From: an uncultured Hyphomicrobiales bacterium
GTDB taxonomy: Bacteria; Pseudomonadota; Alphaproteobacteria; Rhizobiales; Beijerinckiaceae
NCBI GenBank assembly: GCA_903902915.1
Contig: CAIUWR010000101.1
Span: 1 to 64,000, forward strand
Direction: 5' to 3'
DNA length: 64,000 bases
In this document: positions 1-64,000 of the stretch, piece after piece
How the letters are laid out: every line of letters starts with the position of its first letter
How positions within the stretch are numbered: position 1 is the stretch's first letter
Notes under the pieces: generated by a model
Told to the model about the DNA's origin: nothing
The model's input: the letters and a program-made list of their open reading frames with translations, nothing else
The model's database searches: none
Translations under genes and position numbers: made by a program

Positions 1-116
1 CCTGGTGGCTCTTGCGGAGCGTCCAGACCCGATCCCATCCCGAACTCGGCCGTCAAAAGCTCCAGCGCCAATGGTACTATGTCTCAAGACCTGGGAGAGT
101 AGGTCGCCGCCAGGCC
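1..116 (+). rRNA. rrf: 5S ribosomal RNA (5' end may lack a few bases)
   Basis: The start CCTGGTGGC pairs with GCCGCCAGG near 106-114 to make the terminal helix I of 5S rRNA. The internal CGAACTCGG and GGGAGAGTAGGTCGCCGCC blocks are typical 5S sequence. It is followed by an initiator tRNA, the usual end of alphaproteobacterial rRNA operons, so 16S and 23S should lie just upstream of the window. One or two 5' bases may be cut off by the window edge. Confidence 0.95.
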
Positions 117-187
117 TGCAAAGAACGGATCAGCTCTTCATCATGACAGCCTCCGCCGCTTCGGAGGCCAATCCAACCAGCAGTTGA

Positions 188-264
<77 letters not shown>

Positions 265-270
265 AATCAA

Positions 271-298
271 ACCCGCCAGCAACCCTGGCGGGTTTTTC
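271..298 (+). terminator. intrinsic terminator of the rRNA operon
   Basis: A perfect 9-bp stem, ACCCGCCAG (271-279) with CTGGCGGGT (285-293), encloses a 5-base loop and runs into a T5 tract. It starts 6 bases after the tRNA CCA, so it ends the rRNA transcription unit. The remaining bases to 517 hold no gene I can support. Confidence 0.9.
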
Positions 299-517
299 GT
301 CGTTCAAAATCAATCAAGACTGGCGCGAAAGTACGAGGCGGGGGGAGGGGGGCGTTGGGCGTTGGGGTTCGCTTGAATTTAAGGCCCCTCGCGTCACGCA
401 TATCGGTCGTGATACTGTGGCTCAAGATGGATAGCCGGTGCGCTTGGTCAAGAATTTCGCCAAGCTCGCGATTGTTCATCGTGCGGCGGCGGTTGGCGCA
501 GATGGTGCGAGGCTGAG

Positions 518-2446
518 ATGCAAAATCGTAAAGGATTCCGCCCAACAGCCAGGACGCAGGCCCCCGACGCAAATCAAATGACGTTTCAGCGCGCTCAAGC
601 ATTCCATAAGCAGGGAAATTTAGCTGAAGCACAGAAGTTATATGCGGACATCCTGCTGAAGGATCCCAATCATTTTGACGCTCTGCATTTCTGCGGCGTC
701 ATCGCCTATCAAAAAGGAGATTTGGGTGGGGCCGAATCATTTTACGTGAAGGCCATATCCCTGAAAAACAGTGCGGCGGCGATTTATGTCAACTACGGAC
801 TTTTGCTGCACGTTTCAGGGCGACTTGATGAAGCCGTCGCCAGTTATGACAGCGCGATCCAAAGACAACCAAACGATGCCTATGCGTTCAACAATCGCGG
901 TGTTTCTCTCGAGGGCCTGAAGCGCTTTGATGATGCGCTGGCCAGCTTTGATCGCGCGATCTCCATCCATTCGAATTTCGCTGACGCCTATATCAATCGT
1001 GGAAATTTGCTCAAGACAGTGGGCCGTCTGCCTGAAGCCCTCTCCAGTTACGACAGATCGATCGAGATCCTGCCGGGGGATGCGGACGCATTCAATAATC
1101 GCGGCGTCGTTCTGAACGGATTGCGGCGATTTGATGAGGCGCTGGCGAGTTATGAAAGAGCGCTGAGCTTGAAGCCGAATTTCGCCGAAGCCTACTGCAA
1201 TCGCGGCAAAACGCTCAACGCGTTGAAGCGCTTTGATGAGGCCTTGGCGAGTTATGATAAATCCATCGGCATCAAATCGGATTACGCTGAAGCGCATAAC
1301 AACCGTGGCGCTACCCTTGCGCTGATGCTGCGTTTTCCGGACGCTTTGGCGAGTTATGAAAGGGCGCTCGCCATCAAGCCGGATTATGCCGAAGCGTTGA
1401 ACAACTGCGGCGTGGCGCTGCAAAATCTGAAGATGTTTGATGCAGCTCTTGCGCGTTATTCGAAAGCAATCGACATCAAGCCGGACTATGCGGAGGCTTG
1501 CTGGAACAAGGCCTCGTTGCTTTTGCTTTTCGGAAAATTCGGCGACGGATTGACGTTGTATGAATGGCGAAAGAGGGGTGAGGACCCAAAGGGCGAGAGA
1601 ACGTTTCGTCAACCCTTATGGCTCGGAGAAGAAAGCCTCAGGAATCGGCGAATTCTGATCCACGAAGAGCAGGGCGTTGGCGATGTGGTTCAGTTTTGTC
1701 GTTATATAAAACTGTTGGAGGCGGAAGGCGCCAAAGTTGTTTTCGCCGTTTCCGCCAAATTGGCGCCGCTGATGAAGAGGCTCGGCAGTGACGCGGAGAT
1801 TTGCCTGCTGAGCGATATCCCCGACGATTTTGATTTTCACTGTCCGCTGATGAGCCTTCCTCTCGCATTCAAGACGGATCTGGCGACGATTCCCGCAATG
1901 GCGACTTACCTTTTCGCCGATGAAAAGCGATCGCATCAGCTCCATCAGCGGCTTTCCCGCGATGGAATGAAAAAGGTTTGCGGTCTGAGTTGGTACAGCA
2001 AGGCTGACAGAACCGGCGTCACGAGAAGCGTCGACTTGCTGGAGCTGTTCAACCATATTGATCCAACGGAATATACCTTTGTCAGCCTGCAATACGGCGA
2101 TGTGGCGGATCAGATCGCTGACTTGAAGGCGAAGAAGGGCGTCGAGATCGTTTGCGTTCCAGAGGTCGACAATTTTCAGGATCTTGATGGATTCGCGGCG
2201 CTCGTCGACGCCTGCGATGTCGTTTTGACGATCGACAATACGACCGTTCATCTTGCCGGAGCGTTGAACAAGAAAACGCTCGTCATGCTGCCTGATGTGC
2301 CTGATTGGCGCTGGATGCTCGATCGTGACGACAGCCCCTGGTATCCGTCCATCCGATTGCTCCGGCAAGAGTTGCTCGGCGACTGGCGCGCCGTGTTTCA
2401 GCGGGTGGGAGCAGCCTTGGCCGAACCGCTTGGCCAGCCGGTCTGA
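518..2446 (+). CDS. TPR-repeat protein with C-terminal glycosyltransferase-like domain
   Basis: The protein has 642 residues and no signal peptide. From about residue 22 to 350 it carries roughly ten 34-residue tetratricopeptide repeats, many with the core FDEALASYERAL or a close variant; the repeats are visible at DNA level as a period near 102 bases. Residues about 370-640 resemble the region that follows TPRs in many rhizobial proteins and looks like a GT-B (heptosyltransferase/GT9-type) fold. It contains HEEQGVGDVVQFCRY, GLSWYS and a late DVVLTIDNTTVHLAGAL block, the usual nucleotide-sugar side. Substrate and partner are unknown. A role in protein or envelope glycosylation is inference. 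It is monocistronic between the rRNA operon and the hydroxylase genes, and AT-richer than its neighbours. Confidence 0.8.
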   Translation: MQNRKGFRPTARTQAPDANQMTFQRAQAFHKQGNLAEAQKLYADILLKDPNHFDALHFCGVIAYQKGDLGGAESFYVKAISLKNSAAAIYVNYGLLLHVSGRLDEAVASYDSAIQRQPNDAYAFNNRGVSLEGLKRFDDALASFDRAISIHSNFADAYINRGNLLKTVGRLPEALSSYDRSIEILPGDADAFNNRGVVLNGLRRFDEALASYERALSLKPNFAEAYCNRGKTLNALKRFDEALASYDKSIGIKSDYAEAHNNRGATLALMLRFPDALASYERALAIKPDYAEALNNCGVALQNLKMFDAALARYSKAIDIKPDYAEACWNKASLLLLFGKFGDGLTLYEWRKRGEDPKGERTFRQPLWLGEESLRNRRILIHEEQGVGDVVQFCRYIKLLEAEGAKVVFAVSAKLAPLMKRLGSDAEICLLSDIPDDFDFHCPLMSLPLAFKTDLATIPAMATYLFADEKRSHQLHQRLSRDGMKKVCGLSWYSKADRTGVTRSVDLLELFNHIDPTEYTFVSLQYGDVADQIADLKAKKGVEIVCVPEVDNFQDLDGFAALVDACDVVLTIDNTTVHLAGALNKKTLVMLPDVPDWRWMLDRDDSPWYPSIRLLRQELLGDWRAVFQRVGAALAEPLGQPV

Positions 2447-2680
2447 GCTGGCCGGCGAACCAGCTGTGACAAGCCGCGCGGTCGGTAGGTCTGGCGATTC
2501 GGCGCCAAGAGGCGACGCCCGGCGGCGGCCGTTCCGGAGTTTCCATTTCCAAATGAATGCCGATGTTGTTAAAAGTGATAGAGTGCGTCCATTGGTTGTG
2601 GTCTGGTTGGACGCAGGCATCATGTTCGGGTGAAAATCGAGAAAACGTTCGCGGCCTCAGCGGCGCGATGGAGGGTGGAA

Positions 2681-3130
2681 ATGGCGACACTCAATGTTAA
2701 TGGCAAGACCTATCAGGTGGATGTCGATCCGCGCACGCCCCTGCTTTGGGTGATTCGTGACAGCGTCGGCCTCACGGGCACCAAATATGGCTGCGGCATC
2801 GCCCAATGCGGCTGCTGCACCGTGCATGTGGAAGGCGTCGCGACGCGCTCCTGCTCGGTTCCCGTGAGCTCCGTTCAGGGCAAGAAGATCACGACAATCG
2901 AGGGCATTGCGTCTGGCGACGTGCTGAACAAGGTTCAGAAAGCCTGGGTCGACAATGAAGTTCCGCAATGCGGTTACTGCCAGAGCGGCATGGTCATGGC
3001 TGTCACGGCGTTGCTGAAGAGCAACCCGAAGCCGACCGACGAGGACATCAACTCCTCCATCACCAATATCTGCCGCTGCGGCACCTATCAGCAGGTGCGC
3101 GAAGCGATCCACGCCGCCGCCAAAGCTTGA
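2681..3130 (+). CDS. [2Fe-2S] subunit of a molybdenum hydroxylase (IorA/CoxS type)
   Basis: This is the electron-transfer subunit that passes electrons from the molybdenum subunit encoded next. The 149-residue protein has the two expected clusters: plant-ferredoxin type C38, C43, C46, C58 (CGIAQCGCC) and the alpha-helical cluster C97, C100, C131, C133 (CGYCQSGM, CRCG). The ATG at 2681 follows GGAGGGTGG. An in-frame GTG at 2630 would add an unconserved N-terminus and was not used. The next gene begins 14 bases after the stop. There is no FAD subunit, which fits the two-subunit isoquinoline 1-oxidoreductase-like group. The true substrate cannot be read from sequence. Confidence 0.9.
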   Translation: MATLNVNGKTYQVDVDPRTPLLWVIRDSVGLTGTKYGCGIAQCGCCTVHVEGVATRSCSVPVSSVQGKKITTIEGIASGDVLNKVQKAWVDNEVPQCGYCQSGMVMAVTALLKSNPKPTDEDINSSITNICRCGTYQQVREAIHAAAKA

Positions 3131-3144
3131 AGGGAGGAACCGTC

Positions 3145-5307
3145 ATGAACGATATGCCCAAGTTCGATCGCCGTTCCTTTCTGGTTGGCGTAACTGCGGC
3201 CGGGGGCGGATTCTCGCTCGGCTTCAACACATTCGCGTCCGACGCCATGGCCGCCGACGCGACGCCCGAGGTCAACGCCTGGGTCGTCGTCAAGCCTGAC
3301 GACAGCATCGTCATTCGCGTCGTGCGTCCCGACATGGGGCAGGGCTCGCGAACCGGCCTCGCCCAGCTCGTGGCTGAAGAGCTCGAATGCGACTGGAACA
3401 AGGTCACCACCGAATATCCGACGCCCGGGCAGAACCTTGCGCGCAAGCGCGTCTGGGGCGCGATGAATTCGACTGGCAGCCAGGCCATCCGCAGTTCGCA
3501 GGAATATGTCCGCAAGGGCGGCGCCGCCGCGCGCATGATGCTCGTGCAGGCCGCCGCCAACGAGTGGAAGGTTCCGGTCGAGGAAGTGACCGCCGCCAAT
3601 AGCGTCATCACCCACAAGAAGTCCGGCAAGAAGACCACCTTCGGCAAGGTCGCCGAAGCCGCCGCCAAGCTTGAGCCGCCCAAGGAGATCACGCTCAAGA
3701 ACCCGAAGGACTGGAAGATCGCGGGCAAATCGCCCAAGCGCTTCGACACCCGCAACAAGGTGACGGGCAAGCACATGTTTGGCATCGACACCGTGCTGCC
3801 GGGCATGGTGTTCGCCTCCGTGCGCGATTGCCCCGTCAATGGCGGCAAGGTCAAGAGCTTCGACGCGTCCAAGGTCGAGGGCATGCGCGGCGTCAAAAAG
3901 GTCGTGGCGGTCGGCGAGACCGGCGTGGCCGTTGTGGCGGATACCTTCTGGAACGCCAAACAGGCGTGCTACGCCCTGCCCATCGAGTGGGACTTCGGCC
4001 CCAGCGTCAATGTCTCGAGCGCCTCCATCGCCGACTATCTGAAGGAAGGCTTGACGGCTGAAAAGGCCTTCATCGGCAACAAGCAGGGCGATGCGGACGC
4101 CGCGCTTGCGGGGGCTGCGCGCAAAATCGAAGCGACCTACGCCTATCCGTTCCAGAACCATGCCTGCATGGAGCCAATGAACGCGACGGCGCTGTGGACC
4201 GAGAACGAGTGCAAGGTCTGGGCGCCCACCCAGAACGCCGAGGCGGCCCTTGCTGAGGTCATCGCGACCTCCGGCCTTCCCGCCCCCAAATGCGACGTCA
4301 TCAAGACGGAGCTTGGCGGCGGCTTCGGTCGTCGCGGACGCGCAGACTTTGTGCGACAGGCGGTTCTGATCGCAAAACAGATGCCTGGCGCGCCTGTGAA
4401 GCTGATCTGGACGCGTGAGGAGGATATGACGCATTGCTCATACCATCCGATCACCCAGTGCAAGATGACGGCTGGCCTTGACGACAAGGGCAATGTCACG
4501 GGCCTCCACATGCGCATTTCCGGCCAATCCATCATCGCGTCGCTCGCCCCCGAGCGGCTCGACAATGGCATGGATCCGGCGACCTTCCAGGGCCTGACGG
4601 CCAGCAGCCCCGAGGGCGCTTTCGGCTATAACATTCCGAATGTTCTCATCGACCACGCCATGCGCAACACCCATCTCACGGCGGGTTTCTGGCGCGGCGT
4701 GAATGCGAACCATAATGCGATCTATGTGGAGAGCTTCATCGACGAGCTCGCCCATGCGACGCAGACCGATCCGCTCGAGTTCCGCCGCAAGCTTCTGAAG
4801 CCCAAGCAGTTTGCGGTGCTCAATGCGGCGGCGCAAAAGGCTGGCTATGGCAAGCCTCTGCCCAAGGGTCACTTCCATGGCCTGTCGTCGATGAACACTT
4901 TCGGCAGCTATGTCGCGGCCTGCGCCGAGGTTTCGGTGGAGAATGGCAACTTGCGCATTCATCGCATCGTCGGCGCCACCAACCCCGGCCACGCCGTGCA
5001 TCCTGGCATGATCGAGCGTCAGGTCGCGGGTTCCTTCGTCTATGGCCTGTCGGCGCTTTTGTACGGCGAGTGCACCGTGAAGAACGGCGCCGTCGAACAG
5101 ACGAATTTCGACAGCTATAACGTGATGCGCCTCGACGAAATGCCGAAGGTCGACGTCATCGTGATGCCCGACTTCGAGTTCTGGGGCGGCGTCGGCGAGC
5201 CGACGATTTCGGCGGCGGCGCCCGCCGTGCTCAACGCGATCTTCGCGGCGACCGGCAAGCGCATCCGGACCTTCCCCCTGATGAACCAGTCGCTCACGAG
5301 CGCCTGA
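3145..5307 (+). CDS. molybdopterin-binding subunit of xanthine oxidase-family hydroxylase (IorB-like)
   Basis: This is the 720-residue catalytic partner of the preceding [2Fe-2S] protein. The N-terminus DRRSFLVGVTAAGGG is a Tat signal, so the folded molybdenum enzyme is exported to the periplasm; the small subunit, which has no signal, would travel with it. Glycine-rich ELGGGFGRRG (about residue 390-400) is the molybdopterin-binding signature, and GVGEPTISAAAPA near the C-terminus carries the conserved catalytic glutamate region. The length fits IorB-like enzymes that act with a c-type cytochrome acceptor. The start at 3145 follows AGGGAGG. Reactions in the family include hydroxylation of N-heterocycles and oxidation of aldehydes; which applies here is unknown. 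Confidence 0.88.
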   Translation: MNDMPKFDRRSFLVGVTAAGGGFSLGFNTFASDAMAADATPEVNAWVVVKPDDSIVIRVVRPDMGQGSRTGLAQLVAEELECDWNKVTTEYPTPGQNLARKRVWGAMNSTGSQAIRSSQEYVRKGGAAARMMLVQAAANEWKVPVEEVTAANSVITHKKSGKKTTFGKVAEAAAKLEPPKEITLKNPKDWKIAGKSPKRFDTRNKVTGKHMFGIDTVLPGMVFASVRDCPVNGGKVKSFDASKVEGMRGVKKVVAVGETGVAVVADTFWNAKQACYALPIEWDFGPSVNVSSASIADYLKEGLTAEKAFIGNKQGDADAALAGAARKIEATYAYPFQNHACMEPMNATALWTENECKVWAPTQNAEAALAEVIATSGLPAPKCDVIKTELGGGFGRRGRADFVRQAVLIAKQMPGAPVKLIWTREEDMTHCSYHPITQCKMTAGLDDKGNVTGLHMRISGQSIIASLAPERLDNGMDPATFQGLTASSPEGAFGYNIPNVLIDHAMRNTHLTAGFWRGVNANHNAIYVESFIDELAHATQTDPLEFRRKLLKPKQFAVLNAAAQKAGYGKPLPKGHFHGLSSMNTFGSYVAACAEVSVENGNLRIHRIVGATNPGHAVHPGMIERQVAGSFVYGLSALLYGECTVKNGAVEQTNFDSYNVMRLDEMPKVDVIVMPDFEFWGGVGEPTISAAAPAVLNAIFAATGKRIRTFPLMNQSLTSA

Positions 5308-5314
5308 TCGGACC

Positions 5315-5345
5315 GGGCCGACGGAGACCCCGTCGGCCCCTTTCC
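5315..5345 (+). terminator. hairpin between hydroxylase genes and sulfur operon
   Basis: A perfect 10-bp GC-rich stem, GGGCCGACGG (5315-5324) with CCGTCGGCCC (5330-5339), is followed by CTTTCCC. It lies 7 bases after the hydroxylase stop and 20 bases before the next start. The T tract is short, so it may be a weak terminator or a 3'-end stabiliser that lets some read-through reach the sulfur genes. Confidence 0.65.
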
Positions 5346-5359
5346 CTGTGGAGGCATGA

Positions 5360-5647
5360 ATGAAGCTGATCGCCGCCACCTTCGCCATTCTGTTGGCCGC
5401 TCCCGCCGCCTGGGCCCTCGAGGCGCCCCCGGGCGCCATGGCCTGTTCGGGGTGTCATGCCACATCCGCCAGCGTCGATACGCCCGCGCCTCGCCTTGTC
5501 GGCATGAAGGCTGACGACATTCTGGCCGCCATGCTGGCCTTCCGCGCAGGCGCGCGCCCCGCCACCGTCATGGATCGCATCGCCAAGGGCTTCACCGAGT
5601 CCGAAGCTGCGGCCATCGCCCAATGGTACGCCACCCAGCCCAATTGA
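5360..5647 (+). CDS. fccA: small class I cytochrome c, flavocytochrome c sulfide dehydrogenase haem subunit (FccA/SoxE type)
   Basis: The 95-residue periplasmic monohaem cytochrome has a Sec signal (residues 1-19, ending AWA) and haem motif CSGCH at 29-33. The later PATVMDRIAKGF supplies a conserved methionine that is the likely sixth ligand, as in sulfide dehydrogenase cytochromes. The next gene, 9 bases downstream, is the FAD sulfide dehydrogenase, so this is its electron acceptor. Canonical FccA is often di-haem; this single-haem form matches the short soxE-like version found in alphaproteobacterial sox loci. RBS GGAGG precedes the ATG. Confidence 0.82.
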   Translation: MKLIAATFAILLAAPAAWALEAPPGAMACSGCHATSASVDTPAPRLVGMKADDILAAMLAFRAGARPATVMDRIAKGFTESEAAAIAQWYATQPN

Positions 5648-5656
5648 GGAGCGCAT

Positions 5657-6925
5657 ATGCGGATCACACGCCGGGGTCTCCTCGCATCTGCGGCCGCAGG
5701 CGCCGCCACCTCCATCGCGGCGCCCGCGCTTGCGCAGGGCGCGGCGGGCCGCGTCATCGTCATCGGGGGCGGCTTTGGCGGGGCTGCCTGCGCGCGTTTT
5801 CTGAAGGCGCTCGACCCGCGCCTTGACGTGACGCTCATCGAAGCCAATCCGACCTTCATCTCCTGCCCCTTCAGCAATGAAGTCATCGTCGGCCTGCGCG
5901 AGCTGAAGGAGCAGGAATTCGGCTATGACGGCCTGCGGAAAGCGGGCGTCAAGGTCGCCATCCAGAGCGCGACAGGCGTCGATGCAGCGGCCCGCAGCGT
6001 GACGCTGGGCGACGGAACGAAGCTACCCTATGACCGGCTCGTGCTTTCGCCGGGCGTCGATATCAACTGGACCGGCTTGCCGGGCTATACGCAGGCGGCG
6101 GCCGAGCGTATGCCCCATGCTTGGAAGGCGGGCGCGCAGACCCTGCTGTTGCGCCGCCAGCTCGAAGCCATGCACGATGGCGGCACGGTGGTCATCTCCG
6201 CGCCCGCCAACCCCTTCCGCTGTCCGCCCGGCCCCTATGAGCGCGCCAGCCTCATCGCCTGGTATCTCAAGACGAAGAAGCCGAAGTCGAAGCTCATCGT
6301 GCTCGACGCCAAGGACGCCTTCTCCAAGCAGCGCCTGTTCCAGAACGCGTGGAAGGCCCTCTACCCCGATATCCTCGAATGGGTGTCCCTGTCGTCCGGC
6401 GGCAAGGTCAATGCGGTCGAGCCCGACAGCTTGACGCTGGTGACCGATTTCAACCGGTTCAAGGCGGATGTGGCCAATGTGATCCCGCCGCAAAAGGCGG
6501 GCGAGATCGCGGCCCTCGCGGGCGTGACGGATCGCTCCGGCTGGTGTCCGATCGACCCGGTGAGCTTTGAATCGAAATTGCAGCCCGGCATGCATGTGAT
6601 TGGCGACGCCGCCGTCATGGGCGCCATGCCCAAGTCCGCCTTCGCCGCCAACGCTCAGGCCAAGGCCTGCGCCGACGCCGTGGTGCGCCTGCTGGCGGGC
6701 GACAAGCCCATCGAACCGCGCCTGATCAATACGTGTTACTCCATCGTCCAACCGGACTATGGGATTTCGGTTGCGGGCGTCTATCGGCCGCAGAAGGATC
6801 TCTTCGTCGATATCGAGGGCGCGGGGGGCGTGAGTCCGATTGAGGCTCCAGCCACGACGCGCGCCATGGAGGCGCAGCTCGCCCATGGCTGGTATAAAAC
6901 CATCACCAGCGAAACCTTCGGTTGA
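5657..6925 (+). CDS. fccB: flavocytochrome c sulfide dehydrogenase flavoprotein (FccB/SoxF)
   Basis: This periplasmic FAD enzyme oxidises sulfide to zero-valent sulfur and passes electrons to the small cytochrome encoded before it. The 422-residue protein has the Tat signal ITRRGLLASAAAGAATS and then an FAD-binding Rossmann motif VIGGGFGGAACARFL (about residues 35-50). Family cysteines are seen in SCPFSNE, RCPPGPYER and NTCYSIVQPDYGISVAGVY; two of these form the active-site disulfide. The GDAA near residue 317 is the second FAD contact. The stop is followed by soxX after 4 bases. An SQR-type quinone-reducing enzyme is unlikely given the Tat signal and cytochrome partner. Confidence 0.92.
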   Translation: MRITRRGLLASAAAGAATSIAAPALAQGAAGRVIVIGGGFGGAACARFLKALDPRLDVTLIEANPTFISCPFSNEVIVGLRELKEQEFGYDGLRKAGVKVAIQSATGVDAAARSVTLGDGTKLPYDRLVLSPGVDINWTGLPGYTQAAAERMPHAWKAGAQTLLLRRQLEAMHDGGTVVISAPANPFRCPPGPYERASLIAWYLKTKKPKSKLIVLDAKDAFSKQRLFQNAWKALYPDILEWVSLSSGGKVNAVEPDSLTLVTDFNRFKADVANVIPPQKAGEIAALAGVTDRSGWCPIDPVSFESKLQPGMHVIGDAAVMGAMPKSAFAANAQAKACADAVVRLLAGDKPIEPRLINTCYSIVQPDYGISVAGVYRPQKDLFVDIEGAGGVSPIEAPATTRAMEAQLAHGWYKTITSETFG

Positions 6926-6929
6926 ACCC

Positions 6930-7361
6930 ATGGGCCGTCTGGCGATTGCATGGGCGGCATGGATCCTCGCCATCAGCGGGGCGGGGGCGCAGGAAGACGC
7001 GATCCCAACCTCCCTCACCGGGGCGCCGGGCGATGCGGCGAGGGGCAGGGCCATCGTGGCCAATCGTCAGGTGGGGCTCTGCTTGCTCTGCCACAACGGC
7101 CCATTCCCGGAGGAACGGTTTCAGGGCGACCTCGCGCCTGATCTGACTGGCGTCGGCGCGCGTTATACAGAAGGGCAATTGCGGTTGCGGATCGTTGATC
7201 CCGCCCGCATCAATCCCCAGACCATCATGCCCGCCTATGGCAGGACCGAGGGGCTCAATCGGGTGATCGGCGCCTTCGCGGGCAAACCGATCCTGAACGC
7301 CGAACAGATCGAGGATGTCGTGGCCTATCTCACCAGCCTGCGCGCGGAGAAGACACCATGA
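6930..7361 (+). CDS. soxX: SoxX, monohaem cytochrome c of the SoxAX complex
   Basis: SoxX relays electrons from SoxA after the sulfur substrate is coupled to SoxY. The 143-residue protein has a Sec signal to about residue 20, haem motif CLLCH (51-55) and the distal methionine M100 in TIMPAYG. The C-terminal NAEQIEDVVAYLTSLR is the usual last helix. The ATG at 6930 lies 4 bases after the preceding stop; a longer in-frame reading from 6840 would run through the end of fccB and has no signal peptide. The 3' end overlaps soxY by 4 bases (ATGA), so the two are translationally coupled. Confidence 0.92.
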   Translation: MGRLAIAWAAWILAISGAGAQEDAIPTSLTGAPGDAARGRAIVANRQVGLCLLCHNGPFPEERFQGDLAPDLTGVGARYTEGQLRLRIVDPARINPQTIMPAYGRTEGLNRVIGAFAGKPILNAEQIEDVVAYLTSLRAEKTP

Positions 7362-7834
7362 GCCAGACGCCGACCAATCTGACACGCCGGGCGGCGCTGA
7401 CGGGAGCGGCGGCCACGGGCGCAGGCCTTCTGGTGCTGCGCAGCGTGGCGCCAGCCTCGGCGACGCCCGAGGCCATGCGCGCGGTGATGCGAACGATTGT
7501 GGGCGACGCACCTTTGCGCAAGGGGCGTGTCCAGCTCGACCTGCCGCCCCTGGTGGAAAACGGCAATACAGTGCCCATGACGGTCACGGTCGATAGCCCC
7601 ATGACGGCGCGCGACCACGTGACGGCGATCCATGTGCTCAACGAAAAGAATCCGCAGCCCTATGTTGTGAGCGTCCATATGAACCACCGCGCGGGCGCGC
7701 CGCATTTCTCGACCCGCATCAAGTTGGGCGACACCCAGCGGGTGATCGCCATCGCCCGGATGAGCGACGGCTCCTTCTGGAGCGGCGAGCAGGACGTCAT
7801 CGTGACCATCGCAGCCTGCCTGGAGAATTTCTGA
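7358..7834 (+). CDS. soxY: SoxY-type sulfur carrier with atypical C-terminus
   Basis: SoxY carries sulfur intermediates on a C-terminal cysteine and forms a dimer with SoxZ. The 158-residue protein has Tat signal LTRRAALTGAAATGAG and an immunoglobulin-like fold with NGNTVPMTVTVDSPM, as in the family. The usual GGCGG swinging arm is replaced: the chain ends TIAACLENF, so the cysteine (C154) is kept, but the glycines are alanines and four residues follow it. The ending is read directly at 7801-7834 and is not at a window edge. It may still be a working carrier with a stiffer arm or different substrate. Its TGA overlaps the soxZ ATG. Confidence 0.85.
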   Translation: MSQTPTNLTRRAALTGAAATGAGLLVLRSVAPASATPEAMRAVMRTIVGDAPLRKGRVQLDLPPLVENGNTVPMTVTVDSPMTARDHVTAIHVLNEKNPQPYVVSVHMNHRAGAPHFSTRIKLGDTQRVIAIARMSDGSFWSGEQDVIVTIAACLENF

Positions 7835-8154
7835 TGGCCCGCGCCCTCATCAATGTGCCGCCCAAGGCGAAGGTCGGCGACATCATCGAAATCAAGACGC
7901 TCGTCTCCCACCCCATGGAGACCGGCTATCGCGTCGGCCTCGGCGGCGAGATTCTGCCGCGCAACATCATCCAGACCTTCACCTGCGCCTATAATGGCGA
8001 GGAAATCTACCGCGCCGAATTTTCGCCAGCGGTGGCGGCCAATCCCTATCTGGCGTTCCACACGCTTGCGATGGAAACGGGCACGCTGGAATTCCGCTGG
8101 ACTGGCGACAACGATTTTCTGCTGGTCGAGACAGCCAGCATCACGGTCGAGTGA
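7834..8154 (+). CDS. soxZ: SoxZ, partner of the SoxYZ sulfur carrier
   Basis: The 106-residue all-beta protein pairs with SoxY. VPPKAKVGDIIEIKTLVSHPMETGYR and a C-terminal GTLEFRWTGDNDF are typical of SoxZ. It has no signal peptide, as expected, since SoxZ is co-exported through the Tat signal of SoxY. The start shares one base with the soxY stop (7834) and the end overlaps soxA by 4 bases, so stoichiometric coupled translation is likely. Confidence 0.95.
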   Translation: MARALINVPPKAKVGDIIEIKTLVSHPMETGYRVGLGGEILPRNIIQTFTCAYNGEEIYRAEFSPAVAANPYLAFHTLAMETGTLEFRWTGDNDFLLVETASITVE

Positions 8155-8918
8155 TGCGGGCGCTGGCGCTCGCGCTGCTGCTAGTGGCGCCGCTTGCGCA
8201 GGCGGGCGAAATTCCGGCGGCTGAGCGCCGCTCCGACACCGTGACCATGAGCGCGGAACTGCGGGCCATGCAGGCCGACGACATGGCCAATCCCGCAAGC
8301 TTCTGGGCGCTCGACGGGCAGACGCTTTGGGACGCCAAAGCGGGGACGTCGGGCAAGTCCTGCGCGGATTGTCATGGCGACGCGCAAGCCTCCATGAAGG
8401 GGGTCGCGGCGCGCTATCCCGCGTTCGATGGGGCGACGGGCCGCGTGCTCGATCTGGAGGCACGGATCAACCAGTGCCGGACGGATCGGCAGGGCGCGCC
8501 GCCGCTGGCGATGGAAAGCCGCGAGCTGCTCGACCTCACCACTTATGTCGGCCTGCAATCGCGCGGCGCGCCGATCAGCTCCAGCGATCCGCGTCTTGCG
8601 CCCGCCATTGAGACAGGACGCCAATTGTTCAGCGCGCGGCAGGGCCAGCTCAATCTCTCCTGCGCCATTTGCCATGACGACAATTGGGGCCGCAAGCTCG
8701 GCGGCGCGACCGTGCCCCAGGCTCATCCCACGGGCTATCCGATTTACCGGCTCGAATGGCAGTCGGTCGGTTCGCTGCAAAGGCGATTGCGCAATTGCAT
8801 GGTCGGCATGCGCGCGGAGCCCTACCCCTTTGGGTCGGACGCCTATATCGCGCTTGAGGCCTTCCTCATGTTTCGCGCGAAGGGCCTGCCCATGGAGACG
8901 CCCGCCGTGCGCCCTTGA
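8151..8918 (+). CDS. soxA: SoxA, di-haem cytochrome c of the SoxAX complex
   Basis: SoxAX oxidatively conjugates thiosulfate or another sulfane substrate to the SoxY cysteine. The 255-residue protein has a Sec signal to about residue 18 and two haem motifs, CADCH (71-75) and CAICH (171-175), the di-haem type. C109 is a candidate axial ligand, and C216 in RRLRNCMVGMRAEP is the conserved active-site cysteine that carries a persulfide. The start overlaps the end of soxZ (ATGA). No soxB, soxC or soxD follows. A weak hairpin-rich stretch of about 110 bases separates it from the next gene. Confidence 0.95.
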   Translation: MMRALALALLLVAPLAQAGEIPAAERRSDTVTMSAELRAMQADDMANPASFWALDGQTLWDAKAGTSGKSCADCHGDAQASMKGVAARYPAFDGATGRVLDLEARINQCRTDRQGAPPLAMESRELLDLTTYVGLQSRGAPISSSDPRLAPAIETGRQLFSARQGQLNLSCAICHDDNWGRKLGGATVPQAHPTGYPIYRLEWQSVGSLQRRLRNCMVGMRAEPYPFGSDAYIALEAFLMFRAKGLPMETPAVRP

Positions 8919-9032
8919 GCGTGAATCCACGCAGCGATGGGCCTGTGAAACGGCCCCAATTATGCTGTAATTCCGTGGTGACCGGAGGTCTTATGGGGGC
9001 CAGCCATGCTTGGCCGGACATAGGAAAAACAT

Positions 9033-9878
9033 ATGCGGTTCGCTATTGTTACAATAGATAGATATGCAGAGATTTTTGACGCCTTCGTTGACGCTGGCTG
9101 GACGCCGATCAAGCTTTTCACCAGCCCGTCCAACGATGAATTTGGCGATAATCGACATATGATCGCGGACGCTGAAAGGCGGCGGATGAATATCCAGACG
9201 ACCCGCATCACCGACCGCGATTTATCGGATTTGCGGGATCAGAACTGCGACATCCTCGTCGTCGCAGGCTATGCTTGGAAAATCCCCGATCCGTATCGCT
9301 ATCTAAAATATGCGGTCAATTTCCATCCGTCGCCTCTACCCGCAGGCAGAGGGCCATATCCATTGCCGCAGGCTATCTTGCAAGCATGGAATGAATGGGC
9401 GGTCTCCTGCCACAAGATCAGCGACGATTTCGACGCGGGCGACATTCTCGATGCTGAAAGCTTCCCCATCGCGCCAGACGAATGCCACGAGAGCCTGACG
9501 CTCAAGACACAAATTGCAGGAAAAAGACTCGCCTCGCGCGTGGCCGGGAATTTTCAAACCCTGTGGGACAACGCCAAAATTCAAGAAAATCCCTCCTATT
9601 GGCCAAGAACGCCCATTGCCGGGAGAGTGATTGATTTTGACCAACCCGTTCAATCAGTTTTGCGCCATATCCGGGCCTTCGGAAACACCGAGAGTTTCGC
9701 AAAAATCGGCGAGGCGTTTTTTACGGTGAAAAGGGGCGTCGGCTGGCGGGAGGCCCATGCGCTGACGCCAGGAACGCCAATTCATTTCAACCACGGAAAG
9801 TTGGTTGTCGCGACGACTGACGGCTTCATTGGCTTGCTGGACGTCCTTCCTATCTCGGCCAGCATTCATAATGGTTAG
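9033..9878 (+). CDS. formyltransferase-fold enzyme (N10-formyl-THF-dependent, substrate unknown)
   Basis: The 281-residue protein has the formyltransferase signature: catalytic NFHPSPLPAGRGPYPL near residues 92-107 with asparagine, histidine and loop proline, and the later DDFDAGDIL with the conserved aspartate. The C-terminal 80 residues resemble the OB-like Fmt C-domain in size. It is too divergent for housekeeping methionyl-tRNA formyltransferase and closer to the sugar-amine or small-molecule formyltransferases of envelope pathways. AGGAAA precedes the ATG. It is noticeably AT-richer than the sox genes before it, which hints at a separate origin. No sugar-pathway genes adjoin it, so the substrate is open. 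Confidence 0.75.
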   Translation: MRFAIVTIDRYAEIFDAFVDAGWTPIKLFTSPSNDEFGDNRHMIADAERRRMNIQTTRITDRDLSDLRDQNCDILVVAGYAWKIPDPYRYLKYAVNFHPSPLPAGRGPYPLPQAILQAWNEWAVSCHKISDDFDAGDILDAESFPIAPDECHESLTLKTQIAGKRLASRVAGNFQTLWDNAKIQENPSYWPRTPIAGRVIDFDQPVQSVLRHIRAFGNTESFAKIGEAFFTVKRGVGWREAHALTPGTPIHFNHGKLVVATTDGFIGLLDVLPISASIHNG

Positions 9879-9959
9879 GGAGGCGTTCCACTCTTTTGCA
9901 GCGTTCAAGCGGACGAGCGCAAGGATCGTTTCGGAGCGTCGCCCTCGTCACAAAAGAGA

Positions 9960-9984
9960 TATAATAAGCGTTCAATGAGAACGC
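9960..9984 (+). promoter_or_regulatory. TATAAT box with adjoining GCGTTC inverted repeat
   Basis: A perfect TATAAT (9960-9965) is followed two bases later by the inverted repeat GCGTTC (9968-9973), AATGA, GAACGC (9979-9984). It lies 48 bases before the start of the membrane protein at 10032. A symmetric site just after a -10 box is where a repressor would bind. The -35 is poor. Promoter function is inferred from position only. Confidence 0.4.
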
Positions 9985-10031
9985 ATCTGTGGTCATGAAC
10001 CGCATTTTTCCAACAATGGCGCGCCAATACG

Positions 10032-10808
10032 ATGCAAGAGAAGAATCTGCCCGCCATTGATGCAGGCTATTGGGTCGCCATCGTCGCCGCCAGCATGTGC
10101 GGCGCAAATGCGGGCGATCTCGCGGCAGGCCCCTTGGGTCTGGGTCATGTGGCTGGATTGCTCCCTCTGACGATCATATTTCTCGCGATCGTTTCAATCG
10201 AGAAAATGTTCAGATTTTCGACGCTCTTTTATTACTGGTTCGCCATCATCGTTTTGCGCACCATGGCCACCAACATTTCCGATTTCGCAACCCATGACAT
10301 GAAAGTCCCTTTTCCATTGCTGACGGCGGGGTTGATCATCGTCATGGGCGTATTGATTTTCCTTGATCGTTTTACGGGCGTAAAGTCCGGGACGGCTCAG
10401 GTTCGGCAGGGCGGTTGGGGCGCCATACCGACGACGAATTGGAACTACTGGGTCGTCATGCTGGCCGCCGGAACGCTGGGCACGGCATCCGGGGACTGGA
10501 TCGCCGAAAATGATGGCCTCGATTTTGGCGTCTATTGGGGCTCCGCCCTCTGCTTTCCCATTTTCATTGCGGCGTTGTTGATCGCTTCGCTTTATGGGCG
10601 GATGACCAAGCCATGGTATTGGGTCGCCATCGTCGCCTGCCGAACGCTGGGAACCGATCTCGGCGATATGCTGGTGACAATGTTTCGAACGCTCACGCCA
10701 ACGAGGTCGATGGGGCTTTGGCTCAGCACCGCCTGCACTGCGACGCTCCTGTGCGCCATCGTTTACGTCTGGCGCCACAATCGGCAGGCGCCGCCGGACG
10801 TTTTGTAG
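10032..10808 (+). CDS. COG4705-like multi-pass membrane protein with four internal repeats
   Basis: The 258-residue integral membrane protein has about eight hydrophobic segments. The motif YW-x-A-I-V...RTLGT-x-x-GD occurs four times: YWVAIVAASMCGANAGD (from residue 13), YWFAIIVLRTMATNISD (about 70), YWVVMLAAGTLGTASGD (about 138) and YWVAIVACRTLGTDLGD (about 195). Each marks the start of a two-helix unit, so the protein is a four-fold repeat with buried polar Arg/Thr/Asp. This matches the uncharacterised membrane proteins grouped as COG4705. Function is unknown; the repeated acidic residue inside helices suggests cation or metal movement, which is inference. Confidence 0.75.
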   Translation: MQEKNLPAIDAGYWVAIVAASMCGANAGDLAAGPLGLGHVAGLLPLTIIFLAIVSIEKMFRFSTLFYYWFAIIVLRTMATNISDFATHDMKVPFPLLTAGLIIVMGVLIFLDRFTGVKSGTAQVRQGGWGAIPTTNWNYWVVMLAAGTLGTASGDWIAENDGLDFGVYWGSALCFPIFIAALLIASLYGRMTKPWYWVAIVACRTLGTDLGDMLVTMFRTLTPTRSMGLWLSTACTATLLCAIVYVWRHNRQAPPDVL

Positions 10809-10835
10809 GCGCATTGTCGGACGCGGCGCTGCGCA

Positions 10836-12212
10836 TCACCTTGCAAAGCTTTTGTCGGTCAAGGTTTTCAGGAAGGCGACGATATCATCTATTTCCTGAT
10901 CCAATTCGACAGCGGTCTCGCCTGATTTGCGATTGTAGGGTGGCTGCTCGACATTGACGTTCTTCCAGAATTCTGGCGGCAGGTCGTTAAATTTCGCAAC
11001 GTCACCATTGGCGTTTCGCGGGTACCAGCGTTCGGGATTGGTGTCGCGGGTGAAATAGAAGGCGACGGCGTCACGCAAGGTTGCGAGCGCGCCATTATGA
11101 AAATAGGGGCCAGCGACCGCAACGTTTCGCAAGCTTGGCGTTTTGAAAGCGCCGCATAAACTGGCGACGTTCACATCCGGCGGCGCGATCGAGTCTGCGT
11201 TCGGACGCTGGCAGAATCCAAGGTCGAAGTGGGTTGGATCTGCATTATCCGGAATGGCTGGATTGCGCGGCGCGCCCAGAACATCATAGGTAAAGTCCGT
11301 GAATAACCAGTTTCTCGGATTTCTCGACAAGGGCGACTTTTGACCCGTCGTCTTTTCCTCATGTTCCGACGACTCGCCTCCAGCGTGGCAGGAAAGGCAA
11401 TTGCCCCGCTTTGGGTCGATGAACGCCTGATATCCGCGACGTTCTTCCTCAGTGAAGGTTGCGCGGCCCTCAAGCCAATCATCGAATTTTGAAGTGAATG
11501 GTTTAAAGCGCGGGCTCGCTTCGTAGCCAGCGACCGCCGAGGCAAGTTTCTCGAACGCTTTGGCGTCATCGAAAACGGTGTCGCCATATACGGCCTGCGC
11601 GAGGCTGGCGTAAGGCGATGCTCTCACGCGCCGGATGAATTCCGCCTTGTCGGGCAAATTCATCTCTCTGGGGTTGAAAAGCGGGCCTTCCACCTGCCGT
11701 TCCTGATCAACCGCGCGCCCGTCCCAAAATTGCCCCCCAACCGGAACAGTTTCAAGTTTACCCGTGACGTCGTTGGGCAAACTGGCGAAGCTGAAATCGG
11801 GGCTATAGGCCATATATCCGAGGGACGGCGTTTTTCTGACGCCAAAAACTTCGGCGCGGCTGCCCTTGGCTATGGCTGGAATCGTCGAACCGTTATTGCC
11901 CCGATAGGCGCTCGTGGCCTCGTGACATGAAGCGCAGGCCACGCCGGGCGGTTCCGATAATCCCGGATCTTCAAAAATGCGCTTGCCCAGCAGATCGCCG
12001 GGCACAAGGCGCGCTTCGTCCGCATCTGCCGAGCTGGACCCCGCCGACGACGATAGCGTGGCCGACTGTGGCGACGCGACGCAGGCCGTCAACAGAAGGC
12101 CTGCGCCGAGCAGATTGCGGCCAAGGCGCCCAAATTTTCCCGTTACCAAAAACAATGGCGTCACGCCAGACTTTCCCTCACGGCGGACTGTCCTGTCGTT
12201 ATCACTTAACAT
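10836..12212 (-). CDS. di-haem cytochrome c peroxidase/MauG-family lipoprotein
   Basis: The 458-residue protein has a lipobox LLLTAC near residue 44, so it is probably lipid-anchored facing the periplasm. Two haem motifs, CASCHE and CLSCHA, define the bacterial di-haem peroxidase/MauG superfamily; FKTPSLRNVAVAGPYFHNGALATL is the conserved C-terminal-haem block. The 458 residues exceed the roughly 330 of typical CcpA, and there is an extra insert between the haems. Reading on the minus strand, it follows the AcpA-like phosphoesterase by 57 bases and is probably cotranscribed with it. Peroxide reduction or protein/cofactor oxidation are both possible. Confidence 0.85.
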   Translation of the reverse strand: MLSDNDRTVRREGKSGVTPLFLVTGKFGRLGRNLLGAGLLLTACVASPQSATLSSSAGSSSADADEARLVPGDLLGKRIFEDPGLSEPPGVACASCHEATSAYRGNNGSTIPAIAKGSRAEVFGVRKTPSLGYMAYSPDFSFASLPNDVTGKLETVPVGGQFWDGRAVDQERQVEGPLFNPREMNLPDKAEFIRRVRASPYASLAQAVYGDTVFDDAKAFEKLASAVAGYEASPRFKPFTSKFDDWLEGRATFTEEERRGYQAFIDPKRGNCLSCHAGGESSEHEEKTTGQKSPLSRNPRNWLFTDFTYDVLGAPRNPAIPDNADPTHFDLGFCQRPNADSIAPPDVNVASLCGAFKTPSLRNVAVAGPYFHNGALATLRDAVAFYFTRDTNPERWYPRNANGDVAKFNDLPPEFWKNVNVEQPPYNRKSGETAVELDQEIDDIVAFLKTLTDKSFAR

Positions 12213-12269
12213 TGCCGGTCAGGTGGCGTCAGTTAGTGATGGTCGACAGGACCATCTCCTCGTCCCGAT

Positions 12270-13691
12270 TCACCGCAGGGCGGCAGATTTTCCGACGCCA
12301 AGATCAAGCGCGTTTGACAGGTCGTTGGCGCCGCCGTCGCGCGTGCCGAGCGGCTCAAGGCCCCACCTTGTTTCGATCAGTTTAAGAATCGAGGTCGTAT
12401 CGTACTGGGTGTGATCCACAAAGCCCTTCTTGGCAAATGGGGAGATCAGCAGCGTAGGAACGCGCGTACCCGGACCCCATTTGTCGATCTTTGGCGGCGC
12501 GACATGGTCCCAAAGCCCGCCGTTTTCATCGTAAGTGATGATGACCACAGAATCCTTCCAGATCGGGCTCTTTTCGATCATGCGCAGCAGCTCGACGGTG
12601 TGATGTTCGCCGCTGGTCACGTTGGTGTAGCCGGGATGTTCATTGTCCTCGCCAAGCGGCTTGAAGAACACAACTTTCGGCAGCTTGCCGGTGTGTATCC
12701 CCTTCACCAGATCAAGTTCATCCTTCAGATGGGCTTTGGCGCCCGGCGTGCCGACCGCGGTATCCTTGAACATCGCGAAAACCTGATGATGAAACTGGAA
12801 TTCGGGATCGGGATGGCCCGCGACCGCATCATTCCAGCCGCCGGAATACCAGGCCCAACTTACGCCCTTCTCGGACAGGCGCGTTCCAATATTGGGCGCA
12901 TCTTGCAGGGGCAGGAGTTGCGCTGGATCGGTGATGGAGGCCGAATGGGGGCCATTGATCGGCTGCAGGGTGTTGACGGCGAAACCATCCGGCGTCACCG
13001 CGCCGTCCTTTACAAGAGCGCCGTTCTCGTCAAGCTGCGCGACCAGATTGGAGGGCGCGTTGTGATAGACAGGCGCGCAACCGCAAACCAGATAGAAATG
13101 GTTGAGAAACGATCCGCCGAAAGCCGCATGGAAGAAATTGTCCATGACGACGTATTTTTTTGCATATTCCCAAAGGGGCAAACGTGAGCCGTCATAATAG
13201 CTCATGACGAGGGAGCCTGCGTCCGACCACGCGACAAATTTGTTCATTTTGCCATCGTTGATCTGCAACTGCTCCTGATAATAGCGATGCCAGGCGTCGC
13301 CGGTGACCTGTTCGATATTGGCGAAGGTCTCGGAGCGATAGGGCTTGTTGGGCAGATCGGTCGGGAATCGGGTGTCGATTGAATATTTCCCGTCCGCCGT
13401 CTTGCGATTGGAATTCAGCACCGGAGGCAGAACGGCGTAAACCTTTCCTTCCTTATCGATCTGGGTGGCCGCATCTCCCGCATTGGCGATGCCGTTCGCG
13501 CCGGGAAACATCCCATACAGGTTATCGAAGCTGCGGTTCTCCAGATAAATGACGATGATATGGTTGATCTTGTTCAAACCGGGCGCTGGTTTGGGAGCTT
13601 CCGCATAGAGCGGGGACGACAGGAAAGTCCCGGCGGACAGAGCGGCAAGAAAAGTGGAGGCGATTGAAGCGCTACGAAATGACTGAAGCAT
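12270..13691 (-). CDS. phosphoesterase family protein (AcpA/phospholipase C superfamily)
   Basis: The 473-residue exported protein has a signal peptide to about residue 30 (ending LYA). IIVIYLENRSFDNLYGMFPGANG is the metal-binding start of the phospholipase C/acid phosphatase AcpA group, where the glutamate, asparagine and serine line the active site. VIITYDENGGLWDHV supplies the second acidic metal site and RVPTLLISPFAKKGFVDH a late conserved block. Phosphate-ester hydrolysis in the periplasm is the expected role. The substrate, phospholipid head group or soluble monoester, is not decided by the sequence. Confidence 0.88.
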   Translation of the reverse strand: MLQSFRSASIASTFLAALSAGTFLSSPLYAEAPKPAPGLNKINHIIVIYLENRSFDNLYGMFPGANGIANAGDAATQIDKEGKVYAVLPPVLNSNRKTADGKYSIDTRFPTDLPNKPYRSETFANIEQVTGDAWHRYYQEQLQINDGKMNKFVAWSDAGSLVMSYYDGSRLPLWEYAKKYVVMDNFFHAAFGGSFLNHFYLVCGCAPVYHNAPSNLVAQLDENGALVKDGAVTPDGFAVNTLQPINGPHSASITDPAQLLPLQDAPNIGTRLSEKGVSWAWYSGGWNDAVAGHPDPEFQFHHQVFAMFKDTAVGTPGAKAHLKDELDLVKGIHTGKLPKVVFFKPLGEDNEHPGYTNVTSGEHHTVELLRMIEKSPIWKDSVVIITYDENGGLWDHVAPPKIDKWGPGTRVPTLLISPFAKKGFVDHTQYDTTSILKLIETRWGLEPLGTRDGGANDLSNALDLGVGKSAALR

Positions 13692-13907
13692 GATGGCGTC
13701 CTTTGAACGAACGGGAAGCCATCAAAATAAAGAGGCGATATGACGCTCTGGTGACGCAGCCAGGCGACCGTGAAGGTTGCGCCCGCACGGCGGCCGCCAC
13801 CGCCGCAACTGGGGCTTTAGCCGCAGGTCTCCAGCGCAGCGCAGGGCAAGACTCAAGTTCCAGCTCCGGCCGCCGTCCTTCAACAGGAGATCCAGATGGA
13901 GGGTAAC

Positions 13908-14144
13908 ATGCGGATCACCTTCAATCCCGCTATCAGCAGCGCAGGGCCGATCAGGCCCATTCAGCGTGTTGTCCGCAAAAAGGCGTCCGTCACCGCCGAG
14001 CCGGTTGAACTTGAGCCCGCAATATCGGCGCCCGTCACCACCTCCTTGTCAGAGCTTGGCGTGCAGTTGTCCCGAAACGAAACGGTTGCGGAACAGAACT
14101 ACAGGGAAAAAGATCCGCTCTGGAACATGATGCTCAATTTGTGA
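13908..14144 (+). CDS. small hypothetical protein
   Basis: A 78-residue reading frame has an ATG at 13908 with GGAGGG five bases upstream; an earlier in-frame ATG at 13896 lacks such a site. There is no signal peptide or membrane segment. The middle is rich in Pro, Val, Glu and Ala (EPVELEPAISAPVTTSLSELGV). The 3' end overlaps the convergent cupin gene by 11 bases. I recognise no family. Support comes from the ribosome-binding site and from filling an otherwise empty 440-base gap. Confidence 0.45.
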   Translation: MRITFNPAISSAGPIRPIQRVVRKKASVTAEPVELEPAISAPVTTSLSELGVQLSRNETVAEQNYREKDPLWNMMLNL

Positions 14145-15060
14145 CAGGCTCAGCGCTTATGACAGCCCTGCCGGAGGCATAAACGTCCTCGTCTCCATAG
14201 GCGGCGCGGCGACTGCGGAATATGGGAGAGGCCCGCGAACCAAGCTCCACCTTGAGGAAGGTTGCGGGCGCCGCGCCATTGTTCTCAAGTTGGTGAAACA
14301 TCATGCCCGGCAGACCCGTCAGGCGCCCCCGTCGCATAGGCGTGGCGATAGGCTCCGACGTTTCAGACTCCCGGGCGATCGTCCTTCCCTCGTCGCTCAG
14401 GCCCAGCAGATGGGCGCCTTGCATCTGGCGGACGGCCTGGGTCCGGGCGCCGGGCGCGAGACGAAGGTAGTCCGCGCCAATGACGCTGTCGCCCAGTTGC
14501 AGGCTTGCGTCAGCCTGCATGGGCGCAAGATCGACGCTGAGCGGCGTCCCGATGGCGAGGCGCTGGCGCGCGCTCATCGGGGATGGATTGGCAAACAGGA
14601 AAGTCTCGTTGCGATAAAGTCCCATCAGGTAGCGCAGGTCATTGAAGGACACGAGCCGGGCGCGGGCCGCGCCATCGGCCCTATGGACGCAGTTGGCGTT
14701 GACAGGTGTCGTGATGACGCAGCCTTCGCCCCAGGCTATGTCCTGACGCAAGCCGTCCGACAGGGTGATCTCGCTCACGCCCCTGCCTTCAAGGACATAA
14801 AAGCAATCTTCAAAAAGGCGCCGCATGGGCGCGGAGCTTTGTCCGGGCGCAAGTTCGAAGAGGAAGACCGACAGAAAATCGCACCGGCCCTCCACATGGC
14901 AGATGGCGCCGTTCAATCCAAAACGCGCCCAAGGCCGCGTCTCCAGCGTCAGCAGGTCCAGCGTTGCGCCTTCCACGATGGGGACGCCTTCGGCCTTCGC
15001 CCAGTTGAGGTAGGGATCGACGAGATATTTCACGCCGAGATCGTGGGTCGCTTCGCTCAT
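14134..15060 (-). CDS. cupin-domain protein, paralogue of the upstream cupin
   Basis: The 308-residue protein appears to have two cupin halves. Residues about 60-140 hold the first barrel (FELAPGQSSAPMRRLFEDCFYVLEGRG), where the usual metal-binding histidines are largely lost. The N-terminus DPYLNWAKAEGVPIVE and FGLNGAICHVEGRCDF align well with its 3'-upstream neighbour at 15063-16160, so the pair arose by duplication. The genes are 2 bases apart and likely make a two-subunit protein. It is shorter than its partner and ends after the second barrel. Catalytic role is unknown; a dioxygenase or lyase in a catabolic path is a guess from context. Confidence 0.7.
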   Translation of the reverse strand: MSEATHDLGVKYLVDPYLNWAKAEGVPIVEGATLDLLTLETRPWARFGLNGAICHVEGRCDFLSVFLFELAPGQSSAPMRRLFEDCFYVLEGRGVSEITLSDGLRQDIAWGEGCVITTPVNANCVHRADGAARARLVSFNDLRYLMGLYRNETFLFANPSPMSARQRLAIGTPLSVDLAPMQADASLQLGDSVIGADYLRLAPGARTQAVRQMQGAHLLGLSDEGRTIARESETSEPIATPMRRGRLTGLPGMMFHQLENNGAAPATFLKVELGSRASPIFRSRRAAYGDEDVYASGRAVISAEPVTN

Positions 15061-15062
15061 GA

Positions 15063-16160
15063 TCAGGCCTTCCTCACATATTTGCTCTCGTCGATGAACG
15101 GCCCCATGCGTGATTCAACGCCATTTTTGGCGATTTCCTTGAGCCACAGGTCGTGAACGCGCATGTCCTGATCCTCATATTCGACCTGTGCGCCCCCTTG
15201 TTTTACATCCTTGTCCACGCCCACGTCCCAGATCTCCCGTTTCATCTTGAGGAGGGGATAGCGCACCGTGCCAATCTGCAAAGCGAGGTAGCGCGAGGGA
15301 TGGTCGGCGACATTGAAATGTTGGTGGAACATGGAATCAGGCGGGCAATAGACGCAGCCATGCTCCCAATCCACGCGGGTGAAGGCCTCATGTTCCTCGC
15401 GCCACAAGAGCGAATAGCCCTTGCCCGTGACGGCGAAGACGCAGACGCCGTCGAAATGGCGATGGCCCTTTTTATAGGTGCCTACGGGCATTTCCGAAGA
15501 GTGGGCGCCGATGGTGTTTTCCGTCAGCATGAAGCGCAGGTTGGAGCCGCCCGCGCCGCGCTTGGACCATTGCCGCAGTTCGAAGCCCGAGAGGTCCGGG
15601 ACGAAATTCGTCTCCCACTGATGGCGGCCGGGCGAGATCGAAATGAACTCGCCCTCGCCCGCGAAATAATTGGCGGCGCCGACACGCTCGGGAAAACTGA
15701 CGGGGCAGTTGAAGATCAGCTCCTCGTCGCGAAACCGCCCCATGGTGAAGACCATGTTGTTGACGGAGGCGAAGCGGGCGGGTTCAAGCCCCGAGCCGTT
15801 GAAATATTGATGGCGGGCGTTGAGGGGAATGGAGAACAGGCTCTTTGGTCCCCATTCGAAATTATGCTTGCGGCCATCCTCCAGCTCGACCGTGGTCGAG
15901 CCATGGCCGGAGATGACATAGATCACCTCCTCGCAGATATGTTTCAGCGGCGCCGATTTGCCTCCCGGCGGCAGTTCGAAGGCGAAGATGGAGATATAAT
16001 CGTCCCGCCCCTTCAAATGGCAGAAGGCGCCATTCATGCCATAGCGGTCCCAATGTTTCACCGGAACCTTGCGGATGTCGATGCCGAAATCCTCGACTAT
16101 CGGCACGCCCTGCGCGCGCGCCCAGTCCAGATAGGGATCGGGAAGTTTGATGGAAGGCAT
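15063..16160 (-). CDS. bicupin protein, larger member of the paralogous pair
   Basis: The 365-residue protein has two cupin domains. The second one carries a metal-site-like pattern, GTYKKGHRHFDGVCVFAVTGKGYSL with His-x-His and, later, MFHQHFNV, so this subunit is probably the metal-binding one. The ATG at 16160 follows AAGGAAACGAC; longer in-frame readings extend into the neighbouring gene. It lies between a TctC-like binding protein gene (16 bases upstream) and its paralogue, in one transcription unit. Substrate unknown. Gentisate dioxygenase-like bicupins are a structural analogue, not a firm match. Confidence 0.75.
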   Translation of the reverse strand: MPSIKLPDPYLDWARAQGVPIVEDFGIDIRKVPVKHWDRYGMNGAFCHLKGRDDYISIFAFELPPGGKSAPLKHICEEVIYVISGHGSTTVELEDGRKHNFEWGPKSLFSIPLNARHQYFNGSGLEPARFASVNNMVFTMGRFRDEELIFNCPVSFPERVGAANYFAGEGEFISISPGRHQWETNFVPDLSGFELRQWSKRGAGGSNLRFMLTENTIGAHSSEMPVGTYKKGHRHFDGVCVFAVTGKGYSLLWREEHEAFTRVDWEHGCVYCPPDSMFHQHFNVADHPSRYLALQIGTVRYPLLKMKREIWDVGVDKDVKQGGAQVEYEDQDMRVHDLWLKEIAKNGVESRMGPFIDESKYVRKA

Positions 16161-16176
16161 GTCGTTTCCTTGCATA

Positions 16177-17187
16177 TCAGCGCATGGCGTTGCGGACGCG
16201 CTCAATCGTTTCCGCATCAGCGCCATAGGCCTTGTCCACCAGGCTCTGAAGCGTGTTGGGCGGCACATAGGCGATGTTGAGCCGCAGCTTCTTGCTTTCC
16301 TCGATCAATTCGGGATCGCGCAGCGCTGCGGCGAAGGCCTCGCGCAACGCGCTCAGCCGCTCCGGTGGAACGCCCGGCGCCACGACGAAGGGGCGACCCA
16401 TTCCTGCGCGCAGCAGGAAGAAATCGACCGCGCGTTGTTCGGCGTCCGACTGGGCCAGTCCGGCCAGGGTGGGCACATCCTTCATGCGCTCGTCGGGCGA
16501 CATGGCGCCTTGCAGCAGCAGGCGGCGCGTTCCATCGCCGAAGGTGGATTCGCGCGCCGCCGTGTCATAGCTGATGAACGCGCCATGCACCTCGTTGCGT
16601 TCCACGGCGAGGTTCATCTCGCGCGAGCCGGGATAGCCTTGCACAAGGCGCAGCTTCCACCCAAAGAGTCTTGCGAGCACCTGCGGATAGGTCTGGCTGT
16701 CGGCGCCGCTTCCGGTGGACGCGACGATCAGTTCCTTATTGCGAAGCTCGCTGGCATGTTTGATGGGAGCGTCGGCGCGGACATAGGCCACGATCACGTC
16801 GCTGTCCGGGCTTCCGAGCCAGTTGAACTTGCGCGGATCGAACTGCACGCCGCCGCCGCCCAGCACCGCCTCGAAGGGTACGCCCCGATTGATGACGCCG
16901 ATGACCGTTCCGTCTCTGGGAGCCACGTTGTAAATCTGATTGGCGGCGACCAGACTGCCTGCGCCCGGCATGTTTTGCGGCACGACGACCGGCTGGCCTG
17001 GAATATGGCGCCCCATGAAGCGGGCGACCAACCGCCCCCACAGATCGTCCGACCCGCCCACGCCATAACCGATGAGCACTGTAATGGTCTTGCCACGATA
17101 GAATGATTCAACGGATTGCGCCCGGCTCGGCGATGACCCAAGGACCATCAGAGCCAGCGCCAATAAAGCAGTCGCTCCCCTTGACAT
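16177..17187 (-). CDS. TctC/Bug-family extracytoplasmic binding protein
   Basis: The 336-residue periplasmic protein has a Sec signal ending SSPSRAQ. YRGKTITVLIGYGVGGSDDLWGRLVARFMGRHIPG and VVPQNMPGAGSL are the ligand-loop motifs of the Bug (TctC) family, which binds carboxylates for tripartite tricarboxylate transporters or for sensing. It is the first gene of the minus-strand arm and faces a divergent arm with a similar binding protein. No TctA/TctB membrane genes are nearby, so it must use a transporter encoded elsewhere or act as a receptor. Confidence 0.9.
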   Translation of the reverse strand: MSRGATALLALALMVLGSSPSRAQSVESFYRGKTITVLIGYGVGGSDDLWGRLVARFMGRHIPGQPVVVPQNMPGAGSLVAANQIYNVAPRDGTVIGVINRGVPFEAVLGGGGVQFDPRKFNWLGSPDSDVIVAYVRADAPIKHASELRNKELIVASTGSGADSQTYPQVLARLFGWKLRLVQGYPGSREMNLAVERNEVHGAFISYDTAARESTFGDGTRRLLLQGAMSPDERMKDVPTLAGLAQSDAEQRAVDFFLLRAGMGRPFVVAPGVPPERLSALREAFAAALRDPELIEESKKLRLNIAYVPPNTLQSLVDKAYGADAETIERVRNAMR

Positions 17188-17336
17188 CGACGTTCCTCCT
17201 GCGCCGCGCTCTCCGGGCGGCTTGTTCCTGTAGTCGATCAGGCTCGCGATGCGTGGTCAAGCCCGTATGGGCGGTTGACAGCTCTCGTGCGCATGCGCGA
17301 CATTGATCGCAAATCAAATTTGGGGGAGACAGGTCC

Positions 17337-17867
17337 ATGGATGACGCAAAGATCGCCGTGCGAAGGCCGGTGGCCGCCAGGGATGACGCCGTCACCTTCT
17401 CCATGCGCAACCTCCCGCTGCTTGAGCAGGGCACGACCTATGATCCGCTGGCGACGGCGGAAAATCTCTGGGTGAGCGTCAAGGTCTACGCCAGCGGCGG
17501 CGAAAACGCGCTGCATTCCCATGGGGGCGAGGACCATTCCTTCATCGTGCTTCAAGGCAAGGCCGCCTTCACCTTTGGCGATGGCCGCACCGAACTGGTC
17601 GGCATCCATCAGGGCGTGATGATTCCGAAAGGCGTGGAATATAAATTCGAGGCCGACGAAGCCGAGAACCTTGTGATGCTGCGGGTTGGCGGCGGCGAGC
17701 GTTCCGTCAAGGGGCTCGATGACATCTCTCGCGTCGGCACGCCGATGGACGTGATGAAACAGACCAAATTCAGCGACGGCGCCGTCAAGGTCGGCGATGA
17801 TCCAAAGAATGGCGAGACGTCGAAGAAGCGCATCTATGCTCGGGGGAAGGTCTTCTCCCCCGACTGA
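17337..17867 (+). CDS. single-domain cupin protein
   Basis: The 176-residue cupin has motif 1 HSHGGEDHSFIVLQGKAAFTFGDG (His, His, Glu-Asp-His pattern) and motif 2 GVMIPKGVEYKFEADE, enough to bind a metal. It has no signal peptide, so it is cytoplasmic. It starts the plus-strand arm, 149 bases from the divergent binding-protein gene and 79 bases before an amidohydrolase. Role unknown; presumably an oxygenase, isomerase or small-molecule sensor for the same catabolic pathway. GGGGGAGAC lies upstream of the ATG. Confidence 0.75.
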   Translation: MDDAKIAVRRPVAARDDAVTFSMRNLPLLEQGTTYDPLATAENLWVSVKVYASGGENALHSHGGEDHSFIVLQGKAAFTFGDGRTELVGIHQGVMIPKGVEYKFEADEAENLVMLRVGGGERSVKGLDDISRVGTPMDVMKQTKFSDGAVKVGDDPKNGETSKKRIYARGKVFSPD

Positions 17868-17946
17868 CGCGCGCATCATCAAGCGGCGCAGACTGCGTCA
17901 AGACAATAGAAACACGCTTGAGCGTGACATCAAAAAGGGAAAAATC

Positions 17947-19053
17947 ATGCCTGAATTGCCCGTCGACGCCTCCAAATTCGCAGGCATGTCGGAAGAACAA
18001 GCGCGTTCATTTCCGCGCCGCACCGTCGTCGGCGAGGAGATGACCGACGATCAACTTTCCACCATTCCGAAGATGGTCTCCACCGACTCCCATGTGATGG
18101 AGCCAGAGGAGCTGTGGCGCGAGCTGCCGGCGCGTTTGCAGGAGCATCTGCCGAAGGTGCCTTTCCGCAACTCGCCGCCCGGCGCCACCGATCCGCATCT
18201 GCGCCTGCAAGATCAGGACACCGACGGCGTCGCCGCAGAGATCCTGTTTCCCAATTACGGCATGGCGCTGTTCGGCATGGACGATATCGAGACCCAGCAG
18301 GAATCGTTCAAGCTCTACAACGACTGGATTCACAACTTTTGTCAGGCCGATCCCAAGCGTCTCTATGGTTCGCCGCTGGTGTCGGTCTATGACATCAAGG
18401 CTGGCGTCAAGGAGATGCACCGGGGCGTCGACATGGGCCTCAAGGGCGCGATGATCTGGCAGGTGCCGGATGCGCGGTTGCCCTTCACCTCCGAACATTA
18501 CGAGCCCCTTTGGGCCGCCTGCGCTGAGGCCAAACAACCGGTCATCTGTCATATTCTGACCGGCCATTCCTACACAAAGACGGGGCAGAAGGGCGGCGTG
18601 CAGGGTCTCAAGGACGCCACCAACACGAAGACGAACGATTCAGCGAACACGCTGTTCGATTTCATCTTCTCCGGCGCCTTCGACCGCTACCCCGATCTGA
18701 AGCTGCTGATGGCGGAGAGCGAGATCGGCTGGCTGCCCTTCCTGTTGCAGCAGTGGGACTATTATTTCGAGCGCTTCCGCCACAGCCGGTCATTGCCGAT
18801 CAAGCGCAAGCCCAGCGAGATCTTCGCCGAGCATGTTTATGGCACCTTCCTTGAGGATTATGTCGGCACGCGCTTCTTCCCCTGGTGGGGCGAAAAGAAC
18901 TGCATGTGGTCCAATGATTATCCCCATTTCAACATGACCTTTCCCCATTCGCGGCAGGTGGTCGAACATCACCTGAAGGGACTGTCGGAAGAGCGCCGCC
19001 AACGGTTGACGCGCGATAATGCGATCCATCTGTTCAATCTGGAACTCGCCTGA
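17947..19053 (+). CDS. amidohydrolase-2 family metal-dependent hydrolase/decarboxylase
   Basis: The 368-residue TIM-barrel protein has STDSHVMEPEELW, the Asp-x-His-type first metal motif of the ACMSD/gamma-resorcylate decarboxylase-like branch. QPVICHILTGHS carries the mid-barrel histidine, and WSNDYPHFNMTFPHSR holds the late catalytic aspartate. Enzymes of this branch decarboxylate or hydrolyse aromatic or cyclic acids. The ATG at 17947 follows AAGGGA; an in-frame reading from 17797 would overlap the cupin gene. Together with the neighbouring cupins and binding proteins it suggests breakdown of an imported carboxylate. Confidence 0.82.
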   Translation: MPELPVDASKFAGMSEEQARSFPRRTVVGEEMTDDQLSTIPKMVSTDSHVMEPEELWRELPARLQEHLPKVPFRNSPPGATDPHLRLQDQDTDGVAAEILFPNYGMALFGMDDIETQQESFKLYNDWIHNFCQADPKRLYGSPLVSVYDIKAGVKEMHRGVDMGLKGAMIWQVPDARLPFTSEHYEPLWAACAEAKQPVICHILTGHSYTKTGQKGGVQGLKDATNTKTNDSANTLFDFIFSGAFDRYPDLKLLMAESEIGWLPFLLQQWDYYFERFRHSRSLPIKRKPSEIFAEHVYGTFLEDYVGTRFFPWWGEKNCMWSNDYPHFNMTFPHSRQVVEHHLKGLSEERRQRLTRDNAIHLFNLELA

Positions 19054-19061
19054 TTTTCATT

Positions 19062-19094
19062 CTCCGCCCCGGCGTCTTCGGCTCCGGGGCGGAG
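19062..19094. terminator. strong hairpin after the amidohydrolase gene
   Basis: An 11-bp perfect stem, CTCCGCCCCGG (19062-19072) with CCGGGGCGGAG (19084-19094), has an 11-base loop and begins 8 bases after the stop codon. No T tract follows on either strand, so it is more likely an mRNA 3'-end protector or processing site than a full terminator. Confidence 0.5.
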
Positions 19095-19181
19095 GAAGTG
19101 GTTTCGTCGCGGTTTGCGGCGTCACATGCTTCGCTTGCGCGCCCCGGAAGAGGGTCCTTGCGCGGTAAAGGAGGGGACGTC

Positions 19182-20204
19182 ATGATGAAAAAGACTGCTG
19201 CCGCCCTTGTTCTGGGGCTGGCCCTTGCGAGCTCCGCGTGGGCGCAAACGACCGAGACATCCTTTTTCGCCGGCAAAACCATCACGATCCTCATCGGCTA
19301 CGCCGCAGGCGGAACCTATGACGCAACCGCGCGTCTCATCGCTCGACACATGCCCAAACATATTCCGGGCCATCCGAACATGCTGCCGCAGAACATGCCC
19401 GGCTCTGGCGGCATCAAGACCGTTCTGAACCTCTACTCGGTGGCGCCCAAAGACGGCACGACGCTGGCCATGTTGTCGCGCAGCTATCCGATCGAACCTG
19501 TGTTCAGCCCTCAGACGGCGAAATACGATCCGCGACGTTTCATTCCCATCGGCAGCACCAGCAACGAGGTTTCCGTCGCCGTCGTGTGGCATACGCGGGG
19601 CGTCACATCCATCGACCAATTGCAAACGCAGGAGATCACGACTGGCGCGACCGGCGCCACAGACGACACCGGGCGGTTTCCCACGCTTTTGCACAATCTC
19701 ACCGGCGCGAAGATCAAGCTGGTCACTGGCTATCCCGGCGGCAACAATGTCACCATGGCGATGGAAAAGGGCGAGGTGGACGCGCGTTTCGGCTGGTCGT
19801 GGGGCAGTCTGAAGAGCCGATCCCACCAATGGCTTGATGAGAAAAAGATCAACATCATCGTCCAGATGGCGCTGGAGAAAGCGCCTGATCTGCCCGATGT
19901 GCCGCTGATCATGGAATTCGCCAGGAACGAAATTGACAGAAAGGCGCTCGAGCTGCTGTTTGCGCCACAAGTGATGGCCTGGCCCCTGGTGGCGCCGCCT
20001 GATGTGCCCGCCGACCGCATTGCGATTTTGCGCAAGGCCTTCGACGCCACCATGCAGGATCCCGAATTTCTGGCCGATGCGAAGCGGATGAATATCGACG
20101 TCGAGCCAGTCGCCGGGGACGTGATGCAGACTCTGGTCGAGCGCGTCGGCGCCTTTGATCGCGCCGTCATTGATCGCGCGCTGGAGCTCACCGAGGCGCA
20201 GTGA
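19182..20204 (+). CDS. TctC/Bug-family extracytoplasmic binding protein
   Basis: The 340-residue binding protein has Sec signal MMKKTAAALVLGLALASSAWA. FAGKTITILIGYAAGGTYDATARLIARHMPKHIPG followed by MLPQNMPGSGG is closely similar to the protein at 16177-17187 in the opposite arm. The ATG at 19182 has AAAGGAGGGG upstream; the longer in-frame reading lacks a signal peptide. Predicted to capture a carboxylate in the periplasm for the enzymes encoded just upstream. Confidence 0.9.
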   Translation: MMKKTAAALVLGLALASSAWAQTTETSFFAGKTITILIGYAAGGTYDATARLIARHMPKHIPGHPNMLPQNMPGSGGIKTVLNLYSVAPKDGTTLAMLSRSYPIEPVFSPQTAKYDPRRFIPIGSTSNEVSVAVVWHTRGVTSIDQLQTQEITTGATGATDDTGRFPTLLHNLTGAKIKLVTGYPGGNNVTMAMEKGEVDARFGWSWGSLKSRSHQWLDEKKINIIVQMALEKAPDLPDVPLIMEFARNEIDRKALELLFAPQVMAWPLVAPPDVPADRIAILRKAFDATMQDPEFLADAKRMNIDVEPVAGDVMQTLVERVGAFDRAVIDRALELTEAQ

Positions 20205-20334
20205 GCGTTTCCCGAGCGCCGCCCGATCATAGCGGAAAGCCCGCGCTTGCGCTTCGTCGAAACGTATTTTAGCATTCGGTATTGGTAAATTGTTTCTAAA
20301 GCGGCTCGCACCGGGCCTATTGTTGGAGGCGTGA

Positions 20335-20727
20335 ATGCGTCCTTTTGTTTTCGCGGCGGCCATGCTGGGTTCGGTTTGCGTGAACGCCGAGGTCTGCGCG
20401 CAGGCGAGCCCGCAGATCCGCTCCCCAAACACCATTCAGCAGCTGTTTCAGTACCTGTACCAGTGCGCCCAGACGCCCCCGGCAAGCGAAGGGTTCGAAC
20501 TCACGTTGCGGTTCAGCTTGACCCCTTATGGCGCGCTGCGTGGCAGGCCGATGATCACTTACGCCAGACTTTCGGGAAGCGTTGAGGAGCAGCGGGTTTT
20601 CGTTTCCGCGACCCTTGCGGCGGTTGAGAAGTGCCTGCCGGTTCCGCTCACCGAGGAATTTGGCAAGGTGGTCGCGCAAAAGGTGATCGTGATGCGTCTG
20701 CCAAGGCCGCGCGAGCGTCAGATCTGA
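20335..20727 (+). CDS. small secreted protein of unknown function
   Basis: The 130-residue protein has a signal peptide (residues 1-23, MRPFVFAAAMLGSVCVNAEVCAQ). The mature part is a compact alpha/beta pattern: FELTLRFSLTPYGALRGRPMITYARLSG, then a helix VSATLAAVEKCLPVPLTEEF and a final strand KVIVMRLPRPR. The order resembles a TonB C-terminal-like fold as found in small rhizobial exported proteins, but I do not claim family membership. Two cysteines (about 44 and 101) could form a disulfide. It is preceded by TTGGAGG and stands alone. Confidence 0.65.
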   Translation: MRPFVFAAAMLGSVCVNAEVCAQASPQIRSPNTIQQLFQYLYQCAQTPPASEGFELTLRFSLTPYGALRGRPMITYARLSGSVEEQRVFVSATLAAVEKCLPVPLTEEFGKVVAQKVIVMRLPRPRERQI

Positions 20728-20742
20728 CGGATCGCCCCCCTC

Positions 20743-21750
20743 CTAGCGCGCGCCTTCAGGCGCTATGAACAGAATTTTCAAATCCTGATCCGGTCGATAA
20801 TTCTGCTTCCGGACTTCGAAGGTGGCGCTCCCGGTTTTCTTTATTCCGTCGATGCAAAGAGACAGCAAATTGCCGGGCGCGCCTTTGTCGATGGTCAGAA
20901 CAAAGTCGCCGATCGGACCATTCCAGGAATTGGCCGTTTTCAGGATATACTGAATTTCATGTCCCAGCCCGAATGTGTCGGGCGCATTCGGGCCGCGCGG
21001 CTTGTTCACGCTGCGCCACAGGCCTTCGTCCATGCACCAGGTGGCGTATTCGGGAGCGTTCACCGGAAAGCGCGCGTCTTTCGACCCTGCGAGGTTTTTG
21101 TCCGACTGGACGAAAAACGTGCTGAAGGCTGGCTTGTAGGAATGGGAGATCCGCACGGTCGTCAGAGGCTCGAAGCGTTGTTGGCGATAGTAGATCTTTT
21201 CGAGGCTCCACAATGGACAGACCATTTCGCCGCAGCCTCCATCGCCCAGCGCGCCGATGGCCGTCAACTTTCGCATATCCGCCCTGGACATATGGCCAAG
21301 GCTGTCCATGAGCCTTGGTCCGGGGATGTCAAAGGCCACGTTCGCATCGCGCAAGTCGCGGGTGATGTCTTTGCCGTTCACGAAAGCCTTCGTCTGCACG
21401 GAGGTCGGCGCCGGCCGGTCGTTCACCCGCGTTTCAAAGGCGAAAAAATTGGCGCTGTCAGGATCGGGCACATTATAGCCGCCATAGCCGAGAACCTCCG
21501 CCATATTGATGATGGGCAGCGGAAAGGCGACATAGATATCGACGGGAGCGTTCGTCACGTTGCGGAAAACATAATCGACGCGAATGCGCGACAGGGAGAT
21601 GGACAGCGCCTCTTTCTCCATGGTGATGGCGTCGCTCGTGTCGAACTCCAGTCCGCCTGCGCCGATGCCAGCGACGCTGTCGTTGGCTTGCGCTGCGCCG
21701 TTCAACAAGGCGCCGCAGAGCATCAATAAAGCCGTGATCGTGTTTCTCAT
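20743..21750 (-). CDS. DUF4424-like exported protein
   Basis: The 335-residue protein has a signal peptide MRNTITALLMLCGALLNGAAQA. The mature start NDSVAGIGAGGLEFDTSDAITMEKEALSIS followed by a VDYVFRN beta pattern is typical of DUF4424, a family of periplasmic proteins of unknown role. Two cysteine pairs (GGCGEMVC and later WCMDEG, SLCIDG) suggest disulfides. An upstream in-frame start at 21789 would add 13 residues before the signal. It converges with the small secreted protein at 20335-20727. Confidence 0.75.
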   Translation of the reverse strand: MRNTITALLMLCGALLNGAAQANDSVAGIGAGGLEFDTSDAITMEKEALSISLSRIRVDYVFRNVTNAPVDIYVAFPLPIINMAEVLGYGGYNVPDPDSANFFAFETRVNDRPAPTSVQTKAFVNGKDITRDLRDANVAFDIPGPRLMDSLGHMSRADMRKLTAIGALGDGGCGEMVCPLWSLEKIYYRQQRFEPLTTVRISHSYKPAFSTFFVQSDKNLAGSKDARFPVNAPEYATWCMDEGLWRSVNKPRGPNAPDTFGLGHEIQYILKTANSWNGPIGDFVLTIDKGAPGNLLSLCIDGIKKTGSATFEVRKQNYRPDQDLKILFIAPEGAR

Positions 21751-21870
21751 CTCAGCGCATGTCCTGGCGTGGCGGCCCCGGCGCAGCAAGGGCCGGCGCG
21801 CCAGAGCTTTGCGTCATTCCAGCGCCCCCGTAAAGACGGCGCGTTCAGGCCCAAGCGCGTCGCTGACGCG

Positions 21871-22866
21871 TTATCTGAAAGCCTCTTTCAGAAAGCTCTC
21901 GTCGACATAGGCCGAGGCGTCTTTCAGCTCCCTGCGCGGCTGGCCATAGGCGCTACGCAACCGCAGCACGGTCTTCATGCCCTCGGGGTCGATGCGCAGA
22001 TCGCGGAACATGCCCAGCTTGGGATCGAGCAGCTTGGCGTAGGCCAGTTCCGCTTGCGGGCGCTCCATGCCGCGCATGTTCTTGGTGAGAAGCCCGATGG
22101 CCTCCTCGCGGTTGGCGGGGGCGGTCAGCCAGTCCATGGAATCCTTGAACGCCCGGATGAAGGCGACGATCTCCTTGCGCTTGGCCGCAGCCGCGCCCCG
22201 CCGCGTGGAGCCGGAAATGCCCTGATAGGCGCCCAGCGCCTGCGAGGCGTCTTGCAGCCGCGCGAAGCCTTTGGCTTCAGCCGCGATGTCGAGAGGCGCG
22301 TTGAGCAGGGTGGCGTCCTGCTTGCCGTCCAGCAGGGCTTGCAGCCTTTGCGCGCCGCCGCCCACCTTGTCCCATTTGACGTCGTTGACGGCGATGCCTT
22401 GCTTGGCCAGCGCGTCGTTCAGCACGAAGGCGAAGCCGGAGTTCATGGAGTCCACCGCGATGGTCTTGCCCTTGAGCTCGCTGATGCTCTTGATCCCCGG
22501 CGCGGCCATGATCTGCAACATGCCGGGATCGACGCCGAATAGCACGACGAAGTCGGAGGGCCCGCCAAGGTCAGTTTCGCCCTGGCCCTCGTTATAGGCG
22601 ATCATGTTGTCGGCGGCGGTCAGCGCCAGATCGAAATTGCCGGCGTAGAGATCCTTCGCCATGTTGATGGAGCCGGGCGTGATCGTGAGCGTGGGCTCGA
22701 CGCCGTATTTTGCGAAGAAGCCCTTCTCCTGCGCCACCCAGAAGGCCCAGTTGGAGGAGCCCGCGAAGGCCACCACCTTGAACGGTTCGGCGCGGGCGCT
22801 GGCGAGGGGCGCGCAGAGGGCGAGGCCCGCCAGAAGCGCGGCTTGCAGGATGGTCGATTTGATCAT
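21871..22866 (-). CDS. ABC-transporter substrate-binding protein (NitT/TauT type), second of two in this operon
   Basis: The 331-residue periplasmic protein has Sec signal ILQAALLAGLALCAPLASARAE. FKVVAFAGSSNWAFWVAQEKGFFAKYGVEP and the later ELKGKTIAVDSMNSGFAFVL are typical of the SsuA/TauA/NMT1 fold. The ATG at 22866 follows GGGAGGAACCC. It is the last gene of the minus-strand operon, 26 bases after the permease. Its sequence differs clearly from the other binding protein at 24622-25626, so one transporter may serve two ligands. The ligand cannot be predicted; the neighbouring enzymes point to an organic acid or amide. Confidence 0.85.
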   Translation of the reverse strand: MIKSTILQAALLAGLALCAPLASARAEPFKVVAFAGSSNWAFWVAQEKGFFAKYGVEPTLTITPGSINMAKDLYAGNFDLALTAADNMIAYNEGQGETDLGGPSDFVVLFGVDPGMLQIMAAPGIKSISELKGKTIAVDSMNSGFAFVLNDALAKQGIAVNDVKWDKVGGGAQRLQALLDGKQDATLLNAPLDIAAEAKGFARLQDASQALGAYQGISGSTRRGAAAAKRKEIVAFIRAFKDSMDWLTAPANREEAIGLLTKNMRGMERPQAELAYAKLLDPKLGMFRDLRIDPEGMKTVLRLRSAYGQPRRELKDASAYVDESFLKEAFR

Positions 22867-22892
22867 GGGTTCCTCCCGATAGGCTTTTGTTT

Positions 22893-23777
22893 TCAGCCCC
22901 GCTGCATGCCCCAACGGCGCACGGTCCTGGCTTCGATGACGCGAAAGATCACCGCCTCCACGATCAATCCGACCGCCATCACGGACAGTAGCCCGGCGAA
23001 GACGGCGGCGGTGTCCAGCGTGTTGCGGTTCTCGAAAATATACCAGCCGAGCCCGCCTTGGCCCGACGACACGCCGAAGACCAGTTCGGCGGCGATGAGC
23101 GTGCGCCAGGCGAAGGCCCAGCCGATTTTCAGTCCCGCCAGAATGGCTGGAAAGGCGGCGGGGATGAGAATGCCCAGCACGAAGCGCAGACCCTTGAGGC
23201 CGAAGGTGCGTCCCGCCATGCGCTGAGTCTCCGACACCGACAGAAAGCCCGCGTGCATGTTGAGCGCCACCGCCCAGAGCACGGAATGGACGATGACGAA
23301 AATCAGCGAGGGCCGCCCCAGCCCGAACCACAGCAGCGCCAGCGGCAGCAGGGCGATGGCGGGCAGCGGGTTGAACATGGCCGTGAAGGTGGACAGCAGA
23401 TCCGTGCCGATGCGGCTCGTCACCGCCACCGTGGTCAGCAGGGCCGCGATGATCAGGCCGAGAAAATAGCCGATGACGAGGGTCTGAAGGGTCACGGCCA
23501 TGCGTTGGGGGATGACGCCCGAGACGATGCCGTCTTTCAGGGCGGTCATCGTGTCGAGGAATGTGGGGAAGGTCAGCGGGCTCTCCAGCCAGCGCCCATA
23601 GGCCTCCCAGATGAGCGCAAGGCCGATCAGGATCAGCCCGCGCCGCACCACGGCGTTTTCGAATATTTTCTCGATGAAGGGCAGGGGTTTGGCCACATCG
23701 CCCAGCGCCACGGGGGCCGTCACCTGAAATTCCTGTTCCGGCCTCGCCGGGGGCGCGCTGCGCAGCGTCGTGGTCAT
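22893..23777 (-). CDS. ABC-transporter permease (NitT/TauT family)
   Basis: The 294-residue inner-membrane protein has about six transmembrane helices. The EAA loop, which contacts the ATPase, is recognisable as SETQRMAGRTFGLKGLRFVLGILIPAAFPAILAGLK at about residues 195-230. The long cytoplasmic N-terminus (to about residue 45) is common in SsuC/TauC proteins. The start at 23777 has GAGGACC upstream; another in-frame ATG at 23810 would overlap the ATPase gene. It pairs with the ATPase encoded 10 bases upstream. Confidence 0.88.
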   Translation of the reverse strand: MTTTLRSAPPARPEQEFQVTAPVALGDVAKPLPFIEKIFENAVVRRGLILIGLALIWEAYGRWLESPLTFPTFLDTMTALKDGIVSGVIPQRMAVTLQTLVIGYFLGLIIAALLTTVAVTSRIGTDLLSTFTAMFNPLPAIALLPLALLWFGLGRPSLIFVIVHSVLWAVALNMHAGFLSVSETQRMAGRTFGLKGLRFVLGILIPAAFPAILAGLKIGWAFAWRTLIAAELVFGVSSGQGGLGWYIFENRNTLDTAAVFAGLLSVMAVGLIVEAVIFRVIEARTVRRWGMQRG

Positions 23778-23787
23778 GGTCTGGTCC

Positions 23788-24606
23788 TCAATGCGCGACA
23801 GCATGGTCATCGAACAGCATGCCCGAGATGCGTTTGGCGAGCTGGCCGAACTCCGGCGTGTCGCGCTCGGTGAAGCCGAGGTGGTCGCAATTCAGTTCCG
23901 CGCGCACCTGGCCGGGGTGGGGCGAGAGCACCACGACCCGCGAGCCCACCACGATGGCCTCTTCGATGGAATGGGTGACGAAGACGAGGGTGAAGCCCAC
24001 ATCGTCCCACAGTTGCAGCAGCTCCTCCTGCATCTTGCGACGGGTGAGCGCGTCGAGCGCCGCATAGGGCTCGTCCATCAGCAGCACATCGGGCTTCATG
24101 GCCATGGCGCGGGCGATGGCGACGCGCTGCTTCATGCCGCCCGACAGCATATGCGGATAGGCGTCCATGAATTTGGCGAGGTTCACCTTGGTCAGCGCGT
24201 CGGCGGCGCGGTCGGCGGCCTCCTGCTTGCTGACGCCGTTGACGAGCATGGGATAGGCCACATTGGCCTGCACGGTCTTCCAGGGCAGCAGCTGGTCGAA
24301 TTCCTGAAACACCATCATGCGGTCGGGGCCGGGGCTGGCGATGACGCTCCCTTTCAGGGTGATGCGCCCTTCCACAGGGGGCATGAAGCCCGCGATGGCT
24401 TTCAGGATCGTGGACTTTCCGCAGCCCGATGGCCCCAGCAGAACCACCCGCTCCTGCTGGTGGATCTGGAAGCTCACGCGGTAGGTGGCGGTGACCAGAT
24501 GGTCGGGGGTTTTATATTGCAGCGTCACCCCCTCCACGCTGACGAGCGGCGAGGCCGTCTGCGCCCCTGCGAGGGGCTGCATGGAAGGGGCGAGCGTCTG
24601 CGACAT
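23788..24606 (-). CDS. ABC-transporter ATP-binding protein (NitT/TauT family)
   Basis: The 272-residue ATPase has Walker A GPSGCGKST, Q-loop VFQEFDQLLPW, signature LSGGMKQRVAIARA, Walker B VLLMDEPYAALD and the switch histidine in FVTHSIEEA, all intact. It energises import through the permease at 22893-23777. It lies 15 bases after the binding-protein gene 24622-25626 in the same transcription unit. Its N-terminus carries about 20 extra residues before the first beta strand. Confidence 0.92.
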   Translation of the reverse strand: MSQTLAPSMQPLAGAQTASPLVSVEGVTLQYKTPDHLVTATYRVSFQIHQQERVVLLGPSGCGKSTILKAIAGFMPPVEGRITLKGSVIASPGPDRMMVFQEFDQLLPWKTVQANVAYPMLVNGVSKQEAADRAADALTKVNLAKFMDAYPHMLSGGMKQRVAIARAMAMKPDVLLMDEPYAALDALTRRKMQEELLQLWDDVGFTLVFVTHSIEEAIVVGSRVVVLSPHPGQVRAELNCDHLGFTERDTPEFGQLAKRISGMLFDDHAVAH

Positions 24607-24621
24607 GAAAGGCTCCGAAAA

Positions 24622-25626
24622 TCAGTTGCTGGCCGAGCCATGGGCGGCGGCGACGAAGACGTCCTGCCATTTGGCGGGCACATTCTTCAGGCCGCCGATG
24701 CGTCCCATGAAGTCGGCGAGGGTCTGCACGCCATAGGCGGCGGAGCCGAAATCGTCGGGCATGGTCTTCAGCATGGCCTCGACCCGCGCCTCGTCGATGA
24801 GCTTGGAGGGCTCGGCCTTCAGATAGATGCGCGCGGCGGTGGCGGGATCCTTGCGGATGAGGGCGCTGGCCTCGTCGATGGCCTTGATCAGCACGCCCGC
24901 CATTTTGGGATTGGCGTCGAGATATTTCTTGGTGGCGCCCGCCGCAAGGAAGGTGGAGCGCCCGCCGAAAGCGTCCTCCGACGTCGCGATGACGCGCGCT
25001 TTGCCGCTGTCGAGAACGAGTTGCGTGAAAGGCGGCGCGGAGAAATAGGCCTTCACCTCGGTGCCGCCGCTGAGCATGGCGTTGACCGATTCTGGGTGAG
25101 GCAGGGCCACGACCTGCGGCTTCAGCTTGTCCTGCTGACCCTTGCCGTAGCGTTTCTCCGCGATCATTTGCAGGGCGTACATCTGCGGCGAGACCAGCGC
25201 GGGCATGGCGATCTTGTCGTTGGGGCCAAGGTCGTCGATGGTCTTGGCGTCGGGCTTGTTGGCGACCAGCACGAGCGGGCTCGAATTCACGCCCGCGACG
25301 CCGAAGATCTGCTGCGGCGTGTTGCGCGCCTTGTCCCAGGCGATGAGCATGGCGGCGACGCCATAGACGCCCACATCCACCGAGCCCGACAGAACCGCGT
25401 CCTGCATGGCGGCGGAGCCGGAGAAGCGCTGATAGCTGGCGGTCACGTCGAGGCCTTCGGCCTTGGCGTATTTTTCCACCAGCTTCATTTCGTCGGCGAT
25501 GAACAGGGGCAGAAAGCCCACGCCAAAGCCGATGCCGATCTTGACGGGCGTCTGCGCTTGGGCGGCGCCCGGCAGGACGAGCGTCGCCGCGAAAAGCCCG
25601 GCGGCTGCCATCATTTTCTTGATCAT
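24622..25626 (-). CDS. ABC-transporter substrate-binding protein, first of two in this operon
   Basis: The 334-residue periplasmic protein has Sec signal MMAAAGLFAATLVLPGAAQAQ. KIGIGFGVGFLPLFIADEMKLVEKYAKAEGLDV and SGSAAMQDAVLSGSVDVGVYG match the NitT/TauT binding-protein fold. It is placed directly before the ATPase gene and after the small cupin (38 bases), so it is probably the main ligand receptor of this operon. Ligand unknown. Confidence 0.87.
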   Translation of the reverse strand: MIKKMMAAAGLFAATLVLPGAAQAQTPVKIGIGFGVGFLPLFIADEMKLVEKYAKAEGLDVTASYQRFSGSAAMQDAVLSGSVDVGVYGVAAMLIAWDKARNTPQQIFGVAGVNSSPLVLVANKPDAKTIDDLGPNDKIAMPALVSPQMYALQMIAEKRYGKGQQDKLKPQVVALPHPESVNAMLSGGTEVKAYFSAPPFTQLVLDSGKARVIATSEDAFGGRSTFLAAGATKKYLDANPKMAGVLIKAIDEASALIRKDPATAARIYLKAEPSKLIDEARVEAMLKTMPDDFGSAAYGVQTLADFMGRIGGLKNVPAKWQDVFVAAAHGSASN

Positions 25627-25664
25627 GACGTTTCCTCAGTTTGATTCTGTTCTTTGAAGCTCTG

Positions 25665-26009
25665 CTATTTAGGCGGCTCCAGCGGCATCGCCAGAAGCAC
25701 CATGACGGGTCGGTTCGTATTGTTCCGCAAGGCCCGCGATTCGCCAGGCGCGATGCGGCAGGAATCATAGGGCTGCAACACCGCCGCGCCCTCCGGCGTC
25801 TCCACCGTCAGCTCGCCTTCCACCACGAAATAGATCTTCTCGATGGGCGAGGCGCTTGGCGTGATGTGGCCGCCCGGCAGGATCTGCGACATGCCCATCC
25901 ACAATTGCGTGGCGGGGCCAGCCTCATGGCCCTGCAGACGCAGGCAGCGCATATCGAAATGCTCCGCCGGGAAATAGGCGGGCGCGTCGTTGAAGCGGGT
26001 GACGTTCAT
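25665..26009 (-). CDS. small cupin protein
   Basis: The 114-residue single cupin has motif 1 GGHITPSASPIEKIYFVVEGELTVETPEG, where only the first histidine and the glutamate of the usual set remain, and motif 2 PYDSCRIAPGESRALRNNTNRPV, which lacks the usual histidine. Metal binding is therefore weak or absent, and a ligand-binding or stability role is as likely as catalysis. It is encoded in the middle of the catabolic/uptake operon with 10-38 base gaps. Confidence 0.75.
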   Translation of the reverse strand: MNVTRFNDAPAYFPAEHFDMRCLRLQGHEAGPATQLWMGMSQILPGGHITPSASPIEKIYFVVEGELTVETPEGAAVLQPYDSCRIAPGESRALRNNTNRPVMVLLAMPLEPPK

Positions 26010-26019
26010 GGCGCGACCT

Positions 26020-27036
26020 TCAGCGCTTGGGGTCGATGAGCACGCGGTCGCGCGCCGAGCCCATCACCGCCACATAGGCCTCGCCCGCGCGCGACAGCGG
26101 ATAGATGGCGCGCTCCTCGATGGGGAAAGGCTTCAGCTTGCCGCTCTCGAAGCCGGGGACCAGCTCGCGCAGCACGGCGCCGGTCTCGATGCTGTTCATG
26201 CCCAGCGAATCGACGCCCACATAGGTGTGGCGGCCCCGATAGAATTCGAAAATATTGAACTGCACGATCTTGTCGATGGCGGAGATGAGGATCTGCCGCC
26301 CCTTCAGCGCCAGCGATTTATGCGCGTCCTGAAAATAGGGGTCGCCGACGGTGTTGTAGACGATGTCGGCGCCCTTGCCGACGGTCATCTCGCGCACGCG
26401 GGTCGCCACGTCGCCAGCGGAGGAATCCACGATCTCGACGGGCGCGCTGGCGAAGCCTGCATAGGGTTCGGCGCGGCGCACGACGCCGATCACGCGGGCG
26501 CCGCACCAAGCGGCGATCTGGGCTGCGGCCTGACCGACCTTGCCGTTGACGCCCATGATCAGCACGGTCTCGCCGGGCTTGGGCATGCCCGCGCGGCGCA
26601 GGCCCTCGTTGGCGGTGACGAAGGGCACGCCGATGCCGGCCGCTTCTTCAATGGTGATCGAGGCGGGCTTGCGCACCAGCGCCGCCGCTTCCACGACCAA
26701 ATGGGTCGCATGGGTACCATCGCGACGAATGCCAAGATCGCCCGAGGAGCCGAACACGTCCGCGCCCAGCCATTCGGCGGGGCCAGCGACGACCACGCCC
26801 GCATAATCGCGGCCCGGCGTGCGCGGAAAGACGGCGTAGGGCATCATGCCGATGGCGGCCTTCACATCTGACGGATTGACGGCGGCGGCGCGCAACTCGA
26901 CGATCACGTCATCGGCGTTGCGGCGCGTCAGCGTCATCCGCTCGATTGCGGGCGCGACGGCGCTGGCGTCGGCCGCCTTGGCGTGGAGGCGAAGGCAGGT
27001 CGCGTGAACCGCGTCCGTCATATGCGCATGCGTCAT
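26020..27036 (-). CDS. MDR-family NAD(P)H-dependent reductase (quinone oxidoreductase-like)
   Basis: The 338-residue zinc-free medium-chain dehydrogenase/reductase has the N-terminal GroES-like part AAVNPSDVKAAIGMM...PGRDYAGVV and Rossmann motif GVNGKVGQAAAQIAA near residues 165-180. The catalytic-zinc cysteines of alcohol dehydrogenases are absent. Members reduce quinones, enones or acryloyl-CoA-like double bonds. With the BKACE and SDR genes just upstream it probably handles an intermediate of the same pathway. Confidence 0.83.
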   Translation of the reverse strand: MTHAHMTDAVHATCLRLHAKAADASAVAPAIERMTLTRRNADDVIVELRAAAVNPSDVKAAIGMMPYAVFPRTPGRDYAGVVVAGPAEWLGADVFGSSGDLGIRRDGTHATHLVVEAAALVRKPASITIEEAAGIGVPFVTANEGLRRAGMPKPGETVLIMGVNGKVGQAAAQIAAWCGARVIGVVRRAEPYAGFASAPVEIVDSSAGDVATRVREMTVGKGADIVYNTVGDPYFQDAHKSLALKGRQILISAIDKIVQFNIFEFYRGRHTYVGVDSLGMNSIETGAVLRELVPGFESGKLKPFPIEERAIYPLSRAGEAYVAVMGSARDRVLIDPKR

Positions 27037-27053
27037 TCAAAGTCTCCGATCAA

Positions 27054-27938
27054 TCAGTTGAAGCCGAGCATGGCGCGCGCCTCGCGCGCCGAGGCGATCC
27101 GCCCGCCAAGATCCTCGACGATGCGCCGCGCCTTCTCGACAAGGCTCGCATTGGAGGGCGCCAGCACGCCGCGCGACAGATACACGCCATCCTCGATGCC
27201 GACGCGCACATGTCCGCCCGCCAGATAGGATTGCGCCACGCTGGTGAACATGTGCCGACCCACGCCCAGCGCGGTAAAAGTGGCGTCAGGGGGCAACATG
27301 TTGCGGGCGTAAAGCACGGTCTCCGGCCCCGGCTGGAAGCCATAGTTGACGCCCATGACGAAGGAGCAGAGCGGGGAGGGCTTGATCGAGCCGTCCTGGA
27401 TCAGGTCGTGCATCAGGGCGATGTCGCCAGAATCGAAGAGTTCGATTTCCGGCCGCACCCCCGCCGCAGCGATGACCTTGGCCATGCGGCGCACATTGCC
27501 GGGCGTGTTGATGACCACCTGCCCGCCCGAATTCATGGTGTTGAGGTCGAGCGTGCAGATTTCCGGCTTCAGCAGCGCGATATGCTCCACCCGCTTTTCC
27601 GGCGCGATCAGGGTCGTGCCGGGGCCTGCGACCTTGGGGTCGTGCTCGGAGGGCACGAAGCGCCCGCCCGGTCCCGTCGTCAGGTTGAGGATGACGTCCT
27701 TGTTGCGGGCGCGGATGCGCGCGACGACATCCTGATAATAGGCGATCTCCATGGAGGGTTTGCCGGAGCCGGGCTCGCGCACATGGATATGGACGATGGC
27801 GGCGCCCGCCTCCGCCGCGCCAAGGCAGGCGTCGGCGATTTCTTCGGGCGTGATCGGCAGATGCGGCGTCTGCTCCGGCAGGGTGAGATTGCCGGTGACG
27901 GCGCAGGTGATGAAGACCTTGTCGCGCGGGCTTTGCAT
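27054..27938 (-). CDS. BKACE-family beta-keto acid cleavage enzyme (DUF849)
   Basis: BKACE enzymes split a beta-keto acid with acetyl-CoA, giving acetoacetate and a new CoA ester. The 294-residue protein shows KVFITCAVTGNLT, the metal pair in AAIVHIHVREPGSGKPS, the conserved ILNLTTGPGG block and a C-terminal HVRVGIEDGVYL, all typical. The ATG at 27938 follows GAGGCGCGC. It is preceded by an SDR (8 bases) that could make its keto substrate. Substrate class (carnitine-derived, amino-keto or other) depends on a few pocket residues I cannot assign by eye. Confidence 0.92.
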   Translation of the reverse strand: MQSPRDKVFITCAVTGNLTLPEQTPHLPITPEEIADACLGAAEAGAAIVHIHVREPGSGKPSMEIAYYQDVVARIRARNKDVILNLTTGPGGRFVPSEHDPKVAGPGTTLIAPEKRVEHIALLKPEICTLDLNTMNSGGQVVINTPGNVRRMAKVIAAAGVRPEIELFDSGDIALMHDLIQDGSIKPSPLCSFVMGVNYGFQPGPETVLYARNMLPPDATFTALGVGRHMFTSVAQSYLAGGHVRVGIEDGVYLSRGVLAPSNASLVEKARRIVEDLGGRIASAREARAMLGFN

Positions 27939-27946
27939 GGCGCGCC

Positions 27947-28708
27947 TCACAAGGCCCGGCCGCCGTCGACGATCAGCGTCGAGCCGGTGGAATAGCCAAG
28001 ATGGCTGGCGCAAGCGAAGACGGCGGCGGCCACATCGTCGGGACTGGCGACGCGGCGCAGCGGCGTGTTGAGGCCGGTCTTTGCGTTGAATTCCGGTCCG
28101 CGTCCCGCGACAAAGCCGGTGTCGACCACGCCGGGCGCCACGCCCATGACGCGGATTTCGGGAGCCAGCGCCCTCGCCAGCGTCTTCGTCATGGCGTCGA
28201 TGCCCGCCTTCACGGCGCCATAGGCGATGTTCGATCCATTGCCGTTGAGGGCGGCGATGGAGGAGATGGAGACGATCAATCCGTCGCCGCTGGCCTTCAG
28301 CATGGGCGCGAAGGCGCGCACGGTGGCGAACTGGCCGCGCCAGTTGATCGCGAACATGCGGTCGATCAGGTCGTCGTCCAGCGCCTCGAGATCGGCATGG
28401 GGGACCGGCTTGGTGAAGCCTGCGCTGTTGACCAGCACATCGAGCCGCCCGTAGCGCGCGGCCACGGCCTCGCGCAGGGCGAGGATGGTCTGGGTGTCGC
28501 CGACATCGGTGGGGAAGGCGCTGTGGTTTTCGCCCGGCAGGCTTGCGACGAAGGCGGCGGCGTCGGCGGCCTTGTCGGCGCCGGGGCGATGGGTCACCGC
28601 CACAAGGGCTCCAGCCTGCGCGAACATGCGCGCCGTGGCCTTGCCGACGCCGCCCGCGCCGCCCACCACGAGCACGACTTTGCCCTGTTGCGAAAGTGGA
28701 TAGTTCAT
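27947..28708 (-). CDS. short-chain dehydrogenase/reductase
   Basis: The 253-residue classical SDR has cofactor motif VVGGAGGVGKATA, the structural VNSAG, catalytic Ser in ISSIAALNG and YGAVK in place of the usual Y-x-x-x-K (Y and K are both present). The C-terminus GYSTGSTLIVDGGRAL is standard. It is the first gene of the minus-strand operon and probably oxidises a beta-hydroxy acid to the keto acid cleaved by the BKACE enzyme downstream. The ATG at 28708 was preferred over an in-frame start 72 bases upstream because the fold begins at once. Confidence 0.9.
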   Translation of the reverse strand: MNYPLSQQGKVVLVVGGAGGVGKATARMFAQAGALVAVTHRPGADKAADAAAFVASLPGENHSAFPTDVGDTQTILALREAVAARYGRLDVLVNSAGFTKPVPHADLEALDDDLIDRMFAINWRGQFATVRAFAPMLKASGDGLIVSISSIAALNGNGSNIAYGAVKAGIDAMTKTLARALAPEIRVMGVAPGVVDTGFVAGRGPEFNAKTGLNTPLRRVASPDDVAAAVFACASHLGYSTGSTLIVDGGRAL

Positions 28709-28904
28709 CTGGTCACCGCCTGCTGGATTGTGCGGCGCATCCGCGCCTGTCCCGGTCCGTGGGCCGCTCGCGTTCGCCAAAGCGCGGCTCGCTGATCACG
28801 GACGTCCCTCCAGGCCGGATCATGATATCCGTGACGGCAACATCCGAAATCGTCCGGCGCCTGTCAACCAGCCGCGCCAGCTGGCGCTGGATGGCTCCCC
28901 ATCG

Positions 28905-29083
28905 CCCATGGCGCGACATGAAGCTGCGATGGCGAATGATCGGGGCTTCGAATGCTTGCTGATCAGCGACGCGGCCGAGAGCTGTTTTCCGCGGTTCAAG
29001 GCTGCTACCATCGAGATGATCGTGGTCCGGGCGGCATCGTCGGCTGGGTCGCGAGCCTCGCAGACCTTGAGGGGGAGTCTGTC
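28905..29083 (+). pseudogene. remnant of an isochorismatase-family cysteine hydrolase, frameshifted
   Basis: At 28917-29016 one frame reads HEAAMANDRGFECLLISDAA then ESCFPRFKAATIEMI. This closely matches the C-terminal helix and strand of biuret-hydrolase/RutB-like isochorismatase proteins (typically ...EANDRGFECL...DATESYFPEFKAATLEMI...). The continuation expected in that family, GGIVGWVASLADLE, is present at 29030-29071 but one frame away, so a small indel broke the gene near 29016-29030. The catalytic N-terminal part is not found upstream. The second frame then runs without a stop into the atzG-like gene. I judge it a decayed gene just upstream of the amidase pair. Confidence 0.65.
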
Positions 29084-29272
29084 GTGACGAAGGAAGCTGA
29101 AGAGATCGCGCGCGTCGTGGAGGCGACCGCCGCCGCCATGAATCTCACCATTCCCGCAGAAGGTTTTGCCGTTGTGGTGGAGCACCTGACGGTGGCCTAT
29201 CGCATGGCGCCGCTGGTCATGGATTTCCCGCTGGGCGACGAGCAGGAACCCGCGCCGGTCTTTACGCCATGA
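29084..29272 (+). CDS. AtzG-like small subunit (DUF4089)
   Basis: A 62-residue all-helical protein begins at GTG 29084 with GGGGGAG upstream. TIPAEGFAVVVEHLTVAYRMAPLVMDFPLGDEQEPAPVFTP matches the small DUF4089/AtzG proteins that form an obligate complex with AtzE-type amidases. The stop overlaps the amidase start (ATGA at 29269-29272), as in other atzG-atzE pairs. An in-frame ATG at 28952 exists, but that stretch belongs to the decayed isochorismatase reading. Confidence 0.8.
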   Translation: MTKEAEEIARVVEATAAAMNLTIPAEGFAVVVEHLTVAYRMAPLVMDFPLGDEQEPAPVFTP

Positions 29273-30666
29273 GCGGGCCTTCCCCCACCTCGACGGCGGC
29301 TGAGGCGGCCGCAGGCTTCAAGGCCGGTTCTTTCACAGCCGCGCAGATGGTCGAAACGTCGCTCGCGCGCATCGCCGCGCTCAACCCGTCGCTGGGCGCT
29401 TTCACCTGCGTCACTGCGGAGCGCGCGCGTGGGCAGGCGGCTCTGCTTGATGCGCGCCGTGCGCGTGGCGAAGAATGCGGTCCGCTTGCGGGCGCGCTCT
29501 TCGCGGTGAAGAATCTCTACGACATTGCGGGCGAGGTGACGCTGGCGGGATCGCGCATCAACGCCGACCATGCGCCCGCGCAGGCCGACGCCACGCTGAT
29601 CGCCCATCTGGAAGCGCAGGGCGCCATCTTGATGGGCGCGCTGAACATGGGCGAATATGCCTATGACTTCACCGGTGAAAACGCGCACTATGGTCCCTCG
29701 CGCAATCCGCACGATCTGGCGCATATGGCGGGCGGTTCTTCGGGTGGTTCGGGTTGCGCCGCTGCGGCTGGGCTTGTGCATCTGACGCTGGGGTCCGACA
29801 CCAACGGCTCCATTCGCGTCCCCGCGTCCTTCTGCGGCCTCTTCGGCCTCAAGCCCACCTATGGGCGTCTGTCGCGCGCGGGCAGTTTTCCTTTCGTGTC
29901 GAGCCTCGATCATCTGGGGCCGCTGGGGCGCTCCGCGCTCGATCTTGCGCTGGCCTATGATGCGATGCAGGGCGAAGATGCGCGCGATCCCATGCAGGCG
30001 AAGCGGCCTGCGCATGCGGCGGCGCCATTGCTTGGCGAAGGCTTGACGGGCCTGCGCATCGCGCGCGCTGGCGGTTATTTCGCACGCGGCGCCGACGCCG
30101 ACGCTTTCGCTGCGGTGGATGTGGTGGCCCATGCGCTCGGGGCGTCGCGCAGCGTCGAATTGCCCGAAGCGCATCGCGCCCGCGCCGCCGCTTATCTCAT
30201 CACCATGGCCGAGGGCGCGAGCCTGCATATGGACCGCCTGCGCAGTCGCGCCATGGATTTCGATCCCGATGTGCGCGACCGACTGTTCGCGGGCGCCATG
30301 GTTCCTGGCGCATGGGTGGTGCAGGCGCAGAAGTTCCGCCGTTGGTTCCACGACGCGGTGGTGAGGATCTTCGAGGAGGTCGATGTCATCGTCGCCCCCG
30401 CCACGCCCTGCCGCGCGCCGCGCATCGGTCAGAAGACCATGCTGCTCGATGGCGTGGAGATGGCGATCAGGCCGAATCTTGGCGTCTTCACGCAGCCCAT
30501 CTCCTTCATCGGCTTGCCCGTCGTCACCGTTCCCACCTGGAGCCACGACGAGCGGCTGCCGCTGGGGGTGCAGATCATCTGCCCGCCATGGCGCGAGGAT
30601 ATCGCTCTGCGCGTCGCCCATGATCTGGCGCTTAAAGGCGTCGCGCTGGCGCGGGTCGCAGGTTAA
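29269..30666 (+). CDS. AtzE-family amidase (amidase signature enzyme)
   Basis: The 465-residue amidase-signature enzyme has the Ser-cisSer-Lys triad: lysine K81 in FAVKNLYD, serine about 157 in GGSSGGSG and nucleophile serine about 181 in GSDTNGSIRVPA. With the DUF4089 subunit encoded in overlap upstream it forms the AtzEG-type complex, which in the cyanuric-acid pathway deaminates 1-carboxybiuret; relatives occur with oxalurate and other ureide pathways. No cyanuric acid hydrolase or allophanate hydrolase is in the window, so the substrate may be another N-carboxylated amide. GC-rich like its surroundings. Confidence 0.88.
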   Translation: MSGPSPTSTAAEAAAGFKAGSFTAAQMVETSLARIAALNPSLGAFTCVTAERARGQAALLDARRARGEECGPLAGALFAVKNLYDIAGEVTLAGSRINADHAPAQADATLIAHLEAQGAILMGALNMGEYAYDFTGENAHYGPSRNPHDLAHMAGGSSGGSGCAAAAGLVHLTLGSDTNGSIRVPASFCGLFGLKPTYGRLSRAGSFPFVSSLDHLGPLGRSALDLALAYDAMQGEDARDPMQAKRPAHAAAPLLGEGLTGLRIARAGGYFARGADADAFAAVDVVAHALGASRSVELPEAHRARAAAYLITMAEGASLHMDRLRSRAMDFDPDVRDRLFAGAMVPGAWVVQAQKFRRWFHDAVVRIFEEVDVIVAPATPCRAPRIGQKTMLLDGVEMAIRPNLGVFTQPISFIGLPVVTVPTWSHDERLPLGVQIICPPWREDIALRVAHDLALKGVALARVAG

Positions 30667-30771
30667 CAGCGGTCTCCGGCGTTGCGATCAAAGGCAACCG
30701 TCGCCGCAGCCCATGTGAGCCAGTTCGCCGGGTGACGCTCGCAGCGTAGAAGGTTCGCCGCTCGCCTGTTC

Positions 30772-31329
30772 CTAGATCTTCTTCACGCCGAGCGGCTTGC
30801 CGCCCTCCTGCGGGTCTTTCCACCAGGCCCCGTCGGCTTGCCAGTCGAATGTCGCCGTGTGTCCCTTGCGCGCTGTCAGCACAAGGCGTCCGCGCTCGAC
30901 CCGCCAGCCGACAGGGTCGAAGACCACAATGCCTTGATCCCGGCACGCAGGCGCCAGTTGGGCTTTCAGATCGCCGCCGGGGCCGCGCGCCTTGTCGTCG
31001 AGGGTGAGCATGCAGCCGACATCCCTGCCGCCATCGCGCAGAATGATGTACCGGCCCGCCAGGTCGTTTGGCCGTCCCGCAGAGCCGCCCGTCGCTGGCG
31101 TCGGCTTGTTCGCCGCCGTCACGGCCCTGTCCGTCAGCGGGGAGGGCTTCTCCTGCGCAGCCGCCGGCATGGGTAGATCCCGTGTGATGATCGTTGGCGA
31201 CGTAGGCACTGGCAGGGATTGAAAACCCTGCGCCGAGCCGGTCTGTGGCGTCATCGCGAGCCCGAGCCCAGCCACGATGAGGACAAGCCGCTTGCGCCCG
31301 ACAGTCTGCAGGAGAGGTTCGCTATCCAT
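30772..31329 (-). CDS. exported protein with AprI/Inh-like protease-inhibitor domain
   Basis: The 185-residue protein has a hydrophobic signal segment RKRLVLIVAGLGLAMTPQTGSAQG, then a Pro/Ala-rich linker to about residue 85. A C-terminal domain of about 100 residues with DLAGRYIILRDGGRDVGCMLTLD, ACRDQGIVVFDPVGW and DWQADGAWWKDPQ follows. This beta-barrel pattern with two cysteines is like the Inh/AprI metalloprotease-inhibitor and Omp19 domain common in Rhizobiales. The start is uncertain: an in-frame ATG at 31371 would place the signal segment deeper. Likely a periplasmic or lipid-poor envelope protease inhibitor. Confidence 0.7.
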   Translation of the reverse strand: MDSEPLLQTVGRKRLVLIVAGLGLAMTPQTGSAQGFQSLPVPTSPTIITRDLPMPAAAQEKPSPLTDRAVTAANKPTPATGGSAGRPNDLAGRYIILRDGGRDVGCMLTLDDKARGPGGDLKAQLAPACRDQGIVVFDPVGWRVERGRLVLTARKGHTATFDWQADGAWWKDPQEGGKPLGVKKI

Positions 31330-31367
31330 GATCGTCACGCTCGCGAATCGGTCGTTCGAAACTTTTC

Positions 31368-32366
31368 TCATTGTGTCGCCTGTCCGCGCGAAGGCCAAGG
31401 CGTTTCGGCGACGGGCGTGAGCGGACCGCACCCCGCCGCAAAGGACACGGCGTTGTCCACCACCAGCGCGCTCATGGCGTCGCGCGTGGCGTGACTGGCG
31501 GAGCCCACATGGGGCAGCAGCACCACATGGTCCATGGCGATGAGTTCGGAGGGAACGTTCGGCTCATGGGCGAAAACGTCGAGGCCGGCGGTCAGGATGC
31601 GCCCCTCGCGCAGGGCCGCGATCAGGGCGGGCTCGTCCACCACCGTGCCACGTGCGATGTTGATCAGCACGCCTTGCGGGCCGAGCGCGTCCAGAATGGG
31701 CGCGTCGATGAGGTTGCGCGTTGACGGGCCGCCGGGGATGGCGACCATCAGGATGTCGCAGGCCCGCGCCATGTCCTCCAGCTTCTCGTACCAGGGCCAT
31801 GGCGCGTCGGTCTGGGGCCTGCGCCCGTGATAGGCGATCTTCAATCCGAAAGCTTCGCCCCGGCGCGCGATGGCCCGCCCGATCCGGCCCAGACCCACGA
31901 TGCCCATGGTGCGGCCGCGTAAGCTGGCGGTGAGGGGAAAGCCGTCGTCCAGCCATTTGCCCGCCCGCAGATAGCGATCCGCCTGCGGAAGCTGCCTGAT
32001 GGCGCAGAGCAGCAGGCCGAAGGCCGTGTCGGCGGTCTCTTCGGTCAGCACGTCCGGCGTATTGGTGACGACGACGCCGCGCGCGGCGCAGGCGGCGACG
32101 TCGATATTATCGTAGCCGACGCCCAGATTGGCGACGAGTTCGAGCTTGGGGAAGCGCGCCAGAAAGGCTGCGTCGATAGGGCGCGACACGCCCTCGGTGA
32201 GGATCGGCACGCCCGTGGCGATGAAGCGAAGGTTTGGCGCGATGGCCGCCAGAACGGCCTCCGGATCCTGCTCTTCCCAGAGCTTGATCAGGCGGAAGCG
32301 CTTCGCCAGTCCCTCCTGCACGAGGCGAGGCAGGGGAACTGGCGTCAGCAGATCGTCTTGCGCCAT
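31368..32366 (-). CDS. D-2-hydroxyacid dehydrogenase (NAD(P)-dependent)
   Basis: The 332-residue enzyme has Rossmann motif GIVGLGRIGRAIA (about residue 155) and the catalytic Arg (INIARGTVVDE), Glu (HEPNVPSELI region) and His (LLPHVGSASH) in the family order. GLGRIG followed by YHGRRPQ, with basic residues after beta-2, suggests NADPH use, as in glyoxylate/hydroxypyruvate reductases. It is encoded 38 bases after a TctC-like binding protein, so it may act on an imported hydroxy- or keto-acid. Confidence 0.88.
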   Translation of the reverse strand: MAQDDLLTPVPLPRLVQEGLAKRFRLIKLWEEQDPEAVLAAIAPNLRFIATGVPILTEGVSRPIDAAFLARFPKLELVANLGVGYDNIDVAACAARGVVVTNTPDVLTEETADTAFGLLLCAIRQLPQADRYLRAGKWLDDGFPLTASLRGRTMGIVGLGRIGRAIARRGEAFGLKIAYHGRRPQTDAPWPWYEKLEDMARACDILMVAIPGGPSTRNLIDAPILDALGPQGVLINIARGTVVDEPALIAALREGRILTAGLDVFAHEPNVPSELIAMDHVVLLPHVGSASHATRDAMSALVVDNAVSFAAGCGPLTPVAETPWPSRGQATQ

Positions 32367-32404
32367 GCGCGCCTCCCTTTTGGCCGCTCAACCGCCGTGC
32401 GGCC

Positions 32405-33397
32405 TCATTGCTTCTCGATGCCGGACTTGTCGATGATCGCGCTCCATTTCACGATATCGGCTTTCAGCTTGTCACCGAGTTCGGCTGGCGTCGAGCCCTT
32501 GGCTTCAATACCAAGATCAAGCAGGAGCTTTTTCGTGTCGGGCAGGGCCAGGACTTCCAGAATCGCCTTGTTCAGTGCGTCGACGATGGGCTGCGGCGTG
32601 CCTGCGGGCGCGAAAATTGCGTTCCATGAGGTCACGTCAAAGCCCGGCACGCCCGCTTCCGCAACGGTGGGCACATCCGGCAGGGACACGGAGCGGGCGA
32701 TGCTTGAGGTGCCCAGCGCGCGCAGTTCGCCAGTCGCCAGATTGGCCTTCATCGAGGCGTAGGAATCGACGATCAGATCGAGGTCGCCGCGCAGAGCCGC
32801 CAGAATCGCGTCCGGCGTGGTGCGGTAGGGCACGATGCGCGCGTCGATGTTGGCGCTGGTCTTGAACAGTTCGGCCGACAGATTCTGCGTGCTGCCGATG
32901 GCGATGGTGCCGATGTTGAGGAGGCCCGGCTTTGCGCGCGCCTCACTCAGCAGATCGCCCATGGTCTTGAAGCGGCTCGCGCCGCCGGTGGCGAAGATGA
33001 AGTCGAAATAGCCCAGCGCCGAGACGGGGGCGAATTCCTTGACGGGGTCATAGCGCAGGTTCTTGAACATGCCGGAAGCCACGGCGGTGCCATTGGAGAA
33101 CAGCGCGAGGCTGTAGCCGTCCGCGCCGCCTTGCAGGGCCGCGCGCGCCGCGTTGATGCCGCCGGGGCCGGGCTGGTTCTCGATCACGAAGGATTGGCCG
33201 AGCTTTTCGCTGAGCTTCTCCGCCACGATGCGCACGGTGATGTCGGCGATGCCGCCCGCGCCGAAGGGCACGAGAATGCGCACGGGCTTGTCCGGCCAGG
33301 CGGCGGCCAGCGCAGGCAGGGGCAGGCTGGCGCCGAGCGACAGGGCGGCGGCGCCGTTGAGAAATATGCGCCGCGAGGGCAGGCTGGTCTGGTTCAT
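32405..33397 (-). CDS. TctC/Bug-family extracytoplasmic binding protein with Tat-like signal
   Basis: The 330-residue protein has signal SRRIFLNGAAALSLGASLPLPALAAA, with twin arginines, unlike the other TctC copies in this window. WPDKPVRILVPFGAGGIADITVRIVAEKLSEKLGQSFVIENQPGPGG is the classical Bug ligand loop. The ATG at 33397 follows GGGAGATCG. It is cotranscribed with the hydroxyacid dehydrogenase downstream. No TctA/TctB genes adjoin. Confidence 0.9.
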   Translation of the reverse strand: MNQTSLPSRRIFLNGAAALSLGASLPLPALAAAWPDKPVRILVPFGAGGIADITVRIVAEKLSEKLGQSFVIENQPGPGGINAARAALQGGADGYSLALFSNGTAVASGMFKNLRYDPVKEFAPVSALGYFDFIFATGGASRFKTMGDLLSEARAKPGLLNIGTIAIGSTQNLSAELFKTSANIDARIVPYRTTPDAILAALRGDLDLIVDSYASMKANLATGELRALGTSSIARSVSLPDVPTVAEAGVPGFDVTSWNAIFAPAGTPQPIVDALNKAILEVLALPDTKKLLLDLGIEAKGSTPAELGDKLKADIVKWSAIIDKSGIEKQ

Positions 33398-33535
33398 GGA
33401 CGATCTCCCAACGGTTGATCCGGATCGGATGCAGCGTTGCGCGGGCGCGGTCAAGGAGAAGCCCCATGAAATCGGCGATTTGACAGCACGCGCCCCCTCC
33501 TCCAGTGCTTGCGCCTCGACCGGGGGCCAAAGCGC

Positions 33536-34873
33536 ATGACGACTGATCAGGAAACATCGGCTCGGCCAGCCATGCCGCCGGTCGCCTTCGGCGAGGCGGC
33601 GCGGGTCTGGACCATGATCGGCTTCACCTCCTTTGGCGGCGCGGCGGGGCAGATCGCCATGATGCATCGGTTGCTGGTCGACGACCGCAAATGGATCGAC
33701 GAGCCGCGCTTTTTACATGCGCTGAACTATTGCACCCTGTTGCCCGGCCCCGAGGCCCAGCAACTGGCGACCTACATTGGCTGGGTGTTGCATGGGGTCC
33801 GCGGCGGGCTTTTCGCGGGGCTGATGTTCGTCGCGCCCGGCGCCATGGTCATGCTTGGCTTGAGCTTCCTTTACGCCTACGGGCACGATCTTCCGGTGGT
33901 CGCGGGGCTCTTCTTCGGCGTCAAGACGGCGGTGCTGGCGGTGGTGTTTCACGCCATCGCGCGCATCGCCAAGCGCGCCTTCAAACATTGGGTCTTCATG
34001 GCCATCGCGGCGCTGGCCTTCGCGCTGCTGATGTTTCTGGACGCGCCCTTTCCGCTGGTGGTGATCGGCGCGGGGCTGTTCGGCTTTATGGCCCAGCCAC
34101 ACGCTCCGAAAATCTTTGGCGCGGATGCGCCTGTGGAGGCGGCGCCCGCCCGCGAGGGGCGCTGGGGCGAGACGTTCCGCGCCATCGTGATCTGGTCGGG
34201 CGTGTGGTGGGCGCCGGTCGCCTTCGCGGCGCTGACGCTGGGGCCGCATCACATCATCACCACGCTGGGCGTGTTTTTTGGCAAACTCGCCATGCTGTCG
34301 TTTGGCGGCGCCTATGCGTTGCTTGCCTGGCTCGCGCAGGATGCGGTGAGCGTGAAGGGCTGGCTCAGCGCGGCGGAGATGGCTGATGGGCTGGGGCTGG
34401 CGGAAACGACGCCCGGCCCGACCATTCTGGTCACCCAGCATGTGGGGTTTCTGGCGGCCTGGCGGGCGCCCGCGCCCTTCTCCGCGCCTGTGGCGGCTGC
34501 ATTAGGGGCGTTGATGACAAGCTGGGCGACCTTCGCGCCGTCCTTTCTGTGGATCTTCGCAGGCGCGCCGCATATGGAGCGGCTGCGCTCCAACAAACGG
34601 CTGGCGGCGGCGCTTTCGGCCATCACGGCTGTCGTGGTGGGCGTGATGTCCTATCTGGCGGCGTGGTTTGGCCTGCGCTTGCTGTTCGGCGAAAGCGGCT
34701 GGGGCGCATCAGGCCTGCTGCGCTGGCCCACGGTCGATCTGGCGAGTTTCGACTGGAAGGCGGCGCTGTTGTCGGCGCTCGCCTTCGTATTGGTGATGCG
34801 CCTGCACTGGGGTCTGGTGCAGGTGGTGCTGGTCATGGCGGCGTTGGGCGTTGTGGCGCGTTTCGCGTTGTGA
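33536..34873 (+). CDS. ChrA-family chromate/anion transporter, two-domain
   Basis: The 445-residue membrane protein has two homologous CHR halves of about six helices each. Half one has TSFGGAAGQIAMMH and PGPEAQQLATYIG; half two has FGKLAMLSFGGAYALLAWL and ETTPGPTILVTQHVGF. Both copies of the PGP-x-(x)Q/T motif are intact. The long-chain ChrA family exports chromate in exchange for sulfate or protons, but many members have unknown substrates, and there is no chromate-resistance neighbour here. The ATG at 33536 follows GGGGGCC, divergent from the binding-protein gene. Confidence 0.87.
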   Translation: MTTDQETSARPAMPPVAFGEAARVWTMIGFTSFGGAAGQIAMMHRLLVDDRKWIDEPRFLHALNYCTLLPGPEAQQLATYIGWVLHGVRGGLFAGLMFVAPGAMVMLGLSFLYAYGHDLPVVAGLFFGVKTAVLAVVFHAIARIAKRAFKHWVFMAIAALAFALLMFLDAPFPLVVIGAGLFGFMAQPHAPKIFGADAPVEAAPAREGRWGETFRAIVIWSGVWWAPVAFAALTLGPHHIITTLGVFFGKLAMLSFGGAYALLAWLAQDAVSVKGWLSAAEMADGLGLAETTPGPTILVTQHVGFLAAWRAPAPFSAPVAAALGALMTSWATFAPSFLWIFAGAPHMERLRSNKRLAAALSAITAVVVGVMSYLAAWFGLRLLFGESGWGASGLLRWPTVDLASFDWKAALLSALAFVLVMRLHWGLVQVVLVMAALGVVARFAL

Positions 34874-34882
34874 GCCGGGCGC

Positions 34883-35092
34883 TCAGGCCTTGCCCTTCTT
34901 GTGCTGGATGCAGGCCGTCACAGCTTGTTTCTTTTCCGGCCCCTTCAGTTTGCCGACCTCCTGTCGGCATTCAGCCCGCATTTGCTCGTTTTGCTCGTGG
35001 GTGAATTTGTTCGGGGCCGCGACGGCGCCGCTCGTCGCCAGAATAGTGGCGGCAAAAGCCAGAGCGATTCCGTATGAGTACGTCGCCTGCAT
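34883..35092 (-). CDS. small PsiF-repeat-like exported protein
   Basis: The 69-residue protein has a signal peptide to about residue 25 (ATSGAVAA). The mature peptide holds one PsiF-like unit: MRAECRQEVGKLKGPEKKQAVTACIQHK, with two cysteines 20 residues apart and many lysines. PsiF proteins are phosphate-starvation induced in enterics; function is unknown. It ends 9 bases from the convergent ChrA-like gene and is followed on the minus strand upstream by the ABC genes. Confidence 0.7.
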   Translation of the reverse strand: MQATYSYGIALAFAATILATSGAVAAPNKFTHEQNEQMRAECRQEVGKLKGPEKKQAVTACIQHKKGKA

Positions 35093-35128
35093 GATCGCAT
35101 CCTTGCAATATCGTTATCGAAAAACGGC

Positions 35129-35914
35129 TTACAACCCGCGCTCGCGTGCGCTGTCGTGCCAACGTGACAATAACAGAAAAGATAGCAACGTGAAGATCAA
35201 ATAGATCAGGATGCCGCTCGCCGAGATCAGCGCAAGAGCTGCGAACATGCGCGGGATGTTGAGGCGGAAGCCCGCCTCCACGATGCGGAAGGCGAGGCCT
35301 GCGCCCTGTCCCGCCGAGCCCGCCGCGATTTCCGCCACGATGGCGCCGATCAGCGCCAGACCGCCCGCGATGCGCAGCCCGCCCAGAAAATAGGGCAGGG
35401 CGGCGGGCAGGCGCAGCAGGATCAGCTGTTTCCAGCGCGAGGCTTTGTAAAGCTCGAACAGGTCGATCAGATTGTGGTCCGCCGAGGCCAGCCCCAGCGC
35501 CATGTTCGACAGGATGGGGAAGAAGGCGACGAGGAAGGCGCAGACCAGCACGGCGGTGTTCGCGTCGAGATAGACCAGCAGCAACGGCGCAATGGCGACG
35601 ATGGGCGTCACCTGCAACACCACGGCGAAGGGAAAGAACGAGCGCTCGATCCAGCGCGACCGCGCGAAGAGAATCGCCAGCGCAACGCCCCCGATGGTCG
35701 CAGCGATCAAGGCCTCGAAAGTGATGCGCAGGGTCACGAGCAGGGAGCCCGAGAGCGTGTCCCAATCCTTCACCAGCGTGGCGCCGATGAGGGATGGCGC
35801 GGGCAGCACATAGGGGGGAATGTCGTTGATGCGCACCAGCGCCTCCCACAGGCCCAGCATGGCGAGGAAGACGGCGAGGGGCAGCGCATAGTCGGCGAGG
35901 TCAGAGCGACGCAT
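35129..35914 (-). CDS. ABC-transporter permease (NMT1/ThiX-like system)
   Basis: The 261-residue permease has six predicted helices. The EAA-loop region reads FELYKASRWKQLILLRLPAALPYFLGGLRIAGGLALIGAIVAEI. The ATG at 35914 follows GGGAGAGGCC and sits one base after the ATPase stop, so the two are translationally coupled. It partners with the ATPase and NMT1-type binding protein upstream. Many such systems import pyrimidine or thiamine-precursor molecules; this is a hint, not proof. Confidence 0.86.
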   Translation of the reverse strand: MRRSDLADYALPLAVFLAMLGLWEALVRINDIPPYVLPAPSLIGATLVKDWDTLSGSLLVTLRITFEALIAATIGGVALAILFARSRWIERSFFPFAVVLQVTPIVAIAPLLLVYLDANTAVLVCAFLVAFFPILSNMALGLASADHNLIDLFELYKASRWKQLILLRLPAALPYFLGGLRIAGGLALIGAIVAEIAAGSAGQGAGLAFRIVEAGFRLNIPRMFAALALISASGILIYLIFTLLSFLLLSRWHDSARERGL

Positions 35915-35915
35915 G

Positions 35916-36662
35916 TCAGGCCTCTCCCATCGCGGCGTGCAGGGCGTCGGAAGCCTGTTTGCAGGCCTGCGCATAGAGCCGACTCAGGCGAAATTCATCG
36001 TCGCGCGGCAGCGGCGCCGCCACCTCGATCTCAGCCGCCACGCGCCCCGGCCTGGCGCTGAAGACGGCGACGCGGCTCGACAGATAGACGCTTTCGAAAA
36101 CCGAATGGGTCACGAAGATCACCGTCGCGCCAAGCTCCTGCTTCAAGCGCAGCAGGTCATTGTTGAGCTTTAGCCGCGTGATCTCGTCCAGCGCCGCGAA
36201 GGGCTCGTCCATGAGCAGCAGCGCGGGGCGCAGCACCAGAGCCCGCGCGATGGAGACCCGCATCTTCATGCCGCCGGAGAGTTCGCGCGGATAGGCCTTG
36301 GCGAATCCCTGCAGGCCGACCAGCTCCAGCGCCGCTTCGATCTTGGCGGAGGATTGCGCGCGCGAGGCGCCGGTCAGCCGCAGGGGCAGCCAGACATTGT
36401 CGAAGACGCTCGCCCAGGGCATCAGCACCGCGTCCTGAAACACGAAGCCGATCTCGGGTTGTCCCGCGCGCCATTCGATGGCGCCGCGCGTGGGCTGCGA
36501 GAGGCCCGCGATCATGCGCAAGGCCGTGGACTTGCCGCAGCCCGAAGGCCCCAGCAAGCTCAGGAACTCGCCCTCGCGCACATCAAGGTCAAGGCCGCCG
36601 AGCGCCTGCGCGCCTGACGCGAAGACCTTGTCGACGCCGCGCAGGCTCAACATGTTCGCCAT
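35916..36662 (-). CDS. ABC-transporter ATP-binding protein (NMT1/ThiZ-like system)
   Basis: The 248-residue ATPase has Walker A LLGPSGCGKSTALRM, Q-loop FVFQDAVLMPW, signature RELSGGMKMRVSIARA, Walker B LLLMDEPFAALDE and switch VTHSVFESV, all intact. It begins 6 bases after the binding-protein stop. The three-gene order binding protein, ATPase, permease is complete here, unlike the two-receptor system at 21871-25626. Confidence 0.9.
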   Translation of the reverse strand: MANMLSLRGVDKVFASGAQALGGLDLDVREGEFLSLLGPSGCGKSTALRMIAGLSQPTRGAIEWRAGQPEIGFVFQDAVLMPWASVFDNVWLPLRLTGASRAQSSAKIEAALELVGLQGFAKAYPRELSGGMKMRVSIARALVLRPALLLMDEPFAALDEITRLKLNNDLLRLKQELGATVIFVTHSVFESVYLSSRVAVFSARPGRVAAEIEVAAPLPRDDEFRLSRLYAQACKQASDALHAAMGEA

Positions 36663-36668
36663 GTCCGA

Positions 36669-37679
36669 TCAGTTCTTCGGACGCAGCGACAGGCCGACGC
36701 CCTTGTTCACGAAGCGCAGGTCGTAGGATTTCTTATAGTCGAGATCGGCCTTGACCACGCCCGCCTTCGCCATCTTGTCGAAGAAGCTCTTGATGCGCGC
36801 GTCGCTCATGGCGCCGATGCCTCCAGTGAGGGCGTCGCCCGAATCCACGACGCCATATTCCTTCATTTTCGCGATGGAATAGGCGATCTGTTCGTCGCTG
36901 ATGTCGGGATTGTCTTTTTTGATGGCGGCGTTGGCGGCGGCGTTGTCGCCGTAAAGATAGTTGTACCAGCCAATGGCGGACGCATCGACGAAACGCTGCA
37001 CCAGATCTGGATTCTTCGCGATCATGTCGCGATGCGCTTCGATGGTCGTGGAATAGGTGTCATAGCCATGGTCCGCCAACAAGAAGACGTTGGGTTTGAA
37101 TTTGCCCTGGCGCTCGACCTCGAAAGGTTCGGAGGTCAGGAAGCCTTGCTGGATGGCGTTCTTGTCGCCGATGAAGGGCGCAGGATTGAAGGTGTAAGGC
37201 TTCACCTTGTCGTCGCTGAAGCCATAGGCCAACCGCAGCCATTGCCAGGCGGAGACCAGCGTATCCTTGCTGATGAAGGCGGTCGCCTTGGGCAGGTCTT
37301 CAAACGTGTCGAGGCCGACGCCCGGGTGGGACATGAAGACGAAGGGATCTTTCTGGAAGATCGAGGCGACGGTGACGGTTGGAACGTTCTGCTCCGCGGC
37401 CGTGAAGGCCTGGATCATGTTCACGCCCATGTAGAAATCAATCCGGCCCGCGGCCAGAAGCAGACGGTTGTTGGCTTGCGGCCCGCCTGGCAAGATCTTC
37501 ACGTCGAGGCCATATTTTGCGTAAGTGCCGTCGGCCAGCGCCTGATAGAAGCCGCCATGCTCGGCTTCAGCGAGCCAGTTCGTGCCGAAGGTCACCTTGT
37601 CGGCCGCCTGCGCCGGCGTGGCGGGACCCTGACCCAGAAGGGCGAGGGTGGTTCCCAAAATGGCGAGAAAATATTTCAC
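36669..37679 (-). CDS. NMT1/THI5-like ABC substrate-binding protein
   Basis: The 336-residue protein has Sec signal ILGTTLALLGQGPATPAQAA. VTFGTNWLAEAEHGGFYQALADGTYAKYGLDVKI and RIDFYMGVNMIQAFTAAEQN follow the NMT1/THI5 pattern seen in importers of hydroxymethylpyrimidine-like and pyrimidine compounds. It lacks the CCCFC motif of thiamine-precursor synthases. It is the first gene of the unit; a near-palindrome GTTCATACGAAC lies 36 bases upstream. No TPP riboswitch is visible upstream. Confidence 0.85.
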   Translation of the reverse strand: MKYFLAILGTTLALLGQGPATPAQAADKVTFGTNWLAEAEHGGFYQALADGTYAKYGLDVKILPGGPQANNRLLLAAGRIDFYMGVNMIQAFTAAEQNVPTVTVASIFQKDPFVFMSHPGVGLDTFEDLPKATAFISKDTLVSAWQWLRLAYGFSDDKVKPYTFNPAPFIGDKNAIQQGFLTSEPFEVERQGKFKPNVFLLADHGYDTYSTTIEAHRDMIAKNPDLVQRFVDASAIGWYNYLYGDNAAANAAIKKDNPDISDEQIAYSIAKMKEYGVVDSGDALTGGIGAMSDARIKSFFDKMAKAGVVKADLDYKKSYDLRFVNKGVGLSLRPKN

Positions 37680-37714
37680 GACGCTCCTTCCGGCCGATGC
37701 GGGCCCTCAGTGTG

Positions 37715-37726
37715 GTTCATACGAAC
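37715..37726. promoter_or_regulatory. near-palindromic site upstream of the NMT1-type ABC operon
   Basis: GTTCATACGAAC has matching GTTC/GAAC arms and lies 36 bases before the binding-protein start. It may be an operator for a transcription factor, but such 4-bp arms also occur by chance. No regulator gene adjoins. Confidence 0.25.
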
Positions 37727-37762
37727 GGTTTTCATCATTTACGCAACGGCGCGCAAGTTCGA

Positions 37763-39307
37763 TCAGTCACCCTTCAAGGGCATCGTCCAGATCTCGGTGA
37801 GGGCGCGCGAGCCGTTGCGCAAAAACACGCGCAGATCGGTGGACTGGCCGGGATCGAGCTGCACGTCAAATCCCGCGCGGAAGCCCCTCGTATGCGGGTT
37901 CGGCGTCACGAAAGACTTCAGAATGCGCCCATTGGCGGCGGTGGCCGCAATCTCGACGGCGGAGGGCTCGTTCATGAAGAACGCAAGGTCGCCGCCTGCG
38001 AAGTCAATGACGAAGCGAGTGGAGCCCTGCGGCTTCGCCTCGTTCTGGTAGGCGCCGACGACCCTGCCGTCCGGCGAGAGCCGCGCCTGATCCAGGGTTG
38101 AGGTGATGCGATAGCTGAGTGAAAACGGCTTGCCCTGTTCCAGGGGAACGGCCGGAACCCAGGAGGCCACGATATTGTCGGCGGGCTCCTCGCCAGTCGG
38201 CAGCTCCACCAGCTCCACATGGCCCTCGCCCCAGTCGCCGACAGGCTCCACCCAGTAACTGGGGCGCTGTTCATAGGCGAGGTCGAGATCCTGATAATGA
38301 TCGAAGTTGCGGTCACGCTGCATCAGGCCAAAGCCGCGCACATTCTTGCCCATGAAGGCCGAAACCGCCATCGCGGCGGGGGCGCGCAGCGGACGCCAGA
38401 GCCATTCGCCCGCGCCCGTATGCACCAAAAGGCCATCCGAATTATGGATTTCCGCACGGTCGTCGGGCCGTGCGCGCCTGTCGTTCTCCCCCACGAAGAA
38501 CATGGAGGCGAGAGGCGCAAAGCCGATCTTCGCGCCCGCCTTGCGGGGAAAGAGGGTCAGGGCGACGTCAAGCGTCGAATCCTTTTTTGGGCGCAGCTCA
38601 AAGCGATAGGCGCCCGTCGCCTCGTCGCCGTCGAGCAGGGCGTGGATGGTGATGCGGTCGGCGCCCGGCTCGGGCGTTTCGATCCAGAATTCCCGGAAAA
38701 AGGGAAACGCCTCGTCGCCGCCGCCCGCGTTGACGGCGAGCCCCCGCGTGGAGACGCCCGAACGCTGGCCGCGTCCCAGAAAGTTGAACGCGCTGTTCCC
38801 CAAAAAGGAGATCACTTCATCCATGCTGCGTGGGTCGTTGAGCGGGTAAAGAAGCCGAAAGCCTGCGAATCCGAGATTCACAGGCAAGGGCCTCTCGAAT
38901 TTTGTCCCGCCGTAATCAAAGAGATTCGCGGAATAGGGCACAGGCGTCGCGATGCCGTCGCGGATGACGTTTACCGTCACCGGGCGGCGGTAGCTGGCGC
39001 CAAGGTGGTAGGTCTGGAGACGGAATGCGCTGTTGTTGTTGGACAGCAAAGCCCGTTCCGGGCGGAAGCGGATGTCGCGCCAGGCGTCGGCGTCGAGCTT
39101 CGCAAGGGGTTCGGGCAGGGCCGGGGCCGCGCCTGGAGGCACGGAGGCGAGTTCGCGCGCCCGGCGCAGCACTTCGTCATGGCTGAAGCCTGGAGCGCCG
39201 TTCGGCGTGGCCTGAAGCGGCTGCTGGGCGTTCGCTCGCCCGGTCAAGGTCGAGGCGCCCGTCAGGGCCAGGGACGCGACGAGCTTGCGACGGTCAATCT
39301 CGAACAT
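37763..39307 (-). CDS. periplasmic glucan biosynthesis protein, OpgD/OpgG family
   Basis: The 514-residue protein has Tat signal DRRKLVASLALTGASTLTGRANA, as in OpgD (OpgG uses Sec). FSHDEVLRRARELASVP, the glucan-fold NNNSAFRLQTYHLGASYRRPV block, FLGNSAFNFLGRGQRSGVSTRGLAV, RGFGLMQRDRNFDHYQDLDLAYEQRPSYWVEP and WGEGHVELVELPT are family landmarks covering both the MdoG catalytic domain and the C-terminal Ig-like domain. These proteins shape the beta-glucan backbone of osmoregulated periplasmic glucans. OpgH is not in the window. The start at 39307 is set by the Tat motif. Confidence 0.92.
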   Translation of the reverse strand: MFEIDRRKLVASLALTGASTLTGRANAQQPLQATPNGAPGFSHDEVLRRARELASVPPGAAPALPEPLAKLDADAWRDIRFRPERALLSNNNSAFRLQTYHLGASYRRPVTVNVIRDGIATPVPYSANLFDYGGTKFERPLPVNLGFAGFRLLYPLNDPRSMDEVISFLGNSAFNFLGRGQRSGVSTRGLAVNAGGGDEAFPFFREFWIETPEPGADRITIHALLDGDEATGAYRFELRPKKDSTLDVALTLFPRKAGAKIGFAPLASMFFVGENDRRARPDDRAEIHNSDGLLVHTGAGEWLWRPLRAPAAMAVSAFMGKNVRGFGLMQRDRNFDHYQDLDLAYEQRPSYWVEPVGDWGEGHVELVELPTGEEPADNIVASWVPAVPLEQGKPFSLSYRITSTLDQARLSPDGRVVGAYQNEAKPQGSTRFVIDFAGGDLAFFMNEPSAVEIAATAANGRILKSFVTPNPHTRGFRAGFDVQLDPGQSTDLRVFLRNGSRALTEIWTMPLKGD

Positions 39308-39539
39308 GGATGAAGCGGAGTCCCTGCGGCTGGAGCGCCAAAGGTGAGGTAACGAGCTTTCCGATGGTCGGCAAGCGCGGCGCTGCGCCCACATCCCATC
39401 GGCCGATGCGATATTTTGCACAGGCGGGGCGCTAGAGGCAAATTTCCGCTTGTGTCCGGCGAGAATTCCAGTATGCATCTGTTTGCCCAAATCGCACGTG
39501 CCTGTGGTCGTGTGTCGGTTGGCGGGGATCCGGACAAGA

Positions 39540-39946
39540 GGCCGGTTAACCGTCAGAAAAAACCGGCAGCCGGAGCGAACCGGCGAACCCCGCCAAACGG
39601 GGGACGCGACTTAAAGCAACGACGGACCGGGCTTTTTCGTCTCTGTCGGCCTCCAAAGCCGACGTACCGAAGAGGCTTGTCTATCTTGCCGCACGTGCGG
39701 AGGGGAGCTCATCCCATCCAAACGAAGGCCACTCAACCCGCAGGCTCATGCTTTGCGGGCGAAAGTGTCCACGGCGCTTCAACCGACCGGACGTGCTGAC
39801 GCCATTGACGGCGTAGGGCGAACGGTCATGGCTGGCGGTTCTACTGACTTGGTCGCGTCTCCACCACGCGCCACGCAGTGCATCGTCGTCCAGGAAGCCA
39901 CTGTGAATGCGTGCGCGAAAGCCGCATGCGTCGAAGGGATGCCGCG
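39540..39946 (+). promoter_or_regulatory. probable speF-type leader RNA upstream of ornithine decarboxylase
   Basis: The 640-base gap before the decarboxylase holds no convincing gene but several hairpins in order: CCCCG/CGGGG (39588-39602), GTCGGC/GCCGAC (39645-39663), the palindrome CCGCACGTGCGG (39689-39700), CCCGCA/TGCGGG with inner GGC/GCT (39737-39759) and GCGTGCG/CGCATGC with G-U (39909-39929), just before the Shine-Dalgarno at 39933. Alphaproteobacterial ornithine decarboxylase genes are known to carry the conserved speF RNA element in this position. I assign it from position and structure; I could not check it against the family model. Confidence 0.55.
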
Positions 39947-39950
39947 ATGA
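39753..39950 (+). other. possible upstream ORF ending in ATGA overlap with the decarboxylase start
   Basis: A 65-codon frame opens inside the leader and ends with TGA at 39948-39950, overlapping the decarboxylase ATG at 39947. The product would be Ala/Val/Thr-rich with no recognisable domain. The geometry would allow translational coupling. It may equally be chance in a GC-rich leader, and no good ribosome-binding site precedes its ATG. Confidence 0.25.
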
Positions 39951-41089
39951 CTGACCGTATTCAAGAATTCCTGCGTGTGCGCCGTGAAGAAGGTCGTGAC
40001 GAAGGCCCGTGCATGGTCCTCGACCTCGAAGTCGTGCGCGACAATTATGGCGCCTTCGCCCAGGCCTTGCCCGACACCCGCGTGTTCTACGCCGTGAAGG
40101 CCAATCCTGCGCCGGAAGTCCTCGACCTGCTCGCCCGCCTTGGCTCCTGCTTCGACACGGCTTCCGTCGTCGAGATCCAGCAGGCGCTGGCCACCGGCTG
40201 CTCGCCCGACCGCGTCTCCTTCGGCAACACGATCAAGAAAGAGCGTGACATCGCCCGCGCCTATGCGCTGGGCATCCGCCTCTTCGCGGTCGATTGCGTC
40301 GAAGAGGTCGAGAAGATCGCCCGCGCGGCGCCCGGCTCCAAGGTGTTCTGCCGCATCCTGTGCGACGGCGCGGGCGCCGAATGGCCCCTGTCGCGCAAGT
40401 TCGGCTGCGTGCCGGAGATGGCGACCACCGTGCTTGACCGCGCCCATCAGCTTGGCCTTCAGGCCTATGGCGTGTCCTTCCACGTCGGCTCGCAGCAGCG
40501 CAACCCGCGCATGTGGGACGGCGCGCTGAAGGCGTCCGCGACGATCTTCAAGGATCTCGCCGAGCGCGGCATTCACCTGTCCATGGTGAATCTGGGCGGC
40601 GGCTTCCCCACGAAGTATCTCAAGGACGTGCCTGCAGTGCGCGCCTATGGTCAGGCGATTTTCCGCAGCCTGCGCAAGCATTTCGGCAACCGCATCCCCG
40701 AGACGATCATCGAGCCGGGCCGCGGCATGGTCGGCAATGCGGGCGTCATCGAGGCGGAAGTGGTGCTGATCTCGAAGAAGTCCGCCGACGATACGGTGAA
40801 GTGGGTCTATCTCGACATCGGCAAGTTCAACGGCCTCGCCGAGACCATGGACGAGATGATTCGCTACCCGATCCGCACCGAATTTGACGGCGACGAGGTC
40901 GAGGCCTGCGTGCTGGCTGGCCCCACCTGCGATTCCGTGGACGTGCTCTACGAAAAGGATCCCTATTTCCTTCCCGTGAGCCTGGAAATCGGAACGAGGG
41001 TGCTGATCGAGGGCACGGGCGCCTATACGACCACCTATTCGGCGGTCGGCTTCAACGGCTTCCCGCCCTTGCAGTCCTACGTGATCTGA
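39947..41089 (+). CDS. ornithine (lysine/ornithine) decarboxylase, PLP fold III
   Basis: It decarboxylates ornithine to putrescine, the first step to homospermidine. The 380-residue protein is of the alanine-racemase-fold (eukaryote-like) class: PLP lysine K51 in VFYAVKANPAP, the glycine-rich NLGGGFPTKY, EPGRGMVGNAG for the phosphate, and catalytic cysteine C328 in GPTCDSVDVLY. The length and ending GFNGFPPLQSYVI match alphaproteobacterial ornithine/lysine decarboxylases. The ATG at 39947 follows GAAGGGA; a longer in-frame reading from 39878 would start inside the leader RNA. A GNAT and homospermidine synthase follow. Confidence 0.94.
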   Translation: MTDRIQEFLRVRREEGRDEGPCMVLDLEVVRDNYGAFAQALPDTRVFYAVKANPAPEVLDLLARLGSCFDTASVVEIQQALATGCSPDRVSFGNTIKKERDIARAYALGIRLFAVDCVEEVEKIARAAPGSKVFCRILCDGAGAEWPLSRKFGCVPEMATTVLDRAHQLGLQAYGVSFHVGSQQRNPRMWDGALKASATIFKDLAERGIHLSMVNLGGGFPTKYLKDVPAVRAYGQAIFRSLRKHFGNRIPETIIEPGRGMVGNAGVIEAEVVLISKKSADDTVKWVYLDIGKFNGLAETMDEMIRYPIRTEFDGDEVEACVLAGPTCDSVDVLYEKDPYFLPVSLEIGTRVLIEGTGAYTTTYSAVGFNGFPPLQSYVI

Positions 41090-41112
41090 CGGGTTAAGCT
41101 CCCGCAGCGATC

Positions 41113-41142
41113 CTCCCCGCCCGGTTTCCGGCCTGCGGGGAG
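41113..41142 (+). terminator. hairpin after ornithine decarboxylase
   Basis: CTCCCCGC (41113-41120) pairs with GCGGGGAG (41135-41142), and the loop contains a second CCGG/CCGG stem. It starts 24 bases after the stop. No T run follows, so it may only slow polymerase or stabilise the upstream message. Confidence 0.45.
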
Positions 41143-41213
41143 CATTCATCCGCTCCTGTCCCGAACGGCCCTTTTGGGGTGCGAGGGTCGTCACGTCTCC
41201 GAAGGAGGCTTGC

Positions 41214-41798
41214 ATGACCTTGATGGCTGCTGCGCGCATGGTCGCGCCTGTGTTTCCGCTTGTTGTCCAATGCTCCGGCGTCAGTCTGCGCGATGAACGC
41301 GCGGGCGATGTCGCCGCGCGCGAGGACCTGCTCGACGCCGCCTTCGGCCCGGCCCGGTTCGAGAAGACCTGCGAGCGTCTGCGCGAGGGGCGCCAAGCCG
41401 CGCGCAGCCTCGCCCTCGTGGCCGCGCACGGCGGCGATCTCGTCGGCACGTTGCGCTTCTGGCATGTGGAGGCGGGCGGCGCGCCCGCCTTGCTGCTGGG
41501 GCCGCTGGCGGTGGCGGACAGCCATCGCGCGTTCGGCCTTGGCGGCGCCCTCATGCGCATGGGCCTCGAGCGGGCGCAGGCGCTTGGTCATGAAGCCGTC
41601 ATTCTTGTGGGCGACGAGGCCTATTACAAGCGCTTCGGCTTCGCCCGCGCGCCCGCGCAGGGGCTTGATCTGCCGGGTTGGTATGATCCTGCCCGCTTTC
41701 TGGGGCTCGAATTCGCCCCCGGCGCCCTCGCCCATGCGAAGGGCATGGTCGTCGCCACCGGTCTCAAGGATCGCAGGCGGATCGCCCGGGCGGCGTGA
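41214..41798 (+). CDS. GNAT-family N-acetyltransferase (YhbS-like)
   Basis: The 194-residue acetyltransferase has the acetyl-CoA pyrophosphate loop with SHRAFGLGGALMRMGLERAQALGH (Q/R-x-x-G-x-G/A variant) and the downstream VILVGDEAYYKRFGFARA, the hallmark of YhbS-like GNATs. It lies between ornithine decarboxylase and homospermidine synthase in the same orientation, a common arrangement in Rhizobiales, so a polyamine or polyamine-related acceptor is plausible but unproven. GAAGGAGG precedes the ATG. Confidence 0.85.
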   Translation: MTLMAAARMVAPVFPLVVQCSGVSLRDERAGDVAAREDLLDAAFGPARFEKTCERLREGRQAARSLALVAAHGGDLVGTLRFWHVEAGGAPALLLGPLAVADSHRAFGLGGALMRMGLERAQALGHEAVILVGDEAYYKRFGFARAPAQGLDLPGWYDPARFLGLEFAPGALAHAKGMVVATGLKDRRRIARAA

Positions 41799-41848
41799 TT
41801 CGCGCTTGACCTCATCGGCCGCGCTTGTTTGAAACGCGGCGACTTTCC

Positions 41849-41880
41849 CGGGGTCCGTCCATCGGACCCCGCTTTGTTTG
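41849..41880 (+). terminator. terminator-like hairpin directly upstream of homospermidine synthase
   Basis: A perfect 9-bp stem, CGGGGTCCG (41849-41857) with CGGACCCCG (41863-41871), has loop TCCAT and is followed by CTTTGTTTG. It ends 19 bases before the next ATG, with the GGAG ribosome-binding site in between. It either terminates the acetyltransferase transcript or acts as an attenuator/translation-control element for the synthase. Confidence 0.7.
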
Positions 41881-41890
41881 GAGACTAAGC

Positions 41891-43321
41891 ATGACCCATT
41901 GGCCCGTCCACGGGACCATCACCGGCCCCATCGTCATGATCGGCTTCGGCTCGATCGGCAAGGGAACCCTGCCGCTCATCGAACGGCACTTCACGTTCGA
42001 CCGCAGCCGCGTCGTCGTCATCGATCCCGATGACCGCGACCGCGCCCTGCTCGACGAGCGCGGCGTCCGTTACCTCAAGGCGTCGGTGACGAAGGAGAAT
42101 TATCGCGAGCTGCTGACCCCCTTGCTGACCAATGGCGAGGGGCAGGGCTTCTGCGTCAATCTCTCGGTCGACACTTCCTCGGTCGCCTTGATGGAGCTCG
42201 CCCGGGAACTTGGCGCGCTTTACATCGACACGGTGGTCGAGCCCTGGACCGGCTTCTATTTCGACACGACGCTCGGCCCTGACGAGCGGACCAATTACGC
42301 CCTGCGCGAGTCCATGCTGGCGGCGCGTCGCCTGAATCCGGGCGGCACGACGGCGGTCTCCACCTGCGGCGCCAATCCGGGCATGGTCTCGTGGTTCGTG
42401 AAGCAGGCGCTGGTCAACATCGCCCGCGACCTCGGCCATGAAGGGCCGGAGCCCACCACGCGCGAGGGCTGGGCCGATCTGTCCCATCGCCTCGGCGTCA
42501 AGGGCGTGCATATCGCCGAGCGCGACACACAAGTGGCGAAATCGCCCAAGCCGCGCGACGTGTTCGTGAACACCTGGTCGGTCGAGGGCTTCCTGTCCGA
42601 AGGCATGCAGCCTGCGGAACTGGGCTGGGGCACCCACGAAAAGTGGATGCCCGCCAACGCTGGAACTCACAAAGCCGGTTGCGGCGCGGCGATCTATATC
42701 AACCAGCCCGGCGCCAATACGCGCGTGCGCTCCTGGTGCCCAACCCCCGGCCCGCAATATGGCTTCCTCGTCACCCATAACGAGGCCATCTCGATCGCCG
42801 ATTATTACACCGTGCGCGACGGCGAGAAAGTCGTGTATCGCCCCACCTGCCACTACGCCTATCACCCGGCTGACGACGCGGTGCTGTCATTGCACGAGAT
42901 GTTCGGCCGCGCGGGCGTGATGCAGGAAAAGCATCACATTCTGGGCGAGCAGGAAATCGCCAGCGGCATCGACGAGTTGGGCGTGCTGGTCTACGGCCAT
43001 GGCAAGAACGCCTATTGGTATGGCTCGCAGCTGTCGGTCGAGGAGACCCGGGAGATCGCGCTCTATCAGAACGCCACCGGCCTTCAGGTGTCGTCGGCCG
43101 TGCTCGCGGGCATGGTCTGGGCGCTGGAAAATCCGAACGCGGGCATCGTCGAAGCCGATGAGATGGACTACAAGCGCTGCCTCGAAGTGCAGACGCCCTA
43201 TCTTGGCCCGGTCAAGGGCTACTATACGGACTGGACGCCGCTCGAAAATCGCCCGGGCTTCTTCCCCGAGGATATCGACGAGAGCGACCCCTGGCAGTTC
43301 CGCAACATTCTGGTGCGCTGA
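41891..43321 (+). CDS. hss: homospermidine synthase
   Basis: It joins two putrescine molecules (or putrescine and spermidine) with NAD+ to give sym-homospermidine, the main long polyamine of many Rhizobiales. The 476-residue enzyme starts with NAD-binding VMIGFGSIGKGTLPLIERHF, followed by acidic VVVIDPDD at the end of beta-2. YIDTVVEPWTGFYFD, STCGANPGMVSWFVKQAL and the late PYLGPVKGYYTDWTPL are characteristic of bacterial Hss. An in-frame reading from 41825 was rejected because GGAG and ATG at 41891 fit better. It completes the ornithine-to-homospermidine route with the decarboxylase upstream. Confidence 0.95.
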   Translation: MTHWPVHGTITGPIVMIGFGSIGKGTLPLIERHFTFDRSRVVVIDPDDRDRALLDERGVRYLKASVTKENYRELLTPLLTNGEGQGFCVNLSVDTSSVALMELARELGALYIDTVVEPWTGFYFDTTLGPDERTNYALRESMLAARRLNPGGTTAVSTCGANPGMVSWFVKQALVNIARDLGHEGPEPTTREGWADLSHRLGVKGVHIAERDTQVAKSPKPRDVFVNTWSVEGFLSEGMQPAELGWGTHEKWMPANAGTHKAGCGAAIYINQPGANTRVRSWCPTPGPQYGFLVTHNEAISIADYYTVRDGEKVVYRPTCHYAYHPADDAVLSLHEMFGRAGVMQEKHHILGEQEIASGIDELGVLVYGHGKNAYWYGSQLSVEETREIALYQNATGLQVSSAVLAGMVWALENPNAGIVEADEMDYKRCLEVQTPYLGPVKGYYTDWTPLENRPGFFPEDIDESDPWQFRNILVR

Positions 43322-43328
43322 ATTCACA

Positions 43329-43362
43329 GGCCCCGCCCTTCAAAAGGCGGGGCCGATTTCTT
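43329..43362. terminator. bidirectional intrinsic terminator
   Basis: A perfect 9-bp stem, GGCCCCGCC (43329-43337) with GGCGGGGCC (43346-43354), has an 8-base loop CTTCAAAA and is followed by GATTTCTTTA. It lies 7 bases after the homospermidine synthase stop and 7 bases from the end of the convergent TctC gene, so it probably serves both. Confidence 0.8.
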
Positions 43363-44372
43363 TACTGAATCAGCTTGCCAATCTTGTCCATGACGGGCTT
43401 GGGCGTCGCGTAGATGTCGCGGATCAGCTGCTCCAGATGGGCGCCGTCCTTGGGCTCGACATCCAGCTTCTGTCGCTTGGCGTCGGCGATGAAGTCGGGA
43501 TCCTTCATCGTCTTGTCGAAGGCCTCGCGCAGCATCTTCAGCTTTTCGGCCGGCAGGTTCGGCGGCGCGATGAAGGGGCGGCCTATCCCCTGGCCGGCAT
43601 AGAGGAAGCGAAGTTCGACCTTCTGTTCCTCGTTTTTTGCAAGGTCCAGCACAAACGGCGCGTCCACATGGGGATTGGGCTCCGAGCCGCCCTGAAACAG
43701 AATGCGCACCTTCTTCGTCGCCAGCCAATCGGGCCTTTTGCCAATGACGCTGTCGAGGGATTCGCACATGCCGTCCACCTCGCCCCGCTCCATGGCCAGG
43801 AATACGTCGGAGGAGGAGGGGAAGCCCGAGACGAGTTTGAATTTCATGCCCAGAAGCGCGTTCAGCGCCAGAGGATAAGAGCGTGTGCCGGTGCCGGGCC
43901 CCGTGTCGCCGATGATGAGCTCCCTGGTGTAGAGATCGTCCACCGACTTCACGGGAGAGGTGGCGTTGGCGATGCACACATTCGTTTCGGTGACCGGCGT
44001 GCCGAGCCACGACATTTTCGTCGAATCGAATCGCGCCCCGTCCGCTCCGGTCAAAGGTCCAAGCGCCGCGTCGCGCGCGATGATGCCAAGCACCGAGCCG
44101 TCCTTGGGCGCGATGTTGTAGATCCAGCTCGCGGCCACAAAGCTGCCCGCGCCCGGCATGTTCTGGGTGATGATATTGGGGTTGCCCGGCAAATATTTGC
44201 CGATATGCCGCGCCACGATCCGTCCCCACAGATCATAGCCGCCGCCCGGGCCAAAGCCGATGATCATGGTGGGAACCTTGCCGAGACCCTGCGCCAGCGT
44301 CGCGCCCGGCGACGCGATCGTGACGGCAGTCGCCAAAGCCGCGGCGAGCGGCTGCATCCATCTCATCTTCAT
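43362..44372 (-). CDS. TctC/Bug-family extracytoplasmic binding protein
   Basis: The 336-residue protein has Sec signal MQPLAAALATAVTIASPGATLAQ. VPTMIIGFGPGGGYDLWGRIVARHIGKYLPG followed by ITQNMPGAGSFVAASWIYN is close to the other divergent-arm copies, especially 16177-17187 (GG-x-DLWGR). The gene stands alone, with no transporter membrane genes. Its upstream region (44373-44697) is long and AT-rich and may carry its promoter. Confidence 0.9.
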   Translation of the reverse strand: MKMRWMQPLAAALATAVTIASPGATLAQGLGKVPTMIIGFGPGGGYDLWGRIVARHIGKYLPGNPNIITQNMPGAGSFVAASWIYNIAPKDGSVLGIIARDAALGPLTGADGARFDSTKMSWLGTPVTETNVCIANATSPVKSVDDLYTRELIIGDTGPGTGTRSYPLALNALLGMKFKLVSGFPSSSDVFLAMERGEVDGMCESLDSVIGKRPDWLATKKVRILFQGGSEPNPHVDAPFVLDLAKNEEQKVELRFLYAGQGIGRPFIAPPNLPAEKLKMLREAFDKTMKDPDFIADAKRQKLDVEPKDGAHLEQLIRDIYATPKPVMDKIGKLIQ

Positions 44373-44697
44373 ATGAAACTCCCCTGACGTGATGCGAAAG
44401 TCATCAAAACGCCGTCGCTGTCAACCGAGGGGCTGACGCGTCGTGTGATTGGAAGCAGACGGATTTTGTGACGCAAATGATCAGAGGCTCAGTGAACGTG
44501 TTTGTTTTCGTGGAAAATGAATTTAGGCATTATTGCCAAGTTTAAGTACTCACATGACGAAGAGATGTTGACGAGGCGGCGCGCCAATTTATTTAGGCGA
44601 TGCTTGAGTATTTTGATTCATGGAAAATTATTTCTTAACTTTTTCAAGCCAATCCTGCGTCAGGCAACGCTTGCGCCTGAGTTCAGGAAATCGACTC
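44373..44697. other. 325-base AT-rich intergenic region
   Basis: The stretch from about 44490 to 44660 is clearly AT-richer than its surroundings. A TTGATT...TAACTT pair with 17-base spacing (about 44612-44640) could be a promoter for the small gene at 44698. A hairpin with TCAGG/CCTGA arms sits near 44659-44680. A 67-codon frame at 44502-44705 shows no domain, signal or ribosome-binding site and is not called. I see no RNA gene. Confidence 0.4.
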
Positions 44698-44895
44698 ATG
44701 ATTAAACTTGACCTGCCTTCCTTGCAGGTACGTCCCCTGCCGCCCTTCCGTGGGAAAGAGGCGACCCTGGGGCAGGGATTGCGCGCTGGCGCCGTCATGG
44801 CGCTGTTCTTCGTCCTGGTCGTTGGCCTCTGGCGCTCGCCCGTGCGCGCTGAGCCCGTGCAGGCTCCGCATGTCCATAGCGCCATTGGTCATTGA
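44698..44895 (+). CDS. small single-pass membrane or secreted protein, unknown
   Basis: A 65-residue frame has AGGAAA before the ATG at 44698. The N-terminal half is soluble and proline-rich (SLQVRPLPPFRGKEA). A hydrophobic segment AGAVMALFFVLVVGLWRSPVRA resembles a late signal or membrane anchor, followed by a short tail with several histidines (APHVHSAIGH). I recognise no family. Placed between an AT-rich gap and the DUF459 gene. Confidence 0.45.
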   Translation: MIKLDLPSLQVRPLPPFRGKEATLGQGLRAGAVMALFFVLVVGLWRSPVRAEPVQAPHVHSAIGH

Positions 44896-44902
44896 CCAGG
44901 GC

Positions 44903-44930
44903 CTGACATTCCCGGATTTTGCGCTATAAT
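44903..44930 (+). promoter_or_regulatory. sigma-70-like promoter immediately before the DUF459 gene
   Basis: CTGACA (44903-44908), 16 bases, then a perfect TATAAT (44925-44930). The predicted transcription start falls about 7 bases later, on or next to the ATG at 44937, which implies a leaderless or nearly leaderless message. Confidence 0.55.
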
Positions 44931-44936
44931 TTTTAT

Positions 44937-46310
44937 ATGGCGATCATCGAAACCGGGATTGTGATCTCGCGCGCCCCTGCAAGAGGGCGCCAGATATGGC
45001 GTGCGCCGGCGCAGTTGGGCGCCGTCCTTGGCCTCGTTTTCGCCGTCTGTTCGCCCGCCCTTGCGGAAGAGGATAACGCCGCCGCCTTTTTTCGCGCGGA
45101 CCGCGAGCGCCTTCAGCAGATGCGGCAAGCCAATCCCATCAAACAGCGTCCCACCCATCTCATCCGCCGCGCCGCTCCTGTGCGTGGCTTCACTGTCGAA
45201 GCGCCCGCCGTTTCGGAAAGCCCGGCGCCCGCAGCCCCCGCCGCTCCGCAAGAGGCCGGCGCCCGGCCAGCGGATGCGCCCGCCGCCCCGGTGGCGGATG
45301 ACAAATCTGCAGCCCAGCGGCCCCCCGACACCGTTTTCACCATCGCAGTTCTGGGTGATAGCCTGGGGGTCATGCTGGGCCAGGGGCTGAGCGAGGCCTA
45401 TGCGGATCGGCAGGACGTCGCCGTGCTGCGCAAGGCGCGCGAGAACACAGGGCTGGTGCGCGACGATTATTTCGATTGGGTGAAAGGCGCCCGCGAGTTG
45501 CTGGCGGGGAATGAAAAGATCAACGCCGCCGTCGTTTTGCTGGGAAGCAACGACCGTCAGCAATTGCGCGACGAGACCGGCGTCCTCGATCTGCGCGCTC
45601 CGCGCTGGAAGCAGATCTATGGCGACCGGGTGGAGGCGATCGCCCAAGCCTTCAAGGCGCGCGGCGTCCCCCTGATCTGGGTCGGCCTGCCGGTGATGAA
45701 GAGCGAGCGTTTCTCGGGGGATATGGAGCAGTTGAACGAGGTCATCCGCGAACGCGCGGGGGCGGCGGGCGCCACATTCGTCGATGTCTGGGACGCTTTT
45801 CTGGACGATCGGGGCCAGTATGCGACCTATGGCCCCGATGTGAACGGCCAGTTTCAGAAGTTGCGCGCCGCCGATGGCGTGCATTTCACCAAGCCGGGCG
45901 CCCGCAAGGCCGCCCATTTCGTCGAGACGCAGATCAACCGTCTGGTGGACGAGGCCCATCCCGGGATGGACCCGGCCGTCGTGACCGTCGATCCGCGCGT
46001 GACCGTGGAGCCGCCCCCGCTTGCGGTTGCGCCCATAAATCGTTCGGCCGTCAGGACGATTGACCCGTTGGCGACCTTGCCCGCTCTGGCGCCTGCGCCC
46101 GAAGTCGTCATTCCGGTGCGGCCTGCGGCTGGCGCGGTCGTTCCGCTGACGGGGCCGGTGAGCGCGCGCGGCGGCGAGCTGGCCACCCGCACCCGGCGCA
46201 CGAGCGAGGCCAGCGAGGCCGAGGTTCTGCTGGACCGCGCGCTGGCGCAGGGCCGCCCCCTGGATCCGCGTCCGGGCCGGGCGGATGATTTCAGCTGGCC
46301 GAGGCGTTAA
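44937..46310 (+). CDS. DUF459/SGNH-hydrolase family envelope protein
   Basis: The 457-residue protein has a hydrophobic anchor/signal LGAVLGLVFAVCSPALAEE after a basic N-terminus, then a Pro/Ala-rich spacer to about residue 130. An SGNH hydrolase domain follows: AVLGDSLGVMLGQGL with the nucleophile serine, VLLGSNDRQ with asparagine and DGVHFTKPGARK with the Asp/His pair. A Pro-rich C-terminal tail of about 110 residues ends the chain. DUF459 proteins are thought to modify envelope polysaccharides or lipids. No Shine-Dalgarno precedes the ATG; a TTG at 44919 in the same frame lies inside the promoter and was not used. Confidence 0.85.
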   Translation: MAIIETGIVISRAPARGRQIWRAPAQLGAVLGLVFAVCSPALAEEDNAAAFFRADRERLQQMRQANPIKQRPTHLIRRAAPVRGFTVEAPAVSESPAPAAPAAPQEAGARPADAPAAPVADDKSAAQRPPDTVFTIAVLGDSLGVMLGQGLSEAYADRQDVAVLRKARENTGLVRDDYFDWVKGARELLAGNEKINAAVVLLGSNDRQQLRDETGVLDLRAPRWKQIYGDRVEAIAQAFKARGVPLIWVGLPVMKSERFSGDMEQLNEVIRERAGAAGATFVDVWDAFLDDRGQYATYGPDVNGQFQKLRAADGVHFTKPGARKAAHFVETQINRLVDEAHPGMDPAVVTVDPRVTVEPPPLAVAPINRSAVRTIDPLATLPALAPAPEVVIPVRPAAGAVVPLTGPVSARGGELATRTRRTSEASEAEVLLDRALAQGRPLDPRPGRADDFSWPRR

Positions 46311-46421
46311 CCCTCAAGGCTTAACGGCAGGCTCCGGTCCAAGCGCAACCTTTCTTCTTCCGGCGACGTTTTCCAGACGCAACAGCTCAGTCGCGTCTCT
46401 CGTCGAAAGAGTGAAACCACC

Positions 46422-47147
46422 ATGGCCTTCAAGCCCATCTCCAACCGCGCGCTTTGCGCCGTTTCGGCCCTTCTGGGGCTCGTCTCCATCAGCGCGCCCG
46501 CCGCAGCGCAATATTATTCAGCCTTCCCGGGCGCCACCTACAGCCAGCCCCAGCTTCCCCGCCGGGGCCAGGCGCCGGATATCTTCCGCGATCCGCGTCG
46601 CCCTGAAGAGGATCGCTATGGGCGGGTCCAGACAGCTGGATTCTGGCCTGAGTCGTATCAGGGCGCCCAGAGTTACGAACCACGCGCCGCCCGCGTCGGG
46701 GGCACGCGCCAGCTGGTGTCCGATCCAACCGGACAGCCGTCAGGCGCCATCACGGTCGATACGCGCGTGCGCAAGCTCTATCTGTCGCTGGGCGGCGGGC
46801 AGGCCATTGAATATGGCATCGGCGTCGGGCGGCGGGGCTTCGAATGGCGCGGGGTGGCTCAGGTCGGCCGCAAGGCCTCCTGGCCGGGCTGGACGCCGCC
46901 GCCCGAAATGCTGCGCCGTCGTCCCGATCTGCCGCGCCACATGAATGGCGGCATGGACAATCCGCTGGGGGCGCGGGCGCTCTATCTCTACCGCGGCGGC
47001 AAGGACACCATGTTCCGCATCCACGGCACCAACGAGCCCGACACCATCGGGCAGGCGGTGTCCTCCGGCTGCATCCGCATGATGAACGCCGACGTGATCG
47101 ACCTGTATCAGCGGGTCGGGACTGGCACGCGGGTGGTCGTGAACTGA
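46422..47147 (+). CDS. L,D-transpeptidase (YkuD domain)
   Basis: The 241-residue exported enzyme has a signal peptide to about residue 29 (ISAPAAAQ). The catalytic YkuD domain spans about 105-241: GAITVDTRVRKLYLSLG at the start, IHGTNEPDTIG with histidine 201, and nucleophile cysteine 217 in SSGCIRMMN. It forms 3-3 cross-links in peptidoglycan or attaches proteins to it. The Tyr/Pro/Arg-rich stretch before the domain is a typical rhizobial spacer. AAGAGTG lies upstream of the ATG. It converges with kdsD after 8 bases. Confidence 0.93.
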   Translation: MAFKPISNRALCAVSALLGLVSISAPAAAQYYSAFPGATYSQPQLPRRGQAPDIFRDPRRPEEDRYGRVQTAGFWPESYQGAQSYEPRAARVGGTRQLVSDPTGQPSGAITVDTRVRKLYLSLGGGQAIEYGIGVGRRGFEWRGVAQVGRKASWPGWTPPPEMLRRRPDLPRHMNGGMDNPLGARALYLYRGGKDTMFRIHGTNEPDTIGQAVSSGCIRMMNADVIDLYQRVGTGTRVVVN

Positions 47148-47155
47148 GAGACGGC

Positions 47156-48169
47156 TCAGGCCACGCCGACCCGGTAGAGGTCGTGCAGATGCACCACGCC
47201 CACCGGCTTCAGACTGTCGTCCACCACCAGAACCACGGAGCGCTTGGTCTCGTTGAGAAGGGCGAGCGCTTCGGCGGCCATGGTGTCGGGGGCGATGGTC
47301 ATGGGGCGGGGGGTCATCACCTGCTCCACGGGCTCGGCCAGCAGATCGTGGCTGACCTTCATGCGGCGGCGCAGGTCGCCGTCCGTGATGATGCCCACCA
47401 GCAGACCTGCGCCATCGACCACGCCCACGCAGCCAAAACGCTTGCCGGTCATTTCGATGAGCGCGTGCTCCATGCGCTCGCCAAGGGCGACGAGCGGAAT
47501 GGCCTCGCCCTTGTGCATCAGGTCGCGAACGAAAGAGAGGTTCGCGCCCAGCTTGCCGCCGGGATGAAACTGACGAAAATCTTGCGCCGTGAAGCCGCGG
47601 GCCTCCAGCAGGGCCACCGCCAGCGCGTCGCCCATGACCAGCTGCATGGTGGTTGACGTGGTGGGCGCCAGCCCGTTGGGGCAGGCCTCTTCGGATTTGG
47701 GCAGATAGAGGCAGACATCCGCTTCGCGTCCTAGCGCCGATTCGCTGTTGGAGGTGATCGCCACCAGCGCGATCCCGTAGCGGCGGGAATAGGTGATGAT
47801 GTCGGCCAGTTCCGCCGTCTCTCCCGACCACGAGAGGGCCAGAATGGCGTCGCCCGCCTGGATCATGCCCAGATCCCCATGGCTCGCTTCGCCAGGATGG
47901 ACGAAATAGGCGGGCGTCCCGGTGGAGGCGAAGGTCGCGGCGATCTTGCGGCCGACATGGCCTGATTTACCCATGCCGGTGACGATCACGCGGCCGCTCG
48001 CGCGGGTGATCAGGGCCACGGCTGCGTCGAATTGGGCGGCGAGGCCGGAGGGCGAATCCAGCAACGCCGCCTCCACCGCCGCGATCCCGGCCCGTTCAAG
48101 GCCAAGGGTGCGCAGAGCTGAGCGGGTGGAGGGCGGCTGCTGGTCGAGGGGCTGGAGCGTTGCGTTCAT
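47156..48169 (-). CDS. kdsD: D-arabinose 5-phosphate isomerase (KdsD/KpsF)
   Basis: It interconverts ribulose 5-phosphate and arabinose 5-phosphate, the first step to Kdo of lipopolysaccharide. The 337-residue protein has the SIS domain (about 40-180; VIVTGMGKSGHVGRKIAATFASTGTPAYFVHP, then GDLGMIQAGDAILALSWSGETAE) followed by two CBS domains (about 215-335; DLMHKGEAIPLV, VMTPRPMTIAPDT). HPGEASHGD holds catalytic histidine residues. The domain order and length match KdsD. It is divergent from the NRAMP-like transporter. Confidence 0.95.
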   Translation of the reverse strand: MNATLQPLDQQPPSTRSALRTLGLERAGIAAVEAALLDSPSGLAAQFDAAVALITRASGRVIVTGMGKSGHVGRKIAATFASTGTPAYFVHPGEASHGDLGMIQAGDAILALSWSGETAELADIITYSRRYGIALVAITSNSESALGREADVCLYLPKSEEACPNGLAPTTSTTMQLVMGDALAVALLEARGFTAQDFRQFHPGGKLGANLSFVRDLMHKGEAIPLVALGERMEHALIEMTGKRFGCVGVVDGAGLLVGIITDGDLRRRMKVSHDLLAEPVEQVMTPRPMTIAPDTMAAEALALLNETKRSVVLVVDDSLKPVGVVHLHDLYRVGVA

Positions 48170-48237
48170 GCGGGCTTCTTACCATCAGGAGGGCGGCCCT
48201 GTCATTTGTATCGTCGCAGGGGTAATCTGCGCGCGTC

Positions 48238-49548
48238 ATGACCCATTCCGATCAACCTGAAGATCCCGAGAGCCCCGACGCCAAATCGGGCGGCGCGCGC
48301 GCCCGCTGGCTTGGCGTGCTGGGACCGGGCCTCATCACCGGCGCCTCCGACGACGACCCCAGCGGCATCGCCACCTATTCGCAGGCGGGGGCGCAATTTG
48401 GCTATGGCCTGACCTGGATCATGCTGTTCTCGTGGCCGCTGATGGCCGCCGCCCAGATGGTCAGCGCGCGCATCGGCCGCGTGACGGGGCTTGGGCTGGC
48501 GGGCGTCCTTCGCCGCAATTATCCGCCCCTGCTCATGCGCGCCATGGTCTGCTTGCTGCTGCTCGCCAATGTGATCAATCTGGGGGCGGATCTGGGCGCC
48601 ATGGCGGACGCCGCCACCCTCATTTTTCCGGCCCCCCGCTGGCTGCTGGTGCTGGGCTTCGGCGCTTTCTGCATCTGGTTGCAGATCTTCGTGGATTACG
48701 CCCGCTATGTGCGGGTGCTGAAATGGCTGACCCTGTCGCTTTTCGCCTATTTCGCCACCGTGATGGTGGTGGACGTCGACTGGCGCCAGCTGGGGCTGGA
48801 CCTCGTGCTGCCCGCGATCAGGCTCGACAAGGATTATCTCACCACCATCGTGGCGGTGCTGGGCACGACCATCAGCCCCTATCTGTTTTTCTGGCAGGCG
48901 TCGGAGGAGGCGGAGGATATCCAGCTTTTCGCCTTCCGCACCGATCTGCTGGACGCTCCGGAACAGGGGCCGGGCGCGCTGGAGCGCATCGAGCTCGATA
49001 CGCTGTTCGGCATGGGCTTCTCCAATCTGGTGGCTCTGGCGATCATGGTGACGACGGCGGCGACGCTGCATGCGTCGGGAATCTCCAATGTGGAGACGTC
49101 AGCCCAGGCGGCGGAGGCGCTGCGCCCGCTGGCGGGCTCCTTCGCCTTCATGGTCTTCACGCTGGGCATCGTGGGCACGGGACTGCTGGCGGTGCCGGTG
49201 CTGGGCGGCTCGGCGGCCTATGCGGTGGGCGAAGCCTTCGACTGGACCATCGGCCTGTCGCGCAAGCCCATGGAGGCGCGCGCCTTTTATGGCACGCTGG
49301 CGGCGGCGACCCTGCTGGGCATGGCCCTCACCTTCGCTCCGGTCTCGCCCATGAGCGCCCTGTTCTGGGCGGCGGTGCTCAACGGCGTCATCGCCGTGCC
49401 GCTGATGGTGGTGATGATGATCATGGGCGCCGACAGCGCGATCATGGGCGAATTCGCCGTGCGCGGGCGCCTGCGCGTGATCGGCTGGCTCTCCACCGGG
49501 GTGATGGCGGCCGCGTCGGTGGGGATGTTTGTGCTGATGGTGGTGTAG
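48238..49548 (+). CDS. NRAMP-related metal transporter with altered metal-site motifs
   Basis: The 436-residue membrane protein has about 11 helices. Helix 1 reads GPGLITGASDDDPSGIATYSQAG: the canonical DPGN is DPSG here (D40-G43). Helix 6 has TTISPYLFFWQASEE, where the MPH(N) metal-binding methionine of Mn/Fe NRAMPs is missing. NRAMP-related proteins without that methionine transport harder ions such as Mg2+ or Al3+, so Mn/Fe specificity should not be assumed. A late VSPMSALFWAAVLNGVIAVPLMVVMM matches the fold. It stands alone after a short divergent promoter region shared with kdsD. Confidence 0.85.
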   Translation: MTHSDQPEDPESPDAKSGGARARWLGVLGPGLITGASDDDPSGIATYSQAGAQFGYGLTWIMLFSWPLMAAAQMVSARIGRVTGLGLAGVLRRNYPPLLMRAMVCLLLLANVINLGADLGAMADAATLIFPAPRWLLVLGFGAFCIWLQIFVDYARYVRVLKWLTLSLFAYFATVMVVDVDWRQLGLDLVLPAIRLDKDYLTTIVAVLGTTISPYLFFWQASEEAEDIQLFAFRTDLLDAPEQGPGALERIELDTLFGMGFSNLVALAIMVTTAATLHASGISNVETSAQAAEALRPLAGSFAFMVFTLGIVGTGLLAVPVLGGSAAYAVGEAFDWTIGLSRKPMEARAFYGTLAAATLLGMALTFAPVSPMSALFWAAVLNGVIAVPLMVVMMIMGADSAIMGEFAVRGRLRVIGWLSTGVMAAASVGMFVLMVV

Positions 49549-49781
49549 TTTGGCTTATCGTAGCCTTGTTCGATCCGTGTTGGTGAATCGTTCTCCAACC
49601 GCGTCACCTGCAATTGTTTCGTCGCTTCCCAAGCAGCTTTCGAGGCATGGAACAAACTCACAGGAGTGCAGATAAAATACGCTCCATAAACACATGCGAT
49701 TGGGCACTTTTATATCTATGCGAATAGCCGTTGATATTATTCGATGATTTTTTTTTTTACGATTGCATTCAGTTTGTCGGT
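49549..49781. other. AT-rich intergenic stretch with T11 run
   Basis: This 233-base gap is AT-rich at 49660-49760 and contains an uninterrupted run of eleven T (49748-49758). It is where a cognate toxin gene for the VapB-like antitoxin would be expected on the minus strand; none is present in any frame. No hairpin precedes the T run on the plus strand. Confidence 0.4.
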
Positions 49782-50036
49782 TCAGCTCGGCAACCCATTC
49801 TCATCATAGCCCAGAATCTCATCGGCGGACCGATTGTCGAGCCGGGGATGCGCGCTCCACCTGCGCCGAAATGCGGCAAGATCTTCTAACTGCGCCGCTT
49901 TTGCAGCTTCGCTCCCGATGCGGCCAAGGCGTTCCTGCAAGGCGCGCTTGGTGGCGGCGGCGATGGTCTCGCCGGTCCGCGCCGCCAGCTGTCGCGCCAA
50001 TGCTTCGGTCTCGGGATCCATGATGTTCAAAGCCAT
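49782..50036 (-). CDS. VapB-type antitoxin, apparently orphan
   Basis: The 84-residue protein begins MALNIMDPETEALARQLAARTGETIAAATKRALQERL, a ribbon-helix-helix/Rv0623-type DNA-binding start. It ends in a toxin-binding tail, SADEILGYDENGLPS, typical of VapB proteins that pair with PIN-domain VapC RNases. In intact modules vapC starts at or within a few bases of this stop. Here the next 230 bases encode nothing like it. It may be a relic or act on a toxin elsewhere. Confidence 0.82.
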   Translation of the reverse strand: MALNIMDPETEALARQLAARTGETIAAATKRALQERLGRIGSEAAKAAQLEDLAAFRRRWSAHPRLDNRSADEILGYDENGLPS

Positions 50037-50089
50037 CGAAGCCGCCCCTGTCTCAGGATGCCTTCAATCTACCCCAAAACGACGCAAGG

Positions 50090-50983
50090 TTACAGCGTCC
50101 CCACGATCCTCTTCAGCGCCGCGCGGAAATCCGGGGCTATGTCGGGGCGCGCCAGGGCGAAGGCGACGTTGGCGGCCAGGAAGCCGACTTTCGAGCCAGT
50201 GTCATAGGTCTTGCCGTCGAAGCGCACGCCGAAGAAGGGCTGGCTCCGTGACAGCGCCTTCATGCCGTCGGTGAGCTGGATTTCGCCGCCCGCGCCCTTC
50301 TCCACCTTTTCGAGAATGTCGAAAATTTGCGGCTCCAGCACATAGCGGCCCGAGATGATGAGGGTGGAGGGGGCGGTTCCCTGCGGGGGCTTCTCCACCA
50401 TGCCGTTGATTTCGAACGTATGGCCGAAGTCCTGACCCATCGAGACCACGCCATACATATGGGTTTCGGAGGCCGGAACCTCCTCCACCGCGATCACATT
50501 GCCGCCATGAGCCTCATGGGCGGCGATGCATTGGGCGAGGCAGCGGCTCGCGCGGGCGCCGGGCAGGGTGATCATGTCGGGCAGGATGACCGCGAAAGGC
50601 TCGTCGCCCACGATGTCGCGGGCGCACCAGACCGCATGGCCCAGCCCCAGCGGGGCCTGTTGGCGGGTGAAGCTGGTGGCGCCGGCCAGCGGCGTGTCGG
50701 CGAGCAGGGCTTCCAGATCTTTCGTCTTGCCGCGTTTGGCGAGCGTGTCCTCAAGCTCGTAGGCGAGATCGAAATGGTCCTCGATCACCCCCTTGTTGCG
50801 GCCGGTCACGAAGATGAAATGCTCGATGCCCGCCTCGCGCGCCTCCTCCACGCAGTGCTGAAGCACCGGGCGGTCCACGACCGTCAGCATTTCCTTGGGG
50901 ATGACCTTGGTGGCGGGCAGCACACGGGTGCCAAGACCGGCCACGGGGAAAACGGCTTTGCGGATGCGTTTCGTCGTCTTCAT
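50090..50983 (-). CDS. galU: UTP-glucose-1-phosphate uridylyltransferase
   Basis: It makes UDP-glucose for glucans, LPS and, through GalE, UDP-galactose. The 297-residue enzyme has the nucleotide-binding AVFPVAGLGTRVLPATKVIPKEML, QAPLGLGHAVWCARD and VAVEEVP-type motifs, and the late GKTYDTGSKVGFLAANVAFALARP. Full length. Divergent from galE, with 191 bases between that include an inverted repeat. Confidence 0.96.
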   Translation of the reverse strand: MKTTKRIRKAVFPVAGLGTRVLPATKVIPKEMLTVVDRPVLQHCVEEAREAGIEHFIFVTGRNKGVIEDHFDLAYELEDTLAKRGKTKDLEALLADTPLAGATSFTRQQAPLGLGHAVWCARDIVGDEPFAVILPDMITLPGARASRCLAQCIAAHEAHGGNVIAVEEVPASETHMYGVVSMGQDFGHTFEINGMVEKPPQGTAPSTLIISGRYVLEPQIFDILEKVEKGAGGEIQLTDGMKALSRSQPFFGVRFDGKTYDTGSKVGFLAANVAFALARPDIAPDFRAALKRIVGTL

Positions 50984-51052
50984 TCCAGAACCATTTCAGA
51001 TCGTGGGCGCCAGGACGGGCCGGGGGAAGATGTTGCCTGCAAATTGGTAAAA

Positions 51053-51079
51053 AAACATGTCGAATATGCGCGCATGTTT
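51053..51079. repeat. inverted repeat in the galU-galE divergent region
   Basis: AAACATG (51053-51059) and CATGTTT (51073-51079) form exact 7-base arms 13 bases apart, in an AT-rich stretch 74-96 bases from the two starts. It could be an operator for both genes or a chance hairpin. Confidence 0.35.
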
Positions 51080-51174
51080 CCTTTTTTAGTCACTTTACGC
51101 CTTTTCGCATATTTCGCAGCAGGATACGTTCGGGCATATTGTTGAAGACAAACATTAAAATTTTGAGGTTGAAC

Positions 51175-52164
51175 ATGACGGTTCTGGTCACGGGCGGGGC
51201 TGGCTATATTGGCGGCCATATGGTGCTCGAATTGCTCGACGCGGGCGAAAGCGTGGTCGTGCTGGACAACCTCTCCACCGGGTTCCGCTGGGCTGTGGCC
51301 CCCGCTGCGACGCTGATCGAAGGGGATTTCGGCGACGCTGAACTGGTCGCCGATCTGCTGGCGCGCTTCAAGGTGGACGCCATCATCCATTTCGCGGCGA
51401 AGATCGTGGTGCCCGAATCGGTCGCCGATCCGCTGGGGTATTACGAAAACAACACCGCCAAAGCGCGCAGCCTGCTTGAGCAAGCAGTGAAGGCGGGCGT
51501 GCCGCATGTCATCTTCTCCTCCACCGCCGCCGTCTATGGGGAGCCCGAAGCCTCGCCCGTGGTCGAGGACGCGCCCACCGCCCCCATCAATCCCTACGGC
51601 CGCTCCAAGCTCATGGTGGAATGGATGCTGGCCGACGTGGCGGCCGCCCACAAGCTCACCTATACGGCCCTGCGCTATTTCAATGTGGCGGGCGCCGATC
51701 CCAAGGGCCGCTCGGGCCAGAGCACGCCCAACGCCACCCATCTCATCAAGGTCGCCGTGCAGGCGGCGCTGGGCAAGCGGCAGGGCATGGAGGTCTTCGG
51801 CACGGATTACCCGACCCCGGACGGCTCCTGCCTGCGCGATTATATCCAGGTGACCGATCTCGTCCGCGCCCATATGGACGCGCTGCGCCGCCTGCGGGCG
51901 GGCGGCGGCAGCATCACCTGCAATGTGGGCTATGGGCGCGGCTATTCGGTGCTGGAGGTGATCGACATGGTCAAGCGCGTGTCGGGCGCCGATTTCGACG
52001 TGCGCCTTTCGGGCCGCCGCGCGGGCGATCCAGCCAGCATCGTGGCCTCGAACGCGCGCATTCGCCGTGAACTGGGCTGGCGGCCCCGCCATGACGATCT
52101 TGAACAGATCGTGCGGCAGGCGCTGGATTGGGAGCGGGGGCTGGAGAAGCGTCTGGCGGGGTGA
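51175..52164 (+). CDS. galE: UDP-glucose 4-epimerase
   Basis: It interconverts UDP-glucose and UDP-galactose with bound NAD+. The 329-residue SDR-type enzyme has VTGGAGYIGGHMVLEL at the start, the catalytic Ser/Tyr/Lys set in IFSSTAAVYGEPE and NPYGRSKLM, RYFNVAGADPKGRSGQ and CLRDYIQVTDLV. The ATG at 51175 follows GAGGTTGAAC; an in-frame reading from 51139 lacks a fold. Its TGA abuts the ferrochelatase stop with no gap (TGATCA, 52162-52167). Confidence 0.95.
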   Translation: MTVLVTGGAGYIGGHMVLELLDAGESVVVLDNLSTGFRWAVAPAATLIEGDFGDAELVADLLARFKVDAIIHFAAKIVVPESVADPLGYYENNTAKARSLLEQAVKAGVPHVIFSSTAAVYGEPEASPVVEDAPTAPINPYGRSKLMVEWMLADVAAAHKLTYTALRYFNVAGADPKGRSGQSTPNATHLIKVAVQAALGKRQGMEVFGTDYPTPDGSCLRDYIQVTDLVRAHMDALRRLRAGGGSITCNVGYGRGYSVLEVIDMVKRVSGADFDVRLSGRRAGDPASIVASNARIRRELGWRPRHDDLEQIVRQALDWERGLEKRLAG

Positions 52165-53238
52165 TCACACCCAGCCTGACAGTTCCCGCTTCACCACCGC
52201 CTCGATCACGTCGATCCCCTCGGGGCTCGCGTTGAGGCAGTCGATGCGGGCGAATTTTTCGCCGCCATTGTGCAGGAAATAGTCGCGGTTCTCCATGCCG
52301 ATTTCCTCGATGGTCTCAAGGCAGTCGGCGGAAAAGCCCGGCGTGACGACGGCGAGGCGCTTGACGCCCTTTTTCGCCAGTTCCTTCACGGTCTCGTCCG
52401 TATAGGGCTTCAGCCATTGGGCGGGCCCGAAGCGGGACTGGAAGGTGAGCGTCAGCTTCTCCTTCGACCAGCCCAGGGCCTCGCGCAGCAGCCGCGCGGT
52501 CTTGGCGCATTGGCAATGGTAAGGATCGCCCTTGAGGAGATATTCCATCGGCACGCCATGGAATGAGGCCAGAACCACCTCCGGCTCGAAATCGAGTTTG
52601 GCGAGCCCGTCGCGGACCGAGGTCGCCAAAGCCTCGATATAGGCGGGATCGTCATGCCAGGGCGGGGCGACGCGCAGGGTCGGCTGCCAGCGCATGGCGG
52701 CGAGCGCCTCGAAAGTCTTGTCGCAGACCGTGGCGCTCGTGGCCGCCGCATATTGGGGATAAAGCGGCACGACCAGCACCCGGTCGCAGCCCTGTTCCTG
52801 CAAGGCGGTCATGCGCGAGGCGATGGAGGGATTGCCGTAGCGCATGGCCCAATCCACGATCACCTGCGCGCCGCCAGCGCCAAGCGCGCCCGCCGCCACG
52901 CGCGCGGCGAGGCCTTCCGCCTGCGCGCGGGTGATGGTTTTCAGCGGGCCTTCGTTGCGCTCATGGTTCCAGATGGTGGCGTAGTCGCGGCCCTTGCGGC
53001 CCGGCCTTGTGGTCAGGATGATGAGGTTGAGCACCGGCCACCAGATCAGCCGCGAGGTCTCGATCACCCGCCGGTCCGACAGAAATTCCTTGAGGTAGCG
53101 CCGCACGGACCAGTAATCGGTGGCGTCGGGCGTTCCCAGATTGACCAGCAGCACCCCGATCTTGCGGGCGAGGACGGGCGGGTGGCCCTGTGGCAGCGGG
53201 CCGGTGGCGCGCATTGATTCAAGCGTCAGGGGGAGCAT
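52165..53238 (-). CDS. hemH: ferrochelatase
   Basis: It inserts Fe2+ into protoporphyrin IX as the last step of haem synthesis, which the many c-type cytochromes encoded in this window require. The 357-residue protein shows KIGVLLVNLGTPDA, the active-site histidine in VLASFHGVPMEYLLKGDPYHCQCAKT, LTFQSRFGPAQWLKPYTDETV and the late CLETIEEIG with the catalytic glutamate. The cysteine-rich YHCQCAKT is typical of proteobacterial HemH. The N-terminal 25 residues before the fold may be overcalled. Confidence 0.95.
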   Translation of the reverse strand: MLPLTLESMRATGPLPQGHPPVLARKIGVLLVNLGTPDATDYWSVRRYLKEFLSDRRVIETSRLIWWPVLNLIILTTRPGRKGRDYATIWNHERNEGPLKTITRAQAEGLAARVAAGALGAGGAQVIVDWAMRYGNPSIASRMTALQEQGCDRVLVVPLYPQYAAATSATVCDKTFEALAAMRWQPTLRVAPPWHDDPAYIEALATSVRDGLAKLDFEPEVVLASFHGVPMEYLLKGDPYHCQCAKTARLLREALGWSKEKLTLTFQSRFGPAQWLKPYTDETVKELAKKGVKRLAVVTPGFSADCLETIEEIGMENRDYFLHNGGEKFARIDCLNASPEGIDVIEAVVKRELSGWV

Positions 53239-53360
53239 GGGCTATCCATCTTGGCGCAAAGCGCGAACGGGAAAATGTCACGCCTTCTGGATACCGGTTC
53301 GCGTCAGGAAATGCGACTGTCGAGATGACGCGCAAACCGCAAAGTGAATGGGATCAACGC

Positions 53361-54872
53361 ATGACGATGCTCGACCGCCGCCGCGCCCTCATGGTCGCAG
53401 GCGCAACCCTCGCAGCCCCGCTGGTGGGCGCCGACCCCGCGCGCGCCGCAGACACGGTGCGGCTGACCTTCGTGCTGGTCAACGACATCTACAAGATGAA
53501 CGAGGACGATGGCCGGGGCGGCCTTCCGCGCCTCGCCGCCGTGGTGAAGGCCGAGCGGGCGAAAAGCGCCAATGTCATTTTCGCCCATGCGGGCGACACT
53601 CTGAGCCCCAGCCTCATGTCGGGCTTCGATCAGGGCGCGCATATGATCGCGCTGTTCAACGATCTGCCCCCGGATGTTTTCGTTCCGGGCAATCACGAGT
53701 TTGATTTCGGCCCTGAAATCTATGCAAAGCGCGTCAGTGAGGCGCGCTTTCCCGTGCTCGCCGCCAATCTGCGCGACGAGACGGGCGCCATGCTGCCCCA
53801 CCATGCCGACACCATGATGCTGGAGCGCGGCGGGATCAGGATCGGCGTGGTCGGCGCCACGCTGGAGACGACGCCGGTGCTCTCCAACCCCGCGCCGCTG
53901 AAATTCGCGCCCACGCTGGAGGCGGTGGTCGCCGCCTCGCGCGCGCTGAAGCAGCAGGGGGCGGACATCACCGTGGCGGTCGTCCATGCGGACAAGGCCA
54001 CCGGGCGGAAGCTGATGGCCGCCCGCGCCGCCGACATCATCCTGTCCGGGCACAACCATGATCTGCACATCGACTTCGACGGCGCCGTCTCGCTGGCGGA
54101 ATCGGGCGAGGACGCCGATTATGTGGTGGCGGTGGATGTGGACGTGACCGTCGCCATGGAAAACGGCGCCCGCAAGATTTCGTGGTGGCCGAACTACCGC
54201 GTGTTCGACACGAAAGATGTGACGCCCGACCCCGCCATGCTGCTGCGGGTGCGCGCCTATGAAACCGAACTGGGCCAGGAGCTGGACGTCGAGATCGCCA
54301 CCTTGGCAACGCCGCTCGACAGCGCCAACAGGACCGTGCGCGGCGCAGAGGCCGCCATTGGCGATCTGGTCGCCGACGCCATGCGGGCGCAGACCGGGGC
54401 GCAGATCGCGATCATCAATGGCGGCAGCATCCGCGGCAACCTGCAATATCCGGCAGGCCATCGCTTGACGCGCCGCGACATTCTGATCGAGCTGCCCTTC
54501 GGGTCGAAGACCGTGCTGACGCGCGTCACCGGCGCGCAGGTGCGCGCGGCCATGGAGAACAGTCTGTCGCAAATCGGCGCGGGGCGTTTTGCGCAGGTGT
54601 CGGGCATGGTGGTCGTCGCTGAGGCCAATGCGCCCCCAGGCGCGCGCGTCGTGTCCATCGAGGTGGGCGGCAAGCCGCTGGATCTGGCTCAGACCTACAC
54701 GCTCGCCACGAATGATTTCATGCTGCGTGGCGGCGATGGCTATGTGGCGCTGCGCGATCCGGCCGCCACCGAGGATTATGGCGACCGGCTCGTCGCCAAT
54801 GATGTGATGGCCTATGCGCGAAAGCTGGGCGAGGTCTCCGCCCGCGTGGAAGGGCGCATCATCTTGCGCTGA
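53361..54872 (+). CDS. exported 5'-nucleotidase/UDP-sugar hydrolase family protein
   Basis: The 503-residue periplasmic metallophosphoesterase has Tat signal LDRRRALMVAGATLAAP. The catalytic domain has AHAGDTLSPS, PGNHEFDFG, VVHADK and LSGHNHDLHID. The first metal motif is NDIYKM, with tyrosine where classical members have D-x-H. The C-terminal nucleotide-binding domain (about 325-500) has NGGSIRGNL and FMLRGGDGYVAL. It is a UshA-like enzyme, not SoxB, despite the shared superfamily. The ATG at 53361 was chosen by the Tat motif. The end overlaps convergent thiD by 14 bases. Confidence 0.88.
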   Translation: MTMLDRRRALMVAGATLAAPLVGADPARAADTVRLTFVLVNDIYKMNEDDGRGGLPRLAAVVKAERAKSANVIFAHAGDTLSPSLMSGFDQGAHMIALFNDLPPDVFVPGNHEFDFGPEIYAKRVSEARFPVLAANLRDETGAMLPHHADTMMLERGGIRIGVVGATLETTPVLSNPAPLKFAPTLEAVVAASRALKQQGADITVAVVHADKATGRKLMAARAADIILSGHNHDLHIDFDGAVSLAESGEDADYVVAVDVDVTVAMENGARKISWWPNYRVFDTKDVTPDPAMLLRVRAYETELGQELDVEIATLATPLDSANRTVRGAEAAIGDLVADAMRAQTGAQIAIINGGSIRGNLQYPAGHRLTRRDILIELPFGSKTVLTRVTGAQVRAAMENSLSQIGAGRFAQVSGMVVVAEANAPPGARVVSIEVGGKPLDLAQTYTLATNDFMLRGGDGYVALRDPAATEDYGDRLVANDVMAYARKLGEVSARVEGRIILR

Positions 54873-55671
54873 ACAGCGGCCACAGGTGGTTCACGGGTCC
54901 ATGGCCGTGGCCGACATCGAGCTGCGAGGCGCTGCGCAGGGCCTGCGTGAGATAGGCCTTGGCGCGCGCCACCGCATCCGGCAAGGCGGCGCCCTTGGCG
55001 AGTTCTGCGGCGATGGCTGACGACAGGGTGCAGCCGGTGCCATGGGTGTTCGTGGTGGCGATGCGCGGCTGGGTGAAGACATGCCGACCGCTGGCGTCGA
55101 ACAAGAGGTCGCTGGCCTCCGCGCCTTCCATATGGCCGCCCTTGACCAGAACCGCCCGCGCGCCCTGCGCTATCATGGCCTGCGCCATGGCGGCCAGGTC
55201 GTCGAGATCGCGCGGCGCGCCATGGCCGGTGAAGCGCATGGCTTCGGGAATGTTGGGCGTGACGAGCGCGGCCAGCGGCATGAGGCTGCGGCGCATGGTC
55301 TCGATGACGTCCGGCGCGCCCAGGCTGTCTCCGCTGGTGGCGACCAGCACGGGGTCCAGCACGATGTTGCGCGCCCCATGCCGCGCCAGAGACGCGGCCA
55401 CCGCCTCCACGATGGCGCCCGAACCGAGCATGCCGATCTTCACCGCGTCCACGCGGATGTCGTCGAAAATGGCGTCGATCTGTGTGGCGACGAAGGCGGC
55501 GTCCGGCAGATGCACGCCGCTGACGCCGCGCGTGTTTTGCGCGGTGAGCGCGGCGATGGCGGCCATGCCGTAGCAGCCGAGCGCCGCAAAGCTCTTCAGA
55601 TCAGCCTGAACGCCCGCGCCGCCCGAAGGGTCGGAGCCCGCAATGGAGAGGACATTGGCGATCGCCGTCAT
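54859..55671 (-). CDS. thiD: hydroxymethylpyrimidine/phosphomethylpyrimidine kinase
   Basis: It phosphorylates HMP and HMP-P in thiamine diphosphate synthesis. The 270-residue ribokinase-fold protein has SIAGSDPSGGAGVQADLKSF at the start, QNTRGVSGVH, VKIGMLGS, DPVLVATSGD and the anion hole/catalytic TNTHGTGCTLSSAIAAELAKG. The start at 55671 gives the usual N-terminus; seven extra residues upstream are possible. It is encoded far from the NMT1-type transporter, so a functional link is only possible. Confidence 0.94.
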   Translation of the reverse strand: MTAIANVLSIAGSDPSGGAGVQADLKSFAALGCYGMAAIAALTAQNTRGVSGVHLPDAAFVATQIDAIFDDIRVDAVKIGMLGSGAIVEAVAASLARHGARNIVLDPVLVATSGDSLGAPDVIETMRRSLMPLAALVTPNIPEAMRFTGHGAPRDLDDLAAMAQAMIAQGARAVLVKGGHMEGAEASDLLFDASGRHVFTQPRIATTNTHGTGCTLSSAIAAELAKGAALPDAVARAKAYLTQALRSASQLDVGHGHGPVNHLWPLFSAR

Positions 55672-55684
55672 GGCCTGCGGATTA

Positions 55685-56920
55685 TCACGCAAGCGCGCGT
55701 TCGTCGACGATCAGCTTGCCGTCGTCGGGCAAGTCGCCCGGCTCCACGAGTTCCACGGCGCCGTCGAGGCCGGTGACGTCCTTCAGCGATGCGCTCAGTT
55801 CGCTGGCCAGACCCGCAGCGTCGCGCGGCGCCTCTGCGCGCAGCAGCAGCGCCTCCTTGGCGTTTTCGTTGCGCAGCACAAGCCGCAGCCGACGCACCGC
55901 CGCATGGCGCGCGCCAATGTCGATCACCTGCGAGGGCAGCAATGTGCGGTTCGCCATCAGCGCCGCCTGATCGGCGCGGCCGAGCCAGCCCTTGATGCGG
56001 ATATTGGTGCGCCCGCAAGGCGAGGGGTCGGGCATGATCATCGACAGATCGCCCGTCGAACACCGCAGCATCGGACAATCGAGATTGAGGCGCGTGACGA
56101 CGACTTCGCCAATCTCGCCAGCGGGCGCCGGCTCGTTCGCGCCTGGCCGCACGATCTCCACAATCACGCCTTCGTTCACGACCATGCCGACATTCACGGC
56201 GCCGTTTTCATCATCGGTCTCATAGGCGATGACGCCAAGCATCGACGTGGCGTAGCCTTGATGCACACGCACGCCGCGCGCCTCGATGCTGGCGCGCAAA
56301 TGCTGCGACAGCGGCGCCCCGAAGACAAAGGCTTTCTGGATCGAGGAGACGTCGCGGCGTAATTCCGCCGCCTTCTGCAACAGCAGATCGAGAAAGGCCG
56401 CCTTGCCGCAAAAGGCGTTGGGCCGCAGTGTTTCGATGGCGTCGAGCTGACGTTCGATCATCGACGAGCCGGCAGGAATGACCGCGCAACCCAGCGCCTG
56501 CGCGCCGCTCTCGATCATGTGGCCCGCAGCCGAAAGATGGTAGGAAAAGCTGTTCAGGATGATGTCGCCGCGCGTGAAGCCCGCCGCATGCATGGCGCGG
56601 GCGCAGCCCCACCAATCTTTCGCATGGCCTTCGAGCACGGTGGGGAACAGACGACGCAGCAAGCCAGGGCGCGTGGCGTTGAACCCGCCGAAGGGCGGCT
56701 CCTGCTCGCGCAGGCGCGCCATGTCGGATCCGCGCAAAACCGGGAATTGCGCAAGCTCTTCCTTGCCGCGAAATTCGGCGATCCGGGCCGCACGGATCAG
56801 ACGGCGTAGCCCCGAAGCGCGCGGCTTCGCGACAGCGATGATCGTCTTCAAATCCCGGTAGAGTGCGAGCTCTCTCGATTTGACAGCTCGCGTCTCCAGG
56901 CGATCCATGAAATCCGGCAT
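55685..56920 (-). CDS. phenylacetate-CoA ligase-like (PaaK-related) adenylate-forming protein
   Basis: The 411-residue protein is of the PaaK type: an N-terminal helical part (RELALYRDLKTIIAVAKPRASGLRRLI), FTRGDIILNSFSYHLSAAGHMIESGAQALGCAVIPAG, then HQGYATSMLGVIAYE, GEIGEVVVTRLNLDCPMLRCSTGDLS and a C-terminal lid with RIKGWLGRADQ. The classical P-loop SSGTTG is not visible, so ATP binding may be modified. The acid substrate is unknown. A palindrome TGATTG-AAA-CAATCA lies 113 bases upstream of the start. Confidence 0.8.
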   Translation of the reverse strand: MPDFMDRLETRAVKSRELALYRDLKTIIAVAKPRASGLRRLIRAARIAEFRGKEELAQFPVLRGSDMARLREQEPPFGGFNATRPGLLRRLFPTVLEGHAKDWWGCARAMHAAGFTRGDIILNSFSYHLSAAGHMIESGAQALGCAVIPAGSSMIERQLDAIETLRPNAFCGKAAFLDLLLQKAAELRRDVSSIQKAFVFGAPLSQHLRASIEARGVRVHQGYATSMLGVIAYETDDENGAVNVGMVVNEGVIVEIVRPGANEPAPAGEIGEVVVTRLNLDCPMLRCSTGDLSMIMPDPSPCGRTNIRIKGWLGRADQAALMANRTLLPSQVIDIGARHAAVRRLRLVLRNENAKEALLLRAEAPRDAAGLASELSASLKDVTGLDGAVELVEPGDLPDDGKLIVDERALA

Positions 56921-57032
56921 TCAAGCTCCCCCCGGAGCAGCTTCCATTTCGGTCAGGCGCTATAAACACGAATCTTCGAGTCGAAATCAAGCACTTGTAT
57001 GCAACCGTCATCACTCCGGCGGGCCAAGTAAA

Positions 57033-57047
57033 TGATTGAAACAATCA
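57033..57047. promoter_or_regulatory. perfect palindrome upstream of the PaaK-like gene
   Basis: TGATTG-AAA-CAATCA has exact 6-base arms in an AT-rich stretch between the WD40 gene and the PaaK-like gene, 113 bases before the latter's start. It looks like a two-fold operator; the regulator is unknown and not encoded nearby. Confidence 0.45.
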
Positions 57048-57175
57048 ATATTGTCGTTACATTCGTCGTTATCTTGATCAATATGCATGTATTTCAATGG
57101 GCGCGCTGAAGCCGTGCTCAAAATGTCGCCCGGCGACCTCGCATATGCAGCATTGCTGTGCTTGTGCGGTATAAT

Positions 57176-58183
57176 TCAGTTCGGCAAATCCAGCACGCCC
57201 GCCGCGCCGTCTTCCGCGCCGAAAACCAGCTTGCGTCCATCGTCGTTCCAGGCGAGCGCGCTGATGGCGCCGCCCTTGGCCTCGCCGCTCTGGCGCACCA
57301 GCAGCTCCGAGCCATCGCTGAGGCGGGTCAGCATCACCCAGCCATCGTCATAGCCGATGGCGATGACGAGCGCGCGTGGATGGAAGGCCACGCGCGTCAC
57401 GCGGGCTGTGCGCACGCCGCATTCGCGCGGACCTTTGCCCATTGGCCCGTCCTTGCTGTCGAAGGGCCAGATGATGCAGGCTTCGGCGCCCGACGTCGCG
57501 AGCCATTTGCCATCATGCGACCATGAGAAAGAGCGCGTCTTCGACGGATAGCCCGTCATGCGCATGTCCTTGTGGTCGGCGATGCGCCAACCATGCAGCG
57601 CGTTTTCCTGCATGGCGGTGACGGCGAATCTGCCGTCTGGGGAAATCGTCACATCGAGATGGGAGCCGCGCCACACGAGGCCCTCGGGCTCGGCCGCCGT
57701 ATTGGGAAACCACATGGAAACGCCGTTGTAATGGGCGAGCGCCAGGCGATATCCCTTGGGCATGAAGCACAGGCCGCGCACGCCGCTGGGGGCGGTGAAC
57801 GTCTTCACCTCGCCCTTGGCGTCGCGCGCGCGCACGGTCTTCGCCACGGTCCAGGCGGCGGCGCCGTCTTCGCGCAGGGCCAAGGCGTCGATCCATTTGC
57901 CCTTCTCGTCGGCGAGTTCCGTCACGGCGCCATCGGCGCGCAGTTCCATCACGCGCCCGTCGTCGCCGCCGCTGACCAAGCGGCCGTAAAGACATTGCGC
58001 GGTGAGGATCGCGGCTTTTTCATGCAGCTTGATGCGACGCTCGGCGCCGATCTCGGCGAACAAAGCCGTCCCATCGGCCAGCGCGAAAACCGGCGTGCGT
58101 CCGAAGAAGCCCGCGCAGACCGCTTCGCCATCCAGCGCGATGGGCGTGACATTCTGGGTGAGGGAGGTTTGCGTCTGGGTCAT
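57176..58183 (-). CDS. cytoplasmic WD40-repeat protein of the zinc operon
   Basis: The 335-residue beta-propeller has no signal peptide. WD-like blades are visible as repeated GDDGRVMEL, SPDGRFAVTAM, SWSHDGKWLATSG, AFHPRALVIAIGYDDGWV and AWNDDGRKLVFGAEDGAAGV, enough for six or seven blades. It is the last gene of the run with the COG0523 GTPase, 33 bases after the 135-residue unknown. WD40 proteins of this size accompany COG0523 GTPases in several alphaproteobacteria, which suggests a scaffold or client adaptor for metal delivery. This is inference. It differs from the periplasmic zinc chaperone AztD in lacking export. Confidence 0.78.
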   Translation of the reverse strand: MTQTQTSLTQNVTPIALDGEAVCAGFFGRTPVFALADGTALFAEIGAERRIKLHEKAAILTAQCLYGRLVSGGDDGRVMELRADGAVTELADEKGKWIDALALREDGAAAWTVAKTVRARDAKGEVKTFTAPSGVRGLCFMPKGYRLALAHYNGVSMWFPNTAAEPEGLVWRGSHLDVTISPDGRFAVTAMQENALHGWRIADHKDMRMTGYPSKTRSFSWSHDGKWLATSGAEACIIWPFDSKDGPMGKGPRECGVRTARVTRVAFHPRALVIAIGYDDGWVMLTRLSDGSELLVRQSGEAKGGAISALAWNDDGRKLVFGAEDGAAGVLDLPN

Positions 58184-58216
58184 GGTGTTTCAGCGACAGG
58201 ACAAGCGGACTTGAGG

Positions 58217-58624
58217 TCACGCGTCCCCGTCCTCCTCGTCGTTCGTTGGAAGATAATGCGACACGTTGAGTTCGATCTGCGCATCCGCCAGCACGGTCAG
58301 GAATTCGAGCGGCCAGGAATAGGCGAAGGACTCGCGTTCCCGATCGGCGAGCACGCCGAATTCGAGCACGCAACGCGCGGCGTGATGGGGTTCCGAAAAA
58401 GGCGTGCGCTCTGGCGCCAGCATCCGCTCCAGTTTGGAGGCGATGCGTAGGCACGCGTCCGCAACCGACAGCGTCGGATCCTTCGGCGACAGGTCGTAGA
58501 TGAAGGTGCGCAAGCCTTCCGCGCCCTCGTCAGACCGCACGGGGTCGCCCGGCAGGCGCGGCGCGGGACCATTCCAGCCCCGCACGTCGATGCGCAGCAC
58601 GACGCCGAGCGCGACGGGCTCCAT
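58217..58624 (-). CDS. uncharacterised 135-residue protein in the zinc operon
   Basis: The ATG at 58624 overlaps the stop of the upstream GTPase by one base (TGATGG), so the two are translationally coupled. It has no signal or membrane segment. The pattern is alpha/beta: VALGVVLRIDVRGWNG, GLRTFIYDLSPKDPTLSVADACLRIASKLERMLAPE, then ARCVLEFGVLADRERESFAYSWPLEFLTVLADAQIELNVSHYLP and an acidic tail NDEEDGDA. I recognise no family. The single cysteine and few histidines do not suggest a zinc site. A partner or regulator of the GTPase is the simplest guess. Confidence 0.7.
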   Translation of the reverse strand: MEPVALGVVLRIDVRGWNGPAPRLPGDPVRSDEGAEGLRTFIYDLSPKDPTLSVADACLRIASKLERMLAPERTPFSEPHHAARCVLEFGVLADRERESFAYSWPLEFLTVLADAQIELNVSHYLPTNDEEDGDA

Positions 58625-59712
58625 CAGACCGCGCAGCTCTGCACGCCTTGGCGCAGCTCGTCTTCTTTCAGATTGCGGCCGATGAAGACCACCTTGGACT
58701 CGCGCCGTTCGCCGGGCTTCCATTCGCGCTGGGAGTCGCCGTCGAGGATCATGTGCACGCCCTGAAACACGAAGCGCTTCGGGTCGTCCTTGAAGGAGAG
58801 GATGCCCTTGGAACGCAGGATGTTCGGGCCTTCGCGCTGCACCAGCTCATTGATCCAGGCCATGAACTTGTTGGCGTCGAGATCGCCGTCGAGACGGATC
58901 GACACCGACTGCATTTCCTCGTCGTGATAGACCTTCAGGTTCGAGGCGCCGTGGTCGTGGCCGTGATGGTCGTGCCCATGCCCGTGATGATGATGTCCAT
59001 GGTCGTGGCCATGATGGGCGTGGTCATGATGCGGATCGTCGCAATCAGGCCCGCAGGCGAGGAATTCCGGCTCGATTTCGAGGATGCGCTCGAGATCGAA
59101 GGCGTTGCGGCCCAGCACGGCGTCGAGCGGCACCTGGCAACGGGTGGTCTTGTGCAGCTTGGCGTAGGGATTGATGGCGCGAATGCGGCCCTCGACCTCG
59201 GCGAGCTCGGCCTCGCTCACAAGATCGGTCTTGTTGAGGATGATCACATCGGCGAAGGCGATCTGGTTCTTCGCTTCGGGCGCGTCCTTCAGGCGGTCGC
59301 TCAGCCATTTGGCGTCGGCCACGGTCACCACGGCGTCGAGGCGCGCGCGCTCCTGCACGTCTTCATCCACGAAGAAGGTCTGCGCCACGGGCGCGGGATC
59401 GGCGAGGCCCGTGGTCTCGACGATGATGGCGTCGAACTGGCCCTTGCGCTTCATCAGGCCTTCGACGATGCGGATGAGATCGCCGCGCACGGTGCAGCAG
59501 ATGCAGCCGTTGTTCATCTCGAACACTTCTTCGTCGGCGCCGACCACGAGGTCATTGTCGATGCCGATTTCGCCGAATTCGTTGACGATGACGGCGTAGC
59601 GCTGGCCATGCTGCTCGCTGAGGATGCGGTTCAGCAGGGTGGTCTTGCCCGCGCCCAGATAGCCGGTGAGGACGGTGACGGGGATCTTGGTGGAGGCGGG
59701 GGCTTCGGACAT
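58624..59712 (-). CDS. COG0523/CobW-family GTPase with His-rich zinc-binding insert
   Basis: This family uses GTP to deliver metal to client enzymes; zinc members (ZigA/ZNG1-like) work under zinc starvation. The 362-residue protein has Walker [10 protein letters not shown] (17-25), the metal-binding CxCC motif NGCICC (C70, C72, C73), [10 protein letters not shown], nucleotide motif ILNKTDL and, at about residues 222-255, an insert with more than a dozen histidines separated by D/G. The CobW_C domain follows. Its place downstream of ZnuABC and a Zur-type site argues for zinc, not cobalt. AAAGGG precedes the ATG. Confidence 0.93.
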
Positions 59713-59813
59713 GGAGTTACCCTTTCAATCAGTTCGCAGGCCAGACCGCAGGGGCGAGCGCTTTTGCGCCGCCGCGCCTTTGGTCCGGAATTCCGGGGAA
59801 GGCCGCGCTCCGC

Positions 59814-60698
59814 CTATGGCGCAAGCGCAGCCTGCAGCTCTCTTATATTGTACTGAACCATGTCGATGTAAGTCCCTGCCGGACCATCGGGGGGCGAAAG
59901 ACCGTCCGAATAGAGCGCGCCGCCGATTTTCGCTCCGGATTCTGCCGCGATCTGGCGGGTGAGCCTTGGATCGGTGACGTTCTCAAGAAAAACGGCGGGT
60001 ATTTTCTGCGCCTTGATCTGGCGGATGATCCGCGCCACGTCCTTCGCCGAGGCCTCGCTGTCGGTGGAGACCCCCAGCGGGGCGATGAAGGCGAGGCCAT
60101 AGGCGGCGCCGAAATAGCCGAAGGCGTCGTGGGTGGTGACCACCTTGCGACGCTCTGGGGGGATTGTGGCGACGGCCGCGCGCACTTGCCCTTCGACCGC
60201 GTCGAGGCGGGCGAGATAGGCCTGCGCCCTTGCGGCATATTCGTCTTTGCCCGCAGGATCGACGGCGCTGAGGTCGTCGCGGATATTGGCCACATAGATC
60301 TTGGCATTGGCGAGGGATTGCCAGGCGTGCGGGTCGGCGCCGCCGTGCTCGTCCTTGCCTGGCAGCGGCGTGATCCCGCGCGTGGCGACGGCGATGCGCG
60401 CTTTCGTTCCCGAAGAGGTCACCAGCCGGTCGATCCAACCTTCCAGCTTCAGCCCGTTGATGACGATGAGCTTGGCGTCCGCCAGCTTGCGCGCGTCCTG
60501 CGGGGTCGGCGCATAGACATGGGCGTCGCCGCCCGGCGCCACGAGGCTCGTCACAGTAATGCGGTCGCCGCCCACGTTGCGCATGAGATCGGCGAGGATG
60601 GAGAAGCTGGCGACCACGGGGAGGCGCGGCGCCTCCTGCGCCAGAGCGGGCAGGGCGGCGAGCGACAGGCAGGCCGCGATCAGGGAGCGGAAAAGCAT
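59814..60698 (-). CDS. znuA: zinc ABC-transporter binding protein (ZnuA/AztC type)
   Basis: The 294-residue cluster A-I binding protein has a Sec signal to residue 20. Metal ligands read as H60 (GDAHVYAP), H124 (ADPHAW), H190 (TTHDAFGYF) and D265 (YSDGLS). Three histidines plus aspartate is the zinc-type site; manganese members have Glu at the third position. The His/acid loop is short (KDEHGGADPH), as in AztC. The ATG is 2 bases after the permease stop, with GGAGGCC upstream. It captures Zn2+ in the periplasm and hands it to ZnuB. Confidence 0.92.
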   Translation of the reverse strand: MLFRSLIAACLSLAALPALAQEAPRLPVVASFSILADLMRNVGGDRITVTSLVAPGGDAHVYAPTPQDARKLADAKLIVINGLKLEGWIDRLVTSSGTKARIAVATRGITPLPGKDEHGGADPHAWQSLANAKIYVANIRDDLSAVDPAGKDEYAARAQAYLARLDAVEGQVRAAVATIPPERRKVVTTHDAFGYFGAAYGLAFIAPLGVSTDSEASAKDVARIIRQIKAQKIPAVFLENVTDPRLTRQIAAESGAKIGGALYSDGLSPPDGPAGTYIDMVQYNIRELQAALAP

Positions 60699-60700
60699 GT

Positions 60701-61576
60701 CTAGGCCTCCAGATGATGGCGCGGGCGCAACAGGCGGATGAGCCCGCCCGCCTGACCCAGAACCATGGAGACGAGATAGATGACCCCCGCCACCAGGATC
60801 ACCAGCGGCCCCGAGGGCGCGCCCGACTGATAGGAGAGCACGAGGCCAAGATAACTCGACGCCAGCCCGAATCCCGCCGCGATCACCACCATGCGGCTGA
60901 TGTCGGCGCTCCAGAAGCGCGCGGCGGCGGCGGGCAGCATCATGATCCCGACCGCCATCAGCGTGCCCAGGGCGTGAAAGCCCGCCACCAGATTCATCAC
61001 CACGATGCCGAGAAACAGGAGCTGCGCCGGGGCCCCCGCGCGGCTGACGCTGGCGAGGAAAAACGGGTCCACGGTCTCCATCACCAACGGGCGATAGAGC
61101 GCGGCGAGGCCCAGCAGTGTCAGGCTGGCGATTGCGGCCAGCAGCAGAAGGGTGGCGTCGTCCAGCGCCAGCACATTGCCGAACAGCACATGCAAAAGGT
61201 CGATGTTCGAGCCTTTGAGGGAGACGATGGTGACGCCCAGAGCCAGCGAAATCAGATAAAAGGCCGCGAGCGAGGCGTCTTCGCGCAGGGCTGTGGCGCG
61301 CGCCACGGCGCCCGAGGCGATGGCGACCACGAAGCCCGCGATCATGCCCCCCGCCGTCATGGCGCCCAGCGACAGGCCCGCGACGAGGTAGCCGATGGCC
61401 GCGCCCGGAAGGATCGCATGGGCCATGGCGTCGCCGGTCAGCGACATGCGCCGCAGGATGAGGAAGACGCCGACCGGCGCGCCCGCCAGCGCCAGCGCCA
61501 TGGCGCCCACCAGCGCGCGGCGCATGAATTCGAATTCGGCGAAGGGTGCGAAGAACAGATCATAGAGGGCGCTCAT
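60701..61576 (-). CDS. znuB: zinc ABC-transporter permease
   Basis: The 291-residue ABC-3-family permease has eight or nine helices. PVGVFLILRRMSLTGDAMAHAILPGAAIGYL is the conserved start with the ATPase-contact loop, and GFHALGTLMAVGIMMLPAAAARFW is the late conserved block. The ATG at 61576 lies 4 bases after the ATPase stop; a long in-frame extension to 61849 lies inside the ATPase gene and is rejected. Confidence 0.93.
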   Translation of the reverse strand: MSALYDLFFAPFAEFEFMRRALVGAMALALAGAPVGVFLILRRMSLTGDAMAHAILPGAAIGYLVAGLSLGAMTAGGMIAGFVVAIASGAVARATALREDASLAAFYLISLALGVTIVSLKGSNIDLLHVLFGNVLALDDATLLLLAAIASLTLLGLAALYRPLVMETVDPFFLASVSRAGAPAQLLFLGIVVMNLVAGFHALGTLMAVGIMMLPAAAARFWSADISRMVVIAAGFGLASSYLGLVLSYQSGAPSGPLVILVAGVIYLVSMVLGQAGGLIRLLRPRHHLEA

Positions 61577-61580
61577 GGGA

Positions 61581-62321
61581 TCAGGCCACCCTCTCGCATT
61601 CATGGGCTTCCCGGTCGAAGGCTTCGACCATGCGGCGGGCGCGCAGCAGATTCTCGGATCGCAGCACCTCCTCGGTCGCGCCCCAGGCCACCGGCTCGCG
61701 CGCCAGCAGCAGCGCCTTGGGGAAACAGCGGCGGATGATCTCGTCGTCATGCAGCACGGCCACCACCGTGCGCTTCTCGCCATGCCAGCGCGCCACGACC
61801 TCGAGCAGATCCGCCGTGGTCTTGCTGTCCAGCGCCGTGAAGGGCTCATCGAGCAGGATCACGGGCGCGTCCTGCAACAGCAGGCGGGCGAAGAGCATGC
61901 GCTGCATCTGCCCGCCCGAAAGGGTGCCGATGGGGCGATCTTCCAATCCTGTGAGGCCGACCGAGGCGATGGCTTCGAACGCGCGGGCTTCCTTCGCGCG
62001 GCTGAGGCCGCCGAACAGGCCCGCGCTGCGCCAGAAGCCCATGGCCACGAGATCGAAGACATTGATGGGGAAGGAACGGTCGATTTCGGCGGCCTGCGGC
62101 AAATAGGCGATGTCGCGCGCCGCGCAGGCGAGCCGCTCCACATGGCCCCCCAGCGGCTGGATCGCCCCCGCGATGGCCTTCAGCAGGGTGGACTTGCCCG
62201 CGCCATTGGGGCCGCAGACCGCCAGCAGATCGCCGGTCTCCACCACGCCGTCCAGATGATGCACCGCCGGATGGCGGTCATAGCCCAATGTCAGATCCTT
62301 GAAACGCAGCGCGATGGTCAT
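61581..62321 (-). CDS. znuC: zinc ABC-transporter ATP-binding protein
   Basis: The 246-residue ATPase has Walker A GPNGAGKSTLLKA, Q-loop YLPQAAEIDRSFP (the manganese/zinc-family form), signature LSGGQMQRMLFARL, Walker B VILLDEPFTALD and switch VLHDDEI, which has His-Asp as in ZnuC. It begins 3 bases after the stop of the small His-rich protein. Energises ZnuB. Confidence 0.94.
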   Translation of the reverse strand: MTIALRFKDLTLGYDRHPAVHHLDGVVETGDLLAVCGPNGAGKSTLLKAIAGAIQPLGGHVERLACAARDIAYLPQAAEIDRSFPINVFDLVAMGFWRSAGLFGGLSRAKEARAFEAIASVGLTGLEDRPIGTLSGGQMQRMLFARLLLQDAPVILLDEPFTALDSKTTADLLEVVARWHGEKRTVVAVLHDDEIIRRCFPKALLLAREPVAWGATEEVLRSENLLRARRMVEAFDREAHECERVA

Positions 62322-62324
62322 GGC

Positions 62325-62537
62325 TTAGCCGATCGCCCAGAAAACGCCCGCCCAGATCGCCGCAACGGCCCCGCCCGAAATGGCGAGCCTTTGGAGGGCG
62401 GACATGCGCAGCAGCGAAGCTGGCGGGCGCGCGGGCTGCGCTTTGACAAGGGGAGCGCGCGCGTGGGGCGCATGAGCATGGCCATGTGGGTGATCAAGCG
62501 CGTGATCATGTTCGTATACGCCAGATGCGCTGTCCAT
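62325..62537 (-). CDS. 70-residue His-rich single-pass membrane protein, first gene of the zinc operon
   Basis: The N-terminal part reads [18 protein letters not shown], with seven histidines between residues 10 and 25 interleaved with acids. A basic/proline linker ([19 protein letters not shown]) leads to one C-terminal transmembrane helix at about 51-70 ([20 protein letters not shown]). The ATG at 62537 is 24 bases from the Zur-type site; a TTG one codon group upstream is possible. The stop is 3 bases before znuC. By charge the His tail should face the cytoplasm, where it could buffer or guide incoming zinc. No family recognised. Confidence 0.75.
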
Positions 62538-62560
62538 CAACCGGGCTCTCGTTCAAGGTA

Positions 62561-62577
62561 ATGTTATATTATTACAT
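62561..62577. promoter_or_regulatory. Zur-type palindromic operator
   Basis: ATGTTATATTATTACAT is a 17-base palindrome with 7 of 8 positions matching between arms (ATGTTATA / ATGTAATA on the other strand). It fits the proteobacterial Zur consensus core GTTATA-N-TATAAC. It sits 24 bases before the His-rich gene and 94 bases before the divergent formaldehyde dehydrogenase gene, overlapping a likely -10 (TATAAC, minus strand). Zn-loaded Zur would block the zinc operon. Confidence 0.75.
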
Positions 62578-62670
62578 GCGCAGCCTCCCGTCCAGACCCC
62601 TTTGAGGGCCAGGCGACTCTGGCTATGGTGCGCTCAGCCTCGCCGCCCTATTCCGCTCAGGAGCCTGCCC

Positions 62671-63780
62671 ATGAAAACCCGCGCCGCCGTCGCCTTCGCC
62701 GCCAAGAAGCCGCTCGAAATCGTCGAGCTCGATCTTGAGGGGCCAAAGGCTGGCGAAGTGCTCGTCGAGATCAAGGCGACCGGCATTTGCCACACGGATT
62801 ATTACACCCTCTCGGGCGCGGATCCTGAAGGGCTGTTTCCCTGCGTTCTGGGCCATGAGGGCGCGGGCGTGGTGGTGGATGTGGGCGCGGGCGTGCGCTC
62901 GCTCAAGAAGGGCGATCACGTGATCCCGCTCTACACGCCCGAATGCCGGGAGTGCAAAAGCTGCCTCTCGCGCAAGACCAATCTGTGCACAGCCATCCGC
63001 TCCACGCAAGGCAAGGGCGTCATGCCCGACGGCACCAGCCGGTTCCGCTGCGACGCAGAGCCGGTGCTGCATTATATGGGCGCCTCGACCTTCTCGAATT
63101 TCATCGTCGTGCCCGAAATCGCGCTGGCGAAAATCCGCGAGGACGCGCCTTTCGACAAGGTCTGCTACATCGGCTGCGGCGTCACCACGGGCATCGGCGC
63201 GGTCATCTGGACCGCCAAGGCGGAGGTCGGCTGCACGGCGGTGGTCTTCGGCCTCGGCGGCATCGGGCTGAACGTCATTCAGGGCCTGCGGATGATCGGC
63301 GCCGAGCAGATCATTGGCGTCGATGTGAATCCGGGCAAGAAGGCCATGGCCGAGAAATTTGGCATGACCCATTTCGTCAATCCCACGGAAGTCGGCGCGG
63401 ATCTCGTGCCCTATCTGGTGAACCTCACCGGCGGCGGCGCGGATTATTCCTTCGATTGCACGGGCAATGTCGCCGTCATGCGTCAGGCGCTGGAATGCAC
63501 CCATCGCGGCTGGGGCCAGTCGATCATCATTGGCGTGGCGCCGTCTGGCGCGGAGATTTCCACGCGCCCGTTCCAGCTGGTCACCGGGCGCGTCTGGAAG
63601 GGCACGGCCTTTGGCGGCGCGCGCGGGCGCACCGATGTGCCGCGCATCGTCGACTGGTACATGGAAGGCCGCATCAATATCGACGACCTCATCACCCACA
63701 AACTGCCGCTGGAGCGCATCAACGAAGGTTTCGACCTGATGCACGAAGGCAAGTCGATCCGCACGGTGGTGGAATTCTGA
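62671..63780 (+). CDS. frmA: S-(hydroxymethyl)glutathione dehydrogenase (class III alcohol dehydrogenase)
   Basis: It oxidises the glutathione-formaldehyde adduct with NAD+ and also reduces S-nitrosoglutathione. The 369-residue zinc enzyme has catalytic-zinc ligands C40 ([10 protein letters not shown]) and H62 (GHEGAG), the structural-zinc cysteines C92, C95, C98, C106 ([12 protein letters not shown]), Rossmann [12 protein letters not shown] and the class III pattern [19 protein letters not shown]. The ATG at 62671 follows CAGGAG. It needs two zinc ions per subunit and lies divergent from the zinc operon, possibly sharing its control region. Confidence 0.96.
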
Positions 63781-63867
63781 TCCGCCCGCGCCCTGCCGTC
63801 TTCAAACAGCCGGGCGCGTGACAGCACGCCGCAAATCTGTTTTCTTTCCCTCAACAGGGAGAGAGAC

Positions 63868-64000
63868 ATGGTGGCGCCTGCACAGGCAACGGGTGTTCTG
63901 CATGGAGCGCCGATCATCAAGGCGGTGAAGGAGGCGGGGGTGAGCCATGTGCTCTCCGTGCCCGACATTCACACCGCAGGCGGGCTTTTGACCCCCATCC
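63868..64000 (+). CDS. TPP-dependent decarboxylase-like protein, N-terminal fragment
   Basis: Forty-four codons are visible before the window ends; AGGGAGAG precedes the ATG. TGVLHGAPIIKAVKEAGVSHVLSVPDIHTAGGLL is like the start of the pyrimidine-binding domain of phosphono-/sulfopyruvate decarboxylase alpha-type proteins (glutamate of the TPP site not yet reached). The family is suggested by this start only. It follows frmA by 87 bases in the same direction. Confidence 0.5.
   Translation, partial: MVAPAQATGVLHGAPIIKAVKEAGVSHVLSVPDIHTAGGLLTPI

Follow-up and report, generated by a model that had tools for sequence, protein, structure and literature searches.

The seven genes at positions 57176-62537 on the minus strand of a 64,000-nucleotide stretch of DNA from an uncultured Hyphomicrobiales bacterium (hereafter the window) are preceded by a Zur-type palindrome, and they probably form a Zur-repressed zinc-limitation operon of two modules that are separable in evolution. 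The first module would consist of an ABC importer for zinc of the AztABC-like type, accompanied by a small membrane protein with one span; the second would pair a COG0523 GTPase with a WD40 propeller of its own, joined in this genus by a 135-residue protein (p135). Under zinc starvation, Zur would leave the palindrome and both modules would rise together. All seven ORFs were located behind a matching palindrome, and the original prediction of a seven-gene operon at such a site holds as a whole. The features, in operon order, are as follows.

62561..62577, no strand assigned: Zur-type palindrome ATGTAATAATATAACAT, 23 bases before the first ATG, with 1 mismatch to ATGTTATANTATAACAT
62325..62537, minus strand: mini protein (P0001), a 70-aa predicted single-span membrane protein with a His-rich N-tail (7 His), of no named family
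61581..62321, minus strand: ATPase, ZnuC/AztA-like (NCBIfam AztA 213.2 bits, cut-off 220)
60701..61576, minus strand: permease, ZnuB/AztB-like (PF00950, ABC-3; NCBIfam AztB 254.7 bits, cut-off 280)
59814..60698, minus strand: binding protein, ZnuA/AztC-like (NCBIfam AztC 300.7 bits, cut-off 350)
58624..59712, minus strand: COG0523/CobW GTPase (P0005; PF02492 and PF07683) with a GCICC motif and a 17-His linker
58217..58624, minus strand: p135, a 135-residue orphan nearly confined to the genus
57176..58183, minus strand: WD40-repeat propeller protein (Pfam WD40), the GTPase partner

From the first gene to the last, the intergenic gaps are 3, 4, 2, 101, -1 and 33 bases. The gaps therefore run from 2 to 101 bases rather than from 1 to 101 as first stated, and the one-base stop/start overlap claimed for the GTPase and p135 genes is present as TGATG at 58624. 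The first gene starts at ATG 62537, giving 70 aa, or at TTG 62540. The pattern ATGTTATANTATAACAT matches once in the 64 kb window, at this palindrome with its 1 mismatch, and not at all in 100 dinucleotide shuffles. When the 3.68 Mb genome was scanned allowing up to 3 mismatches, the palindrome at 62561-62577 was the sole matching place, although the reversed pattern, used as a control, likewise matched once on each strand. Counted with a fixed consensus across relatives, 43 of 66 mini-protein genes have a Zur-type box upstream, where shuffles predict 0.00, and none with up to 4 mismatches was found upstream of 17 of the 66. A Zur-like gene is located elsewhere in the genome (L258:1450-2022), for which the best NCBIfam model is Zur with 100.3 bits, below the cut-off of 167. 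The 101 bases ahead of the GTPase gene show no sign of a structured RNA (z 0.32), and no promoter or terminator was picked up on the minus strand when both were scanned for. The palindrome occupies the promoter position of an operator, as expected for a member of the Zur regulon. The predicted Zur-linked zinc operon, in which Zur would bind at the head, is thus supported.

Pfam and NCBIfam support the predicted importer genes (ZnuC, ZnuB and ZnuA) as an ATPase, an ABC-3 permease and a ZnuA-type binding protein. All three scores fall just under the NCBIfam AztABC equivalog cut-offs, and the same models gave 248.8 (AztA), 310.2 (AztB) and 365.4 bits (AztC) in the positive control, Paracoccus sp. 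MA. Judged by these family scores, the importer is AztABC-like. The best solved chains for the binding protein are 5kzj and 8svc, and its alignment to them places three His and an acidic residue (H60, H124, H190 and D265) at the ligand positions of cluster A-I. Manganese systems are the next-best NCBIfam matches of the ATPase (MntA) and of the binding protein (MntC), which would be consistent with an importer of manganese, iron or cobalt. The third ligand position is nevertheless His and not Glu, which argues for zinc under the rule given in the ligand passages of PMC12183173, and a Zur-type box is present; a substrate other than zinc is therefore very improbable.

The mini protein has no match in Pfam (E up to 1), NCBIfam (E up to 0.1) or PHROG, and a literature search in one library surfaced no paper on it. 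A search of the class that used only the mini protein, in the form of an alignment of mostly His-rich members, found it in 42 of 385 genomes. Neighbours were checked in the 30 of these 42 genomes with loci, and in all 30 fetched loci a ZnuC-type gene lies downstream on the same strand, at a distance of about 1 kb in L284. Among 9 plasmid loci that carry this ATPase type, 5 have the mini protein, and it is missing from the two Paracoccus AztABCD loci. The protein had been predicted to be a His-rich mini membrane protein acting as a membrane-side buffer. Its standing as a conserved single-span protein is supported, but His-richness as its defining trait is not: a tail with 3 or more His occurs in 11-12 of the 30 class-wide loci, and the count of 65 of 66 His-rich members in the 66-member set is biased because the profile was grown from a His-rich member. 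Since the tail is optional class-wide, buffering is unlikely to be the core role. The conserved part is the predicted membrane segment, with R50 in 66 of 66 members and W62 in 65 of 66, and the protein is therefore probably an accessory subunit; a place in or beside the importer seems most likely. The His tail, which is probably cytosolic, could hold zinc in this lineage.

The GTPase contains the G3E domain (PF02492, E 2.2e-61), the CxCC motif and the CobW_C domain (PF07683, E 2.1e-26), and these, together with its 17-His linker, confirm it as a His-rich COG0523 GTPase. Its closest solved structure is E. coli YjiA, and it scores 198.9 bits against the NCBIfam ZigA equivalog, for which the cut-off is 600. 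The WD40 protein matches PF00400 with 52.3 bits (cut-off 27) and has profile matches to solved WD40 chains; no signal peptide is seen by eye in its N-terminus, which suggests that it is probably cytosolic. Relatives of the WD40 protein are found in 71 of 199 genomes of the window's order. Among the 199, both the GTPase type and the WD40 protein are present in 69, the WD40 protein only in 2, the GTPase only in 3, and neither in 125 (raw genome counts, uncorrected for shared ancestry). The two WD40-only genomes were kept in the table, although the match in one (G004) is weak, partial and interrupted by a stop, and the other (G162) is 58% complete. In 53 of the 69 order genomes with both, the GTPase gene lies about 1 kb or less upstream of the WD40 gene on the same strand. 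Ten of 12 genomes probed have the two genes apart, and all 10 keep a close GTPase homolog. These results bear out the predicted link and indicate that the pairing of the GTPase with the WD40 protein is genuine.

The pair is not always adjacent. The WD40 gene lacks a GTPase gene directly upstream in 10 of 40 order loci, sampled from the 71 WD40 genomes, and in 32 of 80 named loci (the top 80 of 583, several of them from a single MAG). Where some 250-600 bases separate the GTPase gene from the next one, an extra gene seemed possible, but in most of the loci listed the gap is taken up by the C-terminal domain of the GTPase, which the His linker sets apart from the rest. A few such gaps contain other ORFs or none; that of L057 (980 bases) has an ORF between the GTPase and WD40 genes. 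Five wider-gap loci, four of them from Microvirga, were inspected by eye, and the p135 profile found nothing there. Two segments of the WD40 protein, LHGW and MRM[TS]GYP, are strongly conserved and in our judgment are not common to WD40 proteins at large. A WD40 protein of 38% identity in Caballeronia is encoded in a di-iron monooxygenase cluster with no adjacent GTPase gene, and thus the role of the WD40 protein may not be zinc-specific.

As predicted, p135 belongs to no recognized family: it gave no match in Pfam (E up to 1) or NCBIfam (E up to 0.1), and its family gave no convincing family or PDB match. It is present in 37 of 51 genus genomes and in 2 of 199 order genomes, including its own. 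In 36 of the 37 genus loci it lies between the GTPase and WD40 genes, with the GTPase gene directly before it, and the 37th begins at a contig edge. The counts for the genus exclude L162, a second WD40 copy (42%) in G700. The p135 and WD40 genes are accordingly found as a rule close to COG0523 genes and not away from them (36/37 and 53/69, respectively), and the predicted membership of p135 with the GTPase and WD40 protein stands. The gene is under purifying selection (dN/dS 0.03-0.26 in 13 pairs). On a quick WD40 tree, from which one contig-cut genus row (L161) was left out, its presence requires 4 changes versus 16.0 in shuffles. A conserved set of metal ligands was not found in the family. 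Two other origins were considered and rejected: p135 as a piece of a neighbor (hhalign probabilities of at most 0.5% against WD40, CobW, ZnuA and ZnuC profiles) and a mobile or phage origin (plasmids gave no match, and neither did PHROG for the 4 members tried). A second match in the class (three stops, E 4e-4) and two at the family level (E 0.003 with a stop, and E 0.006) were treated as noise. One genome (G690) has a second, partial p135 match near a contig edge.

The original prediction had read the gene order as a single path, in which zinc, once imported, would be taken over by the His tail of the mini protein, handed to the GTPase and passed by way of p135 and the propeller to enzymes. 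The order in the window fits such a relay, and so do the stretches rich in His that the mini protein shares with the linker of the GTPase. Many named genomes also keep the order mini protein, ATPase, permease, binding protein, GTPase and WD40; Methylocapsa aurea and Alsobacter metallidurans, for instance, have importer, GTPase and WD40 genes in a single run. However, among the 25 genus loci holding enough DNA, 9 show no importer in the 1.5 kb upstream of the GTPase-p135-WD40 block; one of these, L125, has it 3.5 kb away. G680 is an example of a genus member whose GTPase block has no importer beside it. A Zur box with up to 3 mismatches precedes 2 of 49 GTPase genes located away from an importer and 0 of 39 WD40 genes with no GTPase gene upstream, where at least 1500 bases of upstream DNA were required; with contig-cut loci included, the counts are 3 of 53 and 0 of 41. 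Zur control of the GTPase-WD40 module is not general. Because the GTPase block can be found apart from the importer, and then mostly without a Zur box, the linear relay in its proposed form is unsupported; that the mini protein can lack a His tail and that p135 has no conserved metal-ligand set also speak against it. We regard it as distinctly improbable. Of the original interpretation, the Zur-linked operon, the GTPase-WD40 link and the membership of p135 survive, and the single path does not; two modules sharing one Zur switch is a better reading. In favor of the latter, the gene order recurs beyond the window's order: Skermanella has a mini gene of 46 aa followed by aztA, the permease and binding-protein genes, and those for the GTPase and the WD40 protein, and Gemmobacter has a weak mini match (E 0.009) and an aztA split over two frames ahead of the same four genes.

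Alternatively, the WD40 protein and p135 could be passengers, with a housekeeping GTPase-WD40 pair of unrelated function having been captured by the Zur operon. The usual lack of a Zur box away from the importer, the WD40 genes with no GTPase gene directly upstream, and the WD40 relative inside a monooxygenase cluster are all consistent with such a capture. Yet the WD40 protein co-occurs almost perfectly with this GTPase type and the pair is joined to the importer in several families and orders, which makes the capture unlikely. A further alternative concerns the propeller, which might be a client or a regulator of the GTPase (GAP-like or exchange-factor-like) and not a docking adaptor. Its mostly one-to-one pairing with the GTPase and its strongly conserved LHGW and MRM[TS]GYP segments would agree with this, and nothing decisive speaks against it; we consider it possible, if on the unlikely side. 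Under the two-module reading that we prefer, the most likely task of the propeller is to dock client apo-proteins or to control the GTPase, GTP hydrolysis would hand zinc to chosen enzymes through the action of the propeller, and p135 most likely modulates the pair. Eukaryotic ZNG1 is a COG0523 GTPase that loads the zinc enzyme METAP1, and the second module would work like such a GTPase with a chosen zinc enzyme. The start of what we take to be the ZNG1 client-docking motif is absent from the window GTPase. A bolder version, which we put forward tentatively, combines two proposals: that the mini protein is an unnamed subunit, found in one class of Alphaproteobacteria zinc ABC importers, coupling import to cytosolic zinc handling, and that a single complex of GTPase, propeller and p135 inserts the metal, with client enzymes selected by the propeller.

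Several of these associations have precedents. In the passages of Haas et al. (2009; PMC2770081) on COG0523 subfamily 5, its genes adjoin WD40 genes and znuABC, with creatinase genes and some Zur sites in the neighborhood, and hence the link between WD40 proteins and COG0523 has been in print since 2009. The window GTPase likewise lies beside WD40 and znu genes, and a creatininase gene precedes the GTPase-WD40 pair in a single S. meliloti record; this is the gene context of subfamily 5. Unlike the window, those passages of PMC2770081 make no mention of the mini protein or p135. The AztABCD system of Paracoccus, as described in passages of PMC6689063 and PMC7731109, resembles the window in importer type, Zur control (predicted in the window), CobW-family neighbors and a co-encoded beta-propeller. 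It differs in that the window scores below all three AztABC cut-offs and its operon has the mini protein and lacks AztD. The WD40 protein has no match to the AztD model, gives E 0.16 in BLASTP to a Paracoccus AztD and a probability of 0.4% in hhalign, and is unlike AztD in sequence and in having no visible signal peptide. ZniCBA of Rhizobium leguminosarum resembles the predicted window system in being a Zur-dependent zinc importer with three His ligands in its binding protein according to passages of PMC12183173, whereas the terms COG0523, CobW and WD40 are absent from the main text of that paper.

Most of the pattern is already known, and the two small accompanying proteins, the mini protein and p135, match no family model. 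If the mini protein is an importer subunit, it is one that is missing from the family models searched. To our knowledge, which clients receive zinc from COG0523 GTPases, and how these are chosen, is an open question in the field. The GTPase and the propeller, which occur together in 69 of the 74 order genomes with either, offer a defined pair with which this question may be approached.

The seven genes on the minus strand are separated by gaps of 3, 4, 2, 101, -1 and 33 bases and lie downstream of a Zur-type palindrome:

62561-62577, Zur-type palindrome, 1 mismatch to ATGTTATANTATAACAT
62325-62537, minus strand, mini membrane protein (70 aa, single span)
61581-62321, minus strand, ATPase
60701-61576, minus strand, permease
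59814-60698, minus strand, binding protein
58624-59712, minus strand, COG0523 GTPase
58217-58624, minus strand, p135 (135-residue protein)
57176-58183, minus strand, WD40 protein

Divergent from the operon across the Zur-type site is a gene (62671-63780) interpreted as encoding a zinc-type glutathione-dependent formaldehyde dehydrogenase. A close homologue occurs in 8 of the 46 other genus loci; in locus L131, where the importer is absent, some 230 bases separate it from the GTPase gene. The gene after WD40 (55685-56920), read as phenylacetate-CoA-ligase-like, has a homologue in 16 of these 46 loci.

The palindrome pattern ATGTTATANTATAACAT gave no match in 100 shuffles of the window, and 62561-62577 is its sole place in the whole 3.68 Mb genome at up to 3 mismatches, where a reversed control pattern gave 1 match per strand. 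The rest of the genome yielded two FUR-family genes: the best match of the first is Zur (100.3 bits, below the cut-off of 167), that of the second is Irr (150.1 bits with the IrrA model, whose cut-off is 150). A count across loci, allowing up to 3 mismatches to a fixed consensus, placed the box ahead of 43 of 66 mini-protein genes, where 0.00 were expected. For GTPase genes that do not follow an importer the count was 2 of 49, and for WD40 genes that do not follow a GTPase it was 0 of 39, both taken from loci offering 1500 or more bases of upstream sequence. Of the 37 genus loci that carry p135, 16 have an importer no more than 1.5 kb ahead of the GTPase gene, 9 lack one there although the DNA reaches far enough (in one of these, L125, it is 3.5 kb away), and 12 are not judgeable; each of the 10 fetched genus loci that lack p135 has the importer. 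On these counts p135 and WD40 go with the GTPase and the Zur box goes with the importer, and in the window both modules apparently have a common promoter.

Judged by family models, the importer is AztABC-like and not AztABCD. In NCBIfam its three proteins score best against AztA, AztB and AztC, each under cut-off (213.2/220, 254.7/280 and 300.7/350), whereas a Paracoccus control exceeded all three (248.8, 310.2 and 365.4) and scored 397.9 bits for AztD (cut-off 400). Skermanella, with the same gene order as the window, scored 224.7, 261.5 and 304.0, only AztA being over cut-off. Unlike AztABCD, the window has a WD40 protein without sequence similarity to the AztD propeller. The binding protein has H60, H124, H190 and D265 at the aligned ligand places.

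The mini gene precedes the ATPase gene in 24 of the 25 genus loci holding the latter (the remaining one is contig-cut), in 9 of 11 order-sample loci and in all 36 named-set loci. With the mini protein as sole query, 42 of 385 class genomes were matched, and all 30 fetched loci have a ZnuC-type gene downstream on the same strand, about 1 kb away in L284. The membrane core is conserved across the 66 distinct relatives compared, with Arg50 in 66 and Ser41 and Trp62 each in 65. A tail with at least 3 His is found in only 11 or 12 of the 30 class loci, varying with the start codon chosen, which makes the tail an accessory feature and the membrane segment the central part of the protein. Since Arg residues precede the segment and little charge follows it, the positive-inside rule suggests a cytosolic tail. 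A search of 32 members against Pfam and NCBIfam gave no convincing family; the best match, of 2 members to a nickel/cobalt exporter model (E 0.00026), probably arises from His-rich sequence. On plasmids, the mini gene is present in 5 of 9 loci with this ATPase type (one weak, E 0.009), and the 4 without it include both Paracoccus loci with annotated AztD. In Rhodoblastus sp. isolate BP08 (L190:6115-7999), the mini gene and ATPase gene are followed directly by WD40; permease, binding protein and GTPase were not found between the ATPase and WD40.

The GTPase-WD40 link is not new: it was in print in 2009, in a passage of Haas et al. (2009, PMC2770081) stating that prokaryotic COG0523 subfamily 5 genes cluster with WD40, znuABC and creatinase genes. 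Among 199 order genomes, 71 have WD40 relatives (E <=1e-20) and 72 this GTPase type (E <=1e-80); both occur in 69, WD40 only in 2, GTPase only in 3 and neither in 125 (4e-47, Fisher's test, which ignores shared ancestry). In 53 of the 69, the GTPase gene shares the strand of WD40 and is at most about 1 kb upstream of it. In 40 loci sampled from 40 of the 71 WD40 genomes, GTPase then WD40 was seen in 30 (7 behind an importer, 22 not, 1 too short), and no GTPase gene was found within 2 kb upstream of WD40 in 10. The named set, the best 80 of 583 matches, has the pair in 48 loci (34 behind an importer, 9 not, 5 too short) and no such GTPase gene in 32, many of them Methylobacterium. Further examples of the pair come from Skermanella, Gemmobacter, Lichenicola and Devosia. 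Alignment of 59 WD40 relatives has 26 invariant columns, none with Cys, and kept segments include LHGW and MRM[TS]GYP.

On Sinorhizobium meliloti pSymB (L293:1943-4999), a creatininase gene precedes the pair, and this creatininase is a candidate client enzyme. In Caballeronia zhejiangensis, a protein of this WD40 family (L289:4767-5867; 38% over 287 aa) has no GTPase gene beside it; it is encoded within the gene cluster of a soluble di-iron monooxygenase, adjoining a 105-residue protein without Pfam match. The propeller may serve other metalloenzymes. In a zinc gene cluster of Gemmobacter aquarius (L291:5960-6558), WD40 is followed by two small hypothetical genes, of 90 and 109 aa, neither of which matched the p135 profile.

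p135 is nearly restricted to the genus of the window, where 37 of 51 genomes have it. It was found in 6 of 99 family genomes (that of the window, three of its genus and two weak matches), 2 of 199 order genomes (that of the window and one 30% relative) and 2 of 385 class genomes (one judged noise). The 30% relative adjoins a gene read as formate-tetrahydrofolate ligase, with no recognised zinc gene nearby. Examples of p135 among the named loci come from Beijerinckiaceae MAGs and Roseiarcaceae bacterium H3SJ34-1. All 37 genus copies are directly before WD40 and 36 directly behind the GTPase gene, the other being at a contig edge; in the four genus genomes where WD40 gave no match, p135 gave none either. 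On a quick WD40 tree, p135 presence takes 4 changes, as expected from one gain and three losses; shuffles needed 16.0. The dN/dS values of 0.03-0.26 (13 pairs) indicate a protein under purifying selection, and in the six pairs with the window p135 changes faster than the GTPase. Across 38 aligned rows only Leu10, Pro22 and Tyr124 are invariant, with no conserved metal-ligand set, and searches of Pfam, NCBIfam, PHROGs and PDB gave nothing convincing.

The original prediction had zinc running in a line from importer to membrane-side buffer, GTPase and propeller. Such a relay is one possible version of the mechanism but a less likely version, since in nature its steps are also found apart and the His tail of the mini protein is optional. 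Going by gene anatomy and protein families, the most likely mechanism is the following. Zinc shortage would release Zur, zinc would enter through the importer and its small membrane partner, and the GTPase and propeller would pass it to chosen enzymes, with p135 acting as a genus-specific helper.
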